In this document: positions 1 to 64,000 of the stretch, piece after piece | How positions within the stretch are numbered: position 1 is the stretch's first letter | Layout of the letters: each line of letters opens with the position of its first letter | Assembly (NCBI GenBank): GCA_012964825.1 | Contig: DTTI01000069.1 | Location: 1-64,000, forward strand | Origin: Candidatus Neomarinimicrobiota bacterium | GTDB taxonomy: Bacteria > Fidelibacterota > Marinisomatia > Marinisomatales > S15-B10 | Length of the DNA stretch: 64,000 nucleotides | Reading direction: 5' to 3' | Translations under genes and position numbers: made by a program | The notes under the pieces: generated by a model | Seen by the model: the letters and a program-made list of their open reading frames with translations, nothing else | Told to the model about the DNA's origin: nothing | The model's database searches: none

Positions 1-133
1 GTGGCACTCATATAACAACTAAGGGCGATTTCGAAAATCAATAAATTATTGGCCTGATCTGAATAGGTAGGACCGCCGCCTACTCAGAAAAATTCACCCC
101 ATATCATATAGATGTGGGTGCTTCTTTCATCCC

Positions 134-173
134 AAAAACAATAAAGCCCCCGTGAGGAGGCTTTATTGTTTTT
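134..173. terminator. Bidirectional intrinsic terminator
   Basis: A perfect 15-bp inverted repeat (134-148 with 159-173) encloses a 10-nt loop. The arms begin and end in A and T runs, so it can work in either direction. It lies 13 nt beyond the stop codon of the minus-strand gene ending at 186 and probably terminates it. Confidence 0.85.
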
Positions 174-185
174 GTGCCGGGTTTA

Positions 186-935
186 CTAGCCGGTACTCAA
201 GTCAGGTAAGTATTCCCTAATGTATGTTTTTCTGTATTCAAGAATATCCGCAACTCGATCCATCCATTCCTTCTGAGTGCCCTCACCGTGTGCATTCTCA
301 AAAATCTCTCGAGAAAAAATGCCGACCCGATTCTCATAATCCGCCCAGGAATCAAAAGGGACAGTCATATGGATAAGATGGGTCTTCCCACCTGAAAATC
401 GATTGAAGTGACCGAAACGAGCTTTGCTGCCGGCTTTCTTGTGGGCTTCAACTAATTGAGTCCTCAATTCTGCCCATTCACCCAACTTGGCCGGGTGAAC
501 CAAATACTGCGTTACCTCAGAATACCTTGTGGATTCTGTATTCCCGGAACCGTTATAGGAATGGCTTTTCATCTCTACCCATAAAGAAGTTCCCTCATCC
601 TTGCTCATATCGACGTAAGGAATAACATTTTTTTGCCAATAGTCCATTTCCGCTTTGCGTAGCGGATACTTATCTCTATCGGCAAACGTGCGGGGGGTGA
701 ACCTTATTACCGCATCTTGATCCTTACCTGTAATGACTCGGAATGAGAACATGGGATAGTTCTCCTTCCCCACATTGTATTTTTTCGTCTTTTTGGCCAT
801 GGCGTCTTCCATCTGCTGACCCTGCATCGGCTTCGGATGCCATATGCGATATTGATAGACAACCCTACTATCCTGACCCAGCGATAATGACAGACAGAAG
901 CTGAAGAAAACAATCGCACCTGTGAACTTTTTCAT
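186..935 (-). CDS. Secreted protein of unknown function
   Basis: The 249-residue product begins with a clear signal peptide (basic MKK, hydrophobic stretch, cleavage near SLGQ at about residue 21), so it should be exported to the periplasm or beyond. I do not recognise a catalytic motif. The C-terminal half (about residues 145-240) alternates amphipathic helices and strands, with phenylalanine-, histidine- and tryptophan-rich stretches. This resembles the ferredoxin-like alpha/beta folds of NIPSNAP or dimeric-barrel proteins, but that is only an impression. A strong terminator follows the stop. The AT-rich methyltransferase gene lies upstream on the same strand across a 38-nt gap, so they may share a transcript. 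Its base composition is closer to the bulk of the window than to that neighbour. Confidence 0.75.
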   Translation of the reverse strand: MKKFTGAIVFFSFCLSLSLGQDSRVVYQYRIWHPKPMQGQQMEDAMAKKTKKYNVGKENYPMFSFRVITGKDQDAVIRFTPRTFADRDKYPLRKAEMDYWQKNVIPYVDMSKDEGTSLWVEMKSHSYNGSGNTESTRYSEVTQYLVHPAKLGEWAELRTQLVEAHKKAGSKARFGHFNRFSGGKTHLIHMTVPFDSWADYENRVGIFSREIFENAHGEGTQKEWMDRVADILEYRKTYIREYLPDLSTG

Positions 936-973
936 CTTGTTCCCCTTTACTTTTTTTGGTTTATTAGCGAGAT

Positions 974-1786
974 TTAGTTATTTATCGGCTTAATGAACTT
1001 TAAAGTATATCTATCACTCTCTCCTATCAATTTGAGTTGTCTCTGTTTTGATTTAATTGATTTCTTATCTAAACCTTCCTCAGATAAAGTTGGGAGTAAA
1101 TTCCAAACTCCAATAGGATAATCTTTGGTATCCTTAGGGTTTGCATTTACCTGCGAAGAAGCTACATAAACAAAACCAACAGCTTCCGCATCTTTAATCA
1201 TACAAGGTTCACAACTATAGCCTTTTTCATCTATAGTTGAATTACTTCGATGATCGGTGATTCCTAAAACCCCTCCCGGTTTAAGAGTTTTATAAATTGA
1301 ACGAAGTTTTTCAAATTCAGAGTTTCCAATCCAATTATGATAATTCCGAAAAGTTAATACCATATCTGCTGATTCTTCCTCTCCGTAAACAGAGCCCGTC
1401 ATAGGTACCATGATTGCATTACCATATAAGTCTTTATTTGAAGTTAGTTTTTCTTTTTCTTTCTGGTATCTTACTCTAGTACGTTCATTTTCAGAGTTTT
1501 CATCATATGTTGCACTAATGTATTGACCTTTATTTTTTAAAAAGGGTGCTAATATTTCTTGATACCAGCCTCCTCCTGGATAAATTTCTACAACAGTCAT
1601 CGTATTCTTAATTCCAAAAAACTTAAGTGTTTCTAAGGGGTCTCTATACTGGTCCCTGGCCTTATTTTCTTTAGATCTATGCTTGCCCTCAATAATTTCC
1701 TCTAAAGTTTGGCTATAAGAAAATTCAAAGCTTGTAATAATCAGCATACAAAAAAGGGTTATACTTTTTATATAATCAATTTTCAT
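974..1786 (-). CDS. Exported class I SAM-dependent methyltransferase-like protein
   Basis: The 270-residue product has an N-terminal signal peptide (MKIDYIKSITLFCMLIIT... ending near SYSQ). A Rossmann methyltransferase core follows. Motif I is VVEIYPGGGWYQEIL at about residue 62, the acidic motif is ADMVLTFRNYHNW, and a late motif reads LKPGGVLGITDHRS. This matches the predicted methyltransferase group COG4798, members of which often carry signal peptides. Substrate and acceptor are unknown, and how an exported enzyme would obtain SAM is unclear. The gene is visibly richer in A+T than its neighbours and sits on the 3' side of tRNA-Lys, which suggests acquisition by transfer. Confidence 0.8.
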   Translation of the reverse strand: MKIDYIKSITLFCMLIITSFEFSYSQTLEEIIEGKHRSKENKARDQYRDPLETLKFFGIKNTMTVVEIYPGGGWYQEILAPFLKNKGQYISATYDENSENERTRVRYQKEKEKLTSNKDLYGNAIMVPMTGSVYGEEESADMVLTFRNYHNWIGNSEFEKLRSIYKTLKPGGVLGITDHRSNSTIDEKGYSCEPCMIKDAEAVGFVYVASSQVNANPKDTKDYPIGVWNLLPTLSEEGLDKKSIKSKQRQLKLIGESDRYTLKFIKPINN

Positions 1787-1940
1787 TTGTTTCTTCCTTA
1801 ATGTGAAATATTATGTTAGTGAACTCACTTCAGTCTATGAAGACTGAATAAATCAATATAATGTGAGTGATGAATATATCAAAGACCTACCCCCCAGCAA
1901 TTAACGGGGTATAGGGGTGCAAACAGGTTGAAATTGAAGT

Positions 1941-1964
1941 GTGTCCATACAAAACGTGTCCATA
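1941..1964. repeat. Short direct repeat next to tRNA-Lys
   Basis: The 9-mer GTGTCCATA occurs at 1941-1949 and again at 1956-1964, a 15-nt period. A looser pair, CTTTGAC and ATTTGAC, follows at 1985-1991 and 1995-2001 with a 10-nt period. The stretch 1787-2050 otherwise holds no gene that I can support. Such iterated short sites beside the 3' end of a tRNA gene resemble integrase arm-type sites, but no integrase is present in the window. Confidence 0.35.
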
Positions 1965-2050
1965 AAGCGACATTATATGACCTTCTTTGACTTTATTTGA
2001 CCTAGCTGCAACCAGATAACAGGAAAGTCAACTCTCGACAGTATATAAAG

Positions 2051-2073
2051 AAAAAACCCCTCATTAAGAGGGG
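2051..2073 (-). terminator. Intrinsic terminator of tRNA-Lys
   Basis: The arms CCCCTC (2057-2062) and GAGGGG (2068-2073) pair around a 5-nt loop. On the minus strand they are followed by six T residues (2051-2056). It lies 11 nt past the 3' end of the tRNA gene. Confidence 0.9.
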
Positions 2074-2084
2074 CTAATCTGGTG

Positions 2085-2157
2085 TGTGCCCGACAGGAAT
2101 CGAACCTGTGACCAACGGCTTAAAAGGCCGCTGCTCTACCGGCTGAGCTACGGGCAC
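2085..2157 (-). tRNA. tRNA-Lys (anticodon UUU)
   Basis: A 73-nt cloverleaf folds completely on the minus strand. The acceptor GTGCCCG pairs with CGGGCAC, the D arm is GCTC/GAGC, the anticodon loop is CTTTTAA with anticodon TTT at 2122-2124, and the T arm is ACAGG-TTCGATT-CCTGT. The discriminator base is A at 2085. The CCA end is not encoded, because the next bases read CAC. A terminator follows directly. Confidence 0.97.
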
Positions 2158-2268
2158 AAATATAGAGAAAGGGGTGAAAATGCTGCTGACGAATCGTTAG
2201 AAACCGCTTTCTCGCGGGCCAAATTTCCCCTCCATTCATGCACAACGCAAGGGGTTTGTCAGGAGAGC

Positions 2269-3369
2269 CTAAGAGCCGAGTTTTACGGTCAGGGAATTGA
2301 CATTTTCGCCATCCCCATCTTTCAGTTCCACCAGCATGGTGTTCAGGACTGTATCGATGGTGATAAGACCGAAATTACTGTCCGGGTAGGTGGCGCCCAG
2401 GCGAAGGGGACCGTCCTCTTCCACAGGAAATGTATCAGCATTCAAGGGGCTAGAGGTGATCTCGTATATTTTGTTCCCGGCTGGCGTGGTCAATTGGTAC
2501 AGCCCGCCCCTGTGGCGGTCACCGGTGAGAAAAAGCATATTGTCCACGCTGTACTGATCCAGGAGAGACACAAACCTGTCCACTTCGTGGGGTAACATTC
2601 TCCAGCACTCCCAGCCATGGCCGGCGGCAAGGAACTGTATGGAGGATACGATAAGTCGATAATCGGCTGGTGCCTGTAGCTTGTCCTGCAGCCAGAGCCA
2701 CTGAGCAGAACCAAGTATGGATCGGGTCGTGTCGTTTGAGGCAAGGTACCGTTCCTTTCCGGCTGCCCCTTCTTCATCAGTGTGATCCAGCGGTCCCCGG
2801 AAATATCGGGTGTCCAGGTAAAGAAGCTGTACTGTTTTCCCGCCCAGATCCAGCCGCTGTTCCCTGTATAGACCGGGCCGAGTCCGCCGGACGTCATCTT
2901 CCGGGATCTCCCAGAAATCGAAGAACATTTTTTCCGTCTCCTCCTTGTGGGAATAATCTATGCCGCCGTCATTAATGCCATAGTCGTGATCATCCCAGAT
3001 CGCTTCCACGGGAAAGTCGGGACTCATAGCTGCGAAATTCTCTTTCTGTTTGGCGTAGGCACTCTCCATCCTGCTAAGCTCACCGCTGGGAGTATCTCCG
3101 TAAACGTTATCGCCGATCATGAGAAACATATCCGGTGCCGCAGCCTTTACTTCATCAAAAATGGCCATGGACTTGTCCTGGTCCAAGCAGGAGCCAAAAC
3201 CGATCTTTACCGATGTGCGGTCACCCAGGTGATCATAAGAGCGAGGAGAGAAAATTGCCTCCGTCTCTAAAGTCTGATGGCCGGAATCCTGTTTTCCAAC
3301 GTTGCCACAACCGATAGTAAAAAGAACGGAAAAAATGGCAAGCTCTGTTTTAAAAAAATGTGGTGTCAT
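2269..3369 (-). CDS. PhoD-like alkaline phosphatase, lipoprotein
   Basis: A metallophosphatase of the PhoD family that hydrolyses phosphomonoesters or diesters outside the cytoplasm. Visible motifs are GFGSC, MIGDNVYGD (metal ligands), WDDHDYG, LYLDTRYFR and FLTGDRHRGG (the C-terminal metal-binding histidine). I chose the ATG at 3369, which gives 366 residues with a lipoprotein signal ending in TIGC. An ATG 36 bases further upstream would add 12 residues before the hydrophobic core and spoil it. The length is short for PhoD because the usual N-terminal beta-sandwich domain is missing. The gene sits alone between tRNA-Lys and the repeat protein. Calcium or iron dependence cannot be read from the sequence. 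Confidence 0.88.
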   Translation of the reverse strand: MTPHFFKTELAIFSVLFTIGCGNVGKQDSGHQTLETEAIFSPRSYDHLGDRTSVKIGFGSCLDQDKSMAIFDEVKAAAPDMFLMIGDNVYGDTPSGELSRMESAYAKQKENFAAMSPDFPVEAIWDDHDYGINDGGIDYSHKEETEKMFFDFWEIPEDDVRRTRPGLYREQRLDLGGKTVQLLYLDTRYFRGPLDHTDEEGAAGKERYLASNDTTRSILGSAQWLWLQDKLQAPADYRLIVSSIQFLAAGHGWECWRMLPHEVDRFVSLLDQYSVDNMLFLTGDRHRGGLYQLTTPAGNKIYEITSSPLNADTFPVEEDGPLRLGATYPDSNFGLITIDTVLNTMLVELKDGDGENVNSLTVKLGS

Positions 3370-3512
3370 TGTTCTCTCAAATTTACAAAGAGTACTCGAG
3401 AGCACCCTTAAAACTTCAGCTATTCCGCATCAAAAATAATGTTGCGGCCCGTCTAAGCAAGGTCCCTTCGATTATATAGAAAAATCTGTCCGCTGAATTC
3501 GCTGCGTGAAAA

Positions 3513-6500
3513 CTAACGGAGAAGCAGCATCTTCCGAGTCTGAGTGAACTCTTCAGCATCAAAACGCAAAATATAAACGCCTGAGCTAACCCTCAGACCG
3601 AACGTGTCAGTCCCGCTCCAGCGGACAGTGTGAGAACCTGCCACCATCACAACATCTGAAAGCACTGTGATGTGCCTCCCCAGTAAGTCATAGATGTTGA
3701 GAGTGACGTGGCTTTGCTCCGGAAGGTCATAGCTGATGATCGTCTCAGGGTTGAACGGGTTGGGATGGTTTGGGTGTAGGGCAAACACCCTGGGCAGTGC
3801 TACATTGTCATCGGTGGCCAGGGGCGGACCCTCGCCCTCCAGGTAAATGGTGTACTCCACAATTTCATCGTCCAAGGAAACGCTCCTCGCCACAAGCTGT
3901 TCTTCATATCCGTCCCCGTTGGCATAAACATCGTAGGTTCCATTAGGGACCCACATCCGGAATTTGCCGTTTGGTTCCACTCCGGCGTTCTGCCCCCACT
4001 GATTTACTCCGTCCCAAGCCCATACCCAGACGTGGTGGACAGGCTTTTCCGTCTTCTCAGAGAAAATTCGCCCCTTAAAACCAGACTTTGTTTTGTAAAC
4101 ATTGAAGTTCCTATCGGACGATCCGGAGAGGACATCCTGATACCAGTTCTTTTCAACGTAACTGCTGTCCGGCAACCGCCACGTTTCCAACCAAACATTA
4201 TAACCCCTGTGATCATCAGCCTCACTCGCCACGGAAAGAGTATAAAGGCCACTCTCATCTGTCCGTGTTTGCGTCCATCCGATGTGGGTGTCCCCCCTCA
4301 CCTCAACGTCCGGCAGGGGTAATCCATCCAAGGTGACCGTGCCGGTGATGGTGGCGTCTGTGCTGACAGCACTTAGATTGAGTGACACCGTTTCACCTGA
4401 AGCGACTGTGATGAGGGTGTCTCTGGGTGCCAGATAATCGGGCATAAGGTCCCACGCCTCCAGGCGGATCCACCAGTTACCGACAATAAGTCCCACCTTG
4501 AATGCGCCCGTGGCATCCGTCTTTGTCTCAATCCAGTTCCATGGTGGGAGATCAGAATTGGCATAAATCTTCACTTCGGCGATGGGGTCACCGTTCTCAT
4601 CTAACGCCTTCCCCTCCACAAACGAATTGGCGTACACATAATGGAAATTGACACCGGCTGTTCCCGAGGTCACGTTCCAATGCTCTTCCAAGTGGAACAG
4701 GTCATCATCATGCAATTCCCATTCATGGGCATAAACGTGGTAACCGCCATGAGCGTCCACTTTGCTGGCCACGGCGATAGAATAAGTGCCGTCGGAATTA
4801 GTTGTGGCCTGGGACCACCCCTGTCTACTCCGGGCCTCTACACCAATGCCCACCACCGGCGACCCATCCAGAAATACCGCGCCAGAAATAGATGCATCAG
4901 CGGTTAACAGAATAATATCTTTTGTAACTGTGGACGCCACAGAAACAGAAACTTTTATCCAATCAGGATTAAGGTGCGTACCCCGCAGTTCCCAGCCGTC
5001 CACATTGATGCGCCACCTCCCGGGAGCAACGCCAAGTTTGTAATATCCTGTAGTGTCTGTTCTTGTTTCACTGAAGCCTCTCTGCTCGCCGTCACGCTCC
5101 GCCCAGACACGGAGATCAAAAAAGGAAGCTCCTGTGTCATCGATCACCTTCCCTTCAATAAAGGCGTTAGGTGAACTGAGGTTAAAGTCTAACCCGGAAG
5201 TACCGGAGGTGACATTGTGATAAGACTCCTCGATGATACTGCCGGACGGAATGGACCATTCATGCACCCAGAGATGATAACCGCCTTCGTCATCAGCTAC
5301 TGAGGAGACTGAGGCTGAGAACGCACCAGTCGAATCGGAGACGGCTTCAGCCCACCCCAGTTCACTGCTGGCACCGATGAACACATGGTCCATTGGCTCA
5401 CCATCGAAATAGACCATCCCCGTGATGGCGGCATCCGTGGCGTATACAGTAAAACTGTGTGTGGTGGTGCCATCTGTCACATTCACCTCCTCACCTTGAG
5501 GAACAAGATAATCCGGCATCATTTGGCCGGCGTCAACATCTAGCCACCACCGGCCTGCAATGACACCGAGCTTAAAACTACCGTCAGAGCCCGTGATCTC
5601 GTTTACATGATTCCCAGTCTGATGCTGGTTTGCATAAACAGAAACACCCACGATGGGAGTGCCGGCATTATCTGTCACAGTCCCTTCAATGAATGATGTT
5701 GCAGCAACAAGTTCAATTTTAAGGTCGGCAGTACCGGATTTAATTCCTTCATACCGTTCCTTGCGGAATGCCGTCTCGCTGAGATCGTGGGTGTTGACCC
5801 ACAGATTGTAACCACCCGTGGCGTCGGCCTCGCTAGCCACCTGTAGCGTGAATGTGCCGTCTGAAGCCGTTTCAGTCCGAGTCCAGCCAGTTTTCCCTTC
5901 GGCAGATACTCCTACCTTTGAAAGTAGTGTTCCATCCAAAAGCACCATCCCTGAAATGGTGGCATCAGATGCGTAGGCAGTAAAGTCCACTGTGGTAGCA
6001 GTGTCGTCTTCTACAGTAACTTCTTTTTCCTTGGGCCTGAGATAGGTCGGGATGAGATCATTTTCATTGAGCCTCAACTTCACTTTACCGGCTTCCACCG
6101 TCATCTCATAAGACCCGTCGGTACCCGTCTTCGTCCAAGTGCCGCCCTCTCCTTCAAAATCTGCAGAAACCTCTACATCTGAGATGGGATTTCCGTCATC
6201 ATCTGACACTGTCCCTCTCAGTGTGGCTGATGTGCTGAAAAAAGAAACCCTTCCGGGAAGTCCTTTGTCAGTAAAACGCTTTTTGGCTGCATATACCACT
6301 GCCCGGGATTTGTCCCACTGGGTTTTTCGTGACAGCTCCTCCAAGACGCGGTCATTCTCTATTCGTCGAAGATCACTGTTGCGCCTCATGGCCTGAAGCT
6401 GGTCATCTTGCCCGGAACCGAATGCTTTACCGGGAAGCAAACTCGCTGTAAAGATCGCAAAAAGTAATATCTGTTTTATCACAGGTGTTACCAAACCACT

Positions 6501-6518
6501 CAAAAGGAATTTAAGCAC
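3513..6518 (-). CDS. Large secreted protein with alternating carboxypeptidase-regulatory-like repeats and C-terminal sorting domain
   Basis: The 1001-residue product has a signal peptide (residues 1-34). A short helical region follows (about 35-90), then nine beta-sandwich units of the carboxypeptidase regulatory-like type. Two unit types alternate. Type A begins EGxVxDDxGxPI and contains GRWWLxVDA and MPDYLxP. Type B begins DATISGxVxLDG and contains GGYxLWVHEW and VTSGT. Four A-B pairs of about 165 residues are followed by one more A-like unit. The C-terminus has HPNHPNPFNPET, a FlgD-like Ig fold with GVYILRF, and a basic end, typical of type IX secretion sorting domains. It is probably displayed on the cell surface and may bind carbohydrate or protein; the ligand is unknown. 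The gene starts 22 nt after the MATE gene and may be the last gene of that operon. Confidence 0.88.
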   Translation of the reverse strand: MLKFLLSGLVTPVIKQILLFAIFTASLLPGKAFGSGQDDQLQAMRRNSDLRRIENDRVLEELSRKTQWDKSRAVVYAAKKRFTDKGLPGRVSFFSTSATLRGTVSDDDGNPISDVEVSADFEGEGGTWTKTGTDGSYEMTVEAGKVKLRLNENDLIPTYLRPKEKEVTVEDDTATTVDFTAYASDATISGMVLLDGTLLSKVGVSAEGKTGWTRTETASDGTFTLQVASEADATGGYNLWVNTHDLSETAFRKERYEGIKSGTADLKIELVAATSFIEGTVTDNAGTPIVGVSVYANQHQTGNHVNEITGSDGSFKLGVIAGRWWLDVDAGQMMPDYLVPQGEEVNVTDGTTTHSFTVYATDAAITGMVYFDGEPMDHVFIGASSELGWAEAVSDSTGAFSASVSSVADDEGGYHLWVHEWSIPSGSIIEESYHNVTSGTSGLDFNLSSPNAFIEGKVIDDTGASFFDLRVWAERDGEQRGFSETRTDTTGYYKLGVAPGRWRINVDGWELRGTHLNPDWIKVSVSVASTVTKDIILLTADASISGAVFLDGSPVVGIGVEARSRQGWSQATTNSDGTYSIAVASKVDAHGGYHVYAHEWELHDDDLFHLEEHWNVTSGTAGVNFHYVYANSFVEGKALDENGDPIAEVKIYANSDLPPWNWIETKTDATGAFKVGLIVGNWWIRLEAWDLMPDYLAPRDTLITVASGETVSLNLSAVSTDATITGTVTLDGLPLPDVEVRGDTHIGWTQTRTDESGLYTLSVASEADDHRGYNVWLETWRLPDSSYVEKNWYQDVLSGSSDRNFNVYKTKSGFKGRIFSEKTEKPVHHVWVWAWDGVNQWGQNAGVEPNGKFRMWVPNGTYDVYANGDGYEEQLVARSVSLDDEIVEYTIYLEGEGPPLATDDNVALPRVFALHPNHPNPFNPETIISYDLPEQSHVTLNIYDLLGRHITVLSDVVMVAGSHTVRWSGTDTFGLRVSSGVYILRFDAEEFTQTRKMLLLR

Positions 6519-6540
6519 CTAAGCTCAAAGATCAAGATTT

Positions 6541-7974
6541 CTATACTTTTATCTCCTTCCAGTCACCTTTCAGAATTTTCCAGGTGATAGTGACTGCATA
6601 GAGAAACAGGTAGAGGGCAAATGCCAACCACGGCCCGACAATACCATAATCAAAAACAATACCCAGCAGGTAGCAGCCGGGGAGGAAAATACCCCAAGAT
6701 AAGCTGAGATCGATGATGGCAGGAAACACCGTGTTCCCGGCACCGGAGAGACCAAACCAGAGTGTCAGCCCCACCGCATCAAAGAATTGCACAACACCCA
6801 AGATCCGTAGGGGTAAGAGACCCATCTCGATCACTGCCCTCTCATTCGTAAAGATTGATAGTATAGGCCGTGGAAACAGCAGGAAAAGTATTCCCATAGT
6901 TCCCATAAAGACCACAGACCACCGGACGGACTCCAGCATGCTTATGGCTGCCCTTTCTGGATCTTCTTCTCCCAACGCTTTACCCACCAAGGTTGCACAG
7001 GCAACGCCGAAACCAACGGCAGGAAGAAACGACGCCATGGCAAGGGTAAAGACAACTTGCGTTGCTGCCACTTCCAGTGTTCCGATTATTCCAATAATCT
7101 TGAAAAACAGCACATAGACCACCATGACACCCACTTCCTGAAAACCCTGGGGTGCAGCGATCTCCACCTCTTTCTTCAGTATCTCACGATTGAAACCACC
7201 TTTAAAAGCACCGTAGTTTCTCCTGAACTCTTGGGTAAAACCGCGAATGGTGTAGTGAATGATCATCCAAACAGCTGCACACAACGTAGCAATGGCGGCC
7301 CCCTCCACACCCAAGGCAGGGAAATCGAATGGCGACCAGAGAACGCTAAGGAATGATAAGTCTCCCATGGGCGAAGCGGCCAGCATCTCCGTTAGCCGGG
7401 CATTCCCGAAAATCAAACCTGCATCGAGATAAATGTTCAGCAGATTAGATACAATGGTCACTTCCATGTGGATCCTCGTCCGTTCCACTCCGTTGTAGAA
7501 CCCCTGGAACGCATAACCGATGGTAATGCAGGCCGCTCCCACGAATGACCACTGTGTGTAGGCAATGGCTAGGGGGATAACTGCCGGGTCATCAATGAGA
7601 AACCGGATGGCAGTTCCAGCCAACTTATATCCCACCACGGCTAAAACAACACCGACCATGCCTGCCAGCACCAGTCCGGTATTCAGGGCAAGTCCGCAAT
7701 CGCTGAACCTTTTTTGACCGTACCGCCGAGCCGTCACCGTTTGCACTCCCGTCCGGAAAGAAATACCAATGCTCAGAATTGTCCAGATGAGTACAGCACC
7801 CAGCCCCACTGCCGCCAAAGCTTTGGTACCTAGGCGCCCCACCATGGCCACATCCACCACATTCATGAGAACACGGCTGAGGTTACCGAGAATAACAGGG
7901 AAAGCTAAGACTAGAACCCGTCGGAAAATCGCCTTATCAGTGGGGAGGATAAGTAGCCGAAGCTTAGCTATCAT
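6541..7974 (-). CDS. MATE family efflux transporter
   Basis: A polytopic inner-membrane exporter (477 residues, about 12 membrane segments) of the MATE family, which uses Na+ or H+ gradients to extrude drugs or metabolites. The typical N-terminal segment PVILGNLSRVLMNVVDVAMVG is present, as is its counterpart in the second half. I chose the ATG at 7974, which overlaps the upstream stop as ATGA. An ATG 75 bases further upstream lies inside the preceding gene and adds no membrane segment. It is the most distal member of a run of overlapping genes that includes a DMT-type exporter and an acyltransferase. The substrate cannot be inferred. Confidence 0.93.
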   Translation of the reverse strand: MIAKLRLLILPTDKAIFRRVLVLAFPVILGNLSRVLMNVVDVAMVGRLGTKALAAVGLGAVLIWTILSIGISFRTGVQTVTARRYGQKRFSDCGLALNTGLVLAGMVGVVLAVVGYKLAGTAIRFLIDDPAVIPLAIAYTQWSFVGAACITIGYAFQGFYNGVERTRIHMEVTIVSNLLNIYLDAGLIFGNARLTEMLAASPMGDLSFLSVLWSPFDFPALGVEGAAIATLCAAVWMIIHYTIRGFTQEFRRNYGAFKGGFNREILKKEVEIAAPQGFQEVGVMVVYVLFFKIIGIIGTLEVAATQVVFTLAMASFLPAVGFGVACATLVGKALGEEDPERAAISMLESVRWSVVFMGTMGILFLLFPRPILSIFTNERAVIEMGLLPLRILGVVQFFDAVGLTLWFGLSGAGNTVFPAIIDLSLSWGIFLPGCYLLGIVFDYGIVGPWLAFALYLFLYAVTITWKILKGDWKEIKV

Positions 7975-8612
7975 TTGGCGGATGATTGCATCATTCGCCA
8001 GACGAAATAGCCGACGCCCAGGGCCAATCCCGCAAGAAAGATCACCCAAGAGAATACTTCAGGAGGAGTGGAGCCATCATTGCTCAAAAAGCTATATAAA
8101 ATAAGCGATGCCGCTCCAGTCTCAACCAGCCAGTCCGTAATCGATACAACTGTGGCTTTCTCCTTCTCTTCCCGCATCAGGAGCCAGTAGCCGCAGAACA
8201 CAAGTCCCACACTGACCAGGACAGGAGCCAGGATAGGGGCCATCCACGGCTGTGGCACTAGAAAGAGAAGGTCCCAGTCCAATAACGATGTGGGCCAATT
8301 GTGGAAGGTAGCTAGCCAGACATAATAAAGTATATCCCATATGCCGAAAGCAATGATAAAGGACCCAAACCTGCCCATGGGCCTCTGTCCCGCCAAGAAA
8401 CCAACGGAGAGGAGAAGCACCAAAGTGGCCACTTCCCGTGCTGTCTCAATAAAATAAATTTCCTGAGGTATGTAAAAAAGATTAATGTTGCTCCCTTCTA
8501 CCTGAAGGAGCTTTCTCAGATAGATGACGACGGCTGCCTCCACCAGAGCGAACGCCGCCGCAAAGAGCGTCAGCCAGAAGAATTTCCGTCGCGCCGATAT
8601 GTTACGCTTCAC
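7971..8612 (-). CDS. Hypothetical polytopic membrane protein
   Basis: The 213-residue product has about six hydrophobic segments (near residues 12-30, 55-75, 80-100, 120-140, 155-175 and 185-205) and no soluble domain. I do not recognise the family. It starts with GTG at 8612, overlaps the DMT gene by 11 bp and couples to the MATE gene through an ATGA overlap. It may therefore be a partner of one of the two exporters or a separate membrane enzyme. The conserved-looking polar residues are scattered and do not form a known motif. Confidence 0.8.
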   Translation of the reverse strand: MKRNISARRKFFWLTLFAAAFALVEAAVVIYLRKLLQVEGSNINLFYIPQEIYFIETAREVATLVLLLSVGFLAGQRPMGRFGSFIIAFGIWDILYYVWLATFHNWPTSLLDWDLLFLVPQPWMAPILAPVLVSVGLVFCGYWLLMREEKEKATVVSITDWLVETGAASLILYSFLSNDGSTPPEVFSWVIFLAGLALGVGYFVWRMMQSSAK

Positions 8613-9513
8613 CTATCCCCCGTTTGGTGCCACCGTACCCCACCATAAGAAACACGCCCAAGAGCACAATAAAACCGCTCACCAAAAGATGGTAGGTGGG
8701 TACCGTTCCGAAAATGATCCACGCCAGAAGGGCCGTCAGTGGAGGCTGGGTACAAGTGATGATGGCTACTTGGGACGGCCGTATCCGCTCCAGGAGCCAG
8801 TACCACAAAAAGTACGCCAGTCCTGAAGCAAAGACTCCTATGTAAACGATAGAGAGCCAGACGGTGGCGTTCGTTTGAGAATAGTCGGCAGTCATCACCG
8901 GGATGAGCCCAAACGGCAAATAGAGGAACAGACCAAACGTAAGGACAACGAATGTGGTTTCAAGGGAACCGTACCGCTCCACGATAGGCTTCCCCAGAGC
9001 AGTATATAGGGCCCACGACAGCACGGCTACAATGATTAACATATCGCCCAGAACCGTCCCTTTATTGAAAGAGATCAGTTCTCCGGCAAAAAGGACCGCC
9101 ACCCCTATCATTGCGAGTCCGATTCCAGCCCACTTCCACCATCGCAATTTTTCCACTCTAAGCCAGACCGTTAGGAGCAACACCCACGCCGGCGTGGTAG
9201 CATACATGAGGGCGGGATGAGATGCAGGTGTGTAATGAATACCTATGAGGAATGTCATCTGATTTACAGGAACCGCCAGAAACGCCAGTGTCACAAACCG
9301 CCACCGGTCCACCGGATGTAGTGTAATTTTCTTCCCCGTCATTTTCATGAGCAGAAACAGCGTTGCACTTCCAATGACAAATCGGTAAAAAGCTACCACC
9401 CAGGGAGAAAGCTTCATGACCGCTTCCTTCGCGGCAATGTGTGTGAGTGAAAAGAAAAGTGAAACAGCGAAGATCGCCAGAAAAATAGTTGCTTTATTGT
9501 CCTTTGTTTTCAC
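8602..9513 (-). CDS. DMT superfamily (EamA) transporter
   Basis: The 303-residue product has ten membrane segments arranged as two EamA repeats, the family that exports or exchanges amino acids, nucleotides and other metabolites. Recognisable features are SPWVVAFYRF in the first repeat and QVAIITCTQPPLTALLAWIIFG in the second. The start is GTG at 9513, inside the end of the ICMT-like gene with a 20-bp overlap, so translation is probably coupled. The substrate is unknown. Confidence 0.92.
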   Translation of the reverse strand: MKTKDNKATIFLAIFAVSLFFSLTHIAAKEAVMKLSPWVVAFYRFVIGSATLFLLMKMTGKKITLHPVDRWRFVTLAFLAVPVNQMTFLIGIHYTPASHPALMYATTPAWVLLLTVWLRVEKLRWWKWAGIGLAMIGVAVLFAGELISFNKGTVLGDMLIIVAVLSWALYTALGKPIVERYGSLETTFVVLTFGLFLYLPFGLIPVMTADYSQTNATVWLSIVYIGVFASGLAYFLWYWLLERIRPSQVAIITCTQPPLTALLAWIIFGTVPTYHLLVSGFIVLLGVFLMVGYGGTKRGIGEA

Positions 9514-10000
9514 TTCGCTTCAGTTTGGGAAAAAACTGTCCGGTTTCCTCCAAGTATTTTTGGTAGTCATCACCAAATTTTCTAAGCATGCTCTCTTCTT
9601 CATTTATAATAGCCCACACCCAGAAAAGACTGACGGGAATCACTGAAAATAACACAAACCAGGACCGGGATAAAAGTACAACAATACCTGTTCCGCTCCA
9701 GATAAAGGCGCCGTAGAAAGGGTGGCGGGTCCAGGCGTAAGGGCCTGTTGTAATCAGCTCCTTACCCTGTATGGAAGGAGGCAGATGTTTCAGGCTCCAG
9801 AGAAGGGTGGCGAAAAAATCGACAGCGAAAAAGACTAATAGAAACCACCACATCCCATCCGGCATCACAATCAGGGGGAGAGACAATATCTGACCGATCC
9901 ACACAGTAACGAACCAGACGAAAAAGGTGATGGTCAGACCTATCTGGCCTGAACCGGAAAGTATTTTATATTGTGAGATGGTCCACTCTTTTAGATACAC
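9494..10000 (-). CDS. Isoprenylcysteine carboxyl methyltransferase (ICMT/PEMT)-like membrane methyltransferase
   Basis: The 168-residue integral membrane protein has four to five membrane segments. The C-terminal family signature GPYAWTRHPFYGA is followed by a conserved acidic stretch, INEEESMLRKFGDDYQKY. Bacterial members of this family are SAM-dependent methyltransferases of mostly unknown lipid or small-molecule substrates. The start is GTG at 10000 without a clear Shine-Dalgarno. It lies 21 nt downstream of the DUF4249 gene and overlaps the DMT gene, so it joins the outer-membrane receptor genes to the exporter genes in one probable operon. Confidence 0.9.
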   Translation of the reverse strand: MYLKEWTISQYKILSGSGQIGLTITFFVWFVTVWIGQILSLPLIVMPDGMWWFLLVFFAVDFFATLLWSLKHLPPSIQGKELITTGPYAWTRHPFYGAFIWSGTGIVVLLSRSWFVLFSVIPVSLFWVWAIINEEESMLRKFGDDYQKYLEETGQFFPKLKRSENKGQ

Positions 10001-10021
10001 ATGACTGAAAGAGGGTGGAAT

Positions 10022-11113
10022 TTAATGCTTGAGCTTTGAATCAGGTGCAATATAGACAAGGAATCCTCTGGACGCTCGGGAGAAGAGGAGGCCGTATCCA
10101 TCCACTATATTCCCTTCAGGGAGGAGAAACTGGTTCTGCGCCACTGGGTCACCACTGTAGTAGTTGTAATAAGCTTCGTCTGTAGCAGAAAGTGTAATGA
10201 GATGCATACCGTAATAGTTGAAAAAAAGCCAACTCATGGGAACCGGAGATTCGACCACCTGCCACATAAATGGATTAATACGGTAGGGATCACCGTTTTC
10301 CAGACGCAGGTAGTCCTCTTTCCAGATGCGGTAAAGAAAAGTTGTGTCATAGATAAGATTGACAAAGGTGGAGTCGCGGACACCGTTCCTATTGTAATCA
10401 AAAAACTCGTTGCCGTTGTTATCACTGTATGGTTCCAGACCCCGTTCCTCAGCCTGCAGAGCTAAGGAAGATATCAGCACTGTATTATAATTTTCGGAGT
10501 TGAAATTCAAGAAGAAAAGAGGAAAAGAAGCAAAACTGCCAACGTAACACCTCTCATCCTTGTAAATTGCCGTTGAGATCTTCGTAATGTCAATTTTCGA
10601 AAACACTTCTTCAAAACTATCCGCCTGCCGGAGCCAGGTAATATCAAAGTTGTCCGTATTGACAACGTCCACCACCCTTTCCTCTCCGTCGCAGATGTAT
10701 GTCTCGCCCATTGGGCTGAAAAATTCAATCTTCTCAGGAACCGTTGTTTCACCGTACACAGTATATTTTCCCCAGTTCACTTCCAGCCTGTAGGTCTTGC
10801 CCGGCTCAAAGATCACCGAAGGTCTGGGCAGGTAACGTCCCGGGGAGCCGGGAACAGAAAAGAGGGTGTCCCTATCAGTTGATCCCATGTTCTGTATCGT
10901 AACCAATGCGTCGCTCACAAAAAGTGACTTAGGATCCTTATCTTCGGCGATATCCGCTGAAAGGGAAACGGTACAGGTGTCACCCAGTACACCCATGGGG
11001 AACCCGGCCGTCAAACTGGCGTACACCACCAGTTTTTCATCATAAACCGCAGGATCTTCCTCGATACAGCCAAAAAAGAGTAAGATTGGGAAAATTAACC
11101 GTCCCTTTTTCAT
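10022..11113 (-). CDS. DUF4249 family lipoprotein, partner of TonB receptor
   Basis: The 363-residue product has a lipoprotein-like signal (MKKGRLIFPILLFFGC). The beginning of the mature part, EKLVVYASLTAGFP with later DALVTIQN, resembles DUF4249 proteins. These are routinely encoded next to TonB-dependent receptors in Bacteroidetes-type genomes and are thought to be surface partners. I chose the ATG at 11113, one base after the receptor's stop (TGATATG). A start 57 bases further upstream would lie inside the receptor gene and precede the signal. The function is inferred from position; there is no enzymatic motif. Confidence 0.82.
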   Translation of the reverse strand: MKKGRLIFPILLFFGCIEEDPAVYDEKLVVYASLTAGFPMGVLGDTCTVSLSADIAEDKDPKSLFVSDALVTIQNMGSTDRDTLFSVPGSPGRYLPRPSVIFEPGKTYRLEVNWGKYTVYGETTVPEKIEFFSPMGETYICDGEERVVDVVNTDNFDITWLRQADSFEEVFSKIDITKISTAIYKDERCYVGSFASFPLFFLNFNSENYNTVLISSLALQAEERGLEPYSDNNGNEFFDYNRNGVRDSTFVNLIYDTTFLYRIWKEDYLRLENGDPYRINPFMWQVVESPVPMSWLFFNYYGMHLITLSATDEAYYNYYSGDPVAQNQFLLPEGNIVDGYGLLFSRASRGFLVYIAPDSKLKH

Positions 11114-11114
11114 A

Positions 11115-13472
11115 TCAAAAATCAATTGAAATACCAATGGTTGGGATGAGCGGGAAAACAGAAATCTCATTCCGTGTCACCTTACCTTCATCCGGTTCGT
11201 CCACATTGGGTTCCCCGGGGTCTGGTGTTCCATTCCCATTTGTATCGTGACTTTTCACATCCCAGTCGCCATCATCATCCAGTCCGTTGAAAGCACTGCC
11301 GGAGTTGTAGGTATAACGAAAAATGTTCTGCCTGTCGTAGGCGTTGATGACCTGAAAGTAGAGATCCACCTTTTCAAAACGTTTCGACTGAATATGGCGC
11401 ACCACCGAAAAATCAAGCCTGTGGAAAGGAGGGTAACGACCAGAGTTTCTGTCACCCGGTATGGTTCTGAATTTGATGGTTCCTGCTCCAGACACGCCGT
11501 AGTCCAGATCTTCTAAGAAATATCCCAGGATAGGGGTAAACGCCTGACCACTTTGGTATGTCCATTTCCAGTTGAGGTCCCACTTCTTATTGATATTATA
11601 GTTTCCAATGACATTGAAAACGTGACGCCGGTCCCAGTTTGTGAAATAGGTCATATTGTCAAGGGTCTTCCTAGAAATAGAATAGGTATAGGCAAGCCAT
11701 CCATTTAACCTACCCGTCGTTTTCTGAGTAAAAACTTCCAGACCATACGCACTCCCATCAGAGGGCGCGAAATTATCCGACACTTGTTCATCGGAAAGCT
11801 GTTCATCGGTAGAGGCCCTAGTCTCAACAAACGTCAGCATATTCTGAAGATTCTTGTAATAGCCTTCCACCTGAATCTTATAGCTGCTGCCAATGTATTC
11901 CTCGTAACCGAGAACAAGCTGCTGGGAAGCACCTGCTCCAACGGTAGAGTCGATGGCTACCCAGAAGTCGAGAATTGTGGGGTTGTAATCATCCTGAACG
12001 GTTTGAATGAATTGATGATAATTGCCAATAGCAAAATTGATGTAGCGGTCATCCGTCAGTAGGTACTTAACTCCGAGCCTGAGATCAGGAAAAAACATGT
12101 CGGCTTGATCAGTGTATGTGTTCAGCCTAACGCCCGGTTCAAAGATAAATTTCTCTCCAAGTGGCAGCTTTGTTTTGAGATAAAGTCCCATCTCATAGGG
12201 AGACCGGACAATCCTGAAAAGGGTGGTGTCACCGAACGAACTAACGTAATCGAAACCGAGTCTTTTTGCCTGGAACCCGAACTTCCAGACAAGGCTTTTG
12301 CTCTGGAAATAGGAGAAGTTTGCAGAAACTGTCTGATCATCGATAACATTATCGTTGATGAGCCCTGATTCACCGCCCAGGCCGAACAGAGTTTTGAACT
12401 GACTGGTGGCCAAAAGAAAGTTCCCGATAAGCAGATCACTGAACAGTTTTCGGTAGGCCAGGCTGAATGTCTGGTTACCCCATTGGGCGTTGAAGCCGAG
12501 ATCATCAAAATAAAAATCATCCAGGCCACCATAAAAACTAATGCTGATCCTGTCTCTTGTTGAAAGATCCGAAAAAACGTGACCTTGAAGATCGTAAAAA
12601 TAATAAGGCACCTTTGTGGTGGTTAAGTTGAGATCATTGGCCAACTCAAGTGCTTTGTCTATGTAGGTTCGGCGCATGGCCAAAAGCCATGCACCTTTGT
12701 AAAACGGCCCTTCCATGGTGGTCTGTGCTGCCAGCAAAGAAACATTGGCACTTGCGTCAAATTTCTTACGGTTTCCCTCTCTGCTGGTAACGTTCAGTAC
12801 GGCAGAAAGCCTGCCGCCGTACTCAGCATTGTAGCCCCCTTTGATAAGTTCAGCTTCTTTAACGGCGTCCACAATAAAGTTGGAAAAAACACCGCCCAAG
12901 TGAGACGGGTTGTAAACAGTAATGCCATCCAGGAGGATAAGATTCTGGTCCGTGTTACCGCCCCGAATAATGAGGCCGGTACTGAATTCGGAAGAGGTGA
13001 GCACACCCGGCAACGCTTGGATGACTCTGAAGATATCAGGTTCTGCCAGTGCGGGGTAGGCCTTTATTTGGCGGGGGTTCAGGTTAACTTTGCCAGGCTG
13101 GATATTGATCTTCCGCTGAATCTTCTCCCCTTCCACAATCACTTCTTCGGACTCAAGAACAATGGGAGGCAATGCGATGTTTCTGTTTACAACTCCATCC
13201 TCCTTGAAGGTGAATTTTTCACGGTATTCCTCATAGCCGAGATAACTGACGACAAAAGTGTAGTCGCCGAGAGAAATTCCGTCAAGGACATAGTAACCGT
13301 TCCGGTCTGTGGCCATCCCCTGGCCCGTTTCCATGAGAAAAACATTAGCTCCCACAAGTAATTCACCCGTTTCTTCATCGGTGATAAATCCGTTGATGCG
13401 GACGGACTGAGCCCAAGACAAGGAGGAGAGAAAAAAAACAGCTAATACAATCCGATGCTTCACAGGTTTCAC
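11115..13472 (-). CDS. TonB-dependent receptor with N-terminal carboxypeptidase-regulatory-like domain
   Basis: The 785-residue outer-membrane protein takes up a ligand with TonB energy. Order: signal peptide (1-21), regulatory-like beta-sandwich (about 24-105, NGFITDEETGELLVGANVF), plug (about 125-235, with VLTSSEFSTGLIIRGGNTDQNLILLDGI), then a 22-stranded barrel ending in a terminal phenylalanine. The start is GTG at 13472, overlapping the acyltransferase stop as GTGA. The DUF4249 gene starts one base after its stop. The receptor is shorter than SusC-type proteins, and a peptide or lipid-like ligand is as likely as a glycan. The ligand is unknown. Confidence 0.93.
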   Translation of the reverse strand: MKPVKHRIVLAVFFLSSLSWAQSVRINGFITDEETGELLVGANVFLMETGQGMATDRNGYYVLDGISLGDYTFVVSYLGYEEYREKFTFKEDGVVNRNIALPPIVLESEEVIVEGEKIQRKINIQPGKVNLNPRQIKAYPALAEPDIFRVIQALPGVLTSSEFSTGLIIRGGNTDQNLILLDGITVYNPSHLGGVFSNFIVDAVKEAELIKGGYNAEYGGRLSAVLNVTSREGNRKKFDASANVSLLAAQTTMEGPFYKGAWLLAMRRTYIDKALELANDLNLTTTKVPYYFYDLQGHVFSDLSTRDRISISFYGGLDDFYFDDLGFNAQWGNQTFSLAYRKLFSDLLIGNFLLATSQFKTLFGLGGESGLINDNVIDDQTVSANFSYFQSKSLVWKFGFQAKRLGFDYVSSFGDTTLFRIVRSPYEMGLYLKTKLPLGEKFIFEPGVRLNTYTDQADMFFPDLRLGVKYLLTDDRYINFAIGNYHQFIQTVQDDYNPTILDFWVAIDSTVGAGASQQLVLGYEEYIGSSYKIQVEGYYKNLQNMLTFVETRASTDEQLSDEQVSDNFAPSDGSAYGLEVFTQKTTGRLNGWLAYTYSISRKTLDNMTYFTNWDRRHVFNVIGNYNINKKWDLNWKWTYQSGQAFTPILGYFLEDLDYGVSGAGTIKFRTIPGDRNSGRYPPFHRLDFSVVRHIQSKRFEKVDLYFQVINAYDRQNIFRYTYNSGSAFNGLDDDGDWDVKSHDTNGNGTPDPGEPNVDEPDEGKVTRNEISVFPLIPTIGISIDF

Positions 13473-14248
13473 GCCTCGACCCTTTCCTGATCGGGAGCGT
13501 TCCCATTGACTCCGCTTGATGGGGAACCACCCGTACCGATCAGATCAAGAACAGCATCCCGTGTTTGTTTGGCCACGTCGTATCTGTCATCGTACGTTTT
13601 CCCCTCCACAGAGAACGGTTTCCCAATGATGACCCTGAGAGGATTCTTCCAGGTCCCCGTAATGAGCAGATTGTCAATATTGGCCTCTGAGTTAATCGCA
13701 ATAGGAACAACTTCCATGCCTGTTCCTATAGCCAGGACGGCGCCACCGGGCCTGAACGGTCTTATCCCTCCATCCTTGAAATAGGTTCCTTCCGGAAAAA
13801 TCACTACAGATCTTGGGCGGTGTTTCAGTTTTTCCGCTGCCCTCATCATAGTGTATTGAGCACCTGTCGGGTTAGAGCGATCAACAAAGATGTGCCCTTT
13901 CAGCGCCCCATACCAACCGGCGAAGGGAACTTTGCTGAACTCTCCTTTCGCTACAAAAACAATGTCCCGCTTCAGGGCCATATAGAGAAGTGCTATGTCC
14001 GCTTCATGGGTATGATTGCTCATAAAAACATACTTTTCCCCAGGAATTAGGTTTTCCTTCCCTTCCAACCTGTATCGAATGCCCCCCATAAGAAAGACCC
14101 ATTTGGACCAGAGCCAGGTAAGAAACCAGGGACGTCGGTTGCGAAAGAGGACGCTCAAGAGTATATCAAGAGGTGCAAGAAAAATAAAAGCCACGGCCAT
14201 ATTCATCCCGACCCAAGAAATCCTCAGAAAACCAATTATACTACGCAC
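13469..14248 (-). CDS. 1-acyl-sn-glycerol-3-phosphate acyltransferase (PlsC-like)
   Basis: This membrane-associated acyltransferase of phospholipid synthesis transfers an acyl chain to lysophosphatidate or a related acceptor. The 259-residue protein has an N-terminal hydrophobic segment (about 10-35) and the HxxxxD catalytic motif in NHTHEADIALL. The substrate motifs FVDRSNPTG and FPEGTYFKDGG are followed by PIAINSEANID. The start is GTG at 14248. The stop overlaps the start of the TonB receptor gene, so the enzyme heads a coupled set of envelope genes. It may be one of several PlsC paralogues with a special acceptor rather than the housekeeping enzyme. Confidence 0.92.
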   Translation of the reverse strand: MRSIIGFLRISWVGMNMAVAFIFLAPLDILLSVLFRNRRPWFLTWLWSKWVFLMGGIRYRLEGKENLIPGEKYVFMSNHTHEADIALLYMALKRDIVFVAKGEFSKVPFAGWYGALKGHIFVDRSNPTGAQYTMMRAAEKLKHRPRSVVIFPEGTYFKDGGIRPFRPGGAVLAIGTGMEVVPIAINSEANIDNLLITGTWKNPLRVIIGKPFSVEGKTYDDRYDVAKQTRDAVLDLIGTGGSPSSGVNGNAPDQERVEA

Positions 14249-14337
14249 ACCTGCTCAGCCAATAGGACAGTTTTCTTGTATAATCACTTTATGCTCTAAA
14301 GAAAGGAATCACGAAGACGAGAAGAGTATGGTGGCGC

Positions 14338-14859
14338 TTACTTTTCGGCTGGTTCTGGCTTATCCGCAGAAAGGAAATCAAGAATATCTTCGCCATGAGT
14401 GGTCACAGAAACTTTGTCGTAAATCTTCGTGATCTTCCCCTCTTGATCAATAATGAATGTTTTCCGTGCTGCCCACCGTCCTTTGTCAACCCCGTACAGT
14501 TTCCCTGCTTTGTGCTCGCTATCACTTAAAAGTATGAACGGGAGGTTGTACTTATCGCGAAATTTTTTCTGGGACTCAACAGTATCATAACTGATGCCAA
14601 AAACTGTGATCCTCTGCTCCTTGAATCGATTGAAATGATCCCGCAAACTGCAGGCTTCTTTCGTTCACCCTGGGGTATCAGCCTTGGGAAAGAAATAGAC
14701 GACCACGCGCTCCCCACGATAATCAGACAGCCTCCGCTGTTTTCCATCGTGGTCAGGCAGAACGAAGTCGGGTGCTAAATCACCTTCTTTCGGACCGTTC
14801 ACATTGTCACCAACACACAGGCCGAGAGTCAACATTAGGATAGTTCCGTTTCTCAACAT
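14338..14859 (-). CDS. Selenocysteine-containing peroxiredoxin, Bcp type
   Basis: A thiol-type peroxidase that reduces hydrogen peroxide and organic peroxides. Reading through one UGA (14667-14665, codon 65) gives 173 residues that align along the whole Bcp/PrxQ fold. The UGA falls exactly at the peroxidatic position of the PxxxTxxC motif: P58-K-A-D-T62-P-G-Sec65. The resolving cysteine is kept five residues on (Cys70, in TKEACSLRDHF), as in E. coli Bcp. A stem-loop that fits the bacterial SECIS pattern follows (separate entry). An N-terminal hydrophobic stretch of about 18 residues suggests export or membrane anchoring, unlike the usual cytoplasmic Bcp. A second ATG at 14835 is an alternative start, and no strong ribosome site is seen for either. 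The epimerase gene lies 44 nt upstream on the same strand. Read as two separate genes, neither half would make sense. Confidence 0.93.
14640..14654 (-). promoter_or_regulatory. Bacterial SECIS element of the peroxiredoxin gene
   Basis: Ten nucleotides after the UGA, CCTGCA (14654-14649) pairs with TGCGGG (14645-14640), including one U-G pair, around the loop GTT (14648-14646). The first loop base is G and lies 17 nt after the UGA. Known bacterial SECIS elements have a small apical loop 16-37 nt after UGA with a G in its first two positions, so this fits. It would recruit SelB with Sec-tRNA. Confidence 0.8.
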
Positions 14860-14903
14860 TTTATTTGTGATAAAATAGTGTTCAATTTATGGAGCATTAC
14901 TCT

Positions 14904-15836
14904 TTAATCAGCCAGTAAATAGCTCAGGGACTTTTGGTCAAAATGGGTTGGCTCTACACCAAACATCTCGAAAATGTCCTTGGAAACGCAGGTGTTCCCT
15001 TCCATAAGCATCGTTATCTGATCCCGCGTGATTGGAAAGAAGGAAAATCTGTCCATTAGGACGGCTACAGATTTTACCCCCAGAGCTGGTGCCGGAACTG
15101 TCCACTTGTTTTTGCCCAATGCTTTTCCAATAGTCTTAATAATTGCCTTCCAATCAAGGTTTTCAGGACCACCCAGTTCATAGATCTGACCGATGGTCTC
15201 TTTCCTGCCTAGAGATTGAACGAAGATGGAGGAAACGTCTTTTACATGGACAGGAGACATTTCGAACTTGCCGGCATCATTGGGCATAAGACCGGAATAA
15301 AAAAGAGGCGCCGGCAGGGGCAACCGAATAAGCTGATCACGTAACTGAGTGCAGAATTCGGGACGGTCTTGGCCTCTAGGGTCACCAAAAATGAGTGACG
15401 GACGAAAAATGGTATAGTCCAGACCTGTGGTTTTCAAATACTCCTCGGCAAGATATTTGGTTCGCTGATACTCTGTTCCATCAGCCTTAACTCCATTGGC
15501 ACTCATAAGAATAAATCGCTTACTCCCTAACTCTTCAGCGACAGCCATACAGGTCTTGGCTCCACGGAAGTGAAGGTCCTCGTAGGTAATACCTTTTCCA
15601 GGAAATTGGCGAATAATACCAATGCAGTAGATCACAGCATCAGAACCTGAAATCACTGAATGAACGACATCCCGATCATTAATATCGCCACTGATGATTT
15701 CACATTCGTCATTTCTAGAGATTTTTCGCTCACTACCCGCCCTCACCAGGAGTCTGGGTTGGTGCCCGTTGTCCAGCAGTTCATCTAAGATGTAACTGCC
15801 TACAAATCCGGTTCCACCAAAGAGTGCTACATTCAT
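14904..15836 (-). CDS. NAD(P)-binding SDR/NmrA-like epimerase family protein
   Basis: The 310-residue protein has an N-terminal Rossmann motif (LFGGTGFVGSYILDEL) and belongs to the atypical short-chain dehydrogenases of the complex I NDUFA9/NmrA type. The region RFILMSANGVKADGTEYQRTKYLAEEYL carries a YxxxK-like pair. Members are oxidoreductases, quinone-related proteins or redox sensors, and the substrate is unclear here. The gene is followed closely by the selenocysteine peroxiredoxin and preceded by a truncated SRPBCC gene. Epimerase plus SRPBCC pairs are common in bacteria, so an intact pair probably once stood here. Confidence 0.85.
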   Translation of the reverse strand: MNVALFGGTGFVGSYILDELLDNGHQPRLLVRAGSERKISRNDECEIISGDINDRDVVHSVISGSDAVIYCIGIIRQFPGKGITYEDLHFRGAKTCMAVAEELGSKRFILMSANGVKADGTEYQRTKYLAEEYLKTTGLDYTIFRPSLIFGDPRGQDRPEFCTQLRDQLIRLPLPAPLFYSGLMPNDAGKFEMSPVHVKDVSSIFVQSLGRKETIGQIYELGGPENLDWKAIIKTIGKALGKNKWTVPAPALGVKSVAVLMDRFSFFPITRDQITMLMEGNTCVSKDIFEMFGVEPTHFDQKSLSYLLAD

Positions 15837-15839
15837 TAT

Positions 15840-16073
15840 CTAATCCTTTTCTTCTTCCAACTTACCAAAAGTTTCTTCAAGCTTTTTCTTACGACAGTTG
15901 AAAATGTCCTCCAACTGCTTACGGACCATAAGCCAGTGCATAAATTGCCCCAGCTGGCCTAGGGGTATGGCGTAGGTGACAGTGTCCGTCATGAGCGTCT
16001 CTATTGAGAGGGGAAAGTATAGTGACAAATTGTTCATGCTAAACATAATTTTCTCGATTTCTAGTCTGGTCAA
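15840..16073 (-). pseudogene. C-terminal remnant of an SRPBCC (cyclase/dehydrase-like) gene
   Basis: The last 50 or so codons encode TDTVTYAIPLGQLGQFMHWL followed by VRKQLEDIFNCRKKKLEE. This is the characteristic C-terminal strand and helix of the SRPBCC ligand-binding family (COG4276 type). The N-terminal two thirds of the fold are missing. The codons before it (about 16010-16073) have no family resemblance, and a stop codon lies just upstream. The start of the divergent M20 gene occupies the space where the missing part should be, so a deletion or rearrangement has probably joined them. A short peptide of 65-77 residues could still be made, but it could not form the fold. Confidence 0.6.
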
Positions 16074-16157
16074 TTAGAGTGTATGTTTTCAAAATGGTCA
16101 TTTGACGGGCCAAACTGTTCAACTAACTTTCGCCAATTCAAGTTAAGGAGTGAGACT

Positions 16158-17744
16158 ATGAGATATTTAAAAACAGCCTCGGCAGCCTTATTCATTCTCC
16201 TATTTTATCAGAGCAATGTATTTGGATCATCAAAGAGTTCCAGTGAACTGAAGAATCTCGCCGTGGATTATGTTGAAACAGACGCCAAAATGATTCAACA
16301 AATGGTGGATATGATCTTCAGTTTTGGAGAGCTGGGGTTTCAGGAAATAGAGACCTCCAAATACCTCGTGAATATTTTGAAGAAGAACGGGTTTAAGGTT
16401 CAAGAGGGAATCTCAGGGATGCCCACTGCATGGATGGCCGAATGGGGTTCAGGGAAACCTGTAATCGCTCTTGGTTCCGATATTGATGGCATTCCGAAAG
16501 CGTCTCAAAAACCCGGCGTGGGATACCACGACCCCCTCATCGAAGGCGCCCCCGGTCACGGCGAGGGGCATAACTCAGGACAGGCTGTTATTGTGGCAGC
16601 GGCCTTGGCTGTGAAAAAAATCATGAAAAAAGAAAAAATGAAAGGAACAATCCGGATTTGGCCCGGTGTAGCCGAGGAACAACTGGGCTCTAAAGCTTAC
16701 TTTGTTCGGGACGGATTTTTCAAAGATGTGGATGTCTGCATCTTCACACATGTGAGCCGTAATCTGTCTACCTCCTACGGCGCGGGAGGCGGGAACGGTC
16801 TTGTTTCAGTGGAATATACTTTCAAGGGGCAGACAGCTCACTCCGCCGGTTCTCCCTGGCGGGGCAGAAGTGCCCTTGATGCTGTGGAACTAATGAATAT
16901 CGGATGGAACTTCAGAAGAGAACATCTTCGTCCCAGCTATCGCGTCCATTACGTCATCACTGACGGCGGCGATCAACCCAATGTGGTCCCGCGGAATGCT
17001 TCCGTCTGGTACTACCTTCGGGAAATCGATTACAAGCATATCATGGATCTTTTCGATATGTCAAACGAAATTGCCAAGGGAGCGGCTCTTATGAGCAACA
17101 CAGAACTCGTCTCAACACGTATTCTGGGCAGTGCTTGGCCGCGGCACTTCAGCAAACCCGTTGCCATGGTCATGAACGATAATATCAAGGAGGTTGGTCT
17201 GCCAGAATGGAGTGATGCTGACCAAACGTTAGCAAAAGCTGTTCAGATAGAGGCCGGCAATGAAGAACCCGAGGGGCTCGCTACTGAGCTTGACACGCTG
17301 AGAGAGCCACTTCCGGAGCGGTATAACAAAGGTGGCGGTTCAGATGACATTGGTGATATCAGCTGGACAATACCTACGGTAACTCTCCGTTTTCCATCCA
17401 ACATTCCCGGTCTGCCCGGTCATAACTGGCTTAACTCTATCGCCATGGCGACACCCATCGCTCATAAAGGCGCAGTAGCCGGTGCGAAAGTGGTGGCCAT
17501 GACACTGGTGGACCTCTTCACCGACCCTTCCATCGTTACTGACGCAAAGAAGTATTATGAGGAAGAACAGGCATCCAAGATGGAATACAAACCCATGATC
17601 AGGGATGAGGACACCCCAGCCATTGATCTAAATAGAAAAATCATGGCGACGTACCGGGATGAAATGCGGAAGTATTACTACAATCCTAAGAAGTATGATA
17701 CTTATCTCGAACAGCTGGGGATAAAATATCCGACGGTAAAGTAG
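16158..17744 (+). CDS. Exported M20 family amidohydrolase (AbgB-like)
   Basis: This zinc-dependent hydrolase of the M20 family (aminobenzoyl-glutamate hydrolase subunit B and aminoacylase relatives) cleaves N-acyl or amide bonds of amino acids. I chose the ATG at 16158, preceded by AAGGAG. It gives 528 residues with a signal peptide (MRYLKTASAALFILLFYQ... cleaved near FGSS). Visible motifs are GELGFQE, LGSDIDGIP (metal Asp), the zinc site GHGEGHNSGQAV and PGVAEEQLGSKAYF (catalytic Glu). A dimerisation domain starting near TAHSAGSPWRGRSALDAVEL and a C-terminal GLPGHNW follow. Position in a mostly minus-strand region and a 3-nt gap to the convergent pterin dehydratase show compact packing. Confidence 0.92.
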   Translation: MRYLKTASAALFILLFYQSNVFGSSKSSSELKNLAVDYVETDAKMIQQMVDMIFSFGELGFQEIETSKYLVNILKKNGFKVQEGISGMPTAWMAEWGSGKPVIALGSDIDGIPKASQKPGVGYHDPLIEGAPGHGEGHNSGQAVIVAAALAVKKIMKKEKMKGTIRIWPGVAEEQLGSKAYFVRDGFFKDVDVCIFTHVSRNLSTSYGAGGGNGLVSVEYTFKGQTAHSAGSPWRGRSALDAVELMNIGWNFRREHLRPSYRVHYVITDGGDQPNVVPRNASVWYYLREIDYKHIMDLFDMSNEIAKGAALMSNTELVSTRILGSAWPRHFSKPVAMVMNDNIKEVGLPEWSDADQTLAKAVQIEAGNEEPEGLATELDTLREPLPERYNKGGGSDDIGDISWTIPTVTLRFPSNIPGLPGHNWLNSIAMATPIAHKGAVAGAKVVAMTLVDLFTDPSIVTDAKKYYEEEQASKMEYKPMIRDEDTPAIDLNRKIMATYRDEMRKYYYNPKKYDTYLEQLGIKYPTVK

Positions 17745-17747
17745 TAG

Positions 17748-18026
17748 CTAAAGCAGACTTTCGACCACTTTGGCCATCTTTACATCACGCTCGGTAACAC
17801 CGCCGGAGTCGTGGCTTGTAAAGGTAATCTCCACACGGCACCACCCAATCTCTAGATCGGGATGGTGATTGTGTTCTTCTGCCTTTTCAGCAAGACGATT
17901 TACAAAAGTGATACCATCCATGTAAGCTTCAAAAGTGCACTTTTTCACAAGAGAATTATCGCCAAATGACCAGCCGGGAAGTTCCTGAAGGGCTCTGTCA
18001 ATCTTCTTCTGCTCCAATCTACCCAT
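17748..18026 (-). CDS. 4a-hydroxytetrahydrobiopterin dehydratase (pterin carbinolamine dehydratase)
   Basis: The 92-residue protein matches the full family length. It dehydrates 4a-hydroxytetrahydropterin so that the cofactor of aromatic amino acid hydroxylases can be recycled. The family motif is EEHNHHPDLEIGWCRVEI, with the catalytic histidines, followed by FTSHDSGGVTERD. The gene lies 22 nt downstream of the selenocysteine AhpD-like gene on the same strand and is likely cotranscribed. No phenylalanine hydroxylase is present in the window. Confidence 0.95.
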   Translation of the reverse strand: MGRLEQKKIDRALQELPGWSFGDNSLVKKCTFEAYMDGITFVNRLAEKAEEHNHHPDLEIGWCRVEITFTSHDSGGVTERDVKMAKVVESLL

Positions 18027-18048
18027 ATCGGTTCACACTCCTTTTACG

Positions 18049-18618
18049 CTATGCGTTCCCGGTTGCCTGATCAACCTTTTCCATCTCTGGCTCCAAGTCA
18101 ACACCGAGGCCGTCAGCGATCCTGTTAATATAGTTAAAATAACTGATCACCTGTGCAGCATCGCTGATAGCTGACTGGCTGAATCCTTTCTGCCGTAAAT
18201 GTTCCACATCAGTCTGGGTCATCTTGTCGGGGGACTGGGTCAATTTTTCCGCCCATTGGCACAAGGCACGATCAGCTTCATCAAGCTCTGCCGACTTCCA
18301 GTCCCGTTTCAGCTGATCTGCCAGTTCATCATTCCCGACTTCAACACGGAAGTCTTCAACATGGGCCTCCACTCAGTAGAAACAGTCATTCATCCAAGAG
18401 ACTACCGCGGCCAGCATTTCTCGCTGTGCACGGGAAAGTTCCGATTCACCAAACATAATAGCCAGATACATCCGCATTGAGGCCTGAAGAGCTTGCGGGC
18501 TCCGGCTCATAATCTTCAAAATATTGTAGACCCTTCCACTCCGGCGGATACCTTTTTCATATTCAGCTTGAACAAGGCCTGCGGCATCTTCTGGTTTTAC
18601 GAGGTCAATATAAGCCAT
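18049..18618 (-). CDS. Selenocysteine-containing AhpD-like peroxidase-related enzyme
   Basis: An alkylhydroperoxidase of the AhpD/carboxymuconolactone decarboxylase fold. Reading through one UGA (18375-18373, codon 82) gives 189 residues that match the 'uncharacterised peroxidase-related' group along their whole length, including the C-terminal YFNYINRIADGLGVDLEPEM. The catalytic set is Glu67, Cys79, Sec82 and His86. The spacings of 12, 3 and 4 residues are the same as Glu118, Cys130, Cys133 and His137 of mycobacterial AhpD, so the second CxxC cysteine is replaced by selenocysteine (CFYU). A 6-bp stem-loop with the required geometry follows the UGA. The pterin dehydratase gene follows after 22 nt. 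The start ATG at 18618 has an AGGA-like site. Neither half alone would hold the active site. Confidence 0.94.
18337..18354 (-). promoter_or_regulatory. Bacterial SECIS element of the AhpD-like gene
   Basis: GACTTC (18354-18349) pairs perfectly with GAAGTC (18342-18337) around the 6-nt loop CGTGTT. The loop begins 25 nt after the UGA and its second base is G, both inside the known bacterial SECIS limits. The stem has no mismatch, although it lies in coding sequence. Confidence 0.85.
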
Positions 18619-18776
18619 TCTAGAATTCCTGTTTTTTTCTAAATGTCTTACCCACTGCGAAATTTATGTAAGCTATGCATCATGTCGCAACTAAGAGTAA
18701 GACCAAACAGTTGTAACGCTGAATGACCCAGTGTAACTTTGAAAAAAGAAGTTATTTTTGGGAAAGGAGCCTTGTG

Positions 18777-19238
18777 ATGTCTGAGAAAGAAAACAATCTT
18801 GTAAAAACGGGTGACCAGGTTGACCTGAGTAAATATGTGGATGGCGAAGGAGGTATTTTCAGTGTGCGCCAACTGGAAAACATCAGAGGCTGGAACAATA
18901 TCCAGTACGGTGCCGGACTTTCAGAAAAAAATGTAAACTCCAAGAAACTTTCCATGAACATAGCTACAATCCCGGCCGGCGGGGTGGCCCTGGCCCACAT
19001 CCATGAGGACTTCGAAGTGATGATCTACCTATTGCAAGGGAGTGTCCGTCACGAATACGGTCCGGGATGCAAGAAATCGGTTATTCATGAGGCCGGAGAC
19101 ATGATATTCATCGAACCGGGGATTCCCCACGAGGTGTTTAACGTAAGCGATACAACCGAGGTGAAGGCGGTGGTTGCCCGATCCGACGCTTCAGAATGGG
19201 AAAATATCGTCCCCTACGATCGGAACACTGAGGACTAA
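18777..19238 (+). CDS. Cupin domain protein
   Basis: The 153-residue protein has a single cupin barrel. Motif 1 is GGVALAHIHEDFEVMIYLLQG and motif 2 is GDMIFIEPGIPHEVFN, so two or three histidines and a glutamate can bind a metal. I chose the ATG at 18777, preceded by AAAGGAG; the upstream codons lie in a non-coding-like stretch. There is no signal peptide, so it is cytoplasmic. It is divergent from the selenocysteine AhpD-like gene, with 158 bases between the two starts that must hold both promoters. Function could be dioxygenase, isomerase or sensor. Confidence 0.88.
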   Translation: MSEKENNLVKTGDQVDLSKYVDGEGGIFSVRQLENIRGWNNIQYGAGLSEKNVNSKKLSMNIATIPAGGVALAHIHEDFEVMIYLLQGSVRHEYGPGCKKSVIHEAGDMIFIEPGIPHEVFNVSDTTEVKAVVARSDASEWENIVPYDRNTED

Positions 19239-19258
19239 GATTTAAGTCCTAATCTTAG
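19235..19258. terminator. Hairpin between convergent genes, possible terminator
   Basis: CTAAGATT (19235-19242) pairs with AATCTTAG (19251-19258) around 8 nt. It includes the stop codon of the cupin gene and lies between convergent genes. No T run follows on either strand, so classical intrinsic termination is doubtful. Confidence 0.35.
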
Positions 19259-19299
19259 GCGACTCTTCAACCTCCAGAGACTGAGTCGTTTCATAATCT

Positions 19300-19737
19300 T
19301 TAGTGCTTCTTCTTTTTCATTTTATTGATAATCACTTTTTTCTGCTTTTTTCCATCTTCATTATCTTCATCAATCCATATTTCCATTTCCCCAGAACCAC
19401 CTTCAAATTTTCCGTGACCTGTGGTAATAACATGTACTTCGCCTTCCTCTGTAACCCACTTAATCCCCTCACCTGTTTCTTCAAAGTTGGAGGCATCCAC
19501 AGGCTTTCCGTTTACCGTTACATTGAGGATGGTATCACCATCAGTCACTTCCTTTTCAACTCTTACATCCATGGTTTTTCCAAAAGAAGCTGAAGTGTGG
19601 TCTCCATCATGTGCACCAATAAAAATGTGCTCATCATCATCTTCCAAGTGCATATTACTGAAAAGAATCAACCCTGCAGCCACAACGGCCAGGGCCAGAT
19701 ATTTCCAGAGCATATCCAGTTTCTCTTTTGTCGTCAT
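19300..19737 (-). CDS. Hypothetical membrane-anchored acidic protein
   Basis: The 145-residue protein has one membrane segment at residues 12-28 and then a very acidic soluble part (LEDDDEHIF and later IDEDNEDG) ending in a lysine-rich tail (NKMKKKKH). The middle region (about 50-115) looks like beta strands: VEKEVTDGDTILNVTVNGK and EEGEVHVITTGHGKFEGG. I do not recognise the family. The gene lies 45 nt downstream of the epimerase-like Tat substrate's start region on the opposite side of a compact minus-strand run, and it is convergent with the cupin gene. The anchor suggests a periplasmic location. Confidence 0.75.
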   Translation of the reverse strand: MTTKEKLDMLWKYLALAVVAAGLILFSNMHLEDDDEHIFIGAHDGDHTSASFGKTMDVRVEKEVTDGDTILNVTVNGKPVDASNFEETGEGIKWVTEEGEVHVITTGHGKFEGGSGEMEIWIDEDNEDGKKQKKVIINKMKKKKH

Positions 19738-19782
19738 AGTCTTTCTCCCTTTTGAGTCAATTTAAAAGATAGAAACATCACA

Positions 19783-20901
19783 TCAGTTTTTTTTAGCATG
19801 CCATTCTTCTAGAACCTCAAGTTCCCGCTCAGCAGAGATCCCAGCTTTCAATTTCGCTGTTCTCTCGGCAGGTTGAGATTTATACCATTCTAAAGTGTCA
19901 AATGCTGTAACTGCAAGGGGCCGGTAAGTGAGTCCCGCTGCCAGCGGTTTGGAAAGATCAAATCTCTGAAAGCCCAGACGGTCGCCTTCTGCGGGCATCC
20001 AGCAGGGAAATTCACGATAAGGACGAAGTTTCCTCTCCAATAGAAAATCCGTTTCAACCCAGGTGAATGATACATCGACATTAGTAACTGCTCGGCATCC
20101 GTAGAGGAATTCGGCAAAAGAGAGGGGTGACTGAGGTCCGAGAGCGTTGTAACTCCCCGTATTTTCATTCTCTATAAGATGGATATACCACTCTGCCAAA
20201 TCTCTGACATCTATAAACATAACACCGTTTTCAGGGTCCCCTGGTGCCAGTACCTCACCTCCCCTGTCGATTCGCACAGGCCAGTAAGTGAAACGGTCTG
20301 TGTTATCTCCGGGGCCTACTATGAGACCCGGCCGAACGATGAGGGTACGATCGCCAAACGCTTTTCGGGCTTCACGCTCACATAAAACCTTATCCTGGCC
20401 GTAGCCGAGACTGCGACGCTCATCTACTGCACTTGGATCAGGATCGTACTGAGGGCTGGTTTCGTCCATACCTATCTCTGAAAAATCTGCGTAGGTAGAA
20501 CGGGTAGATGTAAAGAGGTAACGACCCACAGAATTTTTCAATAATTGGGCTGAATCTCGGACCCACCAAGGTCGGATTGCTGAATTATCGATCACTACAT
20601 CCCATGTGCGACCCTTGAGTGATTCAATATCATTCTCTCTATCCCCTTTCAGCTTTTCAACCTCAGGAAAAAGGTGAGTATTTGTTTTCCCACGGTTAAA
20701 AAGGGTAATAACATGACCACGGGCCTGTGCGCTTTTCACCATATGAGGTCCGATAAATCCGGTACCCCCCAGGATGAGAATAGACATGCGTTTCCCAGCT
20801 CCGTAGTTAACAGTGTTTGTCTTCCCTTTAGACAGGTTAAACCCTAAAGCTGTTGTTGCAACGGTTGCTGCCTTTAGAAATTCCCTTCTGGATTTTTTCA
20901 T
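19783..20901 (-). CDS. Exported NAD-dependent epimerase/dehydratase (Tat signal)
   Basis: The 372-residue protein has a twin-arginine-like signal (KKSRREFLKAATVATTALGF) and then a Rossmann motif (ILILGGTGFIGPHMVKSA). It belongs to the extended SDR family. Folding with NAD(P) in the cytoplasm before Tat export would explain the signal. The active-site region reads RYLFTSTRSTYADF, without a clear YxxxK, so classical epimerase chemistry is uncertain. The substrate is unknown. It stands alone on the minus strand between the acidic membrane protein and the amidase. Confidence 0.87.
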   Translation of the reverse strand: MKKSRREFLKAATVATTALGFNLSKGKTNTVNYGAGKRMSILILGGTGFIGPHMVKSAQARGHVITLFNRGKTNTHLFPEVEKLKGDRENDIESLKGRTWDVVIDNSAIRPWWVRDSAQLLKNSVGRYLFTSTRSTYADFSEIGMDETSPQYDPDPSAVDERRSLGYGQDKVLCEREARKAFGDRTLIVRPGLIVGPGDNTDRFTYWPVRIDRGGEVLAPGDPENGVMFIDVRDLAEWYIHLIENENTGSYNALGPQSPLSFAEFLYGCRAVTNVDVSFTWVETDFLLERKLRPYREFPCWMPAEGDRLGFQRFDLSKPLAAGLTYRPLAVTAFDTLEWYKSQPAERTAKLKAGISAERELEVLEEWHAKKN

Positions 20902-20966
20902 CTCTTACCTATCATTTTATTAGAAAATATATGAACTGGTTCAATAAAGCTAGGTTGACAAGCCTT

Positions 20967-22427
20967 TCAATTTATTTTTGGCGGCTGATTAAAACCGCCA
21001 CATACTTTTTCAAGCAGTTCCGCGAATTTTATTGTCGTCCGGTCCTCAAGATAGGGACCTACAATCTGTATACCAATAGGCAACCCATCTTCAGATAGTC
21101 CAATGGGTGCAACTGTGGCAGGAAGCTGAGCGTTGATGGCCAGTCCTGCCCACACCATCAGATCAAAATAAGGCCTTGGCTCGCCATTCACTATCAGTTT
21201 CCTCTGGAAAAAGTCGGGACTGTGATCGTGTTCAAACGCGGAGGTAACCGTTGTGGGACATAAGAGCACATCATAGTCGTGGAACAACTCGTGCCACTTC
21301 GCCCGGACACGGTGTCGCCGCTCATCGGCTGACAGCCAATCCTTGTGAGGAATCATTGACCCTCGGGCATGTCGAACAGGCAGAGAGTCATCTTCCGGAG
21401 TACTTCCTTCAACAAGTTTTTTCATTCCTGCAATTACATTCGGAGGGAAGCCTGTGGCGATGACAGGAGGAACGAGATTCCAGAAGATGCGGTCATTAAT
21501 CTCAAGAGTTATGTTGGGGTGAGTCTCCTCAATTTTTACACCATGTTTCGCCAGTTCATCCACCACCCCCTGAATAACATCTGCAATGGCTCTCTCCACA
21601 GAACAGTATGAATCATTTAGCCAGACGGCCACACGAAAATCATTCAGCGTCTCATGTCTCGATGGCGGCAGTTCCATTTTCCACGCCACACCGTCCATCA
21701 TTTTTGGTGCTACCAGTAATGAAAGAGCAAGTTCAAGGTCCTCTGGTGAACGGGCCAATGGGCCCGCAACGGAGAGGGTGTCACCATCATTCACACACCC
21801 GGGTGGTGGCGGGATGTGCCCCCGCATAGAGATGATGCCGTAGCTTGGTTTATGGCCGTATACTCCGCAAAAATGGGCCGGCGTTCGGATGGAGCCACCA
21901 ATGTCGCTGCCAATTTCTAACGGTGTCATTCCAGCCGCCAGCGCTGCCGCGGCGCCTCCCGAGGATCCGCCGGGTGTTCTGGTAATGTCCCACGGATTAT
22001 TTGTAGTCCCATAAACATCGTTAAAGGTTTGGAAATCGCCCGACAGCAGTGGGACATTTGTCTTCCCGAATACAATAGCTCCTGCATCCACGAGGCGCTG
22101 AACGGCGTCAGCGTTCCTCACTGGGAAGTGATCCTTCCATTTAGGAGATCCGCCGGTAGAGGCTATCCCTTCTACCTCAAAGGAATCTTTAACGGTCATG
22201 GGGAGACCATGTAGAGGGCCCCACGATTCACCCTGGGTGAGCGCTTCGTCAGCAGCCTTGGCTCGCTCCGTGGCCTGTTCGGCATCAGTTACCACAACTG
22301 CGTTGATCTCTTGATTACTCGCCTCGATTTTTCGAAGATGAATTTCAAGCAGCTCCAGAGCGGATATCTCCTTCTTCTGTATTTTCTCAAGCAAGCCAGT
22401 GGCGGTTTGATACAGATCGATGTTCAA
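20967..22427 (-). CDS. Amidase signature family enzyme
   Basis: This hydrolase of carboxylic amides uses the Ser-cisSer-Lys triad: Lys80 in MTVKDSFEVEG, Ser155 in TPGGSSGGAAAA and Ser179 in GSDIGGSIRTPAHF. I chose the TTG at 22427, seven bases after the permease stop, giving 486 residues that begin with the usual helix (DLYQTATGLLEKIQ). Longer readings start inside the permease gene and add unrelated residues. There is no signal peptide, so it is cytoplasmic. Coupling to an amino-acid permease suggests it hydrolyses an imported amide or N-carbamoyl compound. Confidence 0.9.
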   Translation of the reverse strand: MNIDLYQTATGLLEKIQKKEISALELLEIHLRKIEASNQEINAVVVTDAEQATERAKAADEALTQGESWGPLHGLPMTVKDSFEVEGIASTGGSPKWKDHFPVRNADAVQRLVDAGAIVFGKTNVPLLSGDFQTFNDVYGTTNNPWDITRTPGGSSGGAAAALAAGMTPLEIGSDIGGSIRTPAHFCGVYGHKPSYGIISMRGHIPPPPGCVNDGDTLSVAGPLARSPEDLELALSLLVAPKMMDGVAWKMELPPSRHETLNDFRVAVWLNDSYCSVERAIADVIQGVVDELAKHGVKIEETHPNITLEINDRIFWNLVPPVIATGFPPNVIAGMKKLVEGSTPEDDSLPVRHARGSMIPHKDWLSADERRHRVRAKWHELFHDYDVLLCPTTVTSAFEHDHSPDFFQRKLIVNGEPRPYFDLMVWAGLAINAQLPATVAPIGLSEDGLPIGIQIVGPYLEDRTTIKFAELLEKVCGGFNQPPKIN

Positions 22428-22431
22428 TAGA

Positions 22432-23778
22432 TCATCTCTCCATGGTGAGATCTCTGGCCAACCGGGCGTTATAATCAAATCCTTCGGCCTTCCCCTGCTG
22501 GCGGCCCACGAAAAAGAGAGCGCTCCCCACAGCCAGCCATAAGATTGTCCAAACAAAGACTGTCTTCAATATGGACACCATGAATATGAGCATGACGGCC
22601 GCTGAGAAAAGTCCAATGCCGATAACAATCAAAGGTGACGGCTTGAATTGAGCCGACTCATAGAGTGGCCGGTTGACTTTCGGCAGCATCATGAGTGCCA
22701 CCCCTTGAAGAAAATAGATGATGAAAATTCCGATGAGCCCCGTGTTTAAAAGAAATTGTGCTGATTGCGTCCATATAAGAACGATACAGATGACAGCACT
22801 GATGATTAGGCTAACGTAGGGTGTTCGCCATTTAGGATGGACCGCCGAGAAAAAACTGGGCATGAGACGATCTTCACTAAAGACAAAGAATATCCGTGAT
22901 GGGACAAGAATCGAACCGTTAATACTGGTCAAAAAAGCACTCATGGCTCCGAGAGCCACTATGCCGGCGCCCCAGGGTGGAAGATACACAGCCGCTGCAT
23001 CGGCCATGGCAGACTGGGATTGAGCCAATACTTCGGCGGGAAGAACCCCAAACGCCACAAAAGACATGAGAAAAAAGATGACCACTGACGCAAGAACACC
23101 TCTCACAAATATGACGGGTAACGTCCGTGTGGCGTCCTTGGTTTCTCCTGCCGTCTGGGCCAGCGTCTCAAAGCCGGCATAGCTGAAAAAGAGCACAGGC
23201 ATTGCCGACAGTAAGCCACCCCACCCTTTGGGCAGAATCGGGTCGTAATAGTTGAGGTCAACGGCTGCCAATCCCGGTACCACAAGCAGCACAATGCTGA
23301 TCATGAGAACAATCAGCATGCCAATCTGAACCCTGCCGTAATATTTGATCCCAAAAATGTTGATTCCATAAAAAACTAGCAGCACGATCACCGCCCAAAA
23401 ACGTGGATCCTGTCCCGGGATAAAGAAATTCATATATTCACCGAAACTGGTAGACATGAAAGAAATGGCTCCAACAAACGCCACCAGCTTCATCCACATA
23501 GCCACGAAACCGATGTAATAATTCCCGAACGTTCTGGAAATATGTAAATATGCACCGCCGGGGCGATTGCCAAGAGGTGTTGAAGAAAAAACACTGTACG
23601 CAAGAGCTGTGGCGAGAACAATGGGAGCAAACAGGAGATAGGCAAAGGGAACTGAACTCCCCGCCACAGCACCTGCCTCCCCCGTCACACGAAAGATGCC
23701 AGCGCCCACCAAAATACCAACAATGGTGGCGTAGCCGGAGAGAGAACCGAGATCACGACGGAGGGTTGAGTCACTCAT
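22432..23778 (-). CDS. APC family amino acid permease
   Basis: The 448-residue inner-membrane transporter has 12 membrane segments and the APC family start (LGSLSGYATIVGILVGAGIF). Members import or exchange amino acids and polyamines. The C-terminal tail is short and charged. The stop codon lies 4 nt before the amidase start, so the two genes probably form an operon. An upstream promoter must lie in the 142-nt gap shared with the divergent ornithine-cyclodeaminase-like gene. Confidence 0.93.
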   Translation of the reverse strand: MSDSTLRRDLGSLSGYATIVGILVGAGIFRVTGEAGAVAGSSVPFAYLLFAPIVLATALAYSVFSSTPLGNRPGGAYLHISRTFGNYYIGFVAMWMKLVAFVGAISFMSTSFGEYMNFFIPGQDPRFWAVIVLLVFYGINIFGIKYYGRVQIGMLIVLMISIVLLVVPGLAAVDLNYYDPILPKGWGGLLSAMPVLFFSYAGFETLAQTAGETKDATRTLPVIFVRGVLASVVIFFLMSFVAFGVLPAEVLAQSQSAMADAAAVYLPPWGAGIVALGAMSAFLTSINGSILVPSRIFFVFSEDRLMPSFFSAVHPKWRTPYVSLIISAVICIVLIWTQSAQFLLNTGLIGIFIIYFLQGVALMMLPKVNRPLYESAQFKPSPLIVIGIGLFSAAVMLIFMVSILKTVFVWTILWLAVGSALFFVGRQQGKAEGFDYNARLARDLTMER

Positions 23779-23920
23779 AGGGAAAGTAAGTGTCGAAACT
23801 ACCTTCCCGTCAGCCGAAAGTCAAGACAGGGAGACAGATTGGAGCGGAAAGATCACATATCTAATTTATGCTTATCATGCTCAGGCATCCTGGCAATCTA
23901 TTATTAAGGAGTCAGCGGAT

Positions 23921-24904
23921 ATGAAAGTTCTCATCATCAACCGTCAGCAGGTAAAAGAGCTGTTGCCCATGCGGGCTTGTATGGACGTACTGGCGAACAC
24001 ATTTCGGGCTTATGCCCGCGGAGAGGCTGTCCAGCCCCTTAGAACCATGATGAAGGTGCCTAGCAGCGGCGGAATCCTGGCCCCCATGCCAGGGTATGAT
24101 GGTGCCTCGAAAGCACTGGCTGTTAAGCTTATCACTGTTTTTCACAATGAAGGCGAGAGCAAGTTTGATTCCCATCAAGGTTTGGTGATTCTTTTCTCTG
24201 CCAAATACGGCAATCCGCTGGCCATTATGGACGCCATAGAGATCACAGCCATCCGGACAGCTGCCGCCAGCGGTGTTGCCACGGAATCGCTGGCCAGGGA
24301 AGAAGCAGCTATACTGGCTATTCTGGGCTCCGGTGTACAGGCCCGGTCTCATTTCACCGCCATGATGGAAGCAAGACCCATTCAGTCTGTCCGAATTTGG
24401 AGTCGAACACAAAAACATGCTGAGAAACTTGCTGAAGAACTATCAGATCAACCCTCAGTGAAAATCACTGTTGCAGAAAACGCTCAGAAAGCTGTGACTG
24501 GCGCACATATCGTTTGCACAGTCACTTCTGCTATTGAGCCGATCTTGGAAGGGTCCTGGCTTTCTCCGGGTATCCACATCAACGCAGTGGGCTCAAGCAT
24601 GGCAAAGAGACGAGAGCTCGATAGTGAGGCGGTGATCAATTCAAAGCTCTATGTGGACAGTCGTGAATCGGCTACCAATGAGGCTGGCGACTTTCTCATT
24701 CCTCTTTCTGAAGGGACAGTTTCTCATGATCATATCCTGGGAGAAATAGGAGAAGTTCTGGAAGGGACTGCTGACGGACGGCAGTCAGCGGATGAAATCA
24801 CCCTGTTTAAATCACTGGGAATGGCTGTGGAAGATGTAGCGGCGGCACAATATATCTACAGTCAGGCACAGGAAAAAGAGGCCGGCGTTTGGGTCGATAT
24901 GTGA
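23921..24904 (+). CDS. Ornithine cyclodeaminase / mu-crystallin family protein
   Basis: The 327-residue NAD(P)-binding protein belongs to the family that includes ornithine cyclodeaminase, alanine dehydrogenase and ketimine reductases. The N-terminal substrate domain (QQVKELLPMRACMDVLANTF) is followed by a Rossmann fold with AILGSGVQARSHFTAM and SRTQKHAEKLAEEL. AAEEL-like tails and DSRESATNEAGDFL complete the family pattern. The start at 23921 follows AAGGAG. It sits between a permease-amidase pair and a RidA-PLP enzyme pair, so it probably reduces or deaminates an imine or amino acid in the same pathway. The exact substrate cannot be fixed from sequence. Confidence 0.9.
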   Translation: MKVLIINRQQVKELLPMRACMDVLANTFRAYARGEAVQPLRTMMKVPSSGGILAPMPGYDGASKALAVKLITVFHNEGESKFDSHQGLVILFSAKYGNPLAIMDAIEITAIRTAAASGVATESLAREEAAILAILGSGVQARSHFTAMMEARPIQSVRIWSRTQKHAEKLAEELSDQPSVKITVAENAQKAVTGAHIVCTVTSAIEPILEGSWLSPGIHINAVGSSMAKRRELDSEAVINSKLYVDSRESATNEAGDFLIPLSEGTVSHDHILGEIGEVLEGTADGRQSADEITLFKSLGMAVEDVAAAQYIYSQAQEKEAGVWVDM

Positions 24905-24915
24905 AGGCCTAAAAC

Positions 24916-25359
24916 TTAGGACTTCACCGCCACCATCATAATTTCAACGAGAGCATCCCGTGGAATCCGGGCCGCCTCTACTACGGCACGGGCAGGCTTG
25001 CTTTCACTGAAGTAGGTGGCATAGACATCATTCATGGCTTTGTAATCATTCAGGTCCGCCAGATATGCCTGGACCTGTACCACGTCTGAATAGTCAAAAC
25101 CTGCTGCTTTAAGCACAGCACCGAGGTTCTTTAGTACCCGGTGGGTCTGGGCCTCAATGTTCCCCTCTACCAGCTTACCCGTAGAGGGGTCAAGAGCGAT
25201 CTGGCCGGCAAGATAGAGTGTGCTTCCTACACGTATACCCTGAGAATAAGGGCCAATGGCCGCTGGGGCATTAGGTGTGGAAATAACCTCCCTGTCTCCA
25301 CCCCCGCCGGCACAGGCCGAAAAGGCCAGTGCGGCAAGCAGTACAACTGTCTGTCGCAC
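24916..25359 (-). CDS. RidA family protein with lipoprotein signal
   Basis: The 147-residue protein has a lipoprotein signal (QTVVLLAALAFSAC) followed by a glycine-rich linker and a complete RidA domain: TPNAPAAIGPYSQGIRVG, LYLAGQIALDP and KPARAVVEAARIPRDALVEI. The last of these contains the arginine that binds the substrate carboxylate. RidA hydrolyses reactive enamines and imines released by PLP enzymes. The start is GTG at 25359, overlapping by one base the TAG of the upstream PLP enzyme, so translation is coupled. An exported RidA is unusual and matches the exported PLP enzyme next to it. Confidence 0.92.
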   Translation of the reverse strand: MRQTVVLLAALAFSACAGGGGDREVISTPNAPAAIGPYSQGIRVGSTLYLAGQIALDPSTGKLVEGNIEAQTHRVLKNLGAVLKAAGFDYSDVVQVQAYLADLNDYKAMNDVYATYFSESKPARAVVEAARIPRDALVEIMMVAVKS

Positions 25360-26666
25360 TAAGACTTACTGACGCCGTTCTTCACAATATCTGTCATGGC
25401 ATCTGTGAAGCGGTCGATCTCTTCAATTGTGGTATAGACGTGAGGTGTTATCCTGCACCCTTCGAATTCAGGATGCTTGATGGGGACAACGAAAATACGA
25501 TACTTATCCCACAGATGCGTGGACACATCGGCAGAATCGATCCCTTCCACCTGGACAGTAGCTATACCACACGCTTTCCCAGACTTAAGACTTGTGTGGA
25601 GTTTTACGCGATCATTTTCCAGAAGAGGTTTTGCCCACCGATTTCTCAAATAGACCATCCTTGCCTCTTTATTCTTACTACCGATTCCCTGATGGAACGT
25701 GAGGGCGTCACCTATGGCCAGATAGTTAGCAGCCGGGTGGGTCCCTATCTCCTCAAACTTGCGGATATCATCATGCTCACATTGCCCAGGCGCCTGCATG
25801 GGCCAGAGATCGGCGATCAAGTCCTTCTTAACATAGAGCAAGCCGGTACCGTGAGGAGCACAAAGCCACTTATGGAGACTGGTGGCATAATAGTCACATC
25901 CCAAGTCCGAAGCATTAAAGTCGAAATGGGCGAAAGTATGGGCACCATCTACAATTACCGGGATACCTTTCTTTCGGGCCATTTGCACAATCTTCTTAAC
26001 AGGGAGAATTTGCCCTGTAATGTTGATCATGTGGCACATAAGGATCATTTTGGTTTTGGAAGTAATTCCCTTTTTAAATAATCGCACAACTTCATCGTCA
26101 TCCTCCGCAGGGATAGGAATCTTGAACTGTTTCATAACAATACCGTCCCTACACTCTCTCTGCTTGAATGTATTAATCATTCTGCCATAGTCCTGTGTTG
26201 TGGTGAGGACTTCATCACCGGGCTCAAAGTCAAAGCCGTTCTGGCAGATCTGGAGGCCTTCTGAGGCGTTCCGGGTTAAAGCGATCTCTTCCGCGTCGCA
26301 ACCGTGAAAACGAGCCAGACGCCGCCGAACAGGTTCTCGCTGGGGCTCCAGAATGCGCCACATGGAATAAGCCGGTGAAGTGTTGGAAAAATCGAGATGG
26401 CGCTTCATAGCTTCCTGGACTACAGCTGGAGATGGGCTGACGCCGCCATTGTTCAAATTAATCAAGCCACGATCTGCGGTGTACGCCTGCTGAATCTCAA
26501 ACCAGAATGATTCATCTTTGGCAATATCAGATGGGTCTCCTTTAATTCCTCTCACCGATGCCAGTGCCCTGTTCATGAGGGTCGGTTCTATGACAGCAAC
26601 CGCTGCTGCTGCAGCCATCGGTTTCCCAATCGTTCCCATAAATGATCTTCGATCCATTGTTCTCAT
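25359..26666 (-). CDS. Exported class-V aminotransferase-fold PLP enzyme
   Basis: The 435-residue protein starts with a twin-arginine-like signal (MDRRSFMGTIGKPMAAAAA). The rest matches class-V PLP enzymes of the isopenicillin-N epimerase type. The PLP aspartate lies in PVIVDGAHTFAHFDF and the Schiff-base lysine in YYATSLHKWLCAPHGTG. The start ATG at 26666 follows AGGAG. Reaction and substrate are unknown; relatives act as epimerases, desulfurases or lyases. Direct coupling to a lipoprotein RidA suggests that it releases an enamine or imine in the periplasm. Tat export would fit a protein that must bind PLP before transport. Confidence 0.9.
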   Translation of the reverse strand: MRTMDRRSFMGTIGKPMAAAAAVAVIEPTLMNRALASVRGIKGDPSDIAKDESFWFEIQQAYTADRGLINLNNGGVSPSPAVVQEAMKRHLDFSNTSPAYSMWRILEPQREPVRRRLARFHGCDAEEIALTRNASEGLQICQNGFDFEPGDEVLTTTQDYGRMINTFKQRECRDGIVMKQFKIPIPAEDDDEVVRLFKKGITSKTKMILMCHMINITGQILPVKKIVQMARKKGIPVIVDGAHTFAHFDFNASDLGCDYYATSLHKWLCAPHGTGLLYVKKDLIADLWPMQAPGQCEHDDIRKFEEIGTHPAANYLAIGDALTFHQGIGSKNKEARMVYLRNRWAKPLLENDRVKLHTSLKSGKACGIATVQVEGIDSADVSTHLWDKYRIFVVPIKHPEFEGCRITPHVYTTIEEIDRFTDAMTDIVKNGVSKS

Positions 26667-26740
26667 AAGAATCTCCTATAAAATTAATTTCCCTTAAGTG
26701 TACAACTGACAAACCACTTTTTCAAGAACATCAAATATGA

Positions 26741-27805
26741 TTATATAGGACTATCCGGCTTCAGATATTTAGCCAGGAATTTCCAGATTTTCAGTCTTAT
26801 CTCTCTGGCTTGGCCAAAATCCATTCTATCAAAAGAGTGGCCCCCGGGAATGTCTTCAAAAATTTCGTATTCAAAACCTTTTTTTCCATTTGCCTTAAGA
26901 GCTTGTACAAGACGTTCAACCTCAAGAACGTTTACATCGGCATCATTGGTATTGGTATGGATAAGTAAAGGTGTTCCATCATATTTCTCGGTATTCCAAG
27001 AGGGTGATCGCTTTTTGTACTCCTCTACATCCTCATTAGCCGCTTTCCCGATATGATAATCAACAGAGTAAAGATCACGATAACGCTGTGTCTTATATCC
27101 CATGCGAGCGATAAGGTCGCTCACAGGCACACCAGCATAAGCAACAGTATAATCATTGCCATGTTCGAAAATATTCATCAAAGCGTGGAGACCACCATGA
27201 CTCCAGCCGACAATACCTACCCGTTTTGGATCAAGAAAATCGTAGCGCTCAAGCATATAATTCCTTGCGGAGTAGGTGTCCTCTATTTCCAACCCGCCGT
27301 AATCGATAGCCTCGTAGGTCCCGCGTCCGTAACCAGTACTGCCCCGGTACTCAGGTGCCACGATGGTGTAACCCTGTGTCAGCAATTCACGCAAGATATT
27401 GGTGAACCCGGATGAGAAATTGCTGTGAACACCGCCATGAGGCAGTACAATGAGAGGCTGTTTTTTCTTTTTGTTCAGATTTTTTGGAATAAATACATAA
27501 GTGCGAAACCGCCATGGATTGTTAGCGCCTTGTGCTGTAGGGTTAGGCTGATGTTGCAAAGGAGGGCCAGTAATGCTGGCCATATCAACCTCAGCAATAT
27601 CCCCCAATCGATGGAAAAACATTAGATCGTCCACTTGACGGGAAACTTGATCGAGCTTGTGGTGAAGATATTCATTCTGTCTCTCAAGTTGAGATTTAAT
27701 ATCGCTGAGATTCGGAGGTGTTTCTTCCTGTGCTACAATGGGAAATGCACAAAACATTGTTATAACAACAATCAGTCCTCGAACGGTATTCAAGCTATAG
27801 TTCAT
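26741..27805 (-). CDS. Exported alpha/beta hydrolase of the prolyl oligopeptidase (S9) type
   Basis: The 354-residue protein has a signal peptide (cleaved near PIVAQEE). A short coiled-coil-like stretch (residues 30-62) is followed by an S9-type catalytic domain. The nucleophile is Ser202 in GIVGWSHGGLHALM. The aspartate lies in LIHTNTNDADVN and the histidine in IPGGHSFDRMDF. The oxyanion loop is LPHGGVHSNF. The beta-propeller that usually restricts S9 enzymes to short peptides is missing, so the substrate could be a peptide or an ester. AGGGGG-like bases precede the ATG. The gene follows the sodium symporter by 15 nt. Confidence 0.88.
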   Translation of the reverse strand: MNYSLNTVRGLIVVITMFCAFPIVAQEETPPNLSDIKSQLERQNEYLHHKLDQVSRQVDDLMFFHRLGDIAEVDMASITGPPLQHQPNPTAQGANNPWRFRTYVFIPKNLNKKKKQPLIVLPHGGVHSNFSSGFTNILRELLTQGYTIVAPEYRGSTGYGRGTYEAIDYGGLEIEDTYSARNYMLERYDFLDPKRVGIVGWSHGGLHALMNIFEHGNDYTVAYAGVPVSDLIARMGYKTQRYRDLYSVDYHIGKAANEDVEEYKKRSPSWNTEKYDGTPLLIHTNTNDADVNVLEVERLVQALKANGKKGFEYEIFEDIPGGHSFDRMDFGQAREIRLKIWKFLAKYLKPDSPI

Positions 27806-27820
27806 TTTATCCCCCTTCGT

Positions 27821-29323
27821 TTAATCAGTATGACTCTGTATCCGCTCAGCCATCCACCTGTTCAGCCACAAAAGCATGGCCAGAACTGCACCCCATTGAA
27901 CCAGGCATGTCATAACACTGTATGGCGACATGGGATTGTACCAGTCATCCGGCGCATAGACTGTAGCTGAGAGGGATAGCCACCAAACAAGAAGTGCTAT
28001 GCCTAGAATTGGGACAATGAATTTTATGTTTTTATCCCACCATGCACCTAAATCCCAGTCATTTTTATTCTGTAACACCTCTTTCTCCCGCAGGACCGTA
28101 ACTCCGTACCGCATAACTGCCACAGCCACAAAAATGCCGGATATCATGAGAGCCACTCCCCAGACAAAATCCTGATTCCCGAATAAAACAAGATTCCGTG
28201 CAGATGGGATACCCAAGAGATAACTGACGACCGCCACACAAACGATGGCTGTTTTCCTTTTCAGGCCAAGATCAATAAGATTCCGGCTGGTGAGCTCCAT
28301 CATTGAGATGAGTGAAGAAAAACCGGCAAAAGAGAGCCCCAGAAAAAATAGAATAGCCACCAGTTTCCCCATGGGCATTTTGGCAAAAAGCTGTGGCATC
28401 CAGATGAAGGTGAGGCCAGTAGCGGCGGGGCCGCTTTCTTTCATAATACCAAGAATTTCACCGTTAGTCTTCCCTTCCATTCCGAGAATGGAAAATACGG
28501 TGCCGAACACCATGAGGGCCGCAAGGAGTGATACCACATTGTTACCGATGGCCGTAATAAACGCATTCTTCACAATGCCGTATCGCCGCCTGATATAGAT
28601 GGCATAGGTAAGGAAAAGCCCCCAACCGGCACCGGTATCCCAGGCGTTTTGGGTCAAAGCCTCCAGCCAGAGCTTGGGATTACTGAGCTGACTCCACTGG
28701 GGCGTAAAAAGGTAAGCCACGCCATTCCAGGCGCCGGGCAAGGTTAAAGCACGAATTACAGAAAGAACAACAATAGCTAACAATGTTGGAATAAGCACCT
28801 TGTTGACTTTTTCAATAGATGAAACACCCCGCCAGATGGCCATCGCCCCTACTGCCATGGCCATACCATGAAAAAGCAGGGGTAAAGCACTTGCCTGGTA
28901 ATTGTTCCACAGTGACCATGACGCTTCCGTTGTTTGAGGAAGAGGTTGGAACAGCATCTGAATAAAGTAATAAATACACCACCCCACCACCACAGAATAG
29001 TAGAACGTGATGGCCGTGGTGACCAAACCAACGAATCCGCCCATCCAAGCAAACTTCCCTCCCACAAGAGAAACAAACGCACCTATGGTCCCCTTTCGGG
29101 ATTTTCTCCCCATGATATACTCAGCTATGATGAGTGGAATGCTCCAAAGGAAAAGGAAAATGACCCACGCCACAAGAAATGCACCGGCCCCATCGTCACC
29201 ACCGTTTGTAGCGGCAATCCGGGGGAACCGCCAGATATTGCCTGTTCCCACGGCAATTCCTAGCGCACTCATAAGAAATGCCGATCTTGACGAAAAACGT
29301 TGTTCAGATTCTCGCTGTTCCAA
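27821..29323 (-). CDS. Sodium:neurotransmitter symporter family transporter (SNF/NSS)
   Basis: The 500-residue transporter has 12 membrane segments and the NSS start (LGIAVGTGNIWRFPRIA), with the sodium- and substrate-binding unwound helix 1. Bacterial members import amino acids with Na+. The start is TTG at 29323, preceded by GAGAGAGGG. An upstream ATG is lacking. It lies in a run with peptidases on both sides (M14 and S9), which suggests uptake of the amino acids they release. Confidence 0.93.
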   Translation of the reverse strand: MEQRESEQRFSSRSAFLMSALGIAVGTGNIWRFPRIAATNGGDDGAGAFLVAWVIFLFLWSIPLIIAEYIMGRKSRKGTIGAFVSLVGGKFAWMGGFVGLVTTAITFYYSVVVGWCIYYFIQMLFQPLPQTTEASWSLWNNYQASALPLLFHGMAMAVGAMAIWRGVSSIEKVNKVLIPTLLAIVVLSVIRALTLPGAWNGVAYLFTPQWSQLSNPKLWLEALTQNAWDTGAGWGLFLTYAIYIRRRYGIVKNAFITAIGNNVVSLLAALMVFGTVFSILGMEGKTNGEILGIMKESGPAATGLTFIWMPQLFAKMPMGKLVAILFFLGLSFAGFSSLISMMELTSRNLIDLGLKRKTAIVCVAVVSYLLGIPSARNLVLFGNQDFVWGVALMISGIFVAVAVMRYGVTVLREKEVLQNKNDWDLGAWWDKNIKFIVPILGIALLVWWLSLSATVYAPDDWYNPMSPYSVMTCLVQWGAVLAMLLWLNRWMAERIQSHTD

Positions 29324-29343
29324 ACTACCCTCTCTCTATTTAA

Positions 29344-32136
29344 TCAGAATTCAACCGTTTGACGCGTACCAAATCCCGGCCCCAGGAGAATAGCATTAAG
29401 CAGCATTCGCTCGCCACCATAGAAATATGCCCTGAAGTTAGGATCGGTGGCAAACAGGATTACCTGCCCCTTGCCCACGGATTCCCTCGCACAGTAGACA
29501 GAATTTGCCCACCGTTCTCGCGCTTCCGGCCAGAGAATCCCGGAGATTTTAACATTGTCATAATTAGCGAACCGACCAGCCACATCACTGTTATCTTTTG
29601 AAACATAGCTGTATGAGTTGTCTACCAAAATGGGGACATCGGATCCCAAACCGAACGAGAGCCAGTGTTCCTCATCCAGATCGATACGCATAATGACACC
29701 TTGCGGTGACAGTTGCCTGGCCAGTTTATCCGCCTGCTTGGCGGTTTTTGAATCAAACTTTCCTGCAGTCTCTTGCTTACTTTTTGCCGGTCGTTTCCCT
29801 TCCCAAACGGCCAGGCTATCCACAGTAGGAGATGCGGCCTGCTGATACAGTGAGAAGGCAGTGGTGTATTCATCCAGTTTGTCCAGAACCTGCCGTTTCT
29901 GCCGGACTGATACTAGTGAAACAGAGCTGTCGGCCACAAAAGCGGCCGCTGCGCCGACAGCAATGAGGGTACCACCATCTTCAACCCACTCCCGGAGATG
30001 TTTTACTCCACCTTCAGAAAGAAGTCTCTTGTAGGTTCGCGGCCCGCCGTAGGTAGATGGAAGGATCAGCACATTATATTTATCGAGATCAGTCCCCGCT
30101 AATGATGTGGAACTCAATGTCGATGTTGCCATATTCATTCTGGCGTCCAGCGTGTGCCAGATGTTGCCAAAACTGTAGGGCGATATGGTCTCACCACCCA
30201 CCAGGGCGATCTTGGGACGGGCAAGCAATTCAAACTCACCGCCGCCGGGATCAGATCCTACTGAGGCAAGACCATAATCAATACTTTTGAAGGTGACACC
30301 CGTCTCTTCAGCGATCTCTTGAAGTGTCCGCTCTGAAAGGTGGCGGTTAGCATTGCTCCGAACGAGAAAACTTCCCCGGGGATAGCTTTCCCCATCCACT
30401 TTAAACGGTTCACTACCAGACCAAACCTTAGCACCGGCATCCAGTAACCTCGCCAGAGCCAACACAGCCCTATCATCGGCCCCTGAAAAAACGTAACCGA
30501 CCTTAGGGTCTCTGCCGGAGAGTCGCCCTTGAATGTGGCCTGACTCATGAGCGCGGGACTTGACAGTCGGCACGCTGTCAGAAAAGTAGGCGTCCATATC
30601 GTAGCCCAATGCAAGAGACCATCCGGTAGCGTCATAAAGTCGGGAGTCGTCATACTTCAGCCTTTCTTTCCGCTGACTTTTCAGGAATTCACTATTGTGC
30701 CTGATCTCAAAGGTGAGAATGGCTTCAACAAGATTTCGATTCGGCTGGTCAAGAGGTACAATGAGGGTCCTTTCAGGGAAATTTATCCGCTTCACCGGTT
30801 TCCCATCTCTACCCGTGATGTTGCGAAGCTCAAAACTTTCCTGGGCCACTTCAACTTCAATACCCTGAAAAGTGAGCGCAGAAGCGAATTTTTCAAATCG
30901 GCTTATGTTATCATTAGGTACAAACAGGAACGCCTCCCGCCGCGTTTTATTACCATTTCCGGCGGCGGATTTTCTGTGGTTGTAGTAATCCCGGAGAAGA
31001 GTCTCACGGTTCGAGGCTGCTGTCAAAAGATTTGCCATGGAACTGGTGAAGTGATGATGCACTGTTTCACGATAGGTCATCACCGTTCCATCAGGCCGTT
31101 TCACGCGAGAGCCGTCCACACCGGCCTGTTCATAAAGTACGCCTATTGCCCCCAGAAACATTGGCCAAGAACTGCCGTAACCAGGATACATCTCTTCGTT
31201 CCACTCCCGAGTGTAATAGCTCCACCCTTGCTCATCGAAAGCCTTTGCCTGGTCCTTGGCGAACTGGTCCCACCATTTGAAGGTTTCCTTGGGAAGGAAC
31301 GGATTGAAAGGCTCCCGGGGTGGTGAAAAAAGATATGTGTCATAGGGCCCCATCTCGTGGCAATCGAGAACAAACTGGGGATTCCACTTCAGGATTCCTT
31401 CCACCCGTCCTCGCGTCTCCGGGTGCACCAAGAGAAACCAATCCCTGTTGAGGTCAAACAGATAGTGGTTCCCTCTGCCGTAGGGCCAGACGCCCCTGTG
31501 ATGGAGGCTCTGGATATCACTGCTGGGAATAACGCTGTTGTATTGCTCCATCTGTTTAACAAAGCGCATACGCCCGTCAGGGTTTTGCATGGGGTCAATA
31601 CAGACCACCATATTGTCCAAAATGTTTCGTGTTGTTCTGTCCCGCCCGGCTAACAGCTGGTAAGCAAGATAAACGGAAGCGTCCACGCTGGAAACTTCAT
31701 CCCCGTGTATACCGTAGCCTAACCATGCGACAGTAGGTAGAGATTTGATCAGCTTTTCCGCTTGAGTTGTGTTCACCTTGAGGTGGGCCAAGTCCGCCAT
31801 CTGTTCACGAATCTCTTCCAATCGGTCAAAGTTCTTCTCAGACGTCACCACCAGATAGACCAGCTCCCGTCCCTCAAAAGAATGGGCGTAGACATTCAAT
31901 TGAGCGTTCGGTGCTGTCTCTGACAAATAGGTAAAATAAGACATCACTTCCGCATGAGTAATAGACCGGCCTCCCAGTTCGAAACCAAGGAATTCACTGG
32001 GAGACTGGATATCAGCCCGGTATGACCCTCCTTTGAAGAAGGGAGCAGTGTAGTCTCCAAGACCTGGCGATGGATGGGTACGCATGCTCTGGCCAGTCAG
32101 AGCGGTCGTTAATATCAGCAGTACCATTTTTTTCAT
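29344..32136 (-). CDS. Exported M14 family zinc carboxypeptidase with C-terminal amidotransferase-like domain
   Basis: The 930-residue protein has a signal peptide (MKKMVLLILTTALTGQS) and an M14 catalytic domain at about residues 40-390. Zinc ligands are His and Glu in GIHGDEVSS and a late His in VLDCHEMG; the catalytic Glu is probably the one in LYEQAGVDG. Residues about 640-760 look like a class I glutamine-amidotransferase fold without its catalytic cysteine (KIALVGGETISPYSFG ... VLILPSTYGG ... GTLIAVGAAAAF). I chose the ATG at 32136, which follows GGAGAAAGAG and overlaps the NUDIX stop as ATGA. It probably trims peptides outside the cytoplasm. Confidence 0.9.
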   Translation of the reverse strand: MKKMVLLILTTALTGQSMRTHPSPGLGDYTAPFFKGGSYRADIQSPSEFLGFELGGRSITHAEVMSYFTYLSETAPNAQLNVYAHSFEGRELVYLVVTSEKNFDRLEEIREQMADLAHLKVNTTQAEKLIKSLPTVAWLGYGIHGDEVSSVDASVYLAYQLLAGRDRTTRNILDNMVVCIDPMQNPDGRMRFVKQMEQYNSVIPSSDIQSLHHRGVWPYGRGNHYLFDLNRDWFLLVHPETRGRVEGILKWNPQFVLDCHEMGPYDTYLFSPPREPFNPFLPKETFKWWDQFAKDQAKAFDEQGWSYYTREWNEEMYPGYGSSWPMFLGAIGVLYEQAGVDGSRVKRPDGTVMTYRETVHHHFTSSMANLLTAASNRETLLRDYYNHRKSAAGNGNKTRREAFLFVPNDNISRFEKFASALTFQGIEVEVAQESFELRNITGRDGKPVKRINFPERTLIVPLDQPNRNLVEAILTFEIRHNSEFLKSQRKERLKYDDSRLYDATGWSLALGYDMDAYFSDSVPTVKSRAHESGHIQGRLSGRDPKVGYVFSGADDRAVLALARLLDAGAKVWSGSEPFKVDGESYPRGSFLVRSNANRHLSERTLQEIAEETGVTFKSIDYGLASVGSDPGGGEFELLARPKIALVGGETISPYSFGNIWHTLDARMNMATSTLSSTSLAGTDLDKYNVLILPSTYGGPRTYKRLLSEGGVKHLREWVEDGGTLIAVGAAAAFVADSSVSLVSVRQKRQVLDKLDEYTTAFSLYQQAASPTVDSLAVWEGKRPAKSKQETAGKFDSKTAKQADKLARQLSPQGVIMRIDLDEEHWLSFGLGSDVPILVDNSYSYVSKDNSDVAGRFANYDNVKISGILWPEARERWANSVYCARESVGKGQVILFATDPNFRAYFYGGERMLLNAILLGPGFGTRQTVEF

Positions 32137-32798
32137 AACTCTTTCTCCATATTGTAACATTCTGAAAACAGATCCTTGCATTCACATAAAATTGCTGCCG
32201 TGGCACCCCAAACCTTTAACTGTTCAAAATGGAAATAGGGAACGTCCACATCAAAGCCCCTAATTTCCCTCTGTTCCCGTTTTACCCTCGAGTCGTCAAG
32301 CAACGTCTCCACCTGAATCTTATGGAGCGCCGCAACTTCAGCCTCATCAATTAGCACTTCAGGCACCGTCTCACTCCACCCCACAAAAGGGTGTACCCTG
32401 AAACCGCTGACCGGTATAAATAGTGGTGTCATTGCACCAAGCACTTTCACTGATGCCGGTACAATACCGATCTCTTCATTGGTTTCCCTAAGGGCCGTTT
32501 CTTCCAGAGATTCACCCTGTTCCTGAGCGCCGCCGGGCAGTGAAATCTGGCCACGGTGATACTCAACGACATGGGAACGTTCCATTAGAAAGAATGACCA
32601 TTCTTCACCTTCCTCAAAGAGAAGCACAAGCACAGCTGACGGCATTGCATCTGCTTCATTTCGGGCTAAAGGCGGAATATATGGAGGACGAGGTGCCATC
32701 TTAATTTGCGCCATCACACCCGGGAGGGATTTCATGAGATGTGATCGCAATTCAATGATGAATGGAGGTGCTATCGCGATCGCTCTGTCTCCACCCAA
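32133..32798 (-). CDS. NUDIX hydrolase, CoA pyrophosphatase-like
   Basis: The NUDIX box reads GGAQEQGESLEETALRETNE plus EIGIV, and the preceding ERSHVVEYHRGQISLPGG matches the family signature of CoA diphosphatases (NudL/PCD1). It would hydrolyse CoA or a related nucleotide in the cytoplasm. The start is uncertain. The ATG at 32798 overlaps the DUF885 gene by 28 bases and adds about 15 residues before the usual IELRSHLMKSLPG helix. A later start is possible. Its stop overlaps the M14 start (ATGA), so it is sandwiched in an operon of exported peptidases, an odd mix. Confidence 0.88.
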   Translation of the reverse strand: MGGDRAIAIAPPFIIELRSHLMKSLPGVMAQIKMAPRPPYIPPLARNEADAMPSAVLVLLFEEGEEWSFFLMERSHVVEYHRGQISLPGGAQEQGESLEETALRETNEEIGIVPASVKVLGAMTPLFIPVSGFRVHPFVGWSETVPEVLIDEAEVAALHKIQVETLLDDSRVKREQREIRGFDVDVPYFHFEQLKVWGATAAILCECKDLFSECYNMEKEL

Positions 32799-34531
32799 AT
32801 TTTTACCTGATCTTCCAGCACATCAAGAGGAACTGAGCCGTTCCCCAAGACTACGTCATGAAATTCTCTCACATCAAAATCTTCTTTGAGAACATTTTCA
32901 CTATAACGTCGCAGTTCTTTGATTTTTAACTCTCCCATCTTGTATGCCAATGCCTGTCCCGGCCATGCAATATATCTATCCGTTTCTGTAGTCACTTCAT
33001 GGATGGGCAGGGCTGTCCGTGTAGTCATATAGTCCATGGCTTCATCTCGTGTCCAGCCAAATGCATGAATACCTGTATCCACAACAAGCCTGCAAGCCCT
33101 CCACATTTCGTAAGTGAGCCTGCCAAAATTGTTATAGGGATCGGTATAGAAACCCGCCTCGAGGCCAAGCCATTCCGAGTAAAGTCCCCACCCTTCACCA
33201 AAGGCTGATAGAGAAAGATGCCGTCTGAACTTGGGAACATCTTCCAATTCCCGGGCAATGGCGTTCTGAAGATGGTGTCCCGGTACAGCTTCGTGCAGAG
33301 TCAGAGCTTCGAGATTGTAAAGGGGACGAATCTCCAATGCATAGGTGTTGACCCAGTAATAACCCGGTTCTCTCGACCCTTGTGCTGGTCCCACATATCG
33401 GCCGCCGGTGTATTTCGGCGCAATATGCTCTGGTACAGCTTGCACACCATAGGGCAAGCGGGGCAAATTCTTGAAAAGTGACGGAAGTTGGGCGTCCATT
33501 TTCTTGGCAATAAAGGACGCCTCTTTCAAAAGATCCTCAGGCGTTTTGGCGTAAAACTGACGATCGGTCCTTAGAAAATATAAAAAATCCTGAAAAGTAC
33601 CTTCAAACCCAACTTCCTTGATGATATCTGTCATTTCTTTTTTGATTCTTTCTACCTCTTTGAGACCTACTTTATAAATCTCTTCTGGTGACAGGTCGAG
33701 TGTTGTGAAGTGACGGGCCCGTTGCTCATAATAAGCCCTTCCGTCCGGAAACTCCGATGCACCGATGGTTTTTCTGGCGTTGGGGTAATACTCATCATTG
33801 AAAAATGTGAGAAACTGTTTGTATCCCTCAACAGCACCTGTCATGACGGCTTTTCCTCCCGCCTCTCTCAATCTATCGTACTCATGAGATGGAATGGAGA
33901 CGGGGAAAGAGAAAAAAGGTTCATAAAAAACACTTTCCTCAGGGTTGTTCACAACATGAGTGGAAATGGTTACGTTGTATCCCTTCAGAACAATCTGCGG
34001 CACTGTCATCCCTGTCCTGATACCTTCCCGCATGAGTGTGATGTGCTGTGCTATGTAGTCAGGAATGGCGTTCAGACGGGCAATGTAATTCTCATAGTCA
34101 GCTACACTTTTCAGGGGAATACCTTTCGGAAGTCTGGCGAGTCCGATATGAAAGCCTGAATCAGCATTAAGTGGCATTAAATAGGCTTTGAACTTGGTGT
34201 CCGCAAGACGATCCTCCACAACTCGGTGGAAAATCCTATAATTGATGCGACTTTTCTCATTAAGTCCACTCTGTTCTATGCTGTCGAGCCGCTGTAGAAT
34301 ATCCTGCCAGTAGTGTGCCCGTCGCTGAATATCTTCTTCAGTAACCAACGGTAACCTGTCATTGGCGGTGTGAACACCAACACCCGTAGCAAAAAGGGGG
34401 TTCTCCTTCAATCTAAACGACCACGCATCGTCGAAGATGGTCTGAAGTGCTATATCCGGATTTTGACGGAGACAGCCTGTGGTGGAAATCACCCAAATGA
34501 TACCAATAAACGGCAACGATCGTTTTATCAC
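32771..34531 (-). CDS. DUF885 family metallopeptidase-like lipoprotein
   Basis: The 586-residue protein has a lipoprotein signal (LPFIGIIWVISTTGC). The DUF885 catalytic region contains TLHEAVPGHHLQNAIA (a zinc-binding HExxxGHH pattern) followed by SAFGEGWGLYSEWLG. Family members are poorly characterised zinc peptidases active on oligopeptides. The length is typical. The gene starts the operon DUF885, NUDIX, M14, SNF symporter, S9 hydrolase, all in one direction and with gaps under 25 nt or overlaps, so it fits a peptide-use unit. Confidence 0.9.
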   Translation of the reverse strand: MIKRSLPFIGIIWVISTTGCLRQNPDIALQTIFDDAWSFRLKENPLFATGVGVHTANDRLPLVTEEDIQRRAHYWQDILQRLDSIEQSGLNEKSRINYRIFHRVVEDRLADTKFKAYLMPLNADSGFHIGLARLPKGIPLKSVADYENYIARLNAIPDYIAQHITLMREGIRTGMTVPQIVLKGYNVTISTHVVNNPEESVFYEPFFSFPVSIPSHEYDRLREAGGKAVMTGAVEGYKQFLTFFNDEYYPNARKTIGASEFPDGRAYYEQRARHFTTLDLSPEEIYKVGLKEVERIKKEMTDIIKEVGFEGTFQDFLYFLRTDRQFYAKTPEDLLKEASFIAKKMDAQLPSLFKNLPRLPYGVQAVPEHIAPKYTGGRYVGPAQGSREPGYYWVNTYALEIRPLYNLEALTLHEAVPGHHLQNAIARELEDVPKFRRHLSLSAFGEGWGLYSEWLGLEAGFYTDPYNNFGRLTYEMWRACRLVVDTGIHAFGWTRDEAMDYMTTRTALPIHEVTTETDRYIAWPGQALAYKMGELKIKELRRYSENVLKEDFDVREFHDVVLGNGSVPLDVLEDQVKIWVETERSR

Positions 34532-34590
34532 TGTACGTTTACCCCATCTTCAGCCTGAAAGTGGCATCTCTGTCAAGGAAAGATGTCAAG

Positions 34591-36177
34591 TTAACGTTTT
34601 CTGTCCGAAGAATTGAGCCTATTTGGCGTAGCGGTTCTGCGATATGCGAGAAGTTTTTCCAAACGTTCCAGCTCAGCCGACGCCTTTTCGTCTCCCAAGT
34701 AGGCGGCCTGACGAAGATATTCAGCCGCTCCCTCCAGTGCGTCGTTTTTTTCAAGGAGTGTTGCCAGATCACGCCTCAGTTCGGTACTGTTGGGTTTCCC
34801 CCAAAGTTTTTTCTCCAGTACATCCCTCTCCTCTTCAAATTGAAATATATCCTTGAATAGACTGTTGTACATCCGGGCAGCTTCCCGGTCTCCCAATTTC
34901 TTGTTCACCTCAGAAAGTCCGTAAAGCACTTCTGACTTCCTTGGGTTTAAATCATGAGCTTTTTCAAAACTGTCTTTTGCTTCACTCCAATCTCCTAGAC
35001 GCTGGTGAGCCTGACCCAGATGAAACCAGATATCAGGACTGTTTACTTCCAGTTTTAAAGCTTCTTTCAGAAATACTTTCGCTTCTTCCGGCCGGTTCTG
35101 TGCCAGTGCCACGAGACCTTGAAAAAGCTTCAACGGAGCAGCTGACTGATTGAGCTTTGAAGCCTCATTCAGAGCAGTTTCTGCTTTCTCAAGCTGTGAC
35201 AAATAATAAAGAGCAACTCCTCGCTTGTAATTTCCAGACCAGAGGTCCGGCTCCAGAGCTACAGCACGAGTATAAGCCCTTAAAGCATCGCTGTGTCGCG
35301 AACCTGATTTGTGAATATCGCCTAACTCAATGTAGATCATCGCAGCTGAGGGATTCGCCTCTGTCCCTTGTTCAAGAATACTGAGTGCCTCTCTTTGCCG
35401 ACCAAGGCTGATGTAGATCCTGCTTAGTGTAACGTATGACTTAGATCCGGTGGGACTAATGCGCATAGCGGTTTGTACATGTTCAATGGCCTTCCCGTAA
35501 TCTTGGATTAGAAAATAGGCCTCTCCTAGATCGTGATGAACTTGAGGAAGTTCAGGGCGACGAGTGATGACACGGATAAAATGGGGAATGGCCGTCCTGG
35601 GTTGGCCTGCTCCAACATAGGCTCTCCCTAACCAATACCACCCAAAAAGATTATCGGGATCAACCTCAGTTGCTTTCCCCAACCATTCAATGGCCTCACT
35701 GAAATTGCCCAGCCGTATATCAATATCTCCGACATTCCTATATGCTAAAGCATATCCACCATCGAACTTTATTGCAGTAGTAAAATGAGATGCAGCTCTC
35801 TCCAGTTCACCCAACTCCTTATAGGCGGACCCAAGATTATTGTGAGCTTTCGCATTCTCAGGATCATACTTCAGAGCTGATTGATAGGCACTAATGGATT
35901 GCTGGTAGCTTTCCCCTCGGAAATAGAAATTACCGAATGAGATCCAGATATCCGGTTGGTTTGGCTTCAAGGAAAGGCTTTTTCGGTATGCCTCGGAGGC
36001 ACCCATAATGTTACCAGAACGATCGTACGCTTTCGCCAAGCCTACCCAAGCTTCGAAATTCTCCGGCTCTTCGATAACAATTTCCCTTAACAAATCAGAC
36101 GCTCGGCCGTAAAGGTCCTGATCCATAAGCCGATACGCCTCATCAAGGGGGTTCTCATGCTGTGCTTTCAGACACAC
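34591..36177 (-). CDS. TPR-repeat protein, probably secreted
   Basis: At least 528 residues made of about a dozen tetratricopeptide repeats, with the usual W/LG/Y/A/P pattern (for example PENFEAWVGLAKAYDRSGN and PDIWISFGNFYFRG). Such proteins hold others in place and often accompany ASPIC/FG-GAP proteins like the upstream gene. The first standard start is GTG at 36177, but reading upstream gives NSAIVVAILCVCLKAQ, a signal-peptide-like stretch. It is preceded by an ATC codon at 36213 placed six bases after GGGAGG. A non-standard ATC start is therefore likely. The reading overlaps the end of the ASPIC gene. Confidence 0.85.
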   Translation of the reverse strand: MCLKAQHENPLDEAYRLMDQDLYGRASDLLREIVIEEPENFEAWVGLAKAYDRSGNIMGASEAYRKSLSLKPNQPDIWISFGNFYFRGESYQQSISAYQSALKYDPENAKAHNNLGSAYKELGELERAASHFTTAIKFDGGYALAYRNVGDIDIRLGNFSEAIEWLGKATEVDPDNLFGWYWLGRAYVGAGQPRTAIPHFIRVITRRPELPQVHHDLGEAYFLIQDYGKAIEHVQTAMRISPTGSKSYVTLSRIYISLGRQREALSILEQGTEANPSAAMIYIELGDIHKSGSRHSDALRAYTRAVALEPDLWSGNYKRGVALYYLSQLEKAETALNEASKLNQSAAPLKLFQGLVALAQNRPEEAKVFLKEALKLEVNSPDIWFHLGQAHQRLGDWSEAKDSFEKAHDLNPRKSEVLYGLSEVNKKLGDREAARMYNSLFKDIFQFEEERDVLEKKLWGKPNSTELRRDLATLLEKNDALEGAAEYLRQAAYLGDEKASAELERLEKLLAYRRTATPNRLNSSDRKR

Positions 36178-36194
36178 GCACAGGATAGCTACAA

Positions 36195-37877
36195 CTATGG
36201 CTGAATTGCGGATATTTTGCCTCCCGGCTGAACGTGGTAGTAGCGGTTCACTTCCACATCTTCAATGCGGTCAACACCACCCCCAGGCCATTTGATAGTA
36301 ATCTCTTCCACTTTTTTGTCACCGCCTAATCCGAACAGAAGCCGCTTATCATTTGAGGAAAGGTAACTGGCCGCTGGATTGACAGTAGCGATCTGCGTCC
36401 CGCCGACACTCTTGACAGTCACCCTAGCGCCGATGGCGTCACGATTGTAGAGGCGACCCTCAAGCTGCAGACCTATCCAATTATTCCTGGGAATCCCTTC
36501 ATTGATGAACAGACTTGCCTGCCCGCCGTTGTTTGAAATAACGACATCAGTGTCACCATCGTTATCTATATCACCAAAAGCAGCACCGCGACTTACTGTC
36601 GGTACCAAAAGGTCACCACCGATCTCATCTGTCTTCTCTACAAATGTGCCGTCACCTCTGCTGATGAACACCTGTTTTCGCTGAGCGTGAGTATAGTCGG
36701 GATTAAAAATCTCAATGTTGTCGATAACGTGTCCATTCACCACAAAGATATCGAGCCAACCGTCCAAATCAATATCAACAAATTTAGTGCCGAAACCGAG
36801 GACCTCAAGGCTCGGCTGACCCAATCCGGCGGCAAACGTCACATCTGTCAGAAATCCGTTCTGGTCATTTCTGTAAAGTGTATTGGACTCACCGCTGAAA
36901 TTGGTGACAAACAGGTCGAACCAGCCATCGCGGTTGTAATCACCAAAGTCAACCCCCATTCCTGCCTCCGCCTGCCCATTTTCATTAAAACCGACGCCGG
37001 CAAAAAGGGCATCTTCCATGAAGGTCCCGGAACCGTCATTAATAAATAGATAGTTCATCACCTTATCATTTGCTACATAAACATCCATGTCACCATCGTT
37101 ATCGAAATCAGCCGGAACCACCCCTAGACCCTTACCTTCAGCTTTGGAGATATTTGAGACTGCGGATATGTCCGAGAATGTCCCGTCCCCATTGTTGTGA
37201 TAGAAGACATCGGGAACCCCTCTGAATACATCAGGATCACAATAAGCTCGCTGACTGCTCCTCTGATCACCACACCACGGATTTTTTTCGAGTGAATATT
37301 CCACGTAATTACTCACATAAATGTCCAGAAAGCCATCGTTGTCAGCATCGAAAAAGGCGGCGCTGGCGGACCAGGCAGGGTTAGAAATACCGGCCGCATA
37401 AGACGCATCGGCAAATGTGCCATCTCCCTCATTCCTGTACAGAATATCTGGTCCAAAGTTTGAGACATATAGGTCGGTATCTCCATCGTTGTCATAATCG
37501 GCAGCGGCACAGCCGATACCATAGGAAGTGTCCCCCAGACCAGATTCTCCCGTAACATCTGTGAATTCGTCACCGTCATTGCGAAAAAGCTGATTCCGAA
37601 GTGTGGTCTCTTTCTTCCATCCCGGTAGCGGCGCACCTTGCAGGAAAAAAACATCCAGGTCACCATCATTATCATAGTCCAGAAGGGCACATCCAGAGCC
37701 CATGGTCTCCACATAGAATTTCTGATCCGTGCCGCCATGATCATGCACAAAGTTCAATCCCATCTCCGCAGCCATGTCCTTGAATGAAAGGTTTTGTGCC
37801 GATATAGTGCCAAGCAACACAAAAAGGGACACAATTCTTTTCTCTCTCTTATGGGAGAAAGAATGAAAGAATCTCAT
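36195..37877 (-). CDS. Secreted FG-GAP/VCBS repeat protein with ASPIC/UnbV domain
   Basis: The 560-residue protein has a signal peptide (residues 1-28). Seven or so FG-GAP repeats with calcium-binding loops follow (DYDNDGDLDVFF, DYDNDGDTDLYV, DADNDGFLDIYV, DFDNDGDMDVYV, DYNRDGWFDLFV, DIDLDGWLDIFV, DIDNDGDTDVVI). They form a seven-bladed propeller. The C-terminal ASPIC/UnbV domain (about 455-550) contains NWIGLQLEG and ITIKWPGGGVD. This family is very common in marine FCB bacteria; its function is unclear, possibly binding of polymer or surface proteins. The start overlaps the upstream PLP gene's stop as TAATG, so a secreted protein is coupled to cytoplasmic enzymes. Confidence 0.93.
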   Translation of the reverse strand: MRFFHSFSHKREKRIVSLFVLLGTISAQNLSFKDMAAEMGLNFVHDHGGTDQKFYVETMGSGCALLDYDNDGDLDVFFLQGAPLPGWKKETTLRNQLFRNDGDEFTDVTGESGLGDTSYGIGCAAADYDNDGDTDLYVSNFGPDILYRNEGDGTFADASYAAGISNPAWSASAAFFDADNDGFLDIYVSNYVEYSLEKNPWCGDQRSSQRAYCDPDVFRGVPDVFYHNNGDGTFSDISAVSNISKAEGKGLGVVPADFDNDGDMDVYVANDKVMNYLFINDGSGTFMEDALFAGVGFNENGQAEAGMGVDFGDYNRDGWFDLFVTNFSGESNTLYRNDQNGFLTDVTFAAGLGQPSLEVLGFGTKFVDIDLDGWLDIFVVNGHVIDNIEIFNPDYTHAQRKQVFISRGDGTFVEKTDEIGGDLLVPTVSRGAAFGDIDNDGDTDVVISNNGGQASLFINEGIPRNNWIGLQLEGRLYNRDAIGARVTVKSVGGTQIATVNPAASYLSSNDKRLLFGLGGDKKVEEITIKWPGGGVDRIEDVEVNRYYHVQPGGKISAIQP

Positions 37878-39346
37878 TAATCCCCAACTCCAGAATAACG
37901 GCAGACTATTTCCAGAGCCTTAACAAGTGTCTTTGCACCCAGCACAGCGTTCTCTTCTATCAAATTCCCTTCTTGATCCAATGTGCCAAGACCGGGCCCC
38001 ATGAACACCTTACCGCTGTATATGGTGGCCGGCTCTACACCCATAGCCTCTTGAGCCAGCACAATGGGGTTTGTGTTGGCCCAGAGATCCTCCAAAGTAA
38101 AAATAGGTATTCCGAATTCATCATCACACCACGTTTGTTCATAATTCAGTTCTGTTCCACCCAGCTGATAGGTTTTTGTAAATATGAGCTGATCCCGGAA
38201 CTTCGATGGAGTAAACGATTTGAACTCCTCCAAAACAATCTCGTGAAAACGATCGATAGGGTCTTTCACACGATTCGGCTCGTCTCTTAGGATTTTCAGA
38301 TAGGCCACGAGTCCTACCAGTGTGTCTCGACCTGGATCACAGAACGTATAGGCAGCTTTTCCATGGGATGACACTTCACCATACCTCTGTCCGCCCAGCC
38401 CCATCCCTTTCCGTATAGGATTCATTACTTCTTCCTTGCCTATGATCAGACCGCATGCAGGTGCCCTGCCTGCTTTGTCCATACTGTAGGTAATAACATC
38501 ACACCCAATCTTTCGGGGGTCCATCCCAAGAAAAGGTATTGAACCGCCTGTATCAATAATGTAGGGAACATCAAAATTGGTGGCCACGTCACATAGTCCG
38601 CGGAGGAGTAGAGGCGTGCCGTCTTCATGTTGCTCACCGTGACCGTAACTGGGTGTATCATACCCAACGGCAGCAACCCCTACCAATGAATCAGCGTGAC
38701 GGGCGGCTACTTTCTCAACCTCCGATAATGTGGCCGCTGAGTCAACTTTTGTCAGGAGAGAAGTGGGATTGAAACGGATACCGTGGGAATCGTACCTGGC
38801 ACCTGCCATTCGGACGTAGAGAGTCTCCAAATTGGTCAAAGTTTTTCCCTCAACACCAAGTTCTCCTCCAGCAACAGTTCTATCTACCAGAAGATTTTTG
38901 TATCGGGGCGGGAAGGCGCGGCCATAGCCTCCCATCCATTCATAATCTTCGCTGTAGGGCATTAGGACACGACCGCGGTATGTTTCCCCTCGGTGCATGA
39001 TAGGTGGAGCACATAAAGTCTCAAAACAGATTCTCAGGCATGCTTCACAGGTGTTGGCCGCCGCTGCGTCGTAATGGTCACCGTATACATCTTTCACTAC
39101 TTCGCGGAGTTCGTCCTCCACCACACGCACAGGAAGTGTCTGGTTGCCTCGATTGGCTTCTACAATGGGATCAAGAACGTAATTGGGGAGATTCCCCGGC
39201 CGGGCCGAACTCCCAGCATAAAGACCAATATCACTCGCAAGTTTATTTAGCCCAAGTTCTTTGCCATAAGCCTCCGCTTCTGCAATGATTTCTGAAAGAG
39301 ACTCATATATCTGCTGATACCATTGATATTTGAACTTCGAAATCAT
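37877..39346 (-). CDS. PLP-dependent enzyme of SelA/aminotransferase class-V appearance, substrate unknown
   Basis: The 489-residue cytoplasmic protein has a fold-type I PLP site: Asp265 in VPYIIDTGGSIPFLG and Lys291 in DVITYSMDKAGRAPACG, followed by LIIGKEEV. The spacing SxDKxxxxPxxGxIxGKxE resembles the PLP-lysine region of selenocysteine synthase (SelA) and its lyase relatives. The C-terminal part differs from SelA. An unusual cysteine cluster lies at residues 100-112 (CEACLRICFETLC), which could bind a metal. The start overlaps the ferredoxin stop (ATGA), so it works with the ferredoxin and flavoprotein. I cannot name the reaction; a lyase, decarboxylase or desulfurase is possible. Confidence 0.82.
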   Translation of the reverse strand: MISKFKYQWYQQIYESLSEIIAEAEAYGKELGLNKLASDIGLYAGSSARPGNLPNYVLDPIVEANRGNQTLPVRVVEDELREVVKDVYGDHYDAAAANTCEACLRICFETLCAPPIMHRGETYRGRVLMPYSEDYEWMGGYGRAFPPRYKNLLVDRTVAGGELGVEGKTLTNLETLYVRMAGARYDSHGIRFNPTSLLTKVDSAATLSEVEKVAARHADSLVGVAAVGYDTPSYGHGEQHEDGTPLLLRGLCDVATNFDVPYIIDTGGSIPFLGMDPRKIGCDVITYSMDKAGRAPACGLIIGKEEVMNPIRKGMGLGGQRYGEVSSHGKAAYTFCDPGRDTLVGLVAYLKILRDEPNRVKDPIDRFHEIVLEEFKSFTPSKFRDQLIFTKTYQLGGTELNYEQTWCDDEFGIPIFTLEDLWANTNPIVLAQEAMGVEPATIYSGKVFMGPGLGTLDQEGNLIEENAVLGAKTLVKALEIVCRYSGVGD

Positions 39347-39636
39347 GAAAGTTGGAAATACTCTCCTGATTCTTTACGCTTCCAGATCACTTTATTCTTA
39401 TCCATTACATTTAACTTGATACAATCAGGAACTGGGCACACATCAACACAGTCACCTACATACCAGCATTCACTTGGGTACAGCACAACTGGAACTCCAC
39501 CTGGTTCTTGACTTGGGACAAAAACATCCGGTTGACATACCATCACACACAGATTGCATCCTATGCACGTCTCCGCATTGATAGAGACTGGAATAAACAC
39601 ATTGGTGTCACTAACAGCTACAGCCTTATTCTTCAT
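39343..39636 (-). CDS. Small 4Fe-4S dicluster-type ferredoxin with an altered second motif
   Basis: The 97-residue protein has the first motif CIGCNLCVMVCQP at Cys24, 27, 30 and 34. The second motif, CWYVGDCVDVCPVPDC, has Cys57, 63 and 67 but valine at position 60 where a cysteine is expected. An extra cysteine lies at 72. The second cluster may therefore be a 3Fe-4S type or use Cys72. Start and stop are coupled by ATGA overlaps to the flavoprotein upstream and the PLP enzyme downstream. It likely carries electrons to or from the flavoprotein. The arrangement resembles the beta subunit of adenylylsulfate reductase but is shorter and lacks its tail. Confidence 0.9.
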   Translation of the reverse strand: MKNKAVAVSDTNVFIPVSINAETCIGCNLCVMVCQPDVFVPSQEPGGVPVVLYPSECWYVGDCVDVCPVPDCIKLNVMDKNKVIWKRKESGEYFQLS

Positions 39637-41585
39637 ACAGAATTCTCTTTAATATAGTCCTGATTATATTTTTCGTAATTCTCGTTCAGTGATGAATAGT
39701 AATCGATCGGTAGTTCACTTACTCGTACCCCGTTACTATTCTTACTCACGACGACAAACTTATGCCATTGGGGTGGATCTATCTCGGTATAGTCCGATCG
39801 CATAAAATGCAATTGCTTGCATGACGCCTTACGAGCAAGTGAGGAATGTATTACAATTTCAGCATTGGTCATGATATTTAGCACCTCCAAGGCGCGCATC
39901 AATTCATGAGGATTCCGTGCGAATACGTTCGTTCCGTCCTCTTTCCTTAGATCATGGAGTGCTTTCAAACCTCGATTCAACAGAACGTCTGACTTTTCTT
40001 CTCCACAATATTCCTGCATTATTTTAGTAATACTGACATTCAAATCTTTCCATTCAACACCTTTATCCAGTTTGGCTGGTGCATATGCTAATTCTCTTTC
40101 TTTTTTTACTTGGTTTTCCTCTACCACTGGCTCTGGGGCAGACATAGTATATCTAACCGCATGTCGTCCTGCGTAGTATCCCGTTGCTGCAGCGTGGCCA
40201 TGACAGTCTGATGCAAAGAGAGTATCACCGGAAGCATATAGTCCTTCAAGATTGGTTCTAAGTTCCCAATTATTCACCAATCCCCCTGGAAGACCAAAAA
40301 ACTGGCGCTCTGAAGGTTCAAACTTTGCCGACCACCAGCTATCACCATAGCTCCTTAATAAATCTTTGGAAGGGTCAAAACCGGCGTCTTCATACATTTT
40401 TTTAACCGGGATCTTGGTTTTACTTTCATGCCCAATCATAAGTCCCCAAATCGCCTTCCTTTCCATCTTCGGTAAACTTGAAAGGTCAGCATAGAACGGC
40501 AGTTTGTATCCCTTTTTGATAAGTTCTTCAGTCGGGGCAATATCAGGGCCGATATATTCATGCTTTTGAAACCATGTTTCTCCTCCTCCTTTTAAAAAAA
40601 ATTTTTGCCCAGGAGCAGGGCGGCATCTGTCTGCAACTGTTTCAAGAACATTCCCATCACGATCAACCCAAGGAAGCTCACGTCCTGTAGCATCTACCAT
40701 ATTACAAGGATACCATGTGTTGTGCGTGTTTCCTGTTCCGTACGGTGGAAAACTCCTCGCACCGGACCATTCCGCACGGACAGATTTTTCCAGCATAGTA
40801 AACTCTGCTCCAATACGCCAACTGATGGCATGCCCATCTCCACAGGCTTGCATGGGCCGGAATTCAGAAATCCCCGCGAAATCAGGGGTAAACAGCCAAA
40901 GACGGCTCGGACGAGACGTACACAACACGGTAGCTTTTGCCCGTATAACAACAAACCTACCAGTATGCACATGAAAGCCAACCGCGCCCACAACCCTTCT
41001 CTTTGGCTTACCACCTTCAGTCAACAAACCTGTTATCATTGTTCTGTCAAGAATTCCCACATTTAAGCGTTGGCACTCTCGGTGAAGCGCTGGCTTGAAT
41101 GTTGTCCCCCACGTTCGGATGGTATATCTGTTAACATAATCGTAAGCAAAAAGAAACTTTGTATGTTCATCTCTGAAATCAGCACCCTTGAATTCATCTT
41201 CTGTATCACGAATCTTTCCACCCATCCTCTCAAGATCAAGCAATCGATCGTACCCTTCTCTAGCCTCAATGTAATGTGAGATGCCGTTGTTGTATCCATC
41301 ATTACTGTCAATTTGGGCGTGCGTTATCTCTTCTGGCGTCAGTGGACAGCAGGGATTTGTAACCGCATGCTCCCAGTGATCACATCCCGAACCCCCAGCG
41401 CCACTTCGGACTGTCCGCGCTTTTTCAACGAGGGTTACTGAAACACCTTTATTCCTTGCCGCTGCAATAGCAGCCCAACATCCGGCAATGCCACCACCAA
41501 GTATGAGAATGTCTGTATCTAATCTCTGCTCTTCTCCCCACTTAATGGGATATGGCCATTTAAACTCTGTTTGAGACTTTTTCAT
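39633..41585 (-). CDS. FAD-dependent fumarate reductase/succinate dehydrogenase-type flavoprotein
   Basis: The 650-residue cytoplasmic protein has the FAD-binding start DTDILILGGGIAGCWAAIAA (residues 23-42) and VSVTLVEKA. It shows the overall order of fumarate reductase/AprA-type flavoproteins. Cysteines are clustered at CDHWEHAVTNPCCPL. The substrate-binding residues cannot be equated with fumarate or APS enzymes with confidence. LYASGDTLFASDCHGHAAATG is the second FAD site. The stop overlaps the ferredoxin start as ATGA. It heads a five-gene coupled set and is preceded by a 322-nt leader with inverted repeats. A two-electron oxidoreductase of an unknown organic or sulfur substrate is the best description. 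Confidence 0.88.
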   Translation of the reverse strand: MKKSQTEFKWPYPIKWGEEQRLDTDILILGGGIAGCWAAIAAARNKGVSVTLVEKARTVRSGAGGSGCDHWEHAVTNPCCPLTPEEITHAQIDSNDGYNNGISHYIEAREGYDRLLDLERMGGKIRDTEDEFKGADFRDEHTKFLFAYDYVNRYTIRTWGTTFKPALHRECQRLNVGILDRTMITGLLTEGGKPKRRVVGAVGFHVHTGRFVVIRAKATVLCTSRPSRLWLFTPDFAGISEFRPMQACGDGHAISWRIGAEFTMLEKSVRAEWSGARSFPPYGTGNTHNTWYPCNMVDATGRELPWVDRDGNVLETVADRCRPAPGQKFFLKGGGETWFQKHEYIGPDIAPTEELIKKGYKLPFYADLSSLPKMERKAIWGLMIGHESKTKIPVKKMYEDAGFDPSKDLLRSYGDSWWSAKFEPSERQFFGLPGGLVNNWELRTNLEGLYASGDTLFASDCHGHAAATGYYAGRHAVRYTMSAPEPVVEENQVKKERELAYAPAKLDKGVEWKDLNVSITKIMQEYCGEEKSDVLLNRGLKALHDLRKEDGTNVFARNPHELMRALEVLNIMTNAEIVIHSSLARKASCKQLHFMRSDYTEIDPPQWHKFVVVSKNSNGVRVSELPIDYYSSLNENYEKYNQDYIKENSV

Positions 41586-41587
41586 TT

Positions 41588-41626
41588 CAGTGAAATCAAT
41601 CTGTCTTTATAAAAGTGTTTTCACTG
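41588..41626 (-). promoter_or_regulatory. Inverted repeat in the flavoprotein leader
   Basis: CAGTGAAA (41588-41595) and TTTCACTG (41619-41626) form an 8-bp perfect inverted repeat with a 23-nt spacer. On the minus strand the second arm ends two bases before the flavoprotein ATG, so an RNA hairpin would cover the ribosome-binding region. It could also be an operator. Confidence 0.45.
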
Positions 41627-41657
41627 CTGCTTTACTTGGTTCCACGCGGTGCAGTTT

Positions 41658-41702
41658 TTGACTTACTACAACAAATGCAGCGAATTAAAAAATGTAAGTC
41701 AA
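41658..41702. promoter_or_regulatory. 9-bp inverted repeat, possible operator with facing -35 elements
   Basis: TTGACTTAC (41658-41666) and its exact complement (41694-41702) flank a 27-nt spacer. Each arm contains TTGACT, like a -35 element, one on each strand and pointing inward. On the minus strand TGCATT lies 17 nt further on (41679-41674) as a weak -10. A dimeric regulator could bind both arms. Confidence 0.45.
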
Positions 41703-41907
41703 TAAAAGTCCAAAATCCACATTTCTCAATCCACTTTTATACAGTACTAGATAATTTGAATACAATGCAATGTGAAGAAAATCTTCTAGTAATAATGGTG
41801 TCATTTCCATGTTGTTCAACAATCTAAGAATATCTCATCACATGATGTGTCCCATTTATAAATAAATACTCCATCAAAAATGCTTCTACTGATGTGTACA
41901 TTCAATC

Positions 41908-43626
41908 ATGAGTCATAAGAAAAAAGTACTTACAGGGTTTTTGATTCTCTCAATTAGCACCTTCACATATTCTTCCTGCAAAAAACATTTAGAAGAGAAA
42001 GCTGAGCTGGTATTGTTGAATGGGACTATTTATACCGTAGATGAACATAGACCTCAAGCTGAGGCTCTGGCCATAGAGGGAGATAGATTTGTTTTTATCG
42101 GTGATAATGCTGGAGCAAAAAAATATGTTGATGAAAAAACAAGAATAATTGACCTGAAGGGGAAAACAGTTACTCCAGGTCTGATTGACAGCCATGTGCA
42201 CCTAGAATGGTATGGAAGATACCAAGAAGAGCTACATCTTCATGGAACCACAAACTTTGATGATGTCCTGAAAATAGTAGAGCAGCATGTTAAGAGAATT
42301 GAGCCAGGAGAATGGATCATCGGCGCCGGGTGGGATCATGAAGATTGGCCGGACAAAAAACTTCCAACTCATGAAAGACTTTCCGCCATTTCTCCCGAAA
42401 ACCCCGTATTGCTAGAGAGGGATGGAGCTCATTCAGTTTTGGTAAATGACGCAGCTATGAAGCTTGCAGGTATAGACAAAAAAACAAAGGATATAAAAGG
42501 CGGACAAATCATCAGGGATGCAAAGACAGGCGCCCCCACAGGTATCTTCGTTGACAGAGCTAAAACGCTGATTAGCAGTATAAAACCTCAACCTTCTTAC
42601 GATGACAGAGTGCGCTACATCCTGAATGCGGTTGATTCCTGTATCTCTGTGGGACTCACAAGCGTCCATGATGCAGGAGTTTTTAATGAGCCCAGTTTGG
42701 CTTATGAAATCATAGATATTTTTAAGTCATTAGCTGAGAATGGGAGACTAAAAAATCGAGTATATGCCATGTTAGGCGGTAATGAAGTATATCTGGACAA
42801 TTATTTTGAATACCTTCCTATGATTGGTTACGGAAATCACCATCTTACATTCAGAAGTATAAAGATTGCCATCGATGGTGCCATGGGTTCTCGTGGCGCA
42901 CTACTTTTAGACGAGTATTCAGATATGCCTGGCCATCGTGGTTCTGTGGTCACTGAATCAGACGCAATTAAGAAGATTGCTATCGGTGCTGTTAATAAAG
43001 ACTTTCAACTGAACGTTCATGCAATTGGTGACAGCGCCATTCGACTTTCCCTTGATCTATTTGAAGAAGTTGATGCTGATTATCCCATACATGATCGTCG
43101 ATTCCGAATTGAACATTTGCAGTTAATCTCCCTTGAGGACATTCCACGTTTGGAAAAACTTGGCGTTATTCCATCCATGCAAGCATATCACGCCATCTCC
43201 GATATGAACTGGGCAGAATCAAGAGTTGGAAAAGAACGTGTGAAAGGGAATTATGCCTGGCGGAAGGTCCTTGACTCAGGTGTGATCATTGCAGGCGGTT
43301 CAGACATCCCCGTAGTGCCTATTGACCCACTATGGAGTATTTACGCATCCGTTACCAGACGGGACATTGACGGACTTCCGGAAGAAGGGTGGTATCCGGA
43401 AGAACGTATGTCTCGAGAAGAAGCGTTAAAAAGTTATACAATCTGGGCAGCTTACGCAGCATTTGAAGAAGATCTAAAAGGATCCATCGAAGTGGGAAAG
43501 TTAGCAGACCTAGTAGTCTTCTCTAAAGATATCACAAAGATCGCCGCAGAAGAGTTATTAACTACAAAAGCCCTTTTAACTATTGTAGGTGGGGATATCG
43601 TTTACAAGCGTAAGGAGTTTGAGTGA
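41908..43626 (+). CDS. Amidohydrolase family 3 (YtcJ-like) lipoprotein
   Basis: The 572-residue metal-dependent hydrolase has a lipoprotein signal (FLILSISTFTYSSC). The amidohydrolase start LVLLNGTIYTVDEHRPQAEA and the metal site TPGLIDSHVHLEW are followed by IDGAMGSRGALL, NVHAIGDSAIRLSLDLFEE and GGSDIPVVPIDPL. Members hydrolyse C-N bonds of amides or cyclic compounds; the substrate is unknown. The anchor places it in the periplasm or on the surface. It diverges from the flavoprotein operon and converges with the flavin-reductase-like gene. No strong Shine-Dalgarno is seen before the ATG at 41908. The gene is richer in A+T than most of the window. Confidence 0.92.
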   Translation: MSHKKKVLTGFLILSISTFTYSSCKKHLEEKAELVLLNGTIYTVDEHRPQAEALAIEGDRFVFIGDNAGAKKYVDEKTRIIDLKGKTVTPGLIDSHVHLEWYGRYQEELHLHGTTNFDDVLKIVEQHVKRIEPGEWIIGAGWDHEDWPDKKLPTHERLSAISPENPVLLERDGAHSVLVNDAAMKLAGIDKKTKDIKGGQIIRDAKTGAPTGIFVDRAKTLISSIKPQPSYDDRVRYILNAVDSCISVGLTSVHDAGVFNEPSLAYEIIDIFKSLAENGRLKNRVYAMLGGNEVYLDNYFEYLPMIGYGNHHLTFRSIKIAIDGAMGSRGALLLDEYSDMPGHRGSVVTESDAIKKIAIGAVNKDFQLNVHAIGDSAIRLSLDLFEEVDADYPIHDRRFRIEHLQLISLEDIPRLEKLGVIPSMQAYHAISDMNWAESRVGKERVKGNYAWRKVLDSGVIIAGGSDIPVVPIDPLWSIYASVTRRDIDGLPEEGWYPEERMSREEALKSYTIWAAYAAFEEDLKGSIEVGKLADLVVFSKDITKIAAEELLTTKALLTIVGGDIVYKRKEFE

Positions 43627-43659
43627 GAAAAATGGAATAAAAATCCATTACGGTGACTT

Positions 43660-44343
43660 TTAATATTTAATATCGGTCCTGCCGACAGTTTTGCCTATAT
43701 GGCCAACAAGTTTTCCCATGGTATAAAACTCTCCACTGCCAGCAGTCATACCAAAAAATGAGACATTGGGGACAATTAGCCGACCATCTTTATCACATAC
43801 ACTTTCATGGACAGTTGTGGCAACAACATTAGCAAAGAAAACAGTGCGGTTCGGAGGAACATCAATAGTATTAAAAATTCTGCATTCTACTTGAATTGGT
43901 GCTTCCTCTACAGTTGGGGCATTAACTTTGACTGCCTTCCCTTCAGTTAGGCCAGAAAGAGCATATTTATCACCCACTTTACTGGAGTTCATATCCACGG
44001 TATCAAAAGCGGTAATAATATCTGCTGTGGGAACATTCAAAACGAATTCTTCATGCAATTTAATCAAATTGCCAGCTATGTGATAATCAGCCACACTAAT
44101 TCCAATTTGGGGCGGTTTGCCTTCAATCACAAAGGTCCATACCACTGAAATTTCGTCCGGATCACCCGGTTTCCCACGAACTGTCAACAGTATTGCTGGG
44201 ACAGGAGGAATCATCGGTCCATTTTCAGAGAGCCTGAGACGTTTCTTTTTATCCTCTGAGAAAAAACTTGGAATAGTCGCACCGCTCAGGCCAGTCATTA
44301 GTGCAGGAAACACGGTCTGTTTCATAAAGATACGACGATTCAT
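43660..44343 (-). CDS. Exported flavin reductase-like (DIM6/NTAB) flavoprotein
   Basis: The 227-residue protein has the FMN-binding split-barrel fold of flavin reductases: GKPGDPDEISVVWTFVIEG and PPQIGISVADYHIAGNLIK, then ECRIFNTIDVPPNRTVFFANV. I chose the ATG at 44343, preceded by AAAGGAG. It starts with a twin-arginine-like signal (MNRRIFMKQTVFPALMTG), consistent with export of a flavin-loaded protein. The longer reading 30 bases upstream adds only charged residues before that signal. Activity and partner are unknown; FMN binding is inferred from the family. It converges with the amidohydrolase gene. Confidence 0.88.
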   Translation of the reverse strand: MNRRIFMKQTVFPALMTGLSGATIPSFFSEDKKKRLRLSENGPMIPPVPAILLTVRGKPGDPDEISVVWTFVIEGKPPQIGISVADYHIAGNLIKLHEEFVLNVPTADIITAFDTVDMNSSKVGDKYALSGLTEGKAVKVNAPTVEEAPIQVECRIFNTIDVPPNRTVFFANVVATTVHESVCDKDGRLIVPNVSFFGMTAGSGEFYTMGKLVGHIGKTVGRTDIKY

Positions 44344-44423
44344 AGTTTGCTCCTTTTTGACTCTTCTATTCAAAGATTCTTGACTTTTTCAATCACTGGA
44401 ATTGGACCTTTCCCAAACCATAT

Positions 44424-44452
44424 AAAAAAGCCGTTCCAAAAGGAACGGCTTT
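44424..44452 (-). terminator. Intrinsic terminator after the PorV-like gene
   Basis: AAAGCCGTTCC (44427-44437) and GGAACGGCTTT (44442-44452) form a perfect 11-bp stem with a 4-nt loop. On the minus strand a run of six T follows. It lies 22 nt past the PorV-like stop codon. Confidence 0.92.
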
Positions 44453-44474
44453 CGAATAATAATGTACGAGTATC

Positions 44475-45443
44475 TTAGAGCTGGTAGCCGAGTGAAAACC
44501 TCATAACAGGATCAAAACTCTCCATTTGGGTCATGGCAACATTCACCGAAATACCGGCCATGTTTACACCAGCTCCAAATGAGAGGGCATCCTGAACAAG
44601 GTCACCCATAGTGTAACTGCCGCGAACTTTTATCATGCCCGCAACAGTCATTTCACCGTTCACCGCAATCCGCTGAGCCATATCAGAAAGCTTAATAACG
44701 TTTATTCCTGCCATAAGGCCCATATTATCATCACCAAATGCCTGGCCAACCGCACCGAAAGTAAACGTCATGGGCGGAGCGAGGCTGGATTCGGTTTCTG
44801 TTTCTACAGGATCAATCGTGGGACCGAAATTGGAGATGACCGCTCCCAGTTGAAGATTTTTATAACCTGTGTTGAATTGCGTTCCCACATCAAAGGCAAG
44901 TCCTGAGAGAGATGCATCATCAATATTCTCAGAGACCATCTTTGCAGAACCACCGATGGAGAATTTATCCGAAAGAAAACGTCCATAGCTCACCTGGAGG
45001 GCATTATCAGAAGCAGTGAAAGTCTCCATATTCGGTTCAAAAACGTAGGATCCAGACTCCTCCTTCCAGCCTGATTTCATAAAGTCCCCGTAATCTACCG
45101 ATACAAAACCAACACCCAGAACACCACCAGCCATAGGCATTACAACACCGGCGTTCATGTAGGATGTTTCTACGATCCATTGCGTCATCCCGGCGCTGAA
45201 TCCCAGACCACCTGCTCTGGCCAAACCCGCAGGGTTCCAGTAAAGCGCTTCCGCACCAGCTGCCTGGGCTGTAAGACCTCCCAGGGCCGCACCACGGGCA
45301 TCATAATGAAGGTTCAGGAACTTAAACGCTACTGAACCGGATTTGTCTGACACACCTTCCTCATCTCCCTTTTGCGCCATAAGCAGCACAGGAAGAGCTA
45401 GGGTGAGAACTGCTGTCCATTTAGTCAGTTTATTAAATCGCAT
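44475..45443 (-). CDS. PorV/PorQ-like outer membrane protein
   Basis: The 322-residue protein has a signal peptide (residues 1-23) and the family start SVAFKFLNLHYDARGAALGGLTAQAAGAEALYWNPAG, read here as the pattern AR-A-LGG and WNPAGLA. A beta-barrel of the FadL/PorV type follows, ending GYQL. PorV-like proteins are outer-membrane parts of the type IX secretion machinery or shuttles for its cargo. GGGAGG precedes the ATG. It lies 17 nt downstream of a gene for a protein with a sorting domain, so it may escort that cargo. Confidence 0.85.
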   Translation of the reverse strand: MRFNKLTKWTAVLTLALPVLLMAQKGDEEGVSDKSGSVAFKFLNLHYDARGAALGGLTAQAAGAEALYWNPAGLARAGGLGFSAGMTQWIVETSYMNAGVVMPMAGGVLGVGFVSVDYGDFMKSGWKEESGSYVFEPNMETFTASDNALQVSYGRFLSDKFSIGGSAKMVSENIDDASLSGLAFDVGTQFNTGYKNLQLGAVISNFGPTIDPVETETESSLAPPMTFTFGAVGQAFGDDNMGLMAGINVIKLSDMAQRIAVNGEMTVAGMIKVRGSYTMGDLVQDALSFGAGVNMAGISVNVAMTQMESFDPVMRFSLGYQL

Positions 45444-45460
45444 GTCGTTCCTCCCAAGGG

Positions 45461-47473
45461 TTAGCGGATCACCGCTAGTTTTCCGGTCGCATCGCCTACT
45501 TTCCAGAAGTAGACACCGGTTGTGACCTGCGTCCGGTTACGGGACACGAGGTTCCAGTCGAATGAACCAGTCGAACTGATCTTTTTCTCAAAAACCAAAT
45601 TGCCCGTAACATCAAAGATTTTAAGATCATCGCCGGACTTTACATTGTAAAACCGCATGAAATAGATGTTCGGATTGTCCGCGCCGAAGAATGTGGTCAT
45701 CACTTCCCGCTTCCAAGGGTTGGGCGCCACAAAAGGCGCTGTAGACTCACTGCCACTTACATCACTGTAAGTCAGAGTCTCCAGTGAAACTGTAAAGGCT
45801 GGCGGAGCCGTCGGTATATCTACCCTGCCATATGGATCACTTACCAAGGGGTAAGACATGGTGTAATAACTCTCCAGCGAGGGGACACTACCATGTGTCG
45901 CGCTGGTGCCACCCTTGTCATAAGCGGCCACATAATACCAGTACATGAGGCCGATAGCCACGTTCTCATCTACATAACTGTAGGTTCCGCCTGAGCCAAA
46001 GCCAGAAGCGGGTCCTTCTGAAAGCACTTTGTATGGTCCAGCAGCATGGGCTGGCCATTCGGCGTTCGGTGCTGTTGAAGGAGAACCCTCAGCATCCGTG
46101 GAGCTCCCTTCAGCGCTCATCAGCGCTTCGGTGTTGGTTCCGGGTGCAGCAGCAGCACGATAAACCCGGAAGCCAGAGAAGTCAGCTGATCCAATGTCCG
46201 GATCAATAGCTGCGATCTGCGCATCGCTGTAGGTCCAAGTAATCTTAACTGTACCATCGGACTGCGTTGTTACACCATTGGCGGCAATCTGAGGAGCCGC
46301 AGGCGGCTTTGGCAGATTATAGTCCCAGTCGTAGGCCTGTTTTGCCGCCCTAGCAGCATTCTGAGTGTTTTCAAGACCGGCACCCGCCAAAACAGCAAAC
46401 ACCAACTTAATGGAGTCACCGGCCGCAACATCATAAGGTCCATACGCCTGAAGGTATCGCATATCCATGGGGCTCGGGTTCACACTTTTCTTATCTTCTC
46501 CCCGGAAACCGGCACTGGCAAAATTCCACCGCGCTGCGGCAGTCTGAGGATCTTCATCACCTGTCCACCAGTAGTGAGTCACATCTGTAGCAACCAATGC
46601 ATCGTGGTTTTTACCGTTCAGGTTTATGGGTGTCTGTGCAACACGAACACCACGATAATCACGACCATCGTCATCGATGCCGAAGTCGTTGGCCGCCGAC
46701 GCCTGATTATCACCATCCAGTTCCATGGTTGTCATGGTAACCTCATCATAATCCACAACATCATCTGTCCAAAAAGGGAAATCCCAGTCCGGAAAGGGGA
46801 CATTCCAGGTGACGTCATGATCAGCCTTGCCTCCCATAATAAGATCCGTGATATCATCTGTACCATTGTTAATGAGCGTCATTTCTTCAATAACAAAGTC
46901 GTTGAAGTCATAAGTAGATGTTGGGGCGCCAATCTTGTAGTAAGTGTTTGTGGTCCCCTGAAAACTCCAGGAGAGCCGGCGGGCTTTCACCGTCATATTT
47001 AGCGTTGGAATCGACCAATCTGAGTGACTGATCCACGGCTCTTTGTTATATTCATCCCATTCCGCCCATCCCTGGCTTGTTGTACCAGGCTCGGTACCAC
47101 GTGTTAAAACGTATTCTCCTGTGGTTCCTTCAAAGTAATCTCCACCAATCTTCCCCACGATCCAGTAACCGGCACGGCAGTTGTAGTTCAGAAACCCTTT
47201 GCCGCCTTCCACGGTAAAGCAGCCAGGATACACCCAGCCGGGAATAACAGCACCACAGGTTTGATCACCTACATTTCCATAGGAATCCCAACCCATCCAC
47301 ATGGCATTGTTGGTGTGATAAACATACGTCTGATCAACTGCAGGACCGTAGGTGCGAATGAGGCCCCGTTTCTGTAGATCATACTTGTCCGATGCGTCCA
47401 CGAAAGACACAAGGTTAAGAACCAGAGAAGCCCCAATTGTGAGACTCCAAAATTCATGATTCAATTTATTCAT
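45461..47473 (-). CDS. Secreted protein with fibronectin-III-like region and C-terminal sorting domain
   Basis: The 670-residue protein has a signal peptide (residues 1-27). A large N-terminal domain of unknown type (about 30-390) is rich in tryptophan and aspartate. A fibronectin-III-like region with VRITW-like strands (KITWTYSDAQIAAIDPDIG and GFRVYRAAAAPG, about 400-560) follows. A C-terminal beta-sandwich ends VYFWKVGDATGKLAVIR, typical of type IX secretion cargo. I chose the ATG at 47473, preceded by AAAGGAG. It lies between a TonB receptor and a PorV-like protein in one run, and I expect it to be displayed with or supplied to the receptor. Confidence 0.87.
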   Translation of the reverse strand: MNKLNHEFWSLTIGASLVLNLVSFVDASDKYDLQKRGLIRTYGPAVDQTYVYHTNNAMWMGWDSYGNVGDQTCGAVIPGWVYPGCFTVEGGKGFLNYNCRAGYWIVGKIGGDYFEGTTGEYVLTRGTEPGTTSQGWAEWDEYNKEPWISHSDWSIPTLNMTVKARRLSWSFQGTTNTYYKIGAPTSTYDFNDFVIEEMTLINNGTDDITDLIMGGKADHDVTWNVPFPDWDFPFWTDDVVDYDEVTMTTMELDGDNQASAANDFGIDDDGRDYRGVRVAQTPINLNGKNHDALVATDVTHYWWTGDEDPQTAAARWNFASAGFRGEDKKSVNPSPMDMRYLQAYGPYDVAAGDSIKLVFAVLAGAGLENTQNAARAAKQAYDWDYNLPKPPAAPQIAANGVTTQSDGTVKITWTYSDAQIAAIDPDIGSADFSGFRVYRAAAAPGTNTEALMSAEGSSTDAEGSPSTAPNAEWPAHAAGPYKVLSEGPASGFGSGGTYSYVDENVAIGLMYWYYVAAYDKGGTSATHGSVPSLESYYTMSYPLVSDPYGRVDIPTAPPAFTVSLETLTYSDVSGSESTAPFVAPNPWKREVMTTFFGADNPNIYFMRFYNVKSGDDLKIFDVTGNLVFEKKISSTGSFDWNLVSRNRTQVTTGVYFWKVGDATGKLAVIR

Positions 47474-47521
47474 TTGAGTCAACTCCTTTGTAATCTTGTT
47501 GCTCTTCATTCTTCTGATAAA

Positions 47522-50344
47522 CTAGAAACTAAGGCTAGCGCCAAAGTTGATTGTCAAGGGTTTTCCGTAGGCCAAAAGATTATTCCTCGGTCCAGAGGCC
47601 ACTTGATAGAAGTTGGATGTTTCATCGAAGAATGACATGGGATCAGCTACCCAGACCACATTCTTGCGGTTGATGACATTTTCCACCAACAGATAGACTG
47701 TGGGGGAAGCGAACCCGAGACCAAGCCTTGCATCCACCTTAAGATTGATATCCATTGTAGAAGGTGCCCTTTCCTTCAATGCCGCCCCGGCTCCACCGGC
47801 GCGGGCAGTCATGGGAAGACCGCTCATTGCTACAAAGGTTAAGCTGCCGCCTACGCGCTCCATCATACCACCCATGGACATATGATAGTCAACATAGCCG
47901 TTGAGGACGTGTGGCCTGTGCCAGTCCAAGGTCGTCATTGTCATAACCCCGGAACGCTCCTGAAGGAACTGATCAACTGCGCCTGCACCCTGCTGGAGCT
48001 TATCGGACGCGGTCCCTTCTGCAACTGAGAAAGTGTAGGAGGCACGCCCTGTGAGCCCTGAAGCCGCCGTTTTAGCAAAACCTAACTCAAGTCCCCGAAT
48101 TCGGCCGAAGTGATCGCTGGATTTGAAATTAAAGCTGGTAGCCTGATAAAAATCATCCGCGGTCCATTCACCAGGATTGTCATAACCAGAACCATCATCC
48201 ACCGCCGGCTGGAGCGAGGCACCATTAACAGCCACTAAGTGAGCAATATCCTTGTTGTAACCCATCACATCTATCTTCATTCCGCCCGGGAGACTGTACT
48301 GTACACCCATCTCATAAGTGGTTGTCTCCTGAGGATCAAGGTTCGGGTTGCCAAGAAAAACGAAGTTGCCTGACTCAGTACCACCATCCATCTGTGCCAT
48401 ATAGTTATCCAGCAGATCGTAGAAAGTTGGCCTTTGGAAAAATGAGCCATAGGAATAGCGGAAAGCCATATTATTACTCACAGGAAAAGAAAGCCCAATG
48501 CGAGGACTTAGTTTTGATTTGGTTTCCGTTGCACGACGCTGGGAAAAATCGAAGGGGTTGATTGTCTGACTCTCCCACATTCTGTCCCCATCCTCACTCA
48601 CATCCCAGAGGCCTTTGTCAGCGCCCGCATTAAACGCATCGAAACGTAAACCGACATTGACAATCATGTCACTGAATTCCATCTGGTCCTGCACGTAGAC
48701 TGCCATTTCCATGGGACTCACGTCCTTGATGTTGTTTACCTGAATACGTGGCTTAGCATCAGAGTAGCCTACCGTCCGGCCGAACCAGACATCATGGCCG
48801 ATCCTGTCGATTTGGAACATCCGGTACTCAAAGCCACCTTTCAGCAAATGACGGTTATTCAGTTGACTGGTTCCTCCCAATGAAAACGTCGTGTGTGAAT
48901 CTTCAGATTTAAAGTAGTGACCATAAACGTTCATTGTCCCAAACCAGGCGTTGTTATTCGTCCTGTCTTCGAGAACTTTTGTGTGATCCGGGCCATCGGC
49001 ACCGCTGTACTGAGTAGACGCAGTTACATTCTTAACATTTACAAAATCAACGAATTCACCGCCCGACGTTTTAGCGCCATCCTCCGTGATCTTGCTGAGG
49101 TTGTCTAACCGGAGCGTAATATTGGTATTAGCGGAGAGAACATAGTTGGCAGTGACACCAAACTGAACAGTCTGTGACTCCGTACGAGGGAACTGTCCCA
49201 AGGCATATTTCCAATCTGTTACAAGCAATTCACCCGCAGTTTCTCCGACTCTATTTCCATCAAACCTGGGATCATACATACTTTTTGAATCGTGAAAGAG
49301 GAATTCCGCGCCCAGCTTCAGATTCCCGCCTAACTGATAAGTGAGTTTCGCCTGGTAACTGCTGAACTCATCAGAGATTCCTGGCAGACGGCCGGGATCA
49401 TTATACGACCTCATAGAGGCAACGAGCCCGAATGCACCGGAGCCGACACTCACATCGGCATCCAAGATGTTCATCGCATCACCGAAAGTTTCATCCATCG
49501 TATGCTCACTGGCAGTAGCAGATCTATAGCTTTCGCCTTCAGCTACCTCCAGAGACTCGCTGTAGAAATCAGCATCTTTGAAGTCACCATCCGCACCACC
49601 TTCACTCCTGACATAGTCCTGGGTTCCTGAGGTCCGGAAGCTGACATTGGCATGTACACCATCCGGCGCTTCCCTCAACACCGTGTTAAAAATACCTGAC
49701 ATGGCCTGGCCGTATTCGGCATTAAAGGCCCCCGTGATCACCTGAAGCTCTTCGATCATGGAAGGGTTGATAGGAATGGCATTGTTGCCCATAATAGGAT
49801 TGAGTACAGAGGCCCCGTCCACGAGATACATCTCCTCACCAGAACGGCCGCCCCGGAGATGGAGCATTCCATCGTGTTCTATGACGCCCGGGAGCGTTTT
49901 TACAACATCTTTCACCGTTGCAACGGGGAGCTGTGTGGTGAGCGCACCGGAGACGTACTGTTTAGTAGAGGTTAGTGTTTTCTCAATAAGTGGACGTTCA
50001 GAAACAACCGTCACTGACTCGCCAGCAATGGCCTGGCTTTCAAGTGAAGCTTCCAGAGGTGTTGTCACATCCATACTGACACTCACATCCGTAGCATTAT
50101 ATTCGGCGTAGCCAATCATGGAAAAGGTTACACTGTACACCCCCGGCGGCAGGTTGATGATGAAATATTCACCATTCTCATCCGTGGCGGCACCGAAAGA
50201 GGTGCCATCCACTATGACGTTCGTACCGATAAGAGGATTTCCAGTACCTGCTTCTGTGACTCGACCAGATATTTTACCTGTCTGTCCAGCAAAAGCGAGG
50301 GAAAAAACACAAAGAACAGCAAGAATAGGCTTCAGGGCTCTCAT
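47522..50344 (-). CDS. TonB-dependent receptor
   Basis: The 940-residue outer-membrane receptor has a signal peptide (1-19), a regulatory-like beta-sandwich (about 20-100, GRVTEAGTGNPLIGTNVIV), a plug with LPGVIEHDGMLHLRGGRSGE and a 22-stranded barrel ending in GASLSF. GGAGG precedes the ATG at 50344. It is the first gene of a set with a secreted cargo protein and a PorV-like protein. The ligand is unknown; the gene is larger than the 785-residue receptor at 11-13 kb. Confidence 0.93.
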   Translation of the reverse strand: MRALKPILAVLCVFSLAFAGQTGKISGRVTEAGTGNPLIGTNVIVDGTSFGAATDENGEYFIINLPPGVYSVTFSMIGYAEYNATDVSVSMDVTTPLEASLESQAIAGESVTVVSERPLIEKTLTSTKQYVSGALTTQLPVATVKDVVKTLPGVIEHDGMLHLRGGRSGEEMYLVDGASVLNPIMGNNAIPINPSMIEELQVITGAFNAEYGQAMSGIFNTVLREAPDGVHANVSFRTSGTQDYVRSEGGADGDFKDADFYSESLEVAEGESYRSATASEHTMDETFGDAMNILDADVSVGSGAFGLVASMRSYNDPGRLPGISDEFSSYQAKLTYQLGGNLKLGAEFLFHDSKSMYDPRFDGNRVGETAGELLVTDWKYALGQFPRTESQTVQFGVTANYVLSANTNITLRLDNLSKITEDGAKTSGGEFVDFVNVKNVTASTQYSGADGPDHTKVLEDRTNNNAWFGTMNVYGHYFKSEDSHTTFSLGGTSQLNNRHLLKGGFEYRMFQIDRIGHDVWFGRTVGYSDAKPRIQVNNIKDVSPMEMAVYVQDQMEFSDMIVNVGLRFDAFNAGADKGLWDVSEDGDRMWESQTINPFDFSQRRATETKSKLSPRIGLSFPVSNNMAFRYSYGSFFQRPTFYDLLDNYMAQMDGGTESGNFVFLGNPNLDPQETTTYEMGVQYSLPGGMKIDVMGYNKDIAHLVAVNGASLQPAVDDGSGYDNPGEWTADDFYQATSFNFKSSDHFGRIRGLELGFAKTAASGLTGRASYTFSVAEGTASDKLQQGAGAVDQFLQERSGVMTMTTLDWHRPHVLNGYVDYHMSMGGMMERVGGSLTFVAMSGLPMTARAGGAGAALKERAPSTMDINLKVDARLGLGFASPTVYLLVENVINRKNVVWVADPMSFFDETSNFYQVASGPRNNLLAYGKPLTINFGASLSF

Positions 50345-50520
50345 GCTATTCCTCCTTATTATTTTTCATTGTTCGAATAAAAAAACCGGGGATTTGAGAA
50401 AAGTCAAGACTAAATCCACCACTTCCCTTTTAATCCCCACATAAGAAATTCAAACTATTTTGGGCATAATATTGAGTAAAACCTAAGGAAAAATTGAGCT
50501 GGGTCACATTTTGTGAGTTA

Positions 50521-51663
50521 TTACTCGACGGTGATCCCTCGGTGAGAAAGTTCCTCCATAAATTTATCGTACGGCACGTCGTAAAGAGGCGAAAGAACAC
50601 CTCTTGAAGAAATTTCCCCTCGAGCAACCATTTGCGCCATAATACTAGCGGTATATCCCACTGTTCTGTTCATAGCGGTGAAACCTGTCTCCCGATCGCG
50701 ATAATCAATTACGTGTTGTATTACCCGCTCTTCCTCTCCTCCTCTCATGCCTGCTGCCTCCACACGGATAACGATTACGTCTCTCTCTTGGGCCCCAAGT
50801 TGCAACTTCGGCTCCAGAACCTCTCTAAGAAAGTCTCTGGGTGACGGCAGACCCTTCTTCAGCGGTTCTGTAGAGAGAAATCCCAAGTTAGAAAATGGTC
50901 GCATGGCTGTGGCGTGACCTGGCCAACGGAGGGTGTACCTGCCGGCAGTATGGCATGAATCACCAATACCCATCTGTTCCACAAAACGCAAGGCATCGCG
51001 GTTAGGAGTTGCTTCCATTGCACCTAAGCTAGGAACATCAACATAATGGATGTTCTCCTCGTCAAAAAGGGTCTCACAGGGAATATCAATGATTTCACCC
51101 TCTTTCAGAATTCTGGCGTCATCTGAGTATGACTTCAGGACTCCTTCATACGTCCAGGTAATTTTATACTTCAACAGATTGTCTGCGGCTGAGAGCTCTG
51201 GCAAGCCGCCGCCATAGCTGTTCAGTTCATATATTTCATCGAAATAACGCAGCATTTCCCCGCAGAGGATCAGGTCTATTCCGGGATCCAGCCCGCTCTC
51301 AGGAAAAAGAGTTACACCAGCCGATTTCGCTTTGTCATGGAGGTTATAGAGGTCCTTACCATAATTAGCGTTCACCATGTGAACACCCTCAGCAATGGCA
51401 ACTTCCGCTACAGGCCGGGCAAAGGGTACAGGAAGCATGTCCACAACCACATCAAATCCTTCCTTCATAATGGCTCTCAAGGCAGCCTCATCGGTGGCGT
51501 CACACACTTGTTGAGAGCACCGATCATCTTGAAAAAGGGGATCTCCTTCTACACCAGAGAGGTCTACGTCTGTGGCCAATACACTCTTTACATCTGAAGA
51601 TTGCAGCAGATCATAAATGACGGCCCGACCTTGCATACCACAACCAAGGACAAGAAATTTCAT
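50521..51663 (-). CDS. Saccharopine dehydrogenase-like oxidoreductase
   Basis: The 380-residue NAD(P)-dependent protein has the Rossmann start KFLVLGCGMQGRAVIYDLL and FPESGLDPGIDLILCG, typical of saccharopine dehydrogenase and lysine dehydrogenase relatives. Family members oxidise or couple amino acids such as lysine. I chose the ATG at 51663, preceded by AAGGAG. The longer reading starts inside the antiporter gene. It is the last gene of the DUF3311-to-saccharopine set, next to an aminotransferase, so lysine or another amino acid is a likely substrate. Confidence 0.88.
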   Translation of the reverse strand: MKFLVLGCGMQGRAVIYDLLQSSDVKSVLATDVDLSGVEGDPLFQDDRCSQQVCDATDEAALRAIMKEGFDVVVDMLPVPFARPVAEVAIAEGVHMVNANYGKDLYNLHDKAKSAGVTLFPESGLDPGIDLILCGEMLRYFDEIYELNSYGGGLPELSAADNLLKYKITWTYEGVLKSYSDDARILKEGEIIDIPCETLFDEENIHYVDVPSLGAMEATPNRDALRFVEQMGIGDSCHTAGRYTLRWPGHATAMRPFSNLGFLSTEPLKKGLPSPRDFLREVLEPKLQLGAQERDVIVIRVEAAGMRGGEEERVIQHVIDYRDRETGFTAMNRTVGYTASIMAQMVARGEISSRGVLSPLYDVPYDKFMEELSHRGITVE

Positions 51664-51700
51664 TCTGTATAGAGCTCCTTTTGAATTATACCATATATTC

Positions 51701-53104
51701 TTAGACAAAGCCAATAATGAGATACAGTATGGAGACCACCGCTGCCACGGAAAGGGCATAAGGCAGTTGCGTCCGGACGTGGTCAATATGATCACAGGCG
51801 CTTCCGAGAGAAGCTAGAACGGTCGTATCCGATAGAGGTGAGCAGTGATCGCCAAAGACGCCTCCTCCCCCCACAGCGGCAAAGGTACCCAAGACCACTG
51901 TGCTGAACGTTTCGCCGCTGAACTGATACGCCAGCGGCAGTGCAATCGGGATCATAATGGCGTAGGTCCCCCAAGACGTCCCTGTTGCAAAGCTGATAAA
52001 AGCACTGAGAAAGAACGTCATGAGAGGGAGAAGCTCTGGTGTCAGCCAGTGCTCAGTGGCTCCAACGACATACTGGGCCGTCCCCATCTCTTTACTCAAA
52101 AGGTTGATACAGTACGCAAGAGCCAGTATCATGACCGCCGGCATAACGCCTTTCACACCAGCCAACACAGATTTCATCAGTCCACTCAACGGGTCCACCT
52201 TCTGTAACCATAGGACGATCCCAAGGACAGCAGCAGCCAGCATATAGCTCTCCAGTACCTTTGCAGTGCCGAGAGTGATGAAAGTTCCTATGTTGATAGT
52301 GACAATGATGGTGACAGGAAGAAAAAAGTTGAGAAAAGGGTTTGTTTTGGAGGCATCGGCTGGCGCCAGATCTGTCAGCTCTTTTCCCATCATGGGAACT
52401 GCACCATCCCGAAGTACTTTTCCTTCCTTGTAAGCTCTTTCCTCCGCTTTTTTCATGGGGCCGAATTCAGGGATGAATCTTACAGCAATAAGCCCTACCA
52501 TTATGATGGTCAGGAGTCCGTAGAAATTATACGGGATACTCCTGAGAAAAACGGCCATGGCCATATCTCTGTCAACAATACCAGCGGTACCCACGGACAG
52601 TCCCCCCATGTAGACAGCCCAGCTGGTAATGGGGATGATGGAAAGGAGCGGTGCCGCTGTAGAATCACAGATATAGGCAAGTTTTTCCCGAGAGATCCGG
52701 AATTTATCGGTGATATTCCGCATGACGGGTCCAACAAAAAGAGGTGTGAAGTAGTCGCTAAAAAAAATGGTGATGCCCATTCCCCATCCCAGAAGATTGA
52801 CCTGTCGGCGGTTTTTCACCCACGTTCCGGCCCGCTCAGTGAACATAATGATAGCACCGGACCGCTGGAGAAAGGCTACAAGGATACCAATACAAAATTC
52901 GATGAGACAGATCCATATGAAGTCCTCATTCCCCAGTGCCCGGACAAGAAACGGCGGGAACCCGGCAATCCCCTCTCCCATCATGAGGATTCCTACAAAA
53001 CAGGCGATGAGGAGGCTGATAATAGCATCGCGGGTGATAAAAGCGAGGCCTACCGCCAGAAGGGGCGGGATAATGGAGGTCCAGTGGGGATCAGACGGTA
53101 TCAC
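51701..53104 (-). CDS. NhaC-type Na+/H+ antiporter
   Basis: The 467-residue inner-membrane protein has about 11 membrane segments. Visible family features are FISFATGTSWGTYAIMIPIA and FGDHCSPLSDTTVLASLGS, characteristic of the NhaC and related antiporter group. It exchanges Na+ for H+ or an organic acid. I chose GTG at 53104, two bases after the aminotransferase stop; the longer reading overlaps that gene by 64 bases. Position between an aminotransferase and a dehydrogenase suggests it may instead exchange an amino or organic acid. Confidence 0.9.
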   Translation of the reverse strand: MIPSDPHWTSIIPPLLAVGLAFITRDAIISLLIACFVGILMMGEGIAGFPPFLVRALGNEDFIWICLIEFCIGILVAFLQRSGAIIMFTERAGTWVKNRRQVNLLGWGMGITIFFSDYFTPLFVGPVMRNITDKFRISREKLAYICDSTAAPLLSIIPITSWAVYMGGLSVGTAGIVDRDMAMAVFLRSIPYNFYGLLTIIMVGLIAVRFIPEFGPMKKAEERAYKEGKVLRDGAVPMMGKELTDLAPADASKTNPFLNFFLPVTIIVTINIGTFITLGTAKVLESYMLAAAVLGIVLWLQKVDPLSGLMKSVLAGVKGVMPAVMILALAYCINLLSKEMGTAQYVVGATEHWLTPELLPLMTFFLSAFISFATGTSWGTYAIMIPIALPLAYQFSGETFSTVVLGTFAAVGGGGVFGDHCSPLSDTTVLASLGSACDHIDHVRTQLPYALSVAAVVSILYLIIGFV

Positions 53105-53106
53105 GC

Positions 53107-54354
53107 TCAGCCCGAGTGTGACTTCACCCAGTTTGCCAAGCGCTCTATCCCCTCCAGTACTCTGGGACACTGTTCTTCCAAGAATTGATCAGAAACAGCG
53201 GCGCCAGCAGCGGCCATGGCTTCACCACCATCAAAGATAACATAGGCGAGACGGGCGGTCATCTCTTCCTCCGGACGCATGAACGCTTCTCCCGACAAAA
53301 GGACCACGCCTGTCTCTTCCAGCACTTTTTCACACAAGGCATCGCTGGTTCTTATCCCTCTGGGTGAGATAGGTGAAAAATCGAGAAATAGATAGAAGGC
53401 ACCCGCCGGTGAGCAAAGCTTAAGGCCTGTGTCGTGCAATCTCTTGGCGCAGTGGCACCCCAGTGCTTTCAGTATCCGTCGGGAAGCCGAGAGGTACGCT
53501 TCGATCTCTTTTCCGCCGCTGTAGGCGGTAACTGCGGCGTACTGGATGGGTGCACTCACGGTGGAATAAGTCTCGCTGGCAACAGAGCTCATGGCTTCCT
53601 GAAGCCATGACAGTTCTTTGGGAAAGATGAATGTCCCGAGCCGCCATCCGCCAGCACCACACCATTTGGAAAGTCCTGAGCTGATGATGGTCCCTTCAGG
53701 GTAATATCTTGCCAGTGACTGGTGAGCGCCATCATGATGGAGTTCCCCGTAAATCTCATCTGAGAGTACAATAATGTCCCGTTCTCTAGCTACTGTGGCC
53801 AGTGCCTCCAGCTCAGCCTGTGAATAGGTAGTCCCATGAGGATTTCCGGGATAATTTATAATAAGCAGTTTCGGGTTGGAATCGGTGACCTCGGAAGCTA
53901 ACCGATCTGACGACAGGAGCCAACGGTCAGCGGAAGTGGTGTGGATGAGCCGGATGTTCCGCCCGAGTATTTCACCGTGAGGGACATAAGAGACCCAGCA
54001 CGGTGTCGGTATCAATACTTCGGCCTCGAGGCAAAGCTGCATCAGAAACATCAGCTCCTTGGAGCCGGGACCGATCATCACCTGCTCCTCGGTAAAGCTG
54101 ATTCCTTCCTTTCCACCATGGAATGCAGCCACGGCCTCTCTCAGCTCGGGAAACCCCTGAACAGGAAGGTATGATTTCCGGCTGACATTCTCCACGAGGG
54201 CATCAGTCACTATTTGCGGAACCGGGAAAGGCGACTCCCCAAAACCGAAACGGAACAACTCCCGCCCTTCCGCCTCCAAGGCGACGCTCAGCTCATTGAT
54301 CCCGAGAGTAGGTGATTTTCTCCGGCCTTGTACATTTGGATTAACTTTATGCAT
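53107..54354 (-). CDS. Class I/II pyridoxal-phosphate aminotransferase
   Basis: The 415-residue cytoplasmic enzyme has the usual landmarks: ELSVALEAEGRELFRFGFGE at the start, YPGNPHGTTYSQAELEAL, SDEIYGEL (PLP contact) and the lysine in SSGLSKWCGAGGWRLG. The substrate is an amino acid of unknown type. It lies between a sulfatase and an NhaC-type antiporter and is probably cotranscribed with both (gap 23 nt upstream). The order of genes is compatible with amino-acid degradation. Confidence 0.93.
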   Translation of the reverse strand: MHKVNPNVQGRRKSPTLGINELSVALEAEGRELFRFGFGESPFPVPQIVTDALVENVSRKSYLPVQGFPELREAVAAFHGGKEGISFTEEQVMIGPGSKELMFLMQLCLEAEVLIPTPCWVSYVPHGEILGRNIRLIHTTSADRWLLSSDRLASEVTDSNPKLLIINYPGNPHGTTYSQAELEALATVARERDIIVLSDEIYGELHHDGAHQSLARYYPEGTIISSGLSKWCGAGGWRLGTFIFPKELSWLQEAMSSVASETYSTVSAPIQYAAVTAYSGGKEIEAYLSASRRILKALGCHCAKRLHDTGLKLCSPAGAFYLFLDFSPISPRGIRTSDALCEKVLEETGVVLLSGEAFMRPEEEMTARLAYVIFDGGEAMAAAGAAVSDQFLEEQCPRVLEGIERLANWVKSHSG

Positions 54355-54377
54355 TGCTAAGAAAATCTATCTGTTTC

Positions 54378-55844
54378 TCAGGAACCACGCCAATCCGGGT
54401 TCGGTTTTGGCATGTTTGCGTCAACATCTTCGAGCCAGGCTTTCAACTCAGCCATCAGTGCCGTCGCTATTTCGGGGTGAGTCTTCACCAAATTGTTTTG
54501 TTCACCTAGATCATTATTCAAATTGTACAATTCCACTGAGTCATCTTCAAACCACAGGATCAATTTATAGTCCCCTTTCCGTACTGCTGCTGCGGGGGTA
54601 GCACCAGAACCAGAATAGTGTGGGAAATGCCAGAACAATGTTTCTCTGTCCAGTGGTACATTATCTTTTATTGACGGCCATAGATTTTCACCGCCCACAT
54701 GTTGTTCCGGTATCAAATCCAATCCAGTCATATCAAGCAGTGTTGGGAGCAAATCAGTCGAAACGCTCGGTTGATGATTGACAGTTTCTGCCTCAATCTT
54801 CCCGGGCCACCGGATGATAAACGGAATTCGAATCCCCCCTTCATACACCCACGCCTTGCCCGCCCTCAATGGCAAGTTAGATGTGGGCATCCATGTTTTC
54901 CCGCCTGAGAGTGTAGAAAGTCCTCCATTGTCAGATAAAAAAACCAGAATTGTATTTTCGGCCAAACCCAGTTCATCCAGCGCCTTGACTATCTCCCCGA
55001 CACCTTCATCAGTAGATTCAATCATTCCAGCATAGACTGGGTTATCCTGTTTCAGTTTATTGAGTGTGCCGTTTTTCTCTTCATGGAACTCTGGCTCCTC
55101 CGGAACCAGATAGCGGGAAGCTTTTTCTCTATATTTCTCAATTTTCTCTTCCTTCGCCACAATAGGTGAATGGACCGTATAGTATCCCAGCATCAGCACA
55201 AATGGCTTATCCTGATATATCTCCAAGAATTTGATCGCCTCAGAAGTTAAGCGATCGGTCAGGTGCTCTCCTTCATATCCATCTTCAAGATCAGGAATGT
55301 TCAATCGAGGTCGTTTAGCGTTCTTGTAAGGGAAAAAATATGCTCCTGGTGTGCCCCCTCGGTTAGTGGCCAGATTGAATTGAAAACCGTGATGTTGAGG
55401 GAAAGATAACGTATCTCCCAAATGCCACTTTCCAATATAGCCCGTCATGTAGCCGGCATCAGAGAATACTTCCCCAAGCGAATATTCATCAAAAGGTAGG
55501 TGTTCGAAGTTGTCTGCCGGCAAAAGATTCCCCACCTGTGTCCCGCCAATCCAGTTTGTTATTTTCAGTCTCGCCGGGCTGACACCGGTCATGATACTTG
55601 CCCGGGTGGGAGAGCAGTTCGTGCCAGCTGTGTAGAATTGAGTGAACTTCATCCCTTCAGCAGCCAACTGATCAATGTTAGGCGTCTCATAGAAGGTGCT
55701 CCCGTAGCTGCCTAGATCAGACCAGCCGAGGTCGTCCACCAGAATTATCACTACATTGGGCTTATGGTATGGAGCGTCACAACCAATCAACAATATAAAA
55801 CAGATTCCAATGAGCCAATTGTGAGGGAAACGGTGAAATGTCAC
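54378..55844 (-). CDS. Sulfatase lipoprotein
   Basis: The 488-residue sulfatase has a lipoprotein signal (NWLIGICFILLIGC). The metal site is NVVIILVDDLGWSDLG. The formylglycine motif is NCSPTRASIMTG (CxPxR). The metal-binding DNGGL is in FLSDNGGLSTL. Maturation needs a formylglycine-generating enzyme, which is not in this window. It would desulfate a sulfated ester, probably an algal or marine glycan, outside the cytoplasm. Placing it in an operon of amino-acid genes (symporter, aminotransferase) is unexpected. Confidence 0.93.
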   Translation of the reverse strand: MTFHRFPHNWLIGICFILLIGCDAPYHKPNVVIILVDDLGWSDLGSYGSTFYETPNIDQLAAEGMKFTQFYTAGTNCSPTRASIMTGVSPARLKITNWIGGTQVGNLLPADNFEHLPFDEYSLGEVFSDAGYMTGYIGKWHLGDTLSFPQHHGFQFNLATNRGGTPGAYFFPYKNAKRPRLNIPDLEDGYEGEHLTDRLTSEAIKFLEIYQDKPFVLMLGYYTVHSPIVAKEEKIEKYREKASRYLVPEEPEFHEEKNGTLNKLKQDNPVYAGMIESTDEGVGEIVKALDELGLAENTILVFLSDNGGLSTLSGGKTWMPTSNLPLRAGKAWVYEGGIRIPFIIRWPGKIEAETVNHQPSVSTDLLPTLLDMTGLDLIPEQHVGGENLWPSIKDNVPLDRETLFWHFPHYSGSGATPAAAVRKGDYKLILWFEDDSVELYNLNNDLGEQNNLVKTHPEIATALMAELKAWLEDVDANMPKPNPDWRGS

Positions 55845-55859
55845 AATTTGGACAGCAAT

Positions 55860-57332
55860 CTATGCCTCTACGCAGGCCTTAACACGATCCCTGGGATCAG
55901 GCTGTGTCAGGAGACTCACAACCACCAGAACAAGAGTATTCAGCGTCAACCCATAAACGCCCTCATGCATCCCAGCAAAGGGCGAAAACTCCGGATTGAG
56001 TCGAAAGAAAGTGTTCACCACAATACCTGTAACAAGACCGGCCAGGGCGCCGGCTTTTGTGGCACGGGGCCAGTAGAAAGTAGCAAACACAAGTGGAAAT
56101 ATCTGAACGATCCCGCCATACGCCATGAGAAGCAGATCCACCAACCCCTGGTCCAGGACCAGGGCTAATCCATAAGCGGTAATTCCCAGCATAACAACAA
56201 CAAGGCGAATATAGAACCGTTGCCGGGCATCATCTATTTTCATGCCAAGGCCACTTACAAGGCCGTCCCTGACAGCGATGGAGCCGGCAGAGTGGAGAAT
56301 GGCGTCACCGGTAGACATGGACGCCGCTAGCGTCCCGGCGCAGACCAGCCCCACCAAAACCGGCGAAAGTGTCAATTCCCTGAGTAAAAAGGGGACAATA
56401 CTATCGGCAGGATTAACCCCGGGGTATTTTAGTACACCGGAAAAACCGATGAGAAGAATTGGTATGAGGAAGATCTGGAATGTTGGATACATGACCACTG
56501 TCCGTCGTAGCGACCGATCACTCTTAGCTGCAAAGCTCCTCATAAAAAGGTGGGGCCACATCATGAAACCAAGACCGGAAACAACTATGGATGAGCTGAA
56601 GGCGGCCCACGTCCACGGGTCACCGGCGGCGTCAAGTCCGGGAGCCACCAGCATCTGCGCCTTGTCACTGTTTGCTATCTGTTCAAACATGGGTCCCACA
56701 CCACCGTAAAGTTTTATGGGGAGATATAGCCCCAAAAACCAGGCGATAACCATCATGAACATCCCCTGGAACATGTTGGTCCATCCCACACCAAGTACAC
56801 CACTAAATACCACATAGATAATGACCACAGCATAAGAAAGGCCTGCTCCAACGGCAAAGGGGACACGACCGTCCGTGATCGTTTCGAGAATCAGTCCCGC
56901 TCCTTTCATCTGGATCACGATGTAAGGCAGAAAGGCTCCGGCGCTCAACAGTGTCAGAATGATAGACAGTGCCCGGCTGTCAAACCGGTATGCCAGCACC
57001 TCTGCCTGCGTCACAAATCCAAACTTCTCTCCCAGTCGCCGGACCCTCGGTCCAAAAAAATAGAGCGGTACTACACCGACGATTCCGTAAGCAAGAATAT
57101 AAAGAGATGCAACACCCCGTGAGTAGGCCCACCCAGGACCGCCCAGAAAGGCAAAAGAAGAAAAGATGGAGGCACCCATAACAAAGTAAAGGACAACAGT
57201 ATTCATAGAGCGATCCGCCGCCACGAAACCGGTAACGCTCTTTGAGACCCGAAAACCGGACATGATACCCGTAGCCAGCGTCACCGCAAGGTAGGCCAGA
57301 CAAATCAGGAGTGCGATGAGCCACCCTTCCAT
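55860..57332 (-). CDS. Sodium:solute symporter family transporter
   Basis: The 490-residue transporter has 13 or so membrane segments and the solute:sodium symporter pattern (start SGFRVSKSVTGFVAADRSMN and LGGPGWAYSRGVASLYILAYG). It takes up an organic substrate with Na+. The ATG follows the TAA of the small membrane protein without any gap, so the two are coupled. The sulfatase gene follows after 15 nt. Confidence 0.93.
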   Translation of the reverse strand: MEGWLIALLICLAYLAVTLATGIMSGFRVSKSVTGFVAADRSMNTVVLYFVMGASIFSSFAFLGGPGWAYSRGVASLYILAYGIVGVVPLYFFGPRVRRLGEKFGFVTQAEVLAYRFDSRALSIILTLLSAGAFLPYIVIQMKGAGLILETITDGRVPFAVGAGLSYAVVIIYVVFSGVLGVGWTNMFQGMFMMVIAWFLGLYLPIKLYGGVGPMFEQIANSDKAQMLVAPGLDAAGDPWTWAAFSSSIVVSGLGFMMWPHLFMRSFAAKSDRSLRRTVVMYPTFQIFLIPILLIGFSGVLKYPGVNPADSIVPFLLRELTLSPVLVGLVCAGTLAASMSTGDAILHSAGSIAVRDGLVSGLGMKIDDARQRFYIRLVVVMLGITAYGLALVLDQGLVDLLLMAYGGIVQIFPLVFATFYWPRATKAGALAGLVTGIVVNTFFRLNPEFSPFAGMHEGVYGLTLNTLVLVVVSLLTQPDPRDRVKACVEA

Positions 57333-57578
57333 TTAGTTTTCCTCTGGTTCAGACCGGTAGAGCAGTACCAGCCCAAGAAAAATGGCTACAACAGCCAGTA
57401 CCATCCAGAACATGAGAAAGGGAAGGCCCAGAACCATGGGGTAGATCCCCCACACTTTCGGCCACGGGAACAAAATGGCAGAGACGGCCGCGGCATAGAT
57501 AATGAGAAAAAGAGTCCGGGTTCGCCTGTATTTAGGGGCATCAGAGGGTGAGAAAAAGTGCAGTCCAAGCTTATTCAT
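57333..57578 (-). CDS. DUF3311-like small membrane protein
   Basis: The 81-residue protein has two membrane segments (about 23-40 and 47-70). The region YPMVLGLPFLMFWMVLAVVA resembles DUF3311, small proteins regularly encoded just before sodium:solute symporters. It probably assists the symporter encoded next to it. It is the first gene of the operon reaching to 50521. Confidence 0.85.
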   Translation of the reverse strand: MNKLGLHFFSPSDAPKYRRTRTLFLIIYAAAVSAILFPWPKVWGIYPMVLGLPFLMFWMVLAVVAIFLGLVLLYRSEPEEN

Positions 57579-57670
57579 AGGTGCTCATCCATACTGATAT
57601 TTATGTGAAGAAAGATGGAACATAATGGTTCAGGCTGACAATCGCAAAGGAGACTGTGGCACACCGAAAT

Positions 57671-57696
57671 AAAAAAGCCCTCACTGGGAGGGCTTT
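57671..57696 (-). terminator. Intrinsic terminator downstream of the 217-residue gene
   Basis: AAAGCCCTC (57674-57682) and GAGGGCTTT (57688-57696) form a 9-bp stem with a 5-nt loop. On the minus strand a T run covers 57671-57676. It lies 37 nt past the stop at 57734. Confidence 0.9.
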
Positions 57697-57733
57697 ATCA
57701 TTGAGATAGTTTTGAAATACGTCTTAGGTAATC

Positions 57734-58387
57734 CTAACCGATTAACCCTGGGTCACCAGTGTTATCAGTTGGTGTTGACCCCTCCCCGCCTAAATTCACC
57801 TCTGTCTTGAGGAAAAAAAGCATCAGAAGACCCAAGACCATGATGACGCCAAAGGTCAAGGCCGTGGTTGCCATTGGGACGGAGTTGTCAATAGAAACGG
57901 TGTCCAGAAGGTTCAGCTTTACTCTAGCAATCTCAATCCCAAAATCTTCCAGATATTTCAGCACTTCCATCCTGTAGAGCTGATCGGTTTCCAGATCGTA
58001 ACGCACCACATTACCCACCAGCATAACTCTATTCTCATGTTGGGATTGATTCTCCAGCATGGCAAAAAAGAGATGGTCAGCTCCTGCCTGTGTCGCTGCA
58101 CGCTTTAACAATCCCAGGTCCGACGTTCCGATGACACTATCCACTGCGGCTTCTCCCAATGCATCTTTCACAGGGTTGGGGCCTATGTAGAGGATCCCTT
58201 GCTGCTCAGAGAAAAGATTGTGGAATTTTAGATTGATCCTGGCATGATGAATTTCAGGGATCTCTTCCAGCCGAGTACCCACAAACGCCACCACAGGCTT
58301 TCTCTTTTTCTCAACTCCGTAAAGAAATGGGTAGGCCAGAAAAGTCAATAGCACCACAGTTATGAAATTTCTTCCCACAATAATCAT
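57734..58387 (-). CDS. Hypothetical protein with N-terminal signal and C-terminal membrane segment
   Basis: The 217-residue protein has a hydrophobic N-terminus (about 8-23) and a strong membrane segment at about residues 173-192 (ALTFGVIMVLGLLMLFFL), followed by a short polar tail. The middle part (30-165) looks soluble and alternates strands and helices, with VVAFVGTRLEE near the start and GADHLFFAMLE later. I recognise no family, though the fold hints at lipoprotein-like or bacterial secretin-adjacent domains. It lies alone between two terminators. Confidence 0.75.
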   Translation of the reverse strand: MIIVGRNFITVVLLTFLAYPFLYGVEKKRKPVVAFVGTRLEEIPEIHHARINLKFHNLFSEQQGILYIGPNPVKDALGEAAVDSVIGTSDLGLLKRAATQAGADHLFFAMLENQSQHENRVMLVGNVVRYDLETDQLYRMEVLKYLEDFGIEIARVKLNLLDTVSIDNSVPMATTALTFGVIMVLGLLMLFFLKTEVNLGGEGSTPTDNTGDPGLIG

Positions 58388-58422
58388 AAAAAAATTTACA
58401 GTGAAATGTCCTTTTACTTATA

Positions 58423-58457
58423 AAAAAAACGCGGACCCAAAAGGACCCGCGTTTTTA
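58423..58457. terminator. Intrinsic terminator downstream of the SusD gene
   Basis: AAAAACGCGG (58425-58434) and CCGCGTTTTT (58447-58456) pair, with further G-U and G-C pairs closing an inner loop of four bases. The A and T flanks make it usable in both directions. It lies just past the SusD stop codon. Confidence 0.9.
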
Positions 58458-58478
58458 CTTGCCAATCTTATAAAATCT

Positions 58479-59795
58479 TTAACCTGGCAATGGACAGTTC
58501 GGATTAGCCCTAATCTCCTTAATAGTGATAGGAAACAGGGTCCCTGGGCTTGACTTCGCCTCAAACTGAGTTTCCCACAGTAGGGAAGTCTCGCCAAAGC
58601 GATACATGTCAAGCATCCGTCTACCGGTGGCAAAGAGATTCACCCGGCGCTCATGCTTGATGGCATCGGCCACTGTTGCATTGCTGCCGTCGTATGGTGT
58701 CATGCCGGTTCTGTTCATGTTCAAGTGCGTAATGGCATCTGCATCATTACCAGCCATTTCAGCAAGCATTATATACAATTCAGCACCAGATATCATTGTA
58801 ATGGGGGCATAGTCAGTACCGCCACGATCTTTGAAAAAGTCGTTAACGATGGCCGCTATCCGCGGATCAGCGGGGCCCAAGGCGTTACCCTGAGGATCAA
58901 CCACATCGACACTGGCATCTGTATCTACTAGATCTGCTGGGAACGGGTCACCAATTCCATCAGGCCTTATGCCAAACTCAAGCTCTGAACGTCCGTTTAT
59001 CTGCCAGGAAAATCCGCTTCCCACAGTAGTGGAAGAGTACTCAATCTGATATTTTGAGGTCTCATCCCATGTGTTCAAGGCTGCTTCCGCATAGCTTTTG
59101 GCGTTGCTGTCCGTGACAAAGCCGCCACCATTGCCAATGACCGTATGAACCTGCTTATAGAAGTAGGCACGGGCCAACATGGCGTTAAAGCGAGCCTTCA
59201 TCTCAGAGCTTGACGTGGTTGACATCCCTTTTTTAAAGAGTTCAATAGCCTCGTCGTATACTCCCATCATGTTGCCCACACCGAAAGGACTGCCGGGGAT
59301 AGTTTTGTCTGAATACACAAAGTCCTCAAACCAGTCAGCAATGCACACCCGGACAACACCCGCATACAGATAGACCCTGGCCAGGTCTTCAACATTGCCT
59401 AGGACACCTTCACTCTGAAAGGCTTCAAGCGTTTTAATAGCTTGATCTGCCATCCAGCGCCCCTCGGTAATCGAGTTCCACTGTCCGTCTACAAACTCGT
59501 TGTAGACATCTGACATCTGACCTTTGTCAAGAGAACCCCAAGCGTCGCGAGAACCAATCCAGGTTGCCTCATCGCTCGACACTGAAATTGGGGCCAGCAT
59601 ATTACCAATCCCATTGCTGGTGGTGTTCAGAGCACCGTTTGCCATTGCAGCAGCCACAGCCGGATCTCCAAGATCAGACTCAACAAGTGCATTGGGGTTT
59701 TCGGAATCCATATCACAACCCACGGACACCAGGCTCAGCACCAGGATCCCGGGGATCATGAAAAAAGCCGACTGTTTTCTCAATTTGGCTAACAT
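58479..59795 (-). CDS. SusD/RagB-family outer-membrane lipoprotein
   Basis: The 438-residue protein has a lipoprotein signal (MIPGILVLSLVSVGC). The mature start carries DLGDPAVAAAMANGAL, and the helical TPR-like scaffold of SusD is visible in RWMADQAIKTLEAFQ and EMKARFNAMLARAYFYKQ. The C-terminal HERRVNLFATGRRMLDMYRFG is typical. It binds the ligand over its SusC partner on the cell surface. I chose the ATG at 59795, preceded by GGAGG. It lies 31 nt downstream of SusC; a strong terminator follows. The ligand is unknown because no glycoside hydrolase is near. Confidence 0.93.
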   Translation of the reverse strand: MLAKLRKQSAFFMIPGILVLSLVSVGCDMDSENPNALVESDLGDPAVAAAMANGALNTTSNGIGNMLAPISVSSDEATWIGSRDAWGSLDKGQMSDVYNEFVDGQWNSITEGRWMADQAIKTLEAFQSEGVLGNVEDLARVYLYAGVVRVCIADWFEDFVYSDKTIPGSPFGVGNMMGVYDEAIELFKKGMSTTSSSEMKARFNAMLARAYFYKQVHTVIGNGGGFVTDSNAKSYAEAALNTWDETSKYQIEYSSTTVGSGFSWQINGRSELEFGIRPDGIGDPFPADLVDTDASVDVVDPQGNALGPADPRIAAIVNDFFKDRGGTDYAPITMISGAELYIMLAEMAGNDADAITHLNMNRTGMTPYDGSNATVADAIKHERRVNLFATGRRMLDMYRFGETSLLWETQFEAKSSPGTLFPITIKEIRANPNCPLPG

Positions 59796-59826
59796 ATCAT
59801 TTCCTCCGATTTTCATTATCCTGATC

Positions 59827-62800
59827 CTAGAAACCAAAGTTCACCGACATGGTGAAGGTCCTTGGGATAGGTACTCCAAATGCATCAATACTCTCTCTAA
59901 ACATATTCAGACCGCCGTCCTGTGCACTGCCGGCGTTCAGCTCAGGATCGATACCTGAGTAATCTGTCCAGAGCATAATGTTACGCCCGGCAAAAGAAAC
60001 TGACATATTTGTCAGGCCGAAGCGTGAAACTGTCTCACTGGGAACACGGTATGTAATACTCAACTCCCGAAAACGGACAAAATCACCGTCTTCAACAAGG
60101 TTCAAACCGCTGTAAGGCGACAGTGACTGCCACGTTTCAACCCATTCTTTCGCAGCCGCTAAGCGTTCGTTAGCATCGTACTTGGGGTTGAAGCTGGCAT
60201 CCACACCACCGGTCATGAAGTCGCGTTCCGTTATTGAGGAACCCATGATGTTTCGCCCGATATAAGGGTTGGCCTTGCGGAAGGCATCCGTCAGATTGGA
60301 ATACCCGAAGTTGCCAAAACGCGTCTCAAACATGGCGTTAATCTGGATGTTTCTCATGATTGTAATATTAGCACCGAAGGAACCCATGTAGTCAGGTCTT
60401 GGCTTACCAATATACCAAGCCAATCTGTCACCGGCTGTCTTGGCGCGCTTGGCTGTTACATCAGCATCGGTGGGAACATCCAGACAGGGGCCCCAACCAG
60501 AAAGAATGCTCATGGTTTCGCTACCGGTAAAAGCTGCCAGAAGTTCGGATTTGCTCTCACAAACACCATCATTATTCAAATCGATGGGATACTCAGTGTC
60601 CACCAGTTTAGCACCAAACAGAGCCGCAATTGGGAATCCTTTTGTCAGGAAGTTCCTGTAGCGTGGATAGGATCCGCCAACCTTCTGCTCAGGTGCACCA
60701 CCGAGACTGGTAAGTTCGTCCTCCAAGTAGGAGAGAGCTCCATACACATCCACAGTGAGCTGGCTGGAACGTACAACATTTGCATTCAGTCCAAGCTCCC
60801 AACCTGAAGCTGTCCACTCACCGATATTGGTAAGCTGGGTGTTAGCAAATCCACCGGAAGGTGGAAAGGATTGGGGAACGAGGCCGTCTGTGGTGATTTT
60901 GCTAAAGTATGCAAATTCACCACCGATCTTATCATTTAAAATACCGAAGTCAAACCCAACTTCAGTTTCTGTAGTAATCTCAGGTCCCAATGCGGGGTTA
61001 CCCACGTTGCCTGGTCTCAGACCGGGGCCTTCCAGAGACGACCACGGTGCATATGTGGTGTACTGATCAAACGCACCGGGCTGGTTACCCGACTGACCCC
61101 ATGATCCACGTAGACGAAGTGTGCTAAGGGGGCCAAGGGGACCCATCATTTCAGTTAATAGATAGGAGAGGCCCACGCGGGGGTATGTCACCGTCTGGAA
61201 CTCCTCACCAAAGGTGCTGGTGGCATCCAACCGCATGCTAAGTGTCGCAAACAGATAATCGCCAACACCAACACGCTCCTGGAACAAGTATCCGGCCTCA
61301 ATAGTTTCAACAAAAGAAGAGCCGGACTGAGGCGCATTCAGTGCGCCCAAAACCTGGAGACCGGGGCCGGGGAACTGGTTGCCCCAACCTTCGATGAATT
61401 TCCTTACCATTCTATTGGCATTAAAACCTCCAACTGTTTCAAAGCTGAGGTTACCCATGTCCATATTATGGCTGGCCCTTATATCCAAGGTCAGCTCTTT
61501 CTGCTGACGACGGCCAATAGAAAGATATCCATCTCTGTAATAACTGCTTTTATTATCAGCGGCCCACCTATAAGGCATATAACTCTCACCACGGCCGTTG
61601 GTCATATTCAGACCGAAATTACCTTTCAAGGTAAGATTGTTGCCAGGTGTGTAGGTCACGGTAGTAGAGACCAGAGTGTTATCAAGATCAGAATTCAACT
61701 GCCGGAAGGTCACTTCCCTAGCTGTGGCCCAGGCAAAGGATCCGGTATAGTTGTCAACAGCATCGCCATAGCTTAAGGCCGTGGCGAATTCAGGTTTCCC
61801 CATCTGAATGAGAGAGGTAATTCCATAGATGTTGTTGTTATTCTGAATTGTACTCTGGATACGGCCAGTATAAAAGGTATGAATGCGCACCTTCAGGTTG
61901 TCACTAGGCAAAATGTTCAGGGTGGCGCTTGACATGAATTTGTTGTCAGCATCATTGCCATCGCCGACAGGAAGGCCGCCTAGGGTGGCATTGTTGTCAA
62001 ATGGACCATCAAAGGTCTGATAGCGAACATTGGCAAAATATGTGGCCCCAGGAACACCACCTTCCACACTGGCGGACATGGTGTTACCGCTTGCCTTGTC
62101 GTAAAGCATCCCGGCAAAGGGGATGGACATAATTTCCCATGTTTTACCAGAGTAGCTGCCACCTTCGGACTTGGATGAGGCATCAGCTGAAAACATATGC
62201 TTCATTCTGGAGGCTTGGTCGTCGGTCCTGGCGAAACCGGTATTTTCCTTGTAGCGTGACTCATCATAACTACCAGTCGTCTGAGCCATTTTAAACGAGA
62301 ATTTTGGTTTGCCGATGGCGCCTTGCTTGGTGATGATATTGATGATCCCATTAGTTGCCTTGGAACCGTACAGAGCAGAAGCTGTGGCTCCTTTGAGTAC
62401 CTCAATACGCTCAATGGCGTCCGGATTGATCTCACTCATGCGGCCCGGGACACCACCATTCCAATTCATGCCACCAGCATTTGTGGAGTTGTCCAAGCGG
62501 ATACCGTCCACGTAAATGGTGGGCTGGTTGGACTGAGAAATACTTGAAGTACCTCGAATTCTGATCTCAGCACCTTCACCGGCCAGTCCGCCGTTCAGAT
62601 TCACCTGAACACCGGGTATCCGGCCTGTGAGAATCTGATCCACGCTGCTTACAGGCGAACCCGCAAGCTCATCCATTTTAACGGTACCAACAGTGTTACC
62701 TAACTTAGCTTTCTCCACAGCAACACCTGTTCCAGTAACCACAATCTCATTCATGTCAATGGCAGATGCCCGAAGAGAAAAATTCAATTCGGTAACACTA

Positions 62801-63081
62801 CCAGCAAGAACGCTAACCTGCTCTGAAGAAGTGGCGTAACCAATGTAGTTGGCACTTACCTTGTAATCACCTGCGGTTACACTGGCCATGCTGTAATCAC
62901 CATCCATACCTGTCGCGGCACCCATGTTGGTTCCAACGATTAAAACGTTGGCGCCCACCAAGGGGTTACCATCCTGATCTGTGACCCGGCCGGCAACAGT
63001 ACCGGTTTGAGCAAACAGAGCAAGAGGCATGGACACTGCAAGCAATAGCGCAAAACAGCGAACAATAACTCGATTATTCAT
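59827..63081 (-). CDS. SusC/RagA-family TonB-linked outer-membrane protein
   Basis: The 1084-residue receptor has a signal peptide (residues 1-25), a regulatory-like domain (about 26-105, GRVTDQDGNPLVGANVLIVG), a plug region (about 115-245, with VQVNLNGGLAGEGAEIRIRG and SNQPTIYVDGIRLDN) and a 22-stranded barrel ending NFGF. I chose the ATG at 63081, preceded by GAGGAG. It forms the channel partner of the SusD gene that follows. A sigma-70-like promoter lies upstream. The substrate is unknown. Confidence 0.95.
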   Translation of the reverse strand: MNNRVIVRCFALLLAVSMPLALFAQTGTVAGRVTDQDGNPLVGANVLIVGTNMGAATGMDGDYSMASVTAGDYKVSANYIGYATSSEQVSVLAGSVTELNFSLRASAIDMNEIVVTGTGVAVEKAKLGNTVGTVKMDELAGSPVSSVDQILTGRIPGVQVNLNGGLAGEGAEIRIRGTSSISQSNQPTIYVDGIRLDNSTNAGGMNWNGGVPGRMSEINPDAIERIEVLKGATASALYGSKATNGIINIITKQGAIGKPKFSFKMAQTTGSYDESRYKENTGFARTDDQASRMKHMFSADASSKSEGGSYSGKTWEIMSIPFAGMLYDKASGNTMSASVEGGVPGATYFANVRYQTFDGPFDNNATLGGLPVGDGNDADNKFMSSATLNILPSDNLKVRIHTFYTGRIQSTIQNNNNIYGITSLIQMGKPEFATALSYGDAVDNYTGSFAWATAREVTFRQLNSDLDNTLVSTTVTYTPGNNLTLKGNFGLNMTNGRGESYMPYRWAADNKSSYYRDGYLSIGRRQQKELTLDIRASHNMDMGNLSFETVGGFNANRMVRKFIEGWGNQFPGPGLQVLGALNAPQSGSSFVETIEAGYLFQERVGVGDYLFATLSMRLDATSTFGEEFQTVTYPRVGLSYLLTEMMGPLGPLSTLRLRGSWGQSGNQPGAFDQYTTYAPWSSLEGPGLRPGNVGNPALGPEITTETEVGFDFGILNDKIGGEFAYFSKITTDGLVPQSFPPSGGFANTQLTNIGEWTASGWELGLNANVVRSSQLTVDVYGALSYLEDELTSLGGAPEQKVGGSYPRYRNFLTKGFPIAALFGAKLVDTEYPIDLNNDGVCESKSELLAAFTGSETMSILSGWGPCLDVPTDADVTAKRAKTAGDRLAWYIGKPRPDYMGSFGANITIMRNIQINAMFETRFGNFGYSNLTDAFRKANPYIGRNIMGSSITERDFMTGGVDASFNPKYDANERLAAAKEWVETWQSLSPYSGLNLVEDGDFVRFRELSITYRVPSETVSRFGLTNMSVSFAGRNIMLWTDYSGIDPELNAGSAQDGGLNMFRESIDAFGVPIPRTFTMSVNFGF

Positions 63082-63203
63082 ATCAATACTCCTCGTTCTC
63101 ATTTAATATTATCCAAAAGATTCAAGTTTATTATGTCTGTAGAGAGGATAGTTATCCCACAATATTATGAATAGACGCATCCCCTCGTCTCATCAGGCCT
63201 GAG

Positions 63204-63231
63204 AATACAACTTATTTTTCACCTGTGTCAA
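63204..63231 (-). promoter_or_regulatory. Probable promoter of the SusC-SusD operon
   Basis: On the minus strand TTGACA (63231-63226) and TGTATT (63209-63204) are separated by 16 nt, a good match to a sigma-70 -35 box and a fair -10 box. It lies 122 bases before the SusC ATG, leaving room for a leader. The 193-nt gap to the previous gene shows no other clear signal. Confidence 0.5.
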
Positions 63232-63295
63232 GTATTATTTTAATTCCACTTTCAGAAGAGAAAAAGGTGAAAAGCAGGAGATAAACCTGTTAAAT

Positions 63296-64000
63296 CTAAA
63301 ATGAAACCTCAATCCCAAAAGTGGGGAGCATAAGCAGGGTATATATGGGTTCATAATAAAGAACAGGTTTGGGGAACTGCAAACTGAGGGGAATATGCTC
63401 TTCGCCCCCTTCAATGTTGATAATACTCCTATACTCAAGCACATTTTTTCTATTGTAGGCGTTCAACAGCTCAAAAGTGAGTTTCAGATTCACCCGTTCT
63501 TTAATAGACTGATCATATTCTAACCGGACATCCAGACGGTGATATGCAGGATACCGAGCTGAGTTGAAATTCTCAGGCCCTCCAAAAGTAGGAACAAAAC
63601 GGGCGTAACCTGTTTCCGGGTCAGAAAGGATGATGTTTCTGATCGTGGTAGAATCAAGGTCATCCACCGCCTGCCCCACCATTGGCTCCATGCTGATTGC
63701 GGGAGTATAAGGAAATCCGGAGCCGTACTGCCATCGAGAGCTGACCGTCAATCCTCTCCCTAGCCTTACGCTTATCCCCATACTAAGGGAATGCCGCCGG
63801 TCATACTCGAAAGGGAAGCGTCTAAGAGCTCCCTGGGCCATACGCTCCTCTTCCGCACGGCTGAAAGTGTATGAAATCCAGCCGGTCCATCTGTCATCTA
63901 TGGTGACACGCCTTTTCTCAAGCCGTCCTTGAAGACCTACTGCGTCCACAGTACTACCGTTTTCCGCTTCCAGTGCAGGCTGGAACCGCATAGCTGTAAC
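63296..64000 (-). CDS. C-terminal part of a TonB-dependent receptor (cut by window edge)
   Basis: The reading frame stays open to the window edge, so the gene begins beyond 64000. About 235 residues of barrel are seen, including SYTFSRAEEERMAQG, FPFEYDRRHSLSMGISVRLG and FNSARYPAYHRLDVRLEYD, with the typical terminal strand ending FGIEVSF. It resembles the 785-residue receptor at 11-13 kb (compare DRRH and PPFHRLDFS) more than SusC. The ligand is unknown. Confidence 0.88.
   Translation of the reverse strand, partial: VTAMRFQPALEAENGSTVDAVGLQGRLEKRRVTIDDRWTGWISYTFSRAEEERMAQGALRRFPFEYDRRHSLSMGISVRLGRGLTVSSRWQYGSGFPYTPAISMEPMVGQAVDDLDSTTIRNIILSDPETGYARFVPTFGGPENFNSARYPAYHRLDVRLEYDQSIKERVNLKLTFELLNAYNRKNVLEYRSIINIEGGEEHIPLSLQFPKPVLYYEPIYTLLMLPTFGIEVSF

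Follow-up and report, generated by a model that had tools for sequence, protein, structure and literature searches.

A probable AhpD-like selenoprotein with a CFYU motif in an uncultured Fidelibacterota bacterium

The reading frame and its UGA codon

At one locus of the window (the whole 64,000-nucleotide stretch of Candidatus Neomarinimicrobiota DNA that was analyzed), a frame coding for an AhpD-like protein of the TIGR01926 family runs through a UGA codon, which raises the question of whether this codon ends a gene, disables one, or is read as selenocysteine. The gene lies on the minus strand at 18049..18618, extends from an ATG at 18618 to a TAG stop at 18051..18049 and specifies 189 residues; read on the forward strand, the same interval is meaningless. 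Its single in-frame TGA (18373..18375, minus strand) is codon 82, the predicted selenocysteine of a CFYU motif in the context ..NDCFYUVEAH.., and a scan of the whole window found no other convincing frame interrupted by a TGA as part of a CxxU or UxxC motif. ORF calling with translation table 11 yields two ORFs at this locus, 18373-18618 (81 aa) and 18049-18372 (107 aa), exactly as if there were two genes, one encoding a protein that ends at the UGA and the other starting from the GTG right after it. We regard two genes as extremely unlikely. The catalytic motif and a single AhpD fold span the UGA, homologues with a cysteine at this position are one uninterrupted ORF, and no start codon is conserved right after the UGA, where GTG, TTA, ACC, ATA, ATT, and other codons occur.

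The nearest public relatives belong to Candidatus Neomarinimicrobiota/Marinimicrobia, that is, the phylum Fidelibacterota. We base the comparison on a search of 245 genomes of this phylum, all from uncultured organisms (metagenome or similar assemblies), which gave matches in 65 genomes, after which near-identical copies were removed. The close orthologues, window gene included, form one clade (support 100/99), referred to here as group 1, and have TGA at the codon-82 column in 20 of 20 distinct sequences. A second group (group 2), approximately 32-44% identical to the window protein, contains 38 members with TGA at the same column, while 11 more distant members have TGC or TGT, and thus a cysteine, at this position. 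The recurrence of the UGA in one column across all group 1 orthologues and these group 2 members, together with its being the sole convincing candidate in the window, makes it more than a chance occurrence. The original prediction, made from the window alone, was of an AhpD-like gene in which UGA replaces the second CxxC cysteine; the alignment that it proposed as a check, with either Cys or Sec expected at the column, confirms it.

The gene is almost certainly not a pseudogene, nor is it likely that a nonsense mutation in an AhpD gene or a sequencing error has turned a cysteine codon (TGC/TGT) into TGA. The distinct orthologues that share the UGA come from separate assemblies, and the genome encodes a complete selenocysteine machinery (see below). 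Moreover, the half of the gene downstream of the UGA is under purifying selection and is as constrained as the upstream half, with dN/dS values against the sister species of 0.019/0.182 (about 0.10) after the UGA and 0.017/0.231 (about 0.08) before it. In favor of decay, one distant group 1 copy (L035/L048; genome G011, contig C20, about 2715-3261) is disrupted immediately past the UGA, where a palindrome has been inserted and the frame changes; it is probably either a pseudogene or the result of a repeat insertion. In the close relatives the gene is whole, with none of the frameshifts or missing 3' halves that the original prediction had named as marks of a pseudogene.

Several of these loci have features of their own. 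The UGA is preceded by a tyrosine codon that is TAC in all 38 group 2 genes and in 18 of 20 group 1 genes, which places a C directly before the UGA, possibly a decoding-context effect. Identical gene sequences occur at two loci (L023 and L029) whose genomes, G006 and G025, are assigned to different families, likely through cross-contamination between metagenome bins. A group 2 gene (L092; G227, C4) is interrupted by an additional in-frame TAG in the part encoding the C-terminal half, reflecting error or decay, and the second TGA that the search tool counted in some orthologues is simply their normal stop codon. At L085 (G186, C1), the UGA gene is in frame with a shortened isocitrate dehydrogenase. 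We rejected this as a fusion since the dehydrogenase profile covered 2-367 of 416 and the one-contig genome is 67% complete, making an assembly frameshift likelier.

The hairpin and the selenocysteine machinery

Bacterial SECIS elements are delimited by a loop of 3-9 nt, a stem of 4-16 bp, a G in the first two loop positions and a spacing of 16-37 nt (PMC13188914). The SECIS-type hairpin of the window gene (18337..18354, minus strand) has this geometry: GACTTC (18354-18349) and GAAGTC (18342-18337) form a 6-bp stem around the 6-nt loop CGTGTT (18348-18343; CGUGUU in the RNA), which has a G at position 2 followed by U and lies 24 nt from the UGA. The perfect stem and its loop had been described correctly in the original prediction, which placed them 25 nt after the UGA; this fits the loop, which runs from nucleotide 25, but not the stem, which starts 19 nt after the UGA. 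The structure prediction proposed there gives a divided answer, the geometry fitting and the energy being marginal. Folded alone, the hairpin (28 nt) has an energy of -6.8 kcal/mol, not quite as low as the published bSECIS limit (at most -7.5), and the 47-nt hairpin region (-10.2 kcal/mol, z -0.5) folds no better than shuffled sequences. Neither value is far from those of shuffles, and folding energy is not significant as evidence for a SECIS element.

The case for the hairpin is carried by a test of codon bias, in which the relatedness of the 20 group 1 genes is uncorrected. The stem phenylalanine is encoded by TTC in 20 of 20 genes, against 20 of 65 in the rest of these genes; the stem valine is GTC in 16 of 20 (32 of 190 elsewhere), and the stem aspartate GAC in 18 of 20 (57 of 213 elsewhere). 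The loop arginine is CGG or CGT in all 20, which keeps G-[G/U] in the loop. Across the 20 orthologues, the six stem pairs hold in 119 of 120 cells, a conservation that is weak when taken alone because most synonymous stem changes would leave a wobble pair. The synonymous-site analysis that had been suggested for this hairpin thus finds strong codon bias exactly there, along with the retained pairs.

Group 2 genes lack a hairpin of the window type and have instead an earlier one, with a G-rich loop approximately 17-18 nt after the UGA. In these genes a histidine codon covaries with an arginine or leucine codon (CAC with CGN, CAT with CTY, the register shifting by one base), the pattern that a maintained stem would produce. 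SECIS-type hairpins appear to lie at different distances from the UGA in group 1 (loop at nucleotide 25; 18354-18337 in the window) and in group 2 (e.g., L047), and the cysteine homologues keep neither. The earlier hairpin (CAY-GGG-GAY / TTC-CGN) was also considered for the window gene; it is partly formed in many orthologues, and we prefer the later one because the earlier is interrupted in the window (GTT GAA) and in other sequences. The window's genome itself holds a second AhpD-like UGA gene, with the motif CHYU (C57:6254-6802; L105, L046), whose product scores 156.3 bits against TIGR01926 and is 40% identical to the window protein. It lies directly behind a DUF2461 gene and carries its SECIS-type hairpin at a different position from that of the window gene. 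Apart from these two UGA genes, no gene with a CMD/AhpD domain was found in the genome.

All components for selenocysteine insertion are present in this 2.21-Mb genome, which is 97.6% complete: a tRNA-Sec with a UCA anticodon on C18 (63.9 bits), adjacent SelA and SelB genes on C58, and a SelD gene (C28:53031-53957; L014). As SelD has its own in-frame TGA, in the context G-A-G-U-A-C, the selenophosphate synthetase is probably a selenoprotein as well. A host of an AhpD-like selenoprotein would need these four components, and across the phylum, SelA is found in 49 of 53 genomes with the UGA form and in 128 of 192 others (Fisher p about 1e-4, relatedness not corrected); its absence from 4 of the 53 may be due to assembly gaps. 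The machinery also bears on whether the UGA might be read as Cys or Trp, through a variant code or a suppressor tRNA, rather than as Sec. Cysteine would fit the alignment equally, since homologues have it at this position. Such a reading is nevertheless very unlikely, given that the genome has tRNA-Sec(UCA), SelA, SelB and a SelD that itself contains UGA, that UGA is also the normal stop of several orthologues, and that codons are constrained in the hairpin region.

Selenocysteine thus remains the preferred reading of codon 82, and the parts and the conservation described above are consistent with a mechanism in which SelB and tRNA-Sec(UCA) would decode the UGA, with the hairpin beginning 19 nt further downstream as guide. 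Judging from the sequences, the window gene is very probably a genuine selenoprotein gene and not a pseudogene, and we consider it highly likely that a functional AhpD-like selenoprotein is encoded at 18049..18618.

Predicted fold, function and gene neighborhood

The window protein scores 150.6 bits against TIGR01926 over residues 3-177, well above the cut-off of 81.8 for family membership, and 32.5 bits against the AhpD core domain TIGR00778 (cut-off 27.8). It falls below the cut-offs of two models named for (seleno)proteins, the alkylhydroperoxidase-related NF041238 AhpD_rel_CFYUT (85.5 bits, cut-off 175) and the YciW-related NF053654 (25.3 bits, cut-off 310), and the canonical AhpD model TIGR00777 gave no match at E<=0.001. 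PF02627 matches as well. Gamma-carboxymuconolactone decarboxylase lacks the CxxC/peroxidase relay (PMC3141380), and the window protein belongs on the AhpD-like side despite the PF02627 match because it has the Glu-(12)-Cys-x-Tyr/His-Cys/Sec-(4)-His relay, as E67, C79, Y81, U82, and H86. Glu67, Cys79, Tyr81, Cys/Sec82, and His86 are invariant in an alignment of 18 sequences. The AlphaFold model built from these 18 aligned sequences, in which Cys stood in for Sec, has a pLDDT of 91.9 and a pTM of 0.86, and it replaced a poor single-sequence model (pLDDT 51.6). In this model, the window protein is an all-helical AhpD fold, whose best match in the PDB is 6k40 from Deinococcus radiodurans (TM 0.87, 34% identity), followed by 3c1l, 2oyo, 2prr, and 2pfx. 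The sequence search agrees with these structural matches to AhpD-like proteins.

The product would be a cytoplasmic AhpD-like thiol/selenol redox enzyme, with Sec82 in place of the second CxxC cysteine and Glu67, Tyr81, and His86 forming a proton relay. By the mechanism of AhpD, the selenolate of Sec82 would attack a peroxide or a disulfide, Cys79 would resolve the intermediate by forming a Cys79-Sec82 selenenylsulfide, and a thiol system of the cell would recycle the enzyme. Selenium probably confers faster chemistry or resistance to over-oxidation. The best mechanism, with activity and substrate inferred, would be a Sec-based thiol peroxidase or disulfide exchange, and the role would most likely be detoxification of peroxides or disulfides. 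As for the selenium-enhanced peroxide or thiol exchange enzyme of the original prediction, its core, a Sec-containing AhpD-like protein, is supported by conservation, Cys/Sec pairing, machinery, codon constraint, profile, and fold; peroxidase and thiol exchange are not separable by sequence. Peroxide reduction as the natural reaction is a tentative proposal, to which we give somewhat less than an even chance. The AhpD-like PA0269, which has been studied, is a weak peroxidase (PMC3141380).

The immediate neighbor of the UGA gene is a pterin-4a-carbinolamine dehydratase gene (17748..18026, minus strand), 22 nt downstream, followed by a convergent M20 amidohydrolase gene identified by profile match (TIGR01891; 16083..17744, plus strand). 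On the other side lie a divergent cupin-domain gene (18777..19238, plus strand), found in the same place in genera g1 and g2, an amidase gene (20967..22556, minus strand) and, overlapped by the latter at its 3' end, a gene for an APC-type amino-acid permease (22432..23778, minus strand). A 145-aa protein encoded at 19300-19737 (minus strand) has an N-terminal hydrophobic segment and a lysine-rich C terminus, and no Pfam or NCBIfam match. That the UGA gene is joined to the pterin dehydratase gene, as first noted, holds locally, where the two are on the same strand and the dehydratase is a possible operon partner. As a general functional partner it was rejected, the adjacency being confined to genera g1 and g2 among the orthologue neighborhoods examined.

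The APC permease is a more conserved neighbor than the pterin dehydratase. In the two related families f7 and f8, an APC permease lies 3-18 nt ahead of the UGA gene at 15 of 16 distinct loci, with the sole exception (L051) having 1.2 kb of upstream sequence without a permease. In the window's genome (genus g1), the permease is 3.8 kb upstream on the same strand as the UGA gene and is approximately 70% identical to an f7/f8 permease that directly precedes an orthologue. An amidase homologue is also found beside the UGA gene in G003 and G058, and in G058 the M20 hydrolase, amidase, permease, and Sec-AhpD genes are contiguous in that order. Several group 2 UGA genes have an APC permease directly downstream, approximately 26% identical to the f7/f8 set. 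This context suggests a role linked to the import and degradation of amino acids or amides. Since the APC permease, and sometimes amidohydrolases, are the conserved neighbors, the detoxification proposed above is perhaps tied to amino-acid and amide uptake.

The same neighborhoods would also fit a Sec protein of AhpD fold that does not naturally reduce peroxides but works in concert with the adjacent permease, reductively processing an imported compound that resembles an amino acid (a disulfide, sulfoxide, or halogenated substrate). The permeases directly upstream in f7/f8 and directly downstream in group 2, the gene order in G058, and the presence of the debrominase Bmp8 within the AhpD-like fold (6ohi, TM 0.79) speak for it. 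The distance to the permease in genus g1 speaks against it, and neighbors can reflect shared regulation only. We consider this unlikely, if less so than any of the readings above in which codon 82 is not selenocysteine. A broader version is more doubtful still and may be taken as a long shot: neither the window gene nor its paralogue would encode a general peroxidase, but both would encode Fidelibacterota selenoenzymes that are coupled to permeases and act reductively on an imported compound resembling an amino acid (e.g., a halogenated amino acid, a sulfoxide, or a disulfide), and their SECIS hairpins would have arisen or shifted separately in each line. Detoxification of peroxides or disulfides remains the role that we favor.

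Relation to known selenoproteins and AhpD-like proteins

In a brief search of part of the literature, we did not find the host phylum, the two UGA paralogues, their differing hairpin positions, or the permease context described. AhpD-like (TIGR01926) CxxU selenoproteins, known mainly from environmental reads, are now tied to a concrete uncultured phylum with a complete selenocysteine machinery. Because table-11 calling splits the UGA gene, selenium use in Fidelibacterota is easily under-annotated. The conserved permease neighbor offers a lead by which the natural substrate can be sought and tested, and homologous genes with hairpins at two positions make up a small natural experiment in SECIS origin.

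The family itself is known, and the original prediction was right that AhpD-like selenoproteins had been reported from marine metagenomes: 27 CxxU sequences were described from the Sargasso Sea (PMC1088965), AhpD-like 1 (COG2128) is among the commoner selenoprotein families of the GOS data with 299 sequences (PMC2398784), and a 2026 review lists AhpD-like selenoproteins under TIGR01926 (PMC13188914). As such CxxU proteins are already catalogued from ocean surveys, the window gene is a well-supported addition to a known family. It shares with the Sargasso Sea/GOS proteins the TIGR01926 profile, the CxxU motif, a SECIS-type hairpin after the UGA, cysteine homologues, and an origin in marine bacteria. 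Those surveys dealt with environmental reads; the present case adds a host phylum, a complete set of Sec components, a second UGA paralogue, and a gene neighborhood, and the hairpin position differs between two paralogue groups. With NF041238 AhpD_rel_CFYUT, the window protein has in common the AhpD core and CFYU and is homologous over residues 2-183; however, that model is 357 residues long, and the 189-aa protein matches only its C-terminal half.

The structures 6k40, 3c1l, 2oyo, 2pfx, and 2prr have the same fold and catalytic motif (TM 0.82-0.88) but a cysteine where the window protein has Sec, at the second CxxC position. AhpD from Mycobacterium tuberculosis and PA0269 from Pseudomonas aeruginosa have the same Glu-Cys-x-(His/Tyr)-Cys-His relay with identical spacing and differ in chain topology or length (PMC3141380). 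The predicted AhpD catalytic spacing of Glu67, Cys79, Sec82, and His86 is confirmed by PA0269, whose relay Glu36-Cys48-Tyr50-Cys51-His55 corresponds in spacing to Glu67-Cys79-Tyr81-Sec82-His86 of the window protein (PMC3141380).
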